A stretch of 25,284 bases of DNA from a virus, in the IMG/VR virus record IMGVR_UViG_3300029309_000321, positions 1 through 25,284 of that record, one strand, 5' to 3'. The notes beneath the pieces are model-generated. The model saw only the letters and a program-made list of their open reading frames with translations, had not been told where the DNA came from and did no database searches. Shown here in pieces: positions 1-25,284 of the stretch. The translations under genes and the position numbers were made by a program. The first letter of the stretch is position 1; each line of letters opens with the position of its first letter.

Positions 1-1961
1 TGAGTATAAATAATAGACCCTGCTCCTGTTGAAGCAGCATCACCAAAACGTAACTGCGTCTGTGTTGCTGAGAAAAACTGAATACCAGTATCAGTGGCGT
101 GTTCTAAGGTCATAGATGTGTTGCCATTTGATGCACCACGACCTGACAATGCACTTTCTTTGACATTTAAAACATTGTCTGGAGCTGTATCCCCAATTCC
201 AACCGACCCTGAGCTAGAAATACGCGCACGTTCTGTTTCATTAGTACCAAAAATTAATGACCTTGCACCAGAATTATGATAAATTTGCATCCCAGTAGCA
301 TTTAAAGCAATACCACCAGTGTAACCATTTCCTTCAATAATTACTTGTCCAACAACACTGCTTGCCATATCAATGTCTGTTGCATTTTTTACATGCAAAG
401 TACCATTAGGCGAACTCGTGCCAATTCCAACATTTTGACTAGCATCAATACGAATGGCCTCTACGTTTCCTGTGTGCAAAGTCATCACATCAGACCCAGG
501 AAATGCAATAAATGTATTTCCATCTGTATCACCAGCAATGTCGTCTACTTGGAGAGAACCAACATTCGTAATATTATTATCACCGAAAGAGACATTGCCA
601 CTAAAAGTAGTACCAGTGGTTTGAGCGAAGCCCGAGCTGTCTATTGCAGCGTCTTGCCAGGCAGATCCACTGTAAACCTTTAGAGTGTTACTGGTCGTAT
701 TAAAGTACAAGTCACCAGCATTAAGAGCATCGCCATCGTTGTCCGTTGACGGGTCGGATGACTTTGATCCAAGGTAAGTATCATCGAAGGTGTCTGCACT
801 TGCAGCCGCCGCCGCAGCTGATGCAGCCGCAGCTGTAGCAGAGGTTGCAGAGGCTGTCGCTGAGTTAGACGCGTTTGTCGCGCTGGTGCTTGCGTTTGTA
901 GCATTTGTGGCTGCGCTTGTGGCAGACGTGGCCGCAGCTGTAGCAGAGGTTGCCGCCGCACTTTGACTGCTTGAGGCATTGCTTTCACTGGTAGATGCAT
1001 TGCTTGCCGATGTTGCTGCGTTTGTTGCGCTGGTGCTTGCCTCAGACGCTTTCGTTGTAGCCGTTGTAGCAGACCCAGCCGCCGAGGTTGCAGAATTTCC
1101 AGAATTTGTAGCTTGTGTGCTGGCCGTACTTGCTGAACTCGCAGCGTTTGTTTCTGACGTTGAAGCGTTTGTCGCGCTAGTAGCAGCTGCGCTCTGACTA
1201 CTTGCTGCAGCGCTTGCGCTTGCAGCTGCCTCAGATGCTTTTGTCGTTGCCGTCGAAGCAGAGGTAGATGCGTTTGTTGCGCTCGTTGTTGCAGAGGCTG
1301 CGTCAACAATTAAATCATATTTTGCAGAATTTGAATTTGTTGTTAGAGGCTGAGAGCCCGAGCTAGTGTGCGCCGTATTTACGATAAAAATGTTGTTGGT
1401 GCTTGTGTCTTTGATCAGATCACGCACCTCGTAAGATGTACTCGCAGCAAAATTTCCGCGAAACGTGCCGAGCTCTTGTGTTACCGATAGTTCACCCGAT
1501 CCGTCGAACGCAAAAACTTTGTTTGCTCGATCTGTCGCTGAAACTGTAAACTCTGTTGATGTAATGGTGTTTGTTTTTGATGCCTTGATGGCGCGCCCTA
1601 CTTCTTCATCAAGCGTCTGCACTTGCATGGTTATTTTATCGAGCGCATCTTCCATTGACGCAGCTGGAAACGGATCGTTGGCAACGAGATCAAGACCCTG
1701 GGTCAATGGCTGTTCGCGCAATATAGTCAGGGTGGTGCCTGACGCTGGCGCTGTACCCATTGTGACATTGCCGCCGGACGCGGAGCCAACACCAGAAACT
1801 GTATAATGCGTTGTAATGGTTTGAGTTGTTTCTGAACCAGTGGCACTTCGTAAAATGACGGTTAGGTCATCTTGGTCAAATATTTTAAAACCGTAAGCGA
1901 AGACAGTTGTTGAGCCGTCTCCAGAAAAGCTCACCTTGTTGGTACTACTAGTCACCGTCAT
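1..1961 (-). CDS. Tail fibre protein, T7 gp17-like N-terminus (partial, runs off left edge)
   Basis: Receptor-binding fibre of the virion tail. The frame is open from the ATG at 1961 to the window edge, giving about 653 residues without the C-terminus. Residues 1-150 look like the T7 gp17 N-terminal domain that anchors the fibre to the tail (FSGDGSTTVFAYGFKIFD, then TILREQPLTQ and DALDKITMQVQTLDEEVGRA). Residues ~218-389 are almost only Ala, Ser, Thr and Asn in a shaft-like repeat. After that come short beta-type units (NVGIGTSSPNGTLHVKN, RARISSSGSVGIG) typical of phage fibre shafts. The ATG shares one base with the stop of the upstream 1071-aa gene (TAATG), so translation is coupled. The missing C-terminus might carry a receptor-binding tip or an S74-type chaperone; neither can be seen. 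Confidence 0.88.
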   Translation of the reverse strand, partial: MTVTSSTNKVSFSGDGSTTVFAYGFKIFDQDDLTVILRSATGSETTQTITTHYTVSGVGSASGGNVTMGTAPASGTTLTILREQPLTQGLDLVANDPFPAASMEDALDKITMQVQTLDEEVGRAIKASKTNTITSTEFTVSATDRANKVFAFDGSGELSVTQELGTFRGNFAASTSYEVRDLIKDTSTNNIFIVNTAHTSSGSQPLTTNSNSAKYDLIVDAASATTSATNASTSASTATTKASEAAASASAAASSQSAAATSATNASTSETNAASSASTASTQATNSGNSATSAAGSATTATTKASEASTSATNAATSASNASTSESNASSSQSAAATSATAAATSATSAATNATNASTSATNASNSATASATSATAAAASAAAAAASADTFDDTYLGSKSSDPSTDNDGDALNAGDLYFNTTSNTLKVYSGSAWQDAAIDSSGFAQTTGTTFSGNVSFGDNNITNVGSLQVDDIAGDTDGNTFIAFPGSDVMTLHTGNVEAIRIDASQNVGIGTSSPNGTLHVKNATDIDMASSVVGQVIIEGNGYTGGIALNATGMQIYHNSGARSLIFGTNETERARISSSGSVGIGDTAPDNVLNVKESALSGRGASNGNTSMTLEHATDTGIQFFSATQTQLRFGDAASTGAGSIIYT
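796..1306 (-). repeat. Ala/Ser/Thr-rich repeat encoding the tail-fibre shaft
   Basis: This stretch encodes residues ~218-389 of the tail fibre as degenerate units such as SATNASTSA and ATTKASEA. At DNA level several units are near-identical. For example, the 23 bp at 826-848 recur exactly at 931-953, 105 bp (35 codons) away. Because of the bias, other frames here stay open by chance and show false Gln-rich or Ala/Val-rich proteins. Confidence 0.8.
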
Positions 1962-4900
1962 TATCGTTTACCTTCATCTTTGAGAATTTGAATGTCTTTG
2001 TGTGCACGGGCGAGATTTGAATATTGTGGATCTCGAAGCAGCTGCACCCACCCTGCCTCCAAAAATTCACGATTTATCGTTGTTACAAGTGCTTTACGCT
2101 CTTTATCACTTGCGCGCTCATATGCTCGGCCATACCGGTTCGATGTACTGGTTAAAGTGTACTCGAGCATTTCTTTAAATGTGACATCGCCAAGACCTGG
2201 CTTTCGTATCATAACCTCGTTTTTGCTTATGTTTATCCAGTCACTGGCAACACCAAAACTTAGCTGCAGACCATCTTTGCTATCAGGGTTGGTCAGAGGC
2301 CAACCGCCGGTCATCGCTGCTAAACGCATGAGCTCTGCCTGATAATCTGGCACCTTTTCGCCACGGCGAATGCGTATACCTGATAGATTGTTAAAAATTG
2401 CAAGAATTGGGTTGCTTGCAAGACTTATGTCATTTGCTCCAATTTGCTGACCAAGCGTGTCGTAAAGAGGTGCGTTTCTGTCAGCTTCGCTGCGAAACAT
2501 TGAGTCTTTTGACTGATACGCATCAAGCTTTTTAAAAATATTAAGCATTGTGGATCCCGCATCAGACTTTGGAAGACCCACCATCCGGTAATCTGGTGTG
2601 CCGTCAGGAAGCTCAAAAACGTATCTCCCAATTTCATTTGTTGCTAAGATATCAGCCTCTGTGTAATATTCTTGGTCTTCTCGCGGCCTAGTTAAACCAG
2701 GATCAATTATTCGACCAGTAGCGCGTTGCAGACTGCTTACAGGGTTTGGAAACCCAACAATAGTCGCTGCTTCCGCTGGGCTTTTGAGAAAGCGCATGGG
2801 GTCTCCATACTCTAAAGAATTGACAACATCTGACATGCCCTGCAGCATCGGCAGTTCTTTGTAATACTCTAGGGTTGCAGTAACAGCCGCAGTCGCGCGG
2901 TCGCCGCGCATCGTGGGATCACGCGTCAAATGCATGCGTTGTACTGTGTCAGCGGTAATTCCAATGACTGCGCCGACCGGCTCATATCCAGCATAACTAA
3001 CATACGTTAATGGGCCGTTAGGTCGTCCATACGCATCATAGAGGGGCATGTCCTCTGGAAAACCCTCGCCTCGAAACACAAGGCTGTAAGGTTGCCACCC
3101 AGGCGGAAGTTGCTCTCGGATTTTAGGATCTTTCGGTAACGAACCCGTAACTTGACCCTGCGCAGCATAACTTGCTATGATGGCCATTGTCATACCGCCC
3201 AAGGCCATTTTGCCGGCGGCCATTTGTTGAGCGCGCGCGCCATTTTTACCACTCAAATCAATCATGCCTTTAGGATTAACTGGTATAAACTCAGCTGTGC
3301 GTAGAACGCTGTTAGTCGGAGCAACGGCAAATGGCATCACCAAACGTCCAACAGGTATGCCTCCAATATCAAACCGCTGCACCATTCCTGTAAATTTGCC
3401 AAACCCACCTAAATCACTTTGCAGGGTGTCGTACCTTGCTTTGAAGTCTAACTCTTCTGAAATTGATTTAGGGTCCAGTAGTATCATACCAGCTGCGTCT
3501 TGAGCTTGAGTAACTGATTTGCCCTCTCGAATTGCTGCTTGGTAAGCGCTATTGGATTGAACATAAAGTTCGCCGCGCTGACTTATTGTTTTGAAAAACT
3601 CATCCGCGCCTAACAACAAACGAAACGGGATGCGCGCACGTTTTCCAAACTCTGATATAGCTCGACTTAGAGTTGTGTCGCTGTCACCGGCAATGCTTTG
3701 GTATTGCTCGATATCTAGCTTGCTGGCACCGGCTGGCATCTCCGTTTGAAAGGCTAATGCGCCAGCGCGATAGGCATCTTTGTAGCTGTCTAAATACCCT
3801 TTAAATCGCATCAATGCATCGTTAACATAGACCTGGTCTTCACTAATTGGGTAGTTCCTGCCAAGCGCAGTGCGCCCTTTGCGCACTACAGCGCCAAACA
3901 TACCTCCAATCATTTCAGCTGGTAGCTGATAAATCATAAACGATGCAGTACCCACGATGTTTTTGACCTGCGTTGCTGGATTGCTGAGAAGTCCAGCCAA
4001 ATAAGCCTCTGATAGCATCTGTCTGGTTTTAGAGCGCCAGCCGCCACGGGCATATTGATTTGCCCCTTTCATGCCGTTTCTGGCAAAACTGTCGATGAAC
4101 TGCGCGGCCATTGTGTCAGTCAACTCTGAACCACCGGCTTCCATCAACATGCGTCTGGCTTCTTGAGCTTGGCGAACCGCACTGTCTTCGCCGCCCACCG
4201 TTATTTGAAATGACTGTAGCGCTCGAGCGGCTTCCGTTTGAGCGCCCTTGAGCTGTAGTTGTATGCCAGCATGGATGGACATTTGTCTGCGAAACGCCAA
4301 GCGGTCCAGATCGCTGCCCTGCCCCGTAGTTATTTTTGTCGCCAGTACGTTTAACTTTTCTGCGCTGCGCACCAACAATTCGCGCGCCGCAACCAATGTT
4401 TCTGCGTTGAGACCTTCTCCAGCCTTACGGTTCAGTAAGCCTTTTGTAAAAGCTACCTCATCAGCCAGCGCGTTCGCAGCCTCATTTACAGTAACTTGAT
4501 TTGGAATGTACCCACGCTTTGCCGCCGTGGTCGGATCTTTGTATATCTCTGACAAGGCTGTGAGGGTGACCTCAATGTCTTCGCTGGTGTTCATATAATT
4601 AAAGTTAAAATCACCGCCATCCTTCAGAGATTGAATACCGGCCTCACGCGTTTTTTGCATTTCAAGCAAACGATCTGCTTGAGCCTCATCAACCACGGCT
4701 GTTTCTGGCTTTGAGCCGCGCACATCTGCAATCAGTGACTTTTTTGCCTGATCGACTACATTAACGGCTGCTTGAGCTGCTTGAGCTTCTTGATCGATGG
4801 CTGTCTGCGCATCCTGTATGATTTCTCCAGTCGGATCTGGCTTTGCCTGGAAATTTTGTTTTTCAAACTGTTCTACACCCTCTGGACTAAGCACGGTTGG

Positions 4901-5176
4901 TGCCAGCGTTTTTTTTGTTTTACGCTCAGAAAACGTGCCGTCATCGGGTATAAGGTTTTGCTCTTGCGGAGTTGGGACACGGCCAGGCACTGCATCAACA
5001 GTCTCTGTCGGAGAAGGGCGTAACCTGTTTAACAATTCAAGCATAGCCTGAGTGCCACCACCGGCCAGCTGCGTAGAAAGCTTCGGATCTCTGGCAAACT
5101 CTGTAGGTGAGCCTTTTTGGGCCAGCGCAGATCTTTGTGTGTTTTCTTCTGCTATTTCTTGCGGATCTATTGCCAT
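1961..5176 (-). CDS. Large internal virion (ejection-type) protein, 1071 aa
   Basis: The largest gene in the window, placed last before the tail fibre, as T7 gene 16 (1318 aa) is before gene 17. By position and size it is probably the large internal protein ejected into the host with the DNA. Residues 1-350 are charged and helical. Residues ~390-433 (LAGLLSNPATQVKNIVGTA followed by a hydrophobic stretch) resemble a segment found in large phage 'polyvalent' and internal proteins (LPD type). A second hydrophobic segment lies near residue 660 (MALGGMTMAIIASYAAQG). No transglycosylase motif like that at the N-terminus of T7 gp16 was recognised. The ATG at 5176 follows the stop of the 791-aa gene by 3 nt. 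The role is inferred mainly from gene order. Confidence 0.72.
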   Translation of the reverse strand: MAIDPQEIAEENTQRSALAQKGSPTEFARDPKLSTQLAGGGTQAMLELLNRLRPSPTETVDAVPGRVPTPQEQNLIPDDGTFSERKTKKTLAPTVLSPEGVEQFEKQNFQAKPDPTGEIIQDAQTAIDQEAQAAQAAVNVVDQAKKSLIADVRGSKPETAVVDEAQADRLLEMQKTREAGIQSLKDGGDFNFNYMNTSEDIEVTLTALSEIYKDPTTAAKRGYIPNQVTVNEAANALADEVAFTKGLLNRKAGEGLNAETLVAARELLVRSAEKLNVLATKITTGQGSDLDRLAFRRQMSIHAGIQLQLKGAQTEAARALQSFQITVGGEDSAVRQAQEARRMLMEAGGSELTDTMAAQFIDSFARNGMKGANQYARGGWRSKTRQMLSEAYLAGLLSNPATQVKNIVGTASFMIYQLPAEMIGGMFGAVVRKGRTALGRNYPISEDQVYVNDALMRFKGYLDSYKDAYRAGALAFQTEMPAGASKLDIEQYQSIAGDSDTTLSRAISEFGKRARIPFRLLLGADEFFKTISQRGELYVQSNSAYQAAIREGKSVTQAQDAAGMILLDPKSISEELDFKARYDTLQSDLGGFGKFTGMVQRFDIGGIPVGRLVMPFAVAPTNSVLRTAEFIPVNPKGMIDLSGKNGARAQQMAAGKMALGGMTMAIIASYAAQGQVTGSLPKDPKIREQLPPGWQPYSLVFRGEGFPEDMPLYDAYGRPNGPLTYVSYAGYEPVGAVIGITADTVQRMHLTRDPTMRGDRATAAVTATLEYYKELPMLQGMSDVVNSLEYGDPMRFLKSPAEAATIVGFPNPVSSLQRATGRIIDPGLTRPREDQEYYTEADILATNEIGRYVFELPDGTPDYRMVGLPKSDAGSTMLNIFKKLDAYQSKDSMFRSEADRNAPLYDTLGQQIGANDISLASNPILAIFNNLSGIRIRRGEKVPDYQAELMRLAAMTGGWPLTNPDSKDGLQLSFGVASDWINISKNEVMIRKPGLGDVTFKEMLEYTLTSTSNRYGRAYERASDKERKALVTTINREFLEAGWVQLLRDPQYSNLARAHKDIQILKDEGKR

Positions 5177-5179
5177 AAA

Positions 5180-7555
5180 TTATATGCCTTCATCATTTCG
5201 GGCCGCACCTGTTTCCAACAAAGTAAGGCCACCGACTGAAAGCAGTGGGAGGCTACCTTGTAAAAACTTTTTAAATACTTCTTCTTTTGATTGATTTAAT
5301 AGTTGTGAAGTGACATCCACACGATCATTTATTAATTCAACAATAGTTTTTGGCTCTGATGCCAACCCTGTCTTGTCACCATTTGCAAACCAAGAGAGCG
5401 ATTGCGCTTCAGCTGGCTGCACCCCTAATTTATCTGCAACCTTTTTGTATATGTCAGAAAAAATTGCATATTCTGTTTGGACATCTTTGCCGTCTATTTT
5501 TTGACTACCAAGTGTATCTGCTACCATAGTTGCAGCATCAAACGAAGCTGGATTGTTTTCATACATTTGTTGAAATTGCTTTGTTTTTTTTGCGTTTTTG
5601 CCACCAATAAAACGGAGCGGTATAGAGCCAGGTTGCAACTCATTCATTACATCAAAAACAGCTCTAATTGCGTGTGTATCAACTGTTACTCCAGCAAGAT
5701 TACCAGATACATTTTCTGCAAATGTTGCTGGCTTTGGATTTGTATCAAAGGAGATCCCATCTCCTTGCACAGCCTCTAATAACTTTCTATGGATTCCGTC
5801 AGCTTTTAAAGGTTCGCCTTTGCTATCCAGCTCACCCTTACGACCAATCATCATCGGGTAACCTTTTTCGTTGATGCCATCACCACCAGGACCAATAATA
5901 TCAGCAATATCAACACCACGTTTGGCTTTTACTGTAGCAATAGAAGCACTTCTCAAATTTTCTTCTGTTTGGGTTCGTGGACTTGTTGCTGCATAATTCG
6001 ATGCAAACTTTTTTAATTGTTCTTGGGCTTGCTCTTTTGGAATACCTAAAGCTTCTGCTTTATCTATGAGCGGCCCAGTATGGTAAAAAAATTGAACGTT
6101 TGAACCCACAAATGGTTTGGCTCGTTCTGCCAGCTTGTCAGCAATAGCATCACTCATTTTAATCACTGCCGCGCCACGATTTTTTAACGGTAATGTTTTG
6201 CCTTCTGGCACTCGTGGCACTGGCGTTTCTTTTTGCTCTGGAAATGTTCGATTGTAACTTTCTGGAGTTACGTCAAACATATTGTCATTACTTGGTTGTG
6301 TGCGTTGATTTACAGGTAGTTCCATTTGACTAGCGCGCAACTCTAGCACTTTTTTTACTTCGTCAGGATTTAGTTTAAATTGTTGGATATTACCAAGATT
6401 ACTACCCACAGTAGGCATTTCGCCAGGCTGGTTAAGTCGATCTATTATTGTTTGTTTTATAGATTTGTTGCCCTCTTCTGTAATTTGCTTTATTTCTTCA
6501 GCTGGCACATCACCATCTTTTATTGAGCGAAAAGTTCTGCCTAATAAGCGCATCAATCCTTCAGTAATAATTCCTAAACCACCACCTTCAAAAGCTGTTT
6601 TAAATCGCCCGACATAATCTGGATCATTTGGATCTGTTACTAAAAAAGACGGTATAAATTGTTCAGGAACACCAAGATCGCCAAGTATGTCGGTTATACG
6701 TCCTTCATCACCCTCAAAAGCTAAGAAATCTGCTGCTGCGCCTCTACTTGCTCCTTGTGCCGCAACACTTTTACCAAACTTAAAAAATTTGGCTATACTC
6801 ACATATGCTCCAAAAAACTGCGCTAGACCACCAGCAAGGGCAGATCCACCACCGGCTTCTTCATCTTCTTGGACTAAAGTTTCAAGGTTCCAATAAAACG
6901 GTTTTTCTAGGTTTTCAGCAAGCTGTCGTTGAACTTCATCATCGTCTAAAATTTTAAAATCTAAATCAAACTCACCAGTATCTGGATTGACTATTTGTAA
7001 GCGCAAAGTTTTGTCAGTAAAACCAAAGTTGTCTTCAAGAAATTTTGCTGGCTTTGTTATAGCGCCACGCACCAAACCTTTTACAACTTCTTTAATAGGC
7101 TCATCAAGAAAACCCTTTACAACAGGCAAGGTTTCTTTCGATAGTGGCTTGGCTAAATCGCCGCCGGATCTTATCTCAAGCAGTTGCTCACCTTCGCGCA
7201 AGGGCTCAGTGCGGCCTGACTTTGGCTGTGTTTGAGGCATCACGCCAGCTGCTTTGATTTCATCCTCTGCAAAACCAGCTGCAGTGAAATCTGACACATC
7301 AAACGGCATGCCTATGTTTTGAAGCTCAGAGGCGTATTGCTGAATTTCTTGAGATCGATCTCTGGGTTCCTCTCCGATCTTTACGTAACCACCGGCTGAG
7401 AGTGGAAGCAGCACATCATTTTTTTTGGTGGACGTGTTATATGCCAGCTTTTTATTGGTAATGATGTTCATGGGCGGCGCGTCCTGAGACATCAGCTCCG
7501 CTTCAAAGTACTTGTCCATTTCTTCATCAGTATCTGACAAAATGACGCTACTCAT
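5180..7555 (-). CDS. Internal virion protein with C-terminal enzyme-like (DUF7178-like) block, 791 aa
   Basis: Placed between two other ejection-type genes, so probably an internal virion protein (T7 gp15 position). Residues 1-450 are poorly conserved-looking, with a Gly/Ala-rich hydrophobic patch at ~236-280. Residues ~482-767 look like a compact conserved domain: FASNYAATSPRTQTEENLR (517-535), KGYPMMIGRKG (564-574), NPKPATFAENVSGN (606-619), VTVDTHAIRAV (623-633) and QTEYAIFSDI (693-702), then SLSWF and RVDVTSQ. I recall this block as a phage domain of unknown function (DUF7178). The VDTH motif is reminiscent of the catalytic-Asp strand of HhH-GPD DNA glycosylases, which is inference. The ATG overlaps the upstream stop (ATGA). 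The gene looks more AT-rich than its neighbours. Confidence 0.7.
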   Translation of the reverse strand: MSSVILSDTDEEMDKYFEAELMSQDAPPMNIITNKKLAYNTSTKKNDVLLPLSAGGYVKIGEEPRDRSQEIQQYASELQNIGMPFDVSDFTAAGFAEDEIKAAGVMPQTQPKSGRTEPLREGEQLLEIRSGGDLAKPLSKETLPVVKGFLDEPIKEVVKGLVRGAITKPAKFLEDNFGFTDKTLRLQIVNPDTGEFDLDFKILDDDEVQRQLAENLEKPFYWNLETLVQEDEEAGGGSALAGGLAQFFGAYVSIAKFFKFGKSVAAQGASRGAAADFLAFEGDEGRITDILGDLGVPEQFIPSFLVTDPNDPDYVGRFKTAFEGGGLGIITEGLMRLLGRTFRSIKDGDVPAEEIKQITEEGNKSIKQTIIDRLNQPGEMPTVGSNLGNIQQFKLNPDEVKKVLELRASQMELPVNQRTQPSNDNMFDVTPESYNRTFPEQKETPVPRVPEGKTLPLKNRGAAVIKMSDAIADKLAERAKPFVGSNVQFFYHTGPLIDKAEALGIPKEQAQEQLKKFASNYAATSPRTQTEENLRSASIATVKAKRGVDIADIIGPGGDGINEKGYPMMIGRKGELDSKGEPLKADGIHRKLLEAVQGDGISFDTNPKPATFAENVSGNLAGVTVDTHAIRAVFDVMNELQPGSIPLRFIGGKNAKKTKQFQQMYENNPASFDAATMVADTLGSQKIDGKDVQTEYAIFSDIYKKVADKLGVQPAEAQSLSWFANGDKTGLASEPKTIVELINDRVDVTSQLLNQSKEEVFKKFLQGSLPLLSVGGLTLLETGAARNDEGI

Positions 7556-9327
7556 TGAAACACACCCTGTCGCTTAAATTCATTTAAACGGCGCTTAATT
7601 CGCCTGTAATTAACACCAGTGTCTAGTTGGCCTTGATCACTTTCCTTAAACCAAGCGTCCAAGCTGCCGAAGGGATCAGCCGGATCGATAGTAATTCCAC
7701 GGTCATCCTGTATTTCAGCAATGTAATCTTCAAACTCTATTTTCACTCCATCGGCATAGATCTGATCGTTCTCTTTAAACGCGGCTTGCAATACCTCATT
7801 GATTTTTTCTGGCGTGAGTTTTTCTCCAGATAAAATGGACTGAAACTTTAAATCATCTAGTCTTTTTAAGACGTTAAAAGTTGCTGCTTTTGAGGCGCGG
7901 TTTCGGTCCGTGTCGTCCGTTTGGAGCTCATTGTACCGATATTTGAATATTGTAATTTTTTCCGCAGCGTCCATCGCATCATTAACTAATTTTTCATCTC
8001 TAGTTTCATTAGCGTTTGCTTTGCGTGACTCATCGGCTACAATTGCGTTGGCAAAGTAAATGTAATCTGCTCGGGTTAGCACACCTTTTTTCGTGTTAAG
8101 GTTTTTGAAGGTAAGTTGGCCTTTTATGCGTGAATTAAATAATTCTTCGAAAGCAAATTGTTCGGTTGTGTCTGCAAATGGACTAAGCTCTCCCACCTCG
8201 TAATTATCAAAGATTTTTTGAAGAGCTGGATCAACAGCGTTTACTGCGTACAAATAGTCTTTGGTGAAATCAAATGCCTCACCCATTGTATACATGGTTT
8301 GCGGATCTACGCGCCCCTCTAAGCCAGGCACAAACAAAAGAATACTGGAACCGGCAATATCACTGCTTGGATCTAGAGACGTAAAGTATTGTACTCTGTT
8401 TATAGCCTGATCCACCACAAACTTTTGTGCTGCTTCTTCTTTTTTTTCCAATTTGTCTAATGCGTTTGCAAATACAGTAGCACTGCGCAACGCATCCTCG
8501 AGAACACCTACGGCCTCCTCACCTTGAATATTTGCAAGCGTAAAGACCGCGTAATTGCCACCTGGTGCAAGTTCTGCTAGATCTTCTTTTTTAAATGCCG
8601 CACCGTTGTTGATATCAATAGCTTGCTCAAGTGCTGCAAGCAGCTCAATCGCGCGTAGCGGATCTCGTCCAACATAGGCGGACACAACATTTTCAGCGAT
8701 AGCTTTTTTGGCAGCTCCGAGAGCTGTGCTTACTGCGCTTCCATTTAATCGACCAGCTGTTACGCCAGGTACATGAGCGTTGTTTAACTTAGCAAATTCC
8801 GAATTGTAGTTTTCGACGCCGATACCTGGCTGTGACAGTGCGTTGACCACTCCCTCTGTTCTGGCTTTGAGAGCTGCTTGCTCGGCTGCGATGATCTTGC
8901 GGTCCACGACAGCGCGCAGCTGATACCGGCTTGCAATCTCAGACTGTTCAAAGTTGTATTGAAGTTTTTTTCTAAGAGCGCGATCACTTACTTTGGGCAG
9001 CACATTGTTTCTAATTTCATTCATGTGCTCTTGCCAGTAGTTGCGACCATCGAGCACGTTTGTGATGTCGCTTTCATTTGACAAGTTGCGCACGGCCTCG
9101 CGCATTCCTTCTTCAATATTTAATGCAGCTTTGTTGTATTCTGCCTCAGTTATCATTTGATACCGCTGTTTGGCGAATGCACCGGCCTGGCTTGCCAGCT
9201 CGGTCATTATCTTACCTTTTTGAAGCTCTGCATCGACGAATGGTCTTGCGTTCATACGGACACTAAAAGACCGGCCAGGCAGCTGATTAGTTGGTCTGGC
9301 TTTTGTTGTGTAAACAGGGATCCTCAT
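7552..9327 (-). CDS. Internal virion (ejection-type) protein, 591 aa
   Basis: No specific family recognised. The product looks almost entirely alpha-helical, with Ala, Glu and Lys in long runs (for example LDKLEKKEEAAQKFVVDQAI), no signal peptide and no clear membrane segment. The N-terminus (VYTTKARPTNQLPGRSFSV) is basic and extended. It lies in the coupled block between the gp14-like 193-aa protein and the 791-aa protein, which is where T7 carries its core and ejection proteins. It starts by TAATG overlap with the upstream stop and ends by ATGA overlap with the next start. Role inferred from position and helical character. Confidence 0.68.
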   Translation of the reverse strand: MRIPVYTTKARPTNQLPGRSFSVRMNARPFVDAELQKGKIMTELASQAGAFAKQRYQMITEAEYNKAALNIEEGMREAVRNLSNESDITNVLDGRNYWQEHMNEIRNNVLPKVSDRALRKKLQYNFEQSEIASRYQLRAVVDRKIIAAEQAALKARTEGVVNALSQPGIGVENYNSEFAKLNNAHVPGVTAGRLNGSAVSTALGAAKKAIAENVVSAYVGRDPLRAIELLAALEQAIDINNGAAFKKEDLAELAPGGNYAVFTLANIQGEEAVGVLEDALRSATVFANALDKLEKKEEAAQKFVVDQAINRVQYFTSLDPSSDIAGSSILLFVPGLEGRVDPQTMYTMGEAFDFTKDYLYAVNAVDPALQKIFDNYEVGELSPFADTTEQFAFEELFNSRIKGQLTFKNLNTKKGVLTRADYIYFANAIVADESRKANANETRDEKLVNDAMDAAEKITIFKYRYNELQTDDTDRNRASKAATFNVLKRLDDLKFQSILSGEKLTPEKINEVLQAAFKENDQIYADGVKIEFEDYIAEIQDDRGITIDPADPFGSLDAWFKESDQGQLDTGVNYRRIKRRLNEFKRQGVFQ

Positions 9328-9908
9328 TATTCAAACAACCCCATATCAAATGCGTCACGCGCGCCACTTCCTAGTCCAGAAATTAAGCTTTGTGTGCCTT
9401 GTGAGCGGAGTGATGCAGCGGTAGCTCCACCTTCCATTCGGGCAAGCTGTGCATTGAGCCTGGTCTCTTCAATTGCATCATCGATCTGCATATTCTCAAC
9501 AGCTGTATCGAATTTTTGTACCGACATTTGGTAATCGAACTCACGCGCATTTTCTCTGAGAATTTGAATTGGAGTACCTTGGCTCATATCGACGCCCGCA
9601 TAACCAAACCCTGCCTTTGCGGTGCCTTGCACGTCCCTCTCGAATAGACGGGTGCTGCGCTCAAAATCTATGGCAAAGTTTGCATTTAGAATATCTCGGC
9701 CTTTTGTAAGTAAACCGATGTCGCGCTCAATAATTTGAGCATTGAACTCAGCCGCGTTGTTTGCGCGCGCCGCAGCTTTGTCAGCTGATTGCTTCGCTGA
9801 GATACCCCCACCTACAGACGCGCCTATTGAAGCCCCTGCGGCTGCGCCAGCTGGACCGCCAATGACAAATCCAAGTCCACCCCCAATAATTGAAGCGACA
9901 GCACCCAT
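9327..9908 (-). CDS. Internal virion protein, T7 gp14-like, 193 aa
   Basis: Probable first ejection protein. In T7 the equivalent gp14 (196 aa) enters the outer membrane when DNA is ejected. The N-terminus (residues 1-40) is a Gly/Ala-rich hydrophobic stretch (ASIIGGGLGFVIGGPAGAAA) that could insert in a membrane. The rest is helical and Ala/Arg/Gln-rich, with AGFGYAGVDMSQGTP at ~88-102, a motif I associate with phage internal core proteins. Length and position match T7 gp14. The ATG overlaps the stop of the GNAT gene (TGATG), and its own stop overlaps the next start (TAATG). Confidence 0.72.
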   Translation of the reverse strand: MGAVASIIGGGLGFVIGGPAGAAAGASIGASVGGGISAKQSADKAAARANNAAEFNAQIIERDIGLLTKGRDILNANFAIDFERSTRLFERDVQGTAKAGFGYAGVDMSQGTPIQILRENAREFDYQMSVQKFDTAVENMQIDDAIEETRLNAQLARMEGGATAASLRSQGTQSLISGLGSGARDAFDMGLFE

Positions 9909-10366
9909 CAGGCGTCTCCTAAAAATTTGGCGTAGACGCGTTCAACCAGTTTAAAACCGGCACGCTCGAGCAGCACATCAAATGGTGCGTTGGTTTTTGT
10001 ATTCATTGACATGACCTGGATGCCTGACTTTTTAAGTTCTGCTGTTGCAAACTTGATAAACTTTAAGGCGGTAAAACCTTTTCGATACGGTTTGTCCAAG
10101 AAAAGAAGATCCGCGTGGGCAAATACATGATTGCGATAGTGCAAGTGCGGCACCGCAAGTAGCCAGAAGTAACCTATGAGCAGACCGTTATCACGCGCCA
10201 TAAATGCGTGGAGCACACCGCTCTGCTCTAGCTGATCATACATTTCCCAGTCAGGATCTAATTCAATTTTCTCTCGGTAGTTGGCAATTTCTTGCCAGTG
10301 CTTTTTGAACAGCGGTGTTATCTGATGTTGGACATCGAGCACCGGCTCACGTTGGAATGTTATCAT
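9908..10366 (-). CDS. GNAT-family N-acetyltransferase in the tail module, 152 aa
   Basis: Predicted acetyl-CoA-dependent acetyltransferase; substrate unknown. The GNAT layout is visible: beta strands at ~51-72 (VLHAFMARDNGLLIGYFWLL), a strand HADLLFLD (84-91), a degenerate pyrophosphate-binding loop with helix (YRKGFTALKFIKFA, 94-107), then VMSMNTKTNAPFDVLLERAGFKLVE, the usual C-terminal strand-helix-strand. The length is normal for a single-domain GNAT. It sits between the tail tubular B-like gene and the gp14-like gene with ATGA and TGATG overlaps, so it is made together with virion parts. Enzymes of this family recur at this place in many environmental podoviruses. It may modify a virion or host protein, which is inference. 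Confidence 0.75.
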   Translation of the reverse strand: MITFQREPVLDVQHQITPLFKKHWQEIANYREKIELDPDWEMYDQLEQSGVLHAFMARDNGLLIGYFWLLAVPHLHYRNHVFAHADLLFLDKPYRKGFTALKFIKFATAELKKSGIQVMSMNTKTNAPFDVLLERAGFKLVERVYAKFLGDA

Positions 10367-12366
10367 AAATCAAAGGTGTTCAGACGCGGAAAAAACGCCA
10401 ACACCGTCATAGGCAGCGCCTGACTTTGTTGTACATAGATGCGGTCATCATCATCAAAGCCGCCCTCAAATTCAATTTCCTTGTCACCAGTAAACAGTGG
10501 CACGGCTGCATCCATATCCATCGAGCTGTCTCGAAAAGGAATCCGGTCAATGTTGCTGCTATCGTTGCCGACCTCAATTCCGACAGTTTCAAACAGGCGC
10601 AGTGTGATCGCATGGATGCGCTTGGGTTTTCCTTGAGACGTGCCATCGACAGACCCTGCCTCAATGCGCAGCGTTTGCATCGAGCTCGTAAAACCATAGC
10701 CCAAAGCACCAGAGGTTATGCCGAAGTCTAATGCCACAGAGCCCGAGCTCACGGTCTTTGTTGGATGGCTGGCACCGTTTGCCAACACTGAAATGCTCTG
10801 CCCTTCCAGGTGATACAGTCCTGACAAACTCGTCACAGAGCTACCAGAATACACTAAGCCACTATCGACAAAAAATGCAGATGTTGTGTCACTGCCAAAA
10901 TCAAACGTTTTCAGCACTTCGACGTATCGCTTTGTAACACTATTGATAGTGCGCTTTACGATCATGTAGAGCTCATCTTCACCACTATCTGTCGGTAATG
11001 TCGCTATGCTTTCAACCACTGCCTGGCCCGATCCGAAGCTGCCCCCCAGTACATGCTTATGCCAGGCAACCACGTCTTCTTCGCGCCGGTAAGTGAGACC
11101 CAAGAGAGTACCGTCATTACGCACAGCCCAGACAACACTGTCTGGCTCTTGTTGATACGCGAACTGTACCACACCGCCTTCTGTAATATGCTCGGCTAGG
11201 ATCGTCATATCGGGTGCTTGGTATCCAGCCGTGTTGACTTCACCAACATATTTAAACTCACGCAGCTTGCGCCCACCTCGCTGTGCGAAAAGTGTTACGT
11301 CAGCGACTTGTACTGGATCGACAGTTGCAGATCCGTAGTTGCTGTATTTACGGATAAGGGTCGTCGTGGGTGTCAGTGGTCCATCGTTTGTTGTTGTCAC
11401 AACATACTCGCCGCCCGACGTGCCTACCGTCAAAACCCTGGTGGCTGACAGAAAGCGGATGGCGTTTACCTGGTTAGACGCAATCGTGTAGATAAGCGCA
11501 TCATTATCGCCAGTACCTACTGTAAAATTGTCATGATCTCCATTTTTGCTAAAGAATATTGTTTGAGGATTGTTATTCGTGTTTGCAAAAACGAGGCGTT
11601 GTTCAAAGAATGTAACCACACTTGGCCGGTTGTTTGACCCCGACAGAGCTGGGCTGGGTGAGCCAGTGATAGATAACGTGGCAAACGTCCAGGCATTATG
11701 ATCTGTGCGCGTCAGCGTTCTAATGTCGTAGCTGGGGTGAACCAGAAACATTGTATCGGCGCTCTGGGCAAACCTCACATCAAACAGGTCCGCTTCAGAA
11801 TATGGAGAAGACACTTCAAATATTTTTGTGGCGGTGCCGCCAGATGTAAACGTTGTGAAACTGGTTGTATTGATGGCATTGCCAAATAAATCCGTAAGAG
11901 TAAATGTGTTTGTTGTAACATTTGCCACACGATAGTTGCGCACATTGAGTTCAGTCATCCCGCCAATGTTATCGACAAAGATTTCATCGCCATTGCTAAA
12001 GCCGTGGCTATTACTGGTAAGGACTCCTGGGTTTGCCTTTGTGATTGCGGTTACGGTTTTGCTACTACTATCAAGGACTTGCAAGCCGTTCCTAAACACG
12101 CGCATTACGCCATTGCCAAATTCGAGGACGTATGTATCCGACGTCTTAAACTGAAACGGTATTAACCTGGTCTTTACTGAGCTGCTTTTGACCTCGCCCA
12201 AGTATTCTGTGCCTGGTCTACGCGTGACCCCGCCGTGCGGCATAACAACCATGTTGGTCAGATCGGACAGGCCTTCGTCGTATTTGTTGATATTTGTTCT
12301 GCCCTCGAGCCTGGGGCTTATCTCACCCGCTGTAAATGAGCTAAATGCTGGTGCTGATCGCGCCAT
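10363..12366 (-). CDS. Tail tubular protein B-like / tail stabilisation protein, 667 aa
   Basis: Probable nozzle or stabilisation component below the portal-adaptor, at the position of T7 gp12 (794 aa). The N-terminus has the family look: FSSFTAGEISPRLEGRTNINKYDEGL, then NMVVMPHGGVTRRPGTEYLG at ~38-57, followed by a beta-rich body. Residues ~105-190 (GFSNGDEIFVDNIGGMTELN onward to FTSGGTATKI) match the small beta domain annotated as ubiquitin-activating E1 FCCH-like in many phage tail proteins; it has no ubiquitin role here. Ser, Thr and Gly richness and many short strands fit a beta-propeller-like nozzle. The start overlaps the tubular A stop (TAATG), and its stop overlaps the GNAT start (ATGA). 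Confidence 0.82.
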   Translation of the reverse strand: MARSAPAFSSFTAGEISPRLEGRTNINKYDEGLSDLTNMVVMPHGGVTRRPGTEYLGEVKSSSVKTRLIPFQFKTSDTYVLEFGNGVMRVFRNGLQVLDSSSKTVTAITKANPGVLTSNSHGFSNGDEIFVDNIGGMTELNVRNYRVANVTTNTFTLTDLFGNAINTTSFTTFTSGGTATKIFEVSSPYSEADLFDVRFAQSADTMFLVHPSYDIRTLTRTDHNAWTFATLSITGSPSPALSGSNNRPSVVTFFEQRLVFANTNNNPQTIFFSKNGDHDNFTVGTGDNDALIYTIASNQVNAIRFLSATRVLTVGTSGGEYVVTTTNDGPLTPTTTLIRKYSNYGSATVDPVQVADVTLFAQRGGRKLREFKYVGEVNTAGYQAPDMTILAEHITEGGVVQFAYQQEPDSVVWAVRNDGTLLGLTYRREEDVVAWHKHVLGGSFGSGQAVVESIATLPTDSGEDELYMIVKRTINSVTKRYVEVLKTFDFGSDTTSAFFVDSGLVYSGSSVTSLSGLYHLEGQSISVLANGASHPTKTVSSGSVALDFGITSGALGYGFTSSMQTLRIEAGSVDGTSQGKPKRIHAITLRLFETVGIEVGNDSSNIDRIPFRDSSMDMDAAVPLFTGDKEIEFEGGFDDDDRIYVQQSQALPMTVLAFFPRLNTFDL

Positions 12367-12971
12367 TAGAACCTCGCATCAATAAAGTCACTGGCCTCGA
12401 TGCGCTGTGGTGCTCCTTCCGTTGCATCCATGAAGCGGGCCTCTTTGAGTTTGGCTTCATACGTCGCGGCTGTGACCTGGATCATTGTAGTTGATCCCGT
12501 AATGGCATACGCGATTTCCGAGGCAAGCCGCGCTGCCAAGGCTTCAATGAGCCCTGCATCATATTGATTTGGATCGGTAATTCGACCAATGTATTTTATT
12601 TTAGCTACGCCCTCATCCGTCAGGAGCTTACGACCTTCGATGACAAAGACAGGTCCGTTGGTGTTGCTGTGGATGTTATCTTGTGGATAGCTGAGAGTAC
12701 CATTGCTATACTCGAGCACTCTCAAGCAGAATGGATCTGTGGGCAGCGGGTATTGAAAGGCATAACCAAAATCCGGCGTCGATGTTTCTTGAGCCAGAGA
12801 TGCGCGCCTTGTGAGGCTGTTCCAAGGATGGCTGCGAAACACTGCATCGCGCACACCTTCATATCTTTGGTTGACCACGCGCGCAGCTTTACTGTTTTCG
12901 TCAAAGGCTGATATGTTTGTTGCACCCAGCATGTTCAATGCGTAATTTGCTATGTCCACGTTTGACGGCAT
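12366..12971 (-). CDS. Tail tubular protein A-like adaptor, 201 aa
   Basis: Gatekeeper or adaptor ring between portal and nozzle, equivalent to T7 gp11 (196 aa). Family-like features are the N-terminal helix VDIANYALNMLGA (5-17), RYEGVRDAVFRSHPWNSLTR (36-55), in which HPWN before a basic run is characteristic, then YPLPTDPFCLRVLEY and the C-terminal helices ALAARLASEIAYAITGS. It is the first gene after the intrinsic terminator. Its ribosome binding site GGAG lies 6-7 nt before the ATG, directly beyond the U-tract of the terminator. It would therefore be made from terminator read-through or from a promoter not recognised here. Confidence 0.85.
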   Translation of the reverse strand: MPSNVDIANYALNMLGATNISAFDENSKAARVVNQRYEGVRDAVFRSHPWNSLTRRASLAQETSTPDFGYAFQYPLPTDPFCLRVLEYSNGTLSYPQDNIHSNTNGPVFVIEGRKLLTDEGVAKIKYIGRITDPNQYDAGLIEALAARLASEIAYAITGSTTMIQVTAATYEAKLKEARFMDATEGAPQRIEASDFIDARF

Positions 12972-12983
12972 GGTCTACTCCAT

Positions 12984-13010
12984 AAAAAAGACGGGGCGCC
13001 GGAGCGCCCC
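12984..13010 (-). terminator. Intrinsic terminator after the capsid/decoration genes
   Basis: Read on the minus strand, GGGGCGC-TCCG-GCGCCCC forms a perfect 7-bp GC stem closed by a TCCG (UNCG-type) tetraloop. It is followed by GT and a run of six T. It lies just after the stop of the decoration gene and before the tail tubular A-like gene, the same place as the T7 T-phi terminator after gene 10. Partial termination here would make capsid proteins more abundant than tail proteins, which is inference. Confidence 0.9.
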
Positions 13011-13016
13011 ATCTAT

Positions 13017-13478
13017 TTAGTCAACGACATATTTGATCGTCAGCTCGATTGTACCGGTGCCAGCTGCACCGCCCATCGTTACTGTGACCGCTACGCCGTC
13101 CTCGTTGGTGTCTGTCTCTGTGCCGGAGCCAAGAGCCAGTGTGGCGAGGATATCGACTTTTTGCGCTGACGTTGATGCAGCGGCTGCTTTGAAGGCAGCG
13201 GCTGAAGCAGACACAGCTGTACCAGCTGCGTTTGTATGCGCGGCAGTACCCACTGAGAGCGTGGTTGAGCTGCCGAGCGCATCATGCGCCAGAGATCCTT
13301 CTAAAAGACGTGCGCCGTCTGGAAGGATAAACATCTCAATGACATCGCCGGATGCCAGACTTGATGCTTCAAAAGTGCCATGAGCAACGCGGATGCGACC
13401 ACCCAGCTCATTAGCTTTGTTTTTAACAGACGGGGTTGCCCGTGTGTTTGTGCGCTGTGTTGAAAAAACGGTAGCCAT
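13017..13478 (-). CDS. Putative capsid decoration / minor head protein, 153 aa
   Basis: Small Ala/Gly/Thr/Val-rich protein right after the major capsid gene. The N-terminus (FSTQRTNTRATPSVKNKANE) is basic and extended. The body is predicted beta (IRVAHGTFEA, GDVIEMFILPDGARL) with a central Ala-rich stretch at ~90-110, ending in TIELTIKYVVD. Position, size and composition fit a head decoration or head-stabilising protein, but I recognise no named family. The SD AGGAG overlaps the capsid stop codon (GAGTAGGAG) and lies ~8 nt before the ATG. The terminator follows 7 nt after the stop, so this gene closes the head operon. Confidence 0.65.
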   Translation of the reverse strand: MATVFSTQRTNTRATPSVKNKANELGGRIRVAHGTFEASSLASGDVIEMFILPDGARLLEGSLAHDALGSSTTLSVGTAAHTNAAGTAVSASAAAFKAAAASTSAQKVDILATLALGSGTETDTNEDGVAVTVTMGGAAGTGTIELTIKYVVD

Positions 13479-13489
13479 TTGTCAGTCTC

Positions 13490-14350
13490 CTACTCGTTAC
13501 ACGCAATTTCGACTACTTTTGCTTCTTCCATGCGGGTCGCCCCGATAGATTGGCAGTAGTAGACTTGCGTTGAATATGACTTGTCGGCACGCTCATCGAT
13601 ACGCGCAGCTGGCTCTTTACCAATAGCAAGCTTCAGACCGTCTTGAGCAAACGCAATGACCTGACGATCAGAGTTGCTGTCTGTGTTCAACCGGTTGCTA
13701 ACTATGAAGTTAAAGCCCACAAATGAGTTTATTTCGCCCTGCGCCAGCGCCTTGACTGTGTTAAAATCGGAAGACGTTACCGTTGTGTTGTTTAACAGGT
13801 CAGAAACCTGTTTTGGCGACACAATGATAAAGCGTGGGATTGATGGATCAACAGATGCAGCGTCGAGAAGTTCTTTAGCCGAAACCAATTTTGCAATTGT
13901 TAGACCGGCAGACCCGTGCGCAATTTTCTGGCCGCTCGGTAGTGCAGTTGATGTGCTACCTTCTTTGCCAGTTTGTGCAGTGCCAAGAGCTGCAGTGATG
14001 ACCACGTCATCCATTGCGCGACCCATCGCAGCTGCCGCTGCGCGGCTGTAGGTTGATGTTGGATCGACAAGCAGTCTTACTTTGTCTGAATCATCGATCA
14101 GGTCAGCATATTCATAGTCTGACATTGTGACCATGCGTCTGCTATGGGGTGTATCGATAAGCGGGGTATCGGCGTGTCTGCTTGTGCGCAGAACAGCGGC
14201 AGCTGATCCCACTTGATCGAAGAAGGCTTTTTCGCCATTCACAGTTTCAACATCCACTGCGGTGCGCAGCAACGATCCCATTTGTTGAGAAAGCATTTGG
14301 ATGTTTGCAGAAAACTGATTGACGAAAGCCGTAGTAATTTGCGTGGACAT
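13490..14350 (-). CDS. Major capsid protein, 286 aa
   Basis: Forms the icosahedral head shell (probably HK97 fold). The N-terminus STQITTAFVNQFSANIQMLS and the motifs RHADTPLIDTPHSRR (~78-92), YADLIDDSDKVRLLVDPTS and AAAAMGRAMDDVVITAA resemble the capsid protein family seen in many environmental podoviruses. An in-frame GTG lies 9 nt upstream (14359), but it abuts the SD directly. The ATG at 14350 has AAGGAG at 8 nt and is preferred. It sits between scaffold and decoration genes, as expected for a T7-type head module, and is shorter than T7 gp10A (345 aa). A 134-nt untranslated leader precedes it, the longest inside the virion block after the terminase genes. Confidence 0.9.
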   Translation of the reverse strand: MSTQITTAFVNQFSANIQMLSQQMGSLLRTAVDVETVNGEKAFFDQVGSAAAVLRTSRHADTPLIDTPHSRRMVTMSDYEYADLIDDSDKVRLLVDPTSTYSRAAAAAMGRAMDDVVITAALGTAQTGKEGSTSTALPSGQKIAHGSAGLTIAKLVSAKELLDAASVDPSIPRFIIVSPKQVSDLLNNTTVTSSDFNTVKALAQGEINSFVGFNFIVSNRLNTDSNSDRQVIAFAQDGLKLAIGKEPAARIDERADKSYSTQVYYCQSIGATRMEEAKVVEIACNE

Positions 14351-14484
14351 TAGTCGCACTCCTTCTACAGTTTTGGTTTTTCAGATTGCTGCGCCTGGTT
14401 ACCTCTTTCGAGACCATGCTTACTGCTTTGGGCAGTCACTCCACATGACGCACATGTTTGACGAGTGGACCTATCGGTTACCCA
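14351..14484 (-). promoter_or_regulatory. Untranslated leader of the major capsid gene
   Basis: A 134-nt gap between scaffold stop and capsid start, unusual in a block whose other genes overlap. On the minus strand it holds a small hairpin ACTGC-CCAAA-GCAGT (14422-14436), two copies of GGTAACC (14396-14402 and 14476-14482), and a strong SD AAGGAG 8 nt before the capsid ATG. A weak promoter match, TTGAAT-N17-GATAGG, overlaps the end of the scaffold gene. It could hold a capsid promoter or RNA-processing site; the sequence alone does not decide. Confidence 0.35.
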
Positions 14485-15270
14485 CTATTTGTATTCAAAA
14501 AGTCTTCCGACCTCTTGCACGTAGAACTCATGCTCTGGATGCATCTTATCAAAGTAAGGTCCATCTGGCCGCATCATTTCTGCGATTTTTCTAGAGGCGT
14601 CGTCCGGTGTCATCACCATTTCTGTTGGTTCACCTTCCAAAATGTCCTCTCCTATTTCTTCGCCCAACTGGACAAAAAGCTTAATGATGTCTGGGTGATC
14701 GCCCAGAAGTCTACCATCGGCCAACTGCACTTCTTCAAAGATGTCCAAGCTGCCCAAGTATCTTGTTGCCGCTTGTTGTGCCAGACCGACTTTTTGTTCA
14801 AAAGCTCGTCCGTATTCATTGCGCAACGTGTGTTCACTTTCCTCTCGCAATTCTTTGCCTTGCGCCTCATAGTTTGTTTGGATGTCACCTACGGTATTTC
14901 GAATAAAGCCCATCATGGTTTCCGCTTGTGACTTGCTTAGTCCCGCATCGAGCGCCGCTGCGCGCAATCCATTGACGGTGTCGTCATTTATCTCGATGTC
15001 ACTTTTGCTAAACTCGTATCCACTTGCTTCTCTGGGTGAGCCCAGTTTGTGGTATAGTTCCCGCCATTCGTCTGGAGTTGCAGATTGACTGGGAATGGCG
15101 ACTTTATCTGCACCGATCATTCTTTGCGCACTGACATAGCTCTTGGCCATTTGCCCAGCGTCTGTAAAATTTCTCAGCGATGGTTCACCGCGTATTTCTT
15201 CTGGTAGTGTATCCAGAAACGCGACGGGTACTTCTTGAGATCCAGTATCCTGGGTTGCCTCTTCACTCAT
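14485..15270 (-). CDS. Scaffolding protein, 261 aa
   Basis: Internal assembly scaffold for the procapsid, placed between portal and capsid like T7 gp9 (307 aa). The protein is acidic and helical. It contains PVAFLDTLPEEIRGEPSLRN, LRNFTDAGQMAKSYVSAQRM and KVAIPSQSATPDEWRELYHKLGSP, a motif string I recognise from phage capsid assembly proteins, followed by a Glu/Gln-rich central helix region and a short basic/aromatic end (VGRLFEYK). An upstream in-frame extension to 15426 lacks these features and overlaps the 71-aa gene. The ATG at 15270 with AAGGAA 8-9 nt upstream is chosen. It overlaps the end of the 71-aa gene by 8 nt. Confidence 0.82.
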   Translation of the reverse strand: MSEEATQDTGSQEVPVAFLDTLPEEIRGEPSLRNFTDAGQMAKSYVSAQRMIGADKVAIPSQSATPDEWRELYHKLGSPREASGYEFSKSDIEINDDTVNGLRAAALDAGLSKSQAETMMGFIRNTVGDIQTNYEAQGKELREESEHTLRNEYGRAFEQKVGLAQQAATRYLGSLDIFEEVQLADGRLLGDHPDIIKLFVQLGEEIGEDILEGEPTEMVMTPDDASRKIAEMMRPDGPYFDKMHPEHEFYVQEVGRLFEYK

Positions 15271-15478
15271 TTTTTGGTTCCTTTTCGTCGGACAACATTC
15301 TGACGATAAGCAGCACGGCTGCGCGTTGTCCTTCGTTAAATGCAGATTGATATGGATCGCCAGAAAAGGTGGTTGTCTCAAAGCTAAAACGCGTTTTGAG
15401 ATCACGTATAACTTGCTCACCGTCATCTGTATTGAACGTGCGACGATAGGCTAACTTCAGGTCTTTGATTTGCTTCAT
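15263..15478 (-). CDS. Bbp19-like small phage protein, 71 aa
   Basis: Short protein between portal and scaffold. The sequence YRRTFNTDDGEQVIRDLKTR, then TTFSGDPYQSAFNEGQRAAV and a helix LLIVRML, matches the pattern I know from the Bbp19-like phage family: one or two helices with an RxTFxxxxG start and an FNEGxR motif. Function is unknown; it is nearly always found in the head module of podoviruses. The ATG overlaps the portal stop (ATGA), and its 3' end overlaps the scaffold start by 8 nt, so all three are coupled. Confidence 0.75.
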   Translation of the reverse strand: MKQIKDLKLAYRRTFNTDDGEQVIRDLKTRFSFETTTFSGDPYQSAFNEGQRAAVLLIVRMLSDEKEPKNE

Positions 15479-17064
15479 GAACTAATTGCTTTGACCAGCG
15501 GCGCGACTTGTTGTGCTTGTTGCGCTTGCATCATTTGTTGTTGCATTTCGGCTTGCTGTGCTTCTGCTTCAGCTTTTTGTCTACGAATTTGTGCGACCTC
15601 TTCCTGGCCGCGTATGACGCGCGCCGGTATGCCGGTCACATCGACCAGGTATTGCACAAGCTTGTCGCTATCGAGGTAGTCCATCACGGGTGCTATCTCG
15701 GCGACTTGCAGCATCACCTCAAACCCTCGAAGCATTGATTGAAGATCTGTGAGGCGCTGCGCTTTGGCCAATGGGCTGACATACTCGATGTCGATGTCCT
15801 GGCCTTGTAGTTGCTCCGGTGCAGGGGGGAGGAGCCCTTCCCGAAGCAGCAACGCAAAGCTACGAGAAATCATGGGCTGTAAAAGTTCAGATTGCAGTCT
15901 ACCGAGCACTGGCCCCAACAGCCGCATTTTTTCTTCGTTGCGTTGCAAAACTTCTGTAGCTGTCATGGCTGGTCCCTGGCTCATCAGAAGCTGGTCCACA
16001 TAGAACGCTTGACGTATTGCGTTACGCCGTTGTTCTTCCATGTTTAGCCCAAGCGGATTGTTTGCGCCGATCTGTAGCGGCTCTAAGCGGTCCCTAGTGC
16101 CGGATCTGTAGAAGTTTAATGCGCCTGGTGTTGTTCTTACTGGAAGCATAAAACCATCGTCTGGCACCATGATGGGTGGATCGATTTGCTTTTGCGCAGC
16201 TCGAATTGTCACCTCGGACATTTTGTTCAGCATTTTTACATCAGCCAGGGCATTCATAGCCGGTGATCGACCGTATGTACTTACACTATCTTTGACAAAC
16301 CGTGGGATCATAAAGGGCATTGAATCAAATCCACTTTCGCCCAGGAGCTGACGGTTGTCGGCGTCGTAATGAACAGAGGCGATAGGTTTGTTTTTGGCTT
16401 GCAAGCCTTTGGCATCGTTGCGTTGGAAAACCGCGTGTATGACCTCATATTCTTTGTATGGGTCATCTTTCATGCCAGTGGCTATTTTGGTGGGTAATTT
16501 ATCCTCACCAAAGCGTTGTGCCATTTGCCGAGCTGTCATTTTAAACTTGCGGTAGACCGTATCGACCTCGCCTTTTGCATCTTCGCTGACGCTTATTTCT
16601 GCAATATGCCGTGTGTGAAACCTTAAACCGTTTTCGTCGGCGTCTACAAAAAACGCGGCTGTGCCGAAAACCACCAGGTCATAATAAAGCTCATGAATTT
16701 CCTGTTGAAAGTTTGAGCGTTGAAACGCCTGGTACATTTGATCGATACTAATTTCTAGCCACTCGTTGGCGGCATCGTCTTGCTGTAACGCCGGATTGCG
16801 ATATCTAAGAGAAAACCAGGGCGTGCTTGGGCTGGTGAGCATGCCATGCAGAGACGAGGCTAGAAGTTCTACTGCATGTATGGCCGTTCCATCAAAGATT
16901 AGCTCTGTGCGCTTATCGCCCTGGGTTCTTCTTTTGGTGATGTCTGCCTTTCGTGGCAACATGTAGTCAGCCAGCTCCTGCCAGTGCTTTTCCCAATTGG
17001 TGCGCTGGTTGTAGAGCGTTTTGTATCGCCGATCTAACATGGCGACCAGAGGTGTGACTTGCAT
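15475..17064 (-). CDS. Portal (head-to-tail connector) protein, T7 gp8-like, 529 aa
   Basis: Dodecameric ring at the head vertex through which DNA is packaged and ejected. Length is close to T7 gp8 (536 aa). Features of the head-tail connector family are LYNQRTNWEKHWQELADYMLPR (17-38), ELIFDGTAIHAVELLASSLHGMLTSP (53-78), PWFSLRYR, DSVSTYGRSPAMNALADVK (~258-276), then AQKQIDPPIMVPDDG and AMTATEVLQRNEEKMRLLGP. The C-terminus is a Gln/Ala/Met-rich coiled helix (AEAQQAEMQQQMMQAQQAQQ), likely the barrel. The ATG overlaps the stop of the 66-aa gene (TAATG), and its stop overlaps the 71-aa start (ATGA). Confidence 0.93.
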   Translation of the reverse strand: MQVTPLVAMLDRRYKTLYNQRTNWEKHWQELADYMLPRKADITKRRTQGDKRTELIFDGTAIHAVELLASSLHGMLTSPSTPWFSLRYRNPALQQDDAANEWLEISIDQMYQAFQRSNFQQEIHELYYDLVVFGTAAFFVDADENGLRFHTRHIAEISVSEDAKGEVDTVYRKFKMTARQMAQRFGEDKLPTKIATGMKDDPYKEYEVIHAVFQRNDAKGLQAKNKPIASVHYDADNRQLLGESGFDSMPFMIPRFVKDSVSTYGRSPAMNALADVKMLNKMSEVTIRAAQKQIDPPIMVPDDGFMLPVRTTPGALNFYRSGTRDRLEPLQIGANNPLGLNMEEQRRNAIRQAFYVDQLLMSQGPAMTATEVLQRNEEKMRLLGPVLGRLQSELLQPMISRSFALLLREGLLPPAPEQLQGQDIDIEYVSPLAKAQRLTDLQSMLRGFEVMLQVAEIAPVMDYLDSDKLVQYLVDVTGIPARVIRGQEEVAQIRRQKAEAEAQQAEMQQQMMQAQQAQQVAPLVKAISS

Positions 17065-17260
17065 TACATCATCCCGATTGTAGACATGAGAGACATTTTT
17101 TTCTTACGCTTCCCAGGGGCCAGACCTTCCACGGATCCACCCTGAGTGCGCCCAGCCATTTTCTGCGCCAATCGCTCGAGCGGATTGACGTTCATATTCA
17201 TCCGGCGCTTTGCTGGCTGCGCAGATGCGGCACCCATCTTACCGGCTTGGTTTTTATACA

Positions 17261-17264
<4 letters not shown>
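17064..17264 (-). CDS. Small basic protein between terminase and portal genes, 66 aa
   Basis: Unrecognised. Strongly basic and Met-rich, with AKRRMNMNVNPLERLAQKMA (18-37) and a C-terminus GKRKKKMSLMSTIGMM. It overlaps the stop of the 373-aa gene (ATGA) and the start of the portal gene (TAATG), so expression is tied to portal synthesis. Coupling at both ends and amino-acid-coding bias argue for a real gene. The Lys/Arg-rich tail suggests nucleic-acid or capsid-interior contact, which is only inference. Confidence 0.6.
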
Positions 17265-18382
<1,118 letters not shown>

Positions 18383-18391
18383 AAAACTCTC

Positions 18392-19669
18392 CTACGCAGC
18401 AAACGGATCATACGAATTTACCGCTGTCCTCTGCGGAGCACGGCCACTAAAGCCCCTACTCTCTCTCAACCCAACCGCCAAATACCTAAAACCATCAGCC
18501 GCATGTGACGACCAATCATGTACCGGCGTTTTCCTAAAATCTCTCAGCCGCTCATTGTAAGCCCTATGATACTGCCTCAATGCCTCAAGCCCTGGCCGAC
18601 ACAACTCAGCATCAAACCAACAACGGGGCAACAACATCTTCGCCGCATGGATCCCATCCTCTAACGGCAACTTAGGGACCACACGAAAAGAAATACCCAG
18701 ATCATAAGCCGTCTCTCTGCGGCTCTTGCCTGTACTCAACTCACGTACCTCAATGTCATGGGGCGCATTATGGCTCCCATATAAATAGTCTTTTTGATCG
18801 AGAACCTTCGCATAATGCGGCAAGCCCTCACCCCTGTTTTCATAAAAATCAATCACATGTACCGCACGACCAACACTCTGCGTAAACCAAATGACCGTTG
18901 AATCACCAACACCCAAATCCCACCAAGTATCTACCTTAACTGCCGGATCATAAGGCACAGAACAAATATTCCCCTTCTCATGCAAATCCTGCAGCTCCTT
19001 GCCAAACACAGCACCAGGAACATTCGCAACCCAACTGCACTCATACTCCTGCGCATACTGATCAGGCGACATCATCGCCTGGGCAGCATCCAACTCCTCC
19101 TGATCCAATATCCCCGTCTCAGAAGCCTTGAATAACGACGTGTGCCACTCATCCTGGCTCTCAGCCGCCGTGTAGAGCTCAAAGAACGCATTATGACCCC
19201 TTGGGGTGCCAATAAACAAAGCCCAGCCCTTGCGGTCACTCAGAGCCGGCCTGATGATTTCTGGAAATAAACTCTCCGGCATATCAGCCATTTCATCCAG
19301 ACAAACACCATCCAAATAAATACCCCTCAAACTGTCAGGGTTCTCAGCGCCCAATAACTGTATCCGCGCACCATTCGGTAAATCACACCGCAGCTCAGTC
19401 TCATGAAACCGCACCATCGGTATAGATCCCGCATAAACCTTCAAATAATCCCACGCCACAGCCTTCGCTTGCCGATACGTCGGAGCAATATATGCAAACC
19501 TCGGATTAGGCCTGCTACACAACACTGCAGCCCTAAGAAGATGATTTATAGCCATAACCGTTTTGCCAAAGCGACGGTGACATACAACAACACACCAGCG
19601 CTTCGCACTCAACGCATCGTGTAGCTGAGACTGCAATGGCCTGGGGGAATAGGGGATCTCAATGTGCAT
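18392..19669 (-). CDS. terL: Terminase large subunit, 425 aa
   Basis: Packaging motor: an ATPase that pumps DNA through the portal, and a nuclease that cuts the concatemer. The ATPase has Walker A HRRFGKT (31-37), adenine-side YIAPTYRQAKAVAWDYLK (60-77), Walker B with catalytic Glu VCLDE (122-126) and coupling motif GTPRG (154-158). The RNase H-like nuclease shows its acidic residues in WWDLGVGDST (D251), VIDFYE (D274) and SHAADGFRYLAVG (D392). Length is short but normal. The start IPYSPRPLQSQLHDAL fits the family, and no other in-frame start exists after the upstream stop. A 13-bp palindrome touches the ATG and the SD is weak. The plus strand here is C-rich relative to G, unlike the portal gene. 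It is not the T7 gp19 type. Confidence 0.95.
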   Translation of the reverse strand: MHIEIPYSPRPLQSQLHDALSAKRWCVVVCHRRFGKTVMAINHLLRAAVLCSRPNPRFAYIAPTYRQAKAVAWDYLKVYAGSIPMVRFHETELRCDLPNGARIQLLGAENPDSLRGIYLDGVCLDEMADMPESLFPEIIRPALSDRKGWALFIGTPRGHNAFFELYTAAESQDEWHTSLFKASETGILDQEELDAAQAMMSPDQYAQEYECSWVANVPGAVFGKELQDLHEKGNICSVPYDPAVKVDTWWDLGVGDSTVIWFTQSVGRAVHVIDFYENRGEGLPHYAKVLDQKDYLYGSHNAPHDIEVRELSTGKSRRETAYDLGISFRVVPKLPLEDGIHAAKMLLPRCWFDAELCRPGLEALRQYHRAYNERLRDFRKTPVHDWSSHAADGFRYLAVGLRESRGFSGRAPQRTAVNSYDPFAA

Positions 19670-19682
19670 GAGACAGTGTCTC
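19670..19682. repeat. 13-bp palindrome at the TerL start codon
   Basis: GAGACA-G-TGTCTC is a perfect 6-bp inverted repeat around one base, directly abutting the TerL ATG. In mRNA it would form a short hairpin covering the region where an SD should be. It could be an operator half-pair or translational brake. It is short enough to occur by chance. Confidence 0.4.
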
Positions 19683-19929
19683 TCTGGGGTTTATTATACG
19701 TGTATACAGGGCGGGCTATATTTTGGGGGGTGGGGGTAGCCGGTCCTGGCATTTGTTGCGGTGTGTGGGATAGTTTCCCTCATGTCCTTTGTTTGTTTTC
19801 AATGGGTTAGCACATGCCAGTGCCAAACTAGTGCCAAGATCTCTGGACCGGTAAGCAAAATCAAACAATCGAGCGGGTGTGGTTCGTGCGCGCGACCACT
19901 GTCACAGCCTATACAATATACACACAAAA
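19670..19929. other. Untranslated gap between terminase small and large subunit genes
   Basis: 260 bp without a convincing gene. It contains a direct repeat AGTGCCAA (19819-19826 and 19830-19837, 11-bp period), G-runs on the plus strand near 19725-19738, and the palindrome at the TerL start. On the minus strand TGGCACT-N4-TGGCA (19836-19821) resembles a sigma-54 -24/-12 element with one mismatch. A 30-codon minus-strand frame (19783-19691) exists but is not supported. Terminase genes often flank or contain the packaging recognition site, so such a site could lie here. Confidence 0.4.
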
Positions 19930-20343
19930 CTACCCAGCTTCTGCAATCACATCGCCCCCTGCCCAACTGATACTGATCGATCCTGATGCTTTGTTATCCT
20001 CTGCCTTATCTCTTAACCCTAGCGGTTGCATCTGTCTGATATGCTTATCCATATGATCGGCTTCTAACCGCCGACGCTGCACTTCTGCCATTGCCAGCTT
20101 TGGATCATCTGGCAGCTGTTCTTTGACCAGGTCCAGTATCTGATCTCTCATCACTTCACATTGCAAACTTCTAGCTGTGCGATATTGTTTGTAGGCGTCC
20201 TCGTCCTCTTGCACATGCCGCAACACTGTTCTCCATCCAGGTAGATGATCTGACTTATTACAGATGCGTGTAAGGCTTTCGCCGTTTGCGATCCTGTCGC
20301 AGATCTCTTCCATTTGTTTTTCTGTGATATCTCTTTTTGGCAT
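19930..20343 (-). CDS. terS: Terminase small subunit, 137 aa
   Basis: Recognises the packaging site and loads TerL. Layout fits the Sf6/P22-type small terminase family: an N-terminal HTH (residues ~5-45, EKQMEEICDRIANGESLTRI, then LPGWRTVLRHVQ), a helical oligomerisation core with the typical RDQILDLVKEQLPDDPKLAMAEVQRR spread over ~72-97, RLEADHMDKHIRQMQP, and a short C-terminal tail (SGSISISWAGG) that probably touches TerL. It precedes TerL as expected, though separated by 260 bp. The ATG at 20343 has only a weak GGA 9 nt upstream. Confidence 0.85.
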   Translation of the reverse strand: MPKRDITEKQMEEICDRIANGESLTRICNKSDHLPGWRTVLRHVQEDEDAYKQYRTARSLQCEVMRDQILDLVKEQLPDDPKLAMAEVQRRRLEADHMDKHIRQMQPLGLRDKAEDNKASGSISISWAGGDVIAEAG

Positions 20344-20351
20344 AATTTTTG

Positions 20352-20380
20352 TCCAAAAGAAGCCCCGTCAAAAGCGGAGC
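20352..20380 (-). terminator. Possible intrinsic terminator before TerS
   Basis: On the minus strand GCTCCG-CTTTTGA-CGGGGC forms a 6-bp stem (one G-U pair) followed by TTCTTTT. It would end the early leftward transcript just before the terminase and virion operon, or act as the target of an antiterminator. The stem is moderate and the T-tract is interrupted. Confidence 0.5.
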
Positions 20381-20478
20381 ATTAGTAACAGGGAGGATTA
20401 AACTCAAGCAATAGTCGCTGATGTTAGTCGATGCTCAATAACGACAAAGAACTAGACAAGCACCAGCGACTAGAGCGG

Positions 20479-20525
20479 TTAATGTAGTATACTACAGAGA
20501 AACGTCTGCTAGCATACTACATTAA
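20479..20525. repeat. Perfect 12-bp inverted repeat with embedded 12-bp palindrome
   Basis: TTAATGTAGTAT (20479-20490) and ATACTACATTAA (20514-20525) are exact reverse complements with a 23-bp spacer. The left arm also runs into GTAGTATACTAC (20484-20495), itself a perfect palindrome. The half-site ATACTAC/GTAGTAT thus occurs three times, at 20484, 20489 and 20514. This fits an operator for a dimeric regulator or a structured recognition site. Confidence 0.8.
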
Positions 20526-20566
20526 GTACCACCTTTCGCGCATTAGCGCAAGCACTATGTTATATG

Positions 20567-20595
20567 TTGATATGTGGTATGACTTTTTACGTCAA
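20567..20595 (-). promoter_or_regulatory. Possible sigma-70-type leftward promoter for the terminase/virion operon
   Basis: On the minus strand TTGACG (20595-20590), a 17-bp spacer and TATCAA (20572-20567) give a fair -35/-10 pair. The -35 overlaps the stop region of the DUF6362-like gene. Transcripts would start near 20560 and pass through the inverted repeats at 20479-20525, which would then lie in the leader or act as a downstream operator. Confidence 0.35.
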
Positions 20596-21023
20596 GAGAA
20601 GTACTTTCCCAATATTTCATCTTCTTGAGCTTTAATCTTGTACCAGCACCTAATCAGCGCGTCGGTGTATCTGCGCTTGATCTGTCTTCCATCTCTTAAG
20701 CCCCGCATTCGTGCAAGTTTTTGCCACTTTGGGCCACGTTCTCTAAATGCTGCGCTGTGCGCGACGGCCCAGACGATCTGTCGATCATCTTTGTTCATCA
20801 TTTCTATTCCAAGAAAAAGAGCACGTTCGTAACCATCAACTTGTTTTGGAGTTGCTTTGGGAAGTCCTGGCTTGTATTCGGAGTAGCCATACGCGGTCCA
20901 CTCTTGCGGATAATTTGGCCATGCGGACATCTTTTGCTTTCGAAACGCGGGTGGTAATTTTCGCTCGGTTTCAGCTGCTTCGAAAAAAATGTCTGAGAGC
21001 TGCGCTACATCAGGGTTATCCAC
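20592..21023 (-). CDS. DUF6362-like putative DNA-binding protein, 143 aa
   Basis: Unknown function. The sequence follows the pattern I know as DUF6362: an N-terminal helix FFEAAETERKLPPAF (13-27), SAWPNYPQEWTAYGYSEYKP (33-52) with the signature SAWP and AYGY, then ERALFLGIEM, DDRQIVWAVAHSAAF and a C-terminal basic helix region WQKLARMRGLRDGRQIKRRY, probably a sigma-like helix-turn-helix. The only usable start is GTG at 21023, which lies inside a perfect DnaA box; a stop codon is 9 nt upstream in frame and no clear SD is seen. It sits between the origin-like region and the terminase operon, where late regulators often lie. Confidence 0.7.
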   Translation of the reverse strand: MDNPDVAQLSDIFFEAAETERKLPPAFRKQKMSAWPNYPQEWTAYGYSEYKPGLPKATPKQVDGYERALFLGIEMMNKDDRQIVWAVAHSAAFRERGPKWQKLARMRGLRDGRQIKRRYTDALIRCWYKIKAQEDEILGKYFS

Positions 21024-21024
21024 A
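21016..21024 (+). promoter_or_regulatory. DnaA box (perfect TTATCCACA), right of the DUF6362-like start
   Basis: An exact match to the bacterial DnaA-box consensus. It overlaps the GTG start codon of the DUF6362-like gene, so DnaA binding might also affect that gene. A second identical box lies exactly 200 bp further on in the same orientation. Confidence 0.7.
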
Positions 21025-21068
21025 ACAAAATCTCACAAAAAAAAAATTATTCATATGTATCATATGAG

Positions 21069-21110
21069 AGCTGATATGTGTGCGCTCCTTGGCGGCGCAC
21101 CCAATCAGCT
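21069..21110 (+). other. Nested stem-loop inside the origin-like region
   Basis: AGCTGAT (21069-21075) pairs with ATCAGCT (21104-21110), and inside it GTGCGC (21080-21085) pairs with GCGCAC (21095-21100). On the plus strand it is followed by TTGTTTTTG, so it could also end rightward transcription. In this setting a structural role in the origin is equally possible. Confidence 0.5.
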
Positions 21111-21215
21111 TTGTTTTTGTACATATATGAGCACAAATCTGAGCGCATATATGATACATGTCAGAGCGCTTCGCGATTTTAAAAACACCACAAAGAATCA
21201 GTCAATACCCTTTTT

Positions 21216-21224
21216 TTATCCACA
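21216..21224 (+). promoter_or_regulatory. DnaA box (perfect TTATCCACA), next to the phased repeats
   Basis: Exact consensus match. It sits next to the 10-bp phased repeats and exactly 200 bp from the other box, in the same orientation. Confidence 0.7.
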
Positions 21225-21225
21225 A

Positions 21226-21270
21226 TCCGTTAATGTCCGTTGGTGGTCGTTTATGGTCGTTTGTGTCCGC
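21226..21270. repeat. Five short repeats with exact 10-bp phasing (iteron-like)
   Basis: On the plus strand TCCGT, TCCGT, GTCGT, GTCGT and TCCGC end at 21230, 21240, 21250, 21260 and 21270. Every unit therefore faces the same side of the helix. The array begins two bases after a DnaA box and overlaps the last codons of the 64-aa gene. Helically phased short repeats at an origin suggest binding sites for an initiator or bending protein. Confidence 0.55.
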
Positions 21271-21445
21271 ATTTTTTTTTGCGGTGCTCTTTGTAGATCG
21301 TCTTTTTGCTTAGAGATGTTTGAAATCTACGCATCAAAAAATTTACTTCTTCGAACAGCTCTTGATGCTTGTTCGTGTTCCAATGCTCTCGATACTCGCG
21401 CAACGCCAGGATAACCACTTGTGTTTCTTCTGTCGTTAAATTCAT
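21251..21445 (-). CDS. Small hypothetical protein, 64 aa
   Basis: Unrecognised. The N-terminal half (TTEETQVVILALREYREHWN) looks like an amphipathic helix. The C-terminus is very basic (KKTIYKEHRKKKCGHKRP) and may bind nucleic acid. It has a strong SD, AAGGAG, 7 nt before its ATG, and an ATGA overlap with the GcrA-like gene, so it is well supported as expressed. The last codons run over the phased repeats of the origin-like region and over a run of nine A in the coding strand. Confidence 0.65.
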   Translation of the reverse strand: MNLTTEETQVVILALREYREHWNTNKHQELFEEVNFLMRRFQTSLSKKTIYKEHRKKKCGHKRP

Positions 21446-21750
21446 TCTTCTCTCCTTAAATCTTCTTCCAAAGAATCCAAGCTCATATTCATTTTGTTTA
21501 AAATTTTTTCTAAATTATTTTCGGAGGGATGTTCGACAAGACGTATTTCATATTTAGATAAAAGAGTTTCATTTACACTAGGGTTTTTTGGTAGCTTTTT
21601 TCTATGCGTAGAAACATCTAACAATTTTGATATAATTTGCTCTCGGGACACATACGACGCCGGACCTAGCTTTTCTGCTATCTCGCTGGCACTGTAACCC
21701 TCACCCCAAAGCCGCATCATTTTGCTCACATTCATATCAGTCCAAATCAA
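21442..21750 (-). CDS. GcrA-like regulator, 102 aa
   Basis: The N-terminus IWTDMNVSKMMRLWGEGYSASEIAEKLG (1-29; shown by the WTD start, the LW-x-E/G-G-x-SASEIAEKLG helices and then SREQIISKLL) follows the DNA-binding domain of GcrA. In alphaproteobacteria GcrA is a cell-cycle regulator that binds sigma-70 RNA polymerase at CcrM-methylated (GANTC) promoters. The C-terminal half differs from chromosomal GcrA and ends in an acidic helix (SLEEDLRREE). The start is TTG at 21750: it keeps the WTD motif and has GGGAG 8 nt upstream inside the end of the 107-aa gene, while the next ATG (21735) would delete the motif. Probably a phage regulator exploiting host sigma-70 promoters. Confidence 0.72.
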   Translation of the reverse strand: MIWTDMNVSKMMRLWGEGYSASEIAEKLGPASYVSREQIISKLLDVSTHRKKLPKNPSVNETLLSKYEIRLVEHPSENNLEKILNKMNMSLDSLEEDLRREE

Positions 21751-21753
21751 ATG

Positions 21754-22077
21754 CTACACTCCCAGTGGATTACAGAACTCACAAGCATGCTTCTCGCCAA
21801 CAGGCTCATAGGCTTGGTACTCACCCGCCACCCGCACCATGCGCTCAACCTCTATCCAGCCCTCGCCCTCGCAGTGCTCACAGCTCTGTGATATTTTTAG
21901 TTCTATATCTCTTACCTTGCGGTGTAGATTTAGCACTTGACTTGCCATGCCAGAATTAATCGGACCCGAAAACAACGCGCGCGCTTCACCTGGCACATGA
22001 ATACTAAACCAAGCACCGTCCCTACGATCCCAGGTCAGTTGAAACTCTACGTGCTCGATCTCAACGCTAGTCTTCAT
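21754..22077 (-). CDS. Small protein with C-terminal CxxC pair, 107 aa
   Basis: Function unknown. The N-terminal ~70 residues are beta-rich (VEFQLTWDRRDGAWFSIHVPG). A helix SQVLNLHRKVRDIELKISQS leads to CEHCEGEGW (~66-74) and CEFCNPLG (98-105), two CxxC pairs that could bind one zinc, of the DnaJ or rubredoxin-knuckle kind. It overlaps the 58-aa gene by 11 nt, and that gene has the same pair of motifs, so the two may share origin or bind each other. The SD for the GcrA-like gene lies within its last codons. Confidence 0.6.
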   Translation of the reverse strand: MKTSVEIEHVEFQLTWDRRDGAWFSIHVPGEARALFSGPINSGMASQVLNLHRKVRDIELKISQSCEHCEGEGWIEVERMVRVAGEYQAYEPVGEKHACEFCNPLGV

Positions 22078-22243
22078 GCAAAGCCACCTTGCCCGTGCCT
22101 TTGCAAACCAAACATTCGACCGGTTCTACATACGCATCGCCGCCACTGTACTCAGCTGGATGCGTGACAAAAAATACATGATCCCGCTCACCAATACCTT
22201 CGCAATGCTTGCAGCGTATCATGATCGGCTGCTCCTCGTTCAT
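22067..22243 (-). CDS. DnaJ-type CxxCxGxG zinc microprotein, 58 aa
   Basis: Short open frame (MNEEQPIMIRCKHCEGIGER...CLVCKGTGKVALHED) with CKHCEGIG (11-18) and CLVCKGTG (44-51), the two CxxCxGxG knuckles of a DnaJ-type zinc finger with nothing else attached. It starts by ATGA overlap with the stop of the 77-aa gene and overlaps the next gene by 11 nt, which supports translation within the operon. A possible zinc-binding adaptor; no partner is known. Confidence 0.68.
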   Translation of the reverse strand: MNEEQPIMIRCKHCEGIGERDHVFFVTHPAEYSGGDAYVEPVECLVCKGTGKVALHED

Positions 22244-22473
22244 GGCCTGGCTCTTGGCCGCATGTATGACGACACATCGTCTGTGCGTTGACAGAACATG
22301 ATGACATCATGACCATACAATTCTAAAAAGTGATCATACAAAGGTTCTGCTAATCCAGCATCCATCGCTTCCTGACAATGCTGCTCAGAAGCATATAAAA
22401 CATAAGCCATAGGCGCGGTATCATTGGCCTCTATTCCATATTGAATTAATAAGACTGTGAAATATTCGATCAT
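22240..22473 (-). CDS. Hypothetical protein, 77 aa
   Basis: Unrecognised. It opens with a hydrophobic strand (MIEYFTVLLIQYG) and has MAYVLYASEQHCQEAMDAGLAEPLYDHF in the middle, consistent with a small alpha/beta fold, and an Arg/Pro end. The start overlaps the VRR-NUC stop (ATGA) and the stop overlaps the 58-aa start (ATGA), so it belongs to the early leftward operon. Confidence 0.6.
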   Translation of the reverse strand: MIEYFTVLLIQYGIEANDTAPMAYVLYASEQHCQEAMDAGLAEPLYDHFLELYGHDVIMFCQRTDDVSSYMRPRARP

Positions 22474-22856
22474 ATGATTGCCCTCAGTTTAACCAAGGGC
22501 CTGAGAAACAAATACACCTCTTCGACGCTTTTACAGACAGCCCAGGGAAAACCAGCCTCGATAATCTGATCGCGCATACGACGTTGGTTTTCGTTCATGC
22601 GCCCCTTTTTTGCTTTGAGCTCGATAAAAATGGCCTCGTTTGCTCCACTGGCCGTGCAGTCGCTCGGACAAAACAACTCAAGATCCGGCCAGCCATATTT
22701 TGTTCCCATTTTTTTAAGTCGATTGATGTAACTAACGTGGCGCTTGCCCTCATTCGGGCTGTGATGAAAGACACAACCAGCTGGCAGCGCATACTCTAAA
22801 AACGCTGCAACGTCCTTTTGCAGCTCATCCTCACTCACGGCGCATATAAAAGTCAT
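22470..22856 (-). CDS. VRR-NUC domain nuclease, 128 aa
   Basis: Predicted PD-(D/E)XK nuclease of the VRR-NUC type, which in phages acts on branched DNA such as Holliday junctions. The catalytic core is complete: HHSPNEGKRH (31-40), GTKYGWPDLEL (51-61) with D58, FIELKAKKG (77-85) with E79 and K81, then MNENQRRMRDQIIEAGFPWAV with the conserved Gln. The domain fills the protein, as usual for the stand-alone form. An in-frame extension to 22937 overlaps the HTH gene and looks unrelated, so the ATG at 22856 is chosen. It overlaps the end of the 70-aa HTH gene by 26 nt. The purine-rich sequence GGGAGAAG lies ~10 nt upstream. Confidence 0.85.
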   Translation of the reverse strand: MTFICAVSEDELQKDVAAFLEYALPAGCVFHHSPNEGKRHVSYINRLKKMGTKYGWPDLELFCPSDCTASGANEAIFIELKAKKGRMNENQRRMRDQIIEAGFPWAVCKSVEEVYLFLRPLVKLRAII

Positions 22857-23043
22857 TAGGCATGACTTCTCCCATCGACATGTTGATGATCCGTTCCATG
22901 TACAGCTCGTTTGGTATCGATCTGTTTGAGTGGCCAAAGTTTAAACACCAACGCCGCACAATCGCTGCATGGTTAGCACCAACTTGCCGCGCCAGCTCAG
23001 AATAACTCCAACCTCGTTTTAATCTGTAATCATCAAGTGTCAT
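22831..23043 (-). CDS. Small HTH regulator (Cro-position), 70 aa
   Basis: First gene of the leftward operon. The N-terminus TLDDYRLKRGWSYSELARQV (2-21), then ANHAAIVRRWC, is a helix-turn-helix. RSIPNELYMERIINMSMGEV and PNDFY form the C-terminal helices seen in small Cro/CI-type HTH proteins of alphaproteobacteria and their phages. The ATG at 23043 is chosen because the upstream extension would run through the promoter region. No SD is seen. The proposed -10 (TACGAT, 23056-23051) ends 7 nt before the ATG, so the mRNA would be leaderless. A palindrome overlaps both -10 and start codon, suggesting autoregulation. Confidence 0.75.
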   Translation of the reverse strand: MTLDDYRLKRGWSYSELARQVGANHAAIVRRWCLNFGHSNRSIPNELYMERIINMSMGEVMPNDFYMRRE

Positions 23044-23056
23044 ACGAAATATCGTA
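23043..23056. promoter_or_regulatory. Operator-like inverted repeat over the -10 and start of the small HTH gene
   Basis: TACGA-AATA-TCGTA, 5-bp arms. It covers the proposed -10 of the leftward promoter and touches the ATG. A protein bound here would block the leftward operon. Confidence 0.45.
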
Positions 23057-23079
23057 AGGCGCTTGACCTTAAAAGACAA
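23051..23079 (-). promoter_or_regulatory. Leftward early promoter
   Basis: On the minus strand TTGTCT (23079-23074), a 17-bp spacer and TACGAT (23056-23051). The expected start of transcription lies about at the ATG of the small HTH gene. The spacer contains the TAAGGCGCTT element (on the plus strand) that recurs before the exonuclease gene. An alternative -35, TTGACA at 23117-23112, would require a 21-bp spacer. Confidence 0.45.
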
Positions 23080-23097
23080 GTCGCATACAACAATTAC

Positions 23098-23120
23098 AGT
23101 TTGACTAAATGTGTCAAACT
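23098..23120. promoter_or_regulatory. Operator-like inverted repeat over the rightward -35
   Basis: AGTTTGAC-N7-GTCAAACT, perfect 8-bp arms, overlapping the -35 TTGACT of the rightward promoter. The symmetry and placement between two divergent HTH genes make it a good candidate binding site for one or both of them. Confidence 0.6.
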
Positions 23121-23130
23121 TTGAGATAAG
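23101..23130 (+). promoter_or_regulatory. Rightward promoter for the 228-aa HTH regulator
   Basis: TTGACT (23101-23106), an 18-bp spacer and GATAAG (23125-23130). Transcription would start about 4 nt before the ATG at 23141, giving a nearly leaderless mRNA. Confidence 0.45.
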
Positions 23131-23140
23131 AGTGCACAAA

Positions 23141-23827
23141 ATGATGATACACTGGACAGATAACTTGAAGAACAACCTAGACATGCTCATCAAGAGCTCA
23201 GGCAAAACAAAACGTCAGATTGCAGAACTCAAAGGAGTGACACCGGAAACACTCTCCAGACATATTCACAGTAGAATAGATATGTCATTAAGTGACGCGG
23301 AAGAGTACGCACAGATCCTTAACACGAACGTTATGACTGTTTTGTTTCCAGATGTCCCAGTCAAAGTAATCGGAAAAGTAATAGTTCATAGCGACGAAAC
23401 GGTCAGTAGATATAGTAACCACGATGGTTACGGCTGGGCGCATATGGCTGGCCAGCATTGGCCAAATTTAGGTGTAGTGCATTGGAGTTGTGAAAAAAAT
23501 TACAACGGACGCTTGAGAGCATATCAAGATACATGGACCATAATCGATATGAGCAAAGGTAATTTTGATGTATCTAGTGACTGCTATAATTCAATGAGTT
23601 ATGTACATTTAAATGAACCGATAGAAGTATTCGGACGTTTGTGCGAACATCTCGTGGGGGTGCTTTATCCTGAACCCGAGGGCAGTTTTGCAATACAACT
23701 TTCATTGGGCGAAAAGTTAAAGGTCTTCAAAGGCATAAAGGCATGCTGCGCGTATCCTTTACTTAGTATAATGCACAAACCTGAGTTGCGGAGAGGTAAA
23801 ATTATTTGGAATTTTAACGACAAGTAA
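23141..23827 (+). CDS. HTH regulator (repressor position), 228 aa
   Basis: Divergent partner of the small HTH gene. Residues ~15-60 form an XRE-type HTH (KSSGKTKRQIAELKGVTPET, LSRHIHSRI, DAEEYAQILN). The remaining ~160 residues are beta-rich (VPVKVIGKVIVHSDETVSRY, TWTIIDMSKGNFDV, GRGKIIWNF-like end) and do not show the Ser/Lys active site or cleavage site of S24/LexA-type CI repressors. A GTG at 23111 in frame would extend it by 10 residues into the operator; the ATG at 23141 is preferred (ATG at 23144 is also possible). A repressor is likely by position. Absence of the S24 catalytic motif suggests induction by another route. Confidence 0.7.
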   Translation: MMIHWTDNLKNNLDMLIKSSGKTKRQIAELKGVTPETLSRHIHSRIDMSLSDAEEYAQILNTNVMTVLFPDVPVKVIGKVIVHSDETVSRYSNHDGYGWAHMAGQHWPNLGVVHWSCEKNYNGRLRAYQDTWTIIDMSKGNFDVSSDCYNSMSYVHLNEPIEVFGRLCEHLVGVLYPEPEGSFAIQLSLGEKLKVFKGIKACCAYPLLSIMHKPELRRGKIIWNFNDK

Positions 23828-23828
23828 G

Positions 23829-23870
23829 TTGACACGAAAAGATAAGGCGCTTACCCTAAGAATAAATTCT
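23829..23870 (+). promoter_or_regulatory. Possible promoter/operator region of the recombination genes
   Basis: A good -35 TTGACA (23829-23834) is followed after 17 bp by a poor -10 TACCCT (23852-23857), so an activator may be needed. TAAGGCGCTT (23843-23852) repeats exactly the element at 23055-23064 in the divergent switch; flanking bases are also similar (ACC, then TAA). AGAAT-AA-ATTCT (23859-23870) is a small palindrome. The region begins directly after the regulator's stop codon. Confidence 0.4.
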
Positions 23871-23883
23871 CTTGGGGGTTATT

Positions 23884-24858
23884 ATGTTACACACGACGCC
23901 GGATTGGGCGGCGCGCCATAAATATTTTCATCATTCCAACCCGAGATCTGGTGATCGCGCGAAAAAATTATTTGAAAAAACACACGTTCGTCCATCTATT
24001 GACTGGGCTCGATACGTGCTCAAAGACGAAACTCGAGAAGCGGATCACGAAAAAGCTGCGGATATTTTAAAAAGATTGTCTGTTGGTCGCGGGTCCGCCG
24101 CTATGGAAGCAGGGCGCGCAACACAAGATGCCTGTAATTTACATCTCATTCCTGACAAAGATTTTGGACAAACGCTTTCGCTCGTAGAGGCAACACAAGT
24201 CGCCATAGATCGACTTCAAAACTACGAGCCAAGAGATTGGTCTCCGAGCGTCTCAGAAGACGATACGGCGAAGAAACTGCACTACATCGAGGAAATACCC
24301 AAAGTCATAGAACACTCAATCTTGGGGCTGAGAGAGGCCATGCGTCACGATAACAGGATTGTTGGAGAGATCGATCTCCTTGACAGATTGCCTGGGAACG
24401 CCCTGCCTCACAATACATTGCCGGACTATGGCAGGCGTGGAGACCTGAAAACTAAATGGTCTAAACCGCATCACAGTGCGAAGGATCCGCTAACAAAAAA
24501 ATGGTATAAAGGATCGTTGCCTAGCTCATTGAGCGGTATGTTTGACATGAACAACGTCTATCAAGTCGCTGGGTTTTATGCATTAAATGGCAGACAGCCA
24601 CCCTTTTTGGTTTATGCCAACGCATACGACTATCGGGTTTTTGATGGGAACAACACTCCAGAACTGTCTCCACTTTTCTTAGAAGATGTAGTGAGGGATA
24701 TCTCCTTTCAGCACAAAATTACCGAAAACATTTTGAGACAATCAAAAGATAAACACGATCTTTTTAATTTGGTAAGCCCCGATTTCCGAGCAATCCAATG
24801 GAATGAACCGCCAGGTTACGTGGAGGAGGCAAAAAGAATGTGGGGGTTTGCAAACTGA
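23884..24858 (+). CDS. PD-(D/E)XK exonuclease, phage recombination type, 324 aa
   Basis: Predicted 5'-3' exonuclease that would expose single strands for the annealing protein next to it. Core motifs in order: GRGSAAMEAGRATQDACN (68-85), the entry helix; GEIDLLD (161-167) with the metal-binding Asp; GDLKTKW (186-192) as the (D/E)xK; QVAGFYAL (227-234) as the Gln/Tyr helix. Length fits RecB/lambda-exo-like phage nucleases. A TTG at 23872 in frame is possible, but the ATG at 23884 has GGGGG about 6 nt upstream and is preferred. It overlaps the next gene by one base (TGATG), a typical coupling of exonuclease and annealing protein. Confidence 0.82.
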   Translation: MLHTTPDWAARHKYFHHSNPRSGDRAKKLFEKTHVRPSIDWARYVLKDETREADHEKAADILKRLSVGRGSAAMEAGRATQDACNLHLIPDKDFGQTLSLVEATQVAIDRLQNYEPRDWSPSVSEDDTAKKLHYIEEIPKVIEHSILGLREAMRHDNRIVGEIDLLDRLPGNALPHNTLPDYGRRGDLKTKWSKPHHSAKDPLTKKWYKGSLPSSLSGMFDMNNVYQVAGFYALNGRQPPFLVYANAYDYRVFDGNNTPELSPLFLEDVVRDISFQHKITENILRQSKDKHDLFNLVSPDFRAIQWNEPPGYVEEAKRMWGFAN

Positions 24859-25284
24859 TGTTGGACATTACAAAGATCCAAGCAGCAATTGCAGAGATGC
24901 CGAAACAACCGGTGCAAGGTGGTAAGCAATACACAATGGTTGCACAGCGCGTGGAAGCATTTCGTAAACATATAGGCGTAGACCTGGGTATCGAAACTGA
25001 ATTGATATCCAACACCGATCAACGTGTGTTGATGAAAGCGTCGATCAAAACACCAAATGGATTTATCGTGAGCACTGGCTACGCAGAAGAAGTCCGTGGA
25101 AGCACACACATTAACAAGGGCTCGGCGCTTGAGAATTGTGAAACGAGTGCTGTAGGACGCGCTCTGGCAGCTTTGGGCCTACATGGTGGTGAGTATGCAT
25201 CAGTCAACGAGATAGAAAAACATAATCGAAACATAGATGCTGCGCACGATCAGGCTGTGCGCGAAGAACGTGAGGTAGTTACCA
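24858..25284 (+). CDS. Single-strand annealing / recombination protein (partial, runs off right edge)
   Basis: 142 residues visible; the frame is open at the edge. KQYTMVAQRVEAFRKHIG (23-40), VDLGIETELI, KASIKTPNGFIVSTGYAEE (60-78) and ENCETSAVGRALAALGL (92-108) followed by GGEYASVNEIEK form the conserved core of a phage Rad52/Erf-like annealing family; the NCETSA(V/I)GRAL string is its hallmark. It would bind single-stranded DNA made by the exonuclease and pair it with complementary strands. Start coupled by TGATG to the exonuclease stop. Which annealing family it belongs to cannot be fixed from the part seen. Confidence 0.75.
   Translation, partial: MLDITKIQAAIAEMPKQPVQGGKQYTMVAQRVEAFRKHIGVDLGIETELISNTDQRVLMKASIKTPNGFIVSTGYAEEVRGSTHINKGSALENCETSAVGRALAALGLHGGEYASVNEIEKHNRNIDAAHDQAVREEREVVT

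Follow-up and report, generated by a model that had tools for sequence, protein, structure and literature searches.

A conserved pair of DnaA boxes flanking a sigma70-like promoter and a rapidly changing repeat array in temperate phages with an HTVC010P-type backbone: a candidate host-DnaA-dependent replication origin

RESULTS

A promoter and a repeat array lie between two DnaA boxes

The window, by which we mean the whole stretch of DNA analysed, is an entire IMG/VR contig of 25,284 bp with a GC content of 47%. The following features were found at the locus described here.

20592-21023, minus strand: DUF6362 gene, predicted Q21-like late antiterminator or regulator (Pfam E 8e-10), directly upstream of terS
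21016-21024, plus strand: DnaA box 1, TTATCCACA, present in 11 of 11 representatives and absent from the search pattern
21053-21160, no strand: imperfect dyad/tandem-repeat array of CATATATGCGCTC units, with outer arms at 21055-21083 and 21131-21159
21070-21109, minus strand: inner hairpin formed by GCTGATTGGGTGCGC...GCGCACACATATCAGC; relatives show compensatory changes
21176-21205, minus strand: putative sigma70-like promoter TTGACT-18 bp-TAAAAT(CG), directed towards DUF6362, with -35 and -10 invariant in diverged relatives
21181-21176, minus strand: -10 element TAAAAT plus CG
21205-21200, minus strand: -35 element TTGACT
21195-21199, no strand: GANTC (GAATC) between -35 and -10; read on the minus strand as TGATTCT, it matches the GcrA consensus YGAKTCK
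21216-21224, plus strand: DnaA box 2, TTATCCACA, reading TGTGGATAA on the minus strand, which is the transcribed one; it precedes the -35 by 10 bp and is identical in 11 of 11 aligned representatives
21226-21270 (about), no strand: direct repeats of 10 bp beyond box 2, shared only with the nearest relatives
21251-21445, minus strand: small early gene, conserved, which runs into the 10-bp repeats at its 3' end
21442-21750, minus strand: gene for a protein with a GcrA-like N-terminal domain (Pfam GcrA, E 1e-6)

Read along the minus strand, which is the direction of the late genes, the early gene at 21445-21251 is followed by the 10-bp direct repeats, box 2, a gap of 10 bp, the -35, an 18-bp spacer containing GATTC, the -10 plus CG, the dyad/tandem array with its inner hairpin, box 1 together with the DUF6362 start, and then terS and terL. 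A preliminary description of this DNA had pointed to two perfect boxes, and these are indeed present, on the same strand and 200 bp apart from start to start. The 25.3-kb contig has no other perfect TTATNCACA site. First-order shuffling gave an expectation of 0.175 exact sites per shuffled window, and a same-strand pair within 260 bp occurred in 0 of 2000 shuffles, in agreement with the earlier view that such a pair is improbable by chance. One-mismatch boxes number 8 in the window compared to 5.4 expected, which is unexceptional, and they are almost absent between the two boxes. Also as described before, the inter-box DNA is AT-rich (36-41% GC versus 44-49% genome-wide, in the window and its relatives), box 1 and the DUF6362 gene overlap at the GTG start of the latter, and an A-tract, inverted repeats, and a nested hairpin can all be found. 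The sigma70-like promoter, the GANTC within it, and the 10-bp direct repeats had not been noted in the preliminary description. Two other expectations of the preliminary description did not hold. The spacing of exactly 200 bp is not meaningful as such, since relatives vary between 185 and 224 bp, and a GC-skew inflection was not found, the cumulative skew climbing through the site in G007; skew is a weak test here, as it tracks gene direction and a switch is not essential to a phage origin. Literature searches found no description of the box-pair element.

The boxes and the promoter are invariant in related phages

The boxes stood up to a comparison with relatives. In a set found with DUF6362 as query, for which neither box was ascertained, both boxes are present in every viral contig with a DUF6362 protein of 65-87% identity and with available upstream DNA (L004, L007-L015, and G008 behind L016), and in none of the more distant DUF6362 relatives (57% identity or less). 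When 2.9 million viral contigs were scanned for box 2 plus the promoter, 20 stretches came up, all of them the same locus, and all 20 have a second box 185-224 bp away (218 bp in L137) that the pattern did not ask for; in this set ascertainment partly affects box 2 and the promoter, and never box 1. The same pattern gave two matches in 257 Gb of bacterial genomes, in Syntrophaceae and Photorhabdus, which is about the number that a hand estimate predicts by chance, and in both the second box ~200 bp downstream is absent. A box pair in L071 (244 bp) was considered as a further member and rejected, its locus being unrelated. A DUF6362 search of genome_contigs, which might have pointed to a host, gave no match.

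In an alignment of 11 representatives, all positions of the two boxes (9/9 and 9/9), the -35 (5/5), and the extended -10 (8/8) are invariant, compared to 9 of the 178 other inter-box positions. The promoter TTGAC-18-TAAAATCG is the sole invariant part between the boxes, with box 2 at 8-10 bp from the -35 across relatives; the remainder is a fast-changing repeat array, and identity from the -10 to box 1 drops to 29-59% between subgroups. In G007, G008, and L140, box 1 does not coincide with the DUF6362 start; it falls within another gene, named X (codons ..DPVDNL..), at a distance of ~198-199 bp. Since box 1 is kept at the same distance inside a different gene, the comparison points to selection acting on DNA and not on protein.

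Gene X, which is missing from the window, G003, and G019, encodes a small helical protein family upstream of DUF6362 (L015, 9676-9996; homologues in L019, L021, L022, and L029), with no Pfam match above the cut-off and no informative fold match. In L015 and these homologues a local repeat array lies within the 5' coding half of X. In L038, an XRE-type HTH gene is located behind X, at the same place.

The inter-box array folds back on itself in every subgroup, with RNA-fold z scores of -2.0 to -5.0 over 11 variants, the value for L010 covering additional upstream sequence, and z = -3.9 for the leader in the window. The repeat units differ by subgroup (GCTTAGCGCTAAGC, GCTCAGCGCTGAGC, CATATATGCGCTC, and others). 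Within the subgroup of the window, two-sided changes occur at seven predicted pairs; the alignment-wide covariation term is unfavourable. The array is the densest repeat region, or second to low-complexity coding sequence, in G003, G007, G008, and G013, and its 10-mers are essentially local, with scarcely any recurrence elsewhere in the contigs. A dispersed operator of the CI type was rejected for this reason. Distant relatives without the boxes have other short repeats at the corresponding position. These mostly fall within the 5' half of gene X and are reminiscent of the iterons in lambda gene O.

A predicted Q-like gene follows the element

For DUF6362 (PF19889), Pfam gives no function. When its predicted structure was compared to known structures, five entries of the phage 21 Q antiterminator (Q21) ranked first, followed by matches to sigma region 4; the Q21 matches have Z scores of 6.9-7.6, thus below 8, on a helical model. 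Foldseek alone with the same model found nothing significant in PDB. We take the resemblance of the model to Q21 as suggestive only. The element lies between the cro-like side and this Q-like gene, and if DUF6362 is Q-like, it is situated where lambdoid phages have ori, O, and P.

Replication genes were not detected in the window clade

The structure of the phage had been called T7-like; what we found instead is a podovirus backbone of the HTVC010P type joined to a temperate right arm, the major capsid protein of the window being 73% identical to that of pelagiphages. Two near-complete relatives were used for gene content, G007 (34,987 bp, both contig ends lying within one and the same gene and no stretch of it missing) and G019 (33,204 bp). 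They contain an integrase, a CI-like repressor, a resolvase or VRR nuclease, and annealing-protein-like genes. PHROGs and Pfam profile searches detected no initiator, helicase loader, helicase, primase, or polymerase in either genome, and neither an O-like initiator nor a P-like helicase loader, of which a profile search could miss remote ones. There was also no Pfam or PHROG match to a Rep-type initiator; X and several other early proteins are without assignment, and a novel initiator may be among them. Neither G007 nor G019 has a TTATNCACA outside the box pair.

'DnaA' has been reported in all HTVC010P-related genomes (PMC6811365). In HTVC010P (L152, NC_020481), the product annotated as hypothetical at 26998-27531 (-), gp46, is a DnaA domain IV on its own (PF08299, Bac_DnaA_C; E 3e-17). 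This domain was found in 0 of 16 related records of the window clade, in a search that detected the HTVC010P positive control at 1e-18.

A conserved early protein of ~320 aa (23872-24858 in the window, 29347-30234 in HTVC010P) has no database match, and with an invariant E, D, K pattern (..RGDLKTK..) it looks like a PD-(D/E)XK nuclease. Profile searches with this protein and its annealing-protein-like neighbour found no solved relative, and the nuclease and annealing roles are weak assignments made by inspection. In G019 (L154, 13932-15414), a RuvC-like resolvase and a C5 cytosine methylase replace the VRR nuclease of other members. In G007 (20947-22037; L125, 1947-3037), a Vut_1/QueT-like transporter gene adjoins a PHROG 15826 gene in this temperate phage, and the two are possibly a queuosine-related pair.

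GANTC is depleted in the genomes and found in half of the promoters

When 24 composition-matched words were counted in eight genomes (the window, G003, G007, G008, G010, G011, G013, and G019), the CcrM site GANTC proved to be the rarest in every one of them. Overall the depletion is 3-30-fold, with 11 sites observed versus ~98 expected in the window, 16 versus 137 in G007, and 4 versus 129 in G013; it is weakest in G010 (45 versus 120), and a few intergenic sites are retained. Of 12 distinct promoter sequences, 6 have a GANTC in the spacer between -35 and -10, and its offset takes three different values. GcrA activates promoters with methylated GANTC, with YGAKTCK as the consensus (PMC7987155), which is fitted by the window and L009, the other GANTC promoters matching the core only. 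The retention of a depleted word in the promoter, the fit to the GcrA consensus, and the GcrA-like phage protein together suggest a CcrM-positive alphaproteobacterial host.

DISCUSSION

A candidate origin with a built-in promoter

We propose that the element is a host-DnaA-dependent replication origin with a built-in promoter, and we put the probability of this reading at about one half. It is based on perfect boxes at both ends of a fast-changing array, the lack of detectable replication genes, and a position like that of lambda ori. Further support comes from the repeat density of the array and its local 10-mers, and from the kindred phage HTVC010P, which has a stand-alone DnaA domain IV where the window clade is without it. 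The preliminary description had suggested that host DnaA is used directly, in theta-type replication. Direct use is favoured by the conserved boxes, the AT-rich DNA, and the two near-complete genomes with neither replication genes nor another TTATNCACA, whereas the absent skew inflection supports neither an origin here nor a direction or theta mode. Several points weaken the origin reading. There are only two strong boxes, yet the Caulobacter origin has only two G-boxes as well (PMC4980987); distant relatives without boxes also seem to be without replication genes, yet they keep an array; and an invariant promoter with box 2 at 8-10 bp from the -35 fits transcription control equally well.

At such an origin, host DnaA would bind the two strong boxes flanking ~200 bp of AT-rich DNA. 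Host RNA polymerase would use the promoter beside one box, and transcription crossing the array may help to open or prime the DNA, comparable to ori-lambda. DnaA would load host DnaB, after which the host replisome would copy the phage, and concatemers would be completed by the phage recombination genes (a predicted nuclease, annealing protein, and Holliday resolvase). The array is probably bound by a second protein, either the small protein X where this is kept, or another one. Since the same transcript would run into the Q-like DUF6362 gene, replication would be coupled to the late switch.

The conserved promoter can also be explained without an origin, when DnaA at the boxes, possibly by looping, and GcrA/CcrM at GANTC time the expression of DUF6362 and the late genes according to the cell cycle, with the array as operator or leader. 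We consider this the main rival and a serious one, if less likely than not. It would account for the invariant promoter with box 2 just upstream, for a word that is depleted genome-wide yet found in half of the promoter spacers, for the consensus fit in the window and L009, and for the GcrA-like protein of the window phage, and it agrees with the resemblance of the DUF6362 model to Q21 and sigma region 4. Moreover, a GcrA-dependent prophage operon with portal and terminase genes and a GcrA homologue in phage phiCbK have been reported (PMC7987155). However, it leaves unexplained why there is a second box ~200 bp downstream, kept in a start codon or in another gene, and how a phage without detectable replication genes is replicated, and GANTC is missing from half of the promoters. 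The origin and regulatory readings could be true together. This phage would then be an initiator-less temperate phage with an oriC-like element that reads host DnaA by its flanking boxes and CcrM/GcrA by its retained GANTC, and that times both replication and the Q-type late switch by the host cycle, a speculative combination that we think rather unlikely to hold as a whole.

The array sequence shifts between close relatives while the architecture stays, as might be expected from an autoregulatory or immunity operator for X, DUF6362, or another phage regulator, with the boxes bound by a phage protein instead of DnaA, and the HTH gene behind X in L038 would suit such an arrangement. This is improbable in our view, since the boxes never depart from the exact DnaA consensus while the array drifts, and the repressor region has no copies of the array 10-mers, as would be expected of immunity operators. 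The proximity of terS, and a dyad symmetry and repeats that resemble terminase-binding sites, bring to mind a packaging site (cos or pac) with coincidental DnaA boxes. Such a site would have no role for a conserved promoter and an exact DnaA consensus, and one gene and ~250 bp separate the element from terS, making packaging a very improbable function.

The window clade, a family of marine phages, belongs by its capsid to the lineage of the HTVC010P-type pelagiphages, which are highly abundant, and no detectable gene explains how its DNA synthesis starts. If the element is a host-DnaA-dependent origin, it would show with unusual clarity that a tailed phage can directly use the host initiator. 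The GANTC kept in half of the promoter variants would tie phage development to the alphaproteobacterial cell cycle.

Comparison with known systems

The HTVC010P-type pelagiphages have the capsid and a similar gene order in common with the window clade, but they encode a DnaA domain-IV protein, whereas the window clade is temperate and none was detected there. Skadi, a phage of the HTVC010P type, encodes a helicase loader (PMC10504331), which was not detected in the window clade. With Q21, DUF6362 shares the predicted fold and the place upstream of the late genes, although the match is structural only (best Z 7.6, 8% identity).

The iteron origins of plasmids and phage-plasmids (P1 oriR, R6K gamma, pSC101, and RK2) resemble the element in their strong DnaA boxes, AT-rich DNA, repeat array, and nearby promoter, and in P1 oriR the DnaA boxes occur as arrays at both ends. 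Their iterons measure 17-22 bp, whereas the phage element has dyad, fast-changing repeats of 10-14 bp, and a Rep protein was not detected in the window clade. Among phages, dependence on dnaA is known from coliphage 186. Lambda ori, with its O iterons in gene O and transcription from pR/pO, is comparable in its place between the cro side and Q, in the presence of repeats inside a small gene (X in the relatives), and in transcription through the array, but no O/P homologue was found in the present case, and perfect flanking boxes are present instead of weak ones. Caulobacter Cori has two DnaA boxes (G-boxes) and a GANTC/GcrA regulatory setting in common with the element, which differs in its box sequence TTATCCACA and its phage-specific array; the hemE context belongs to Cori, the phage element being without hemE. 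The stimulation of ori-lambda transcription by DnaA (PMC3985674) appears from our analysis to be the nearest phage precedent, and plasmid origins with DnaA boxes, such as that of P1, together with the two-G-box Caulobacter origin (PMC4980987), indicate that such an architecture can work.
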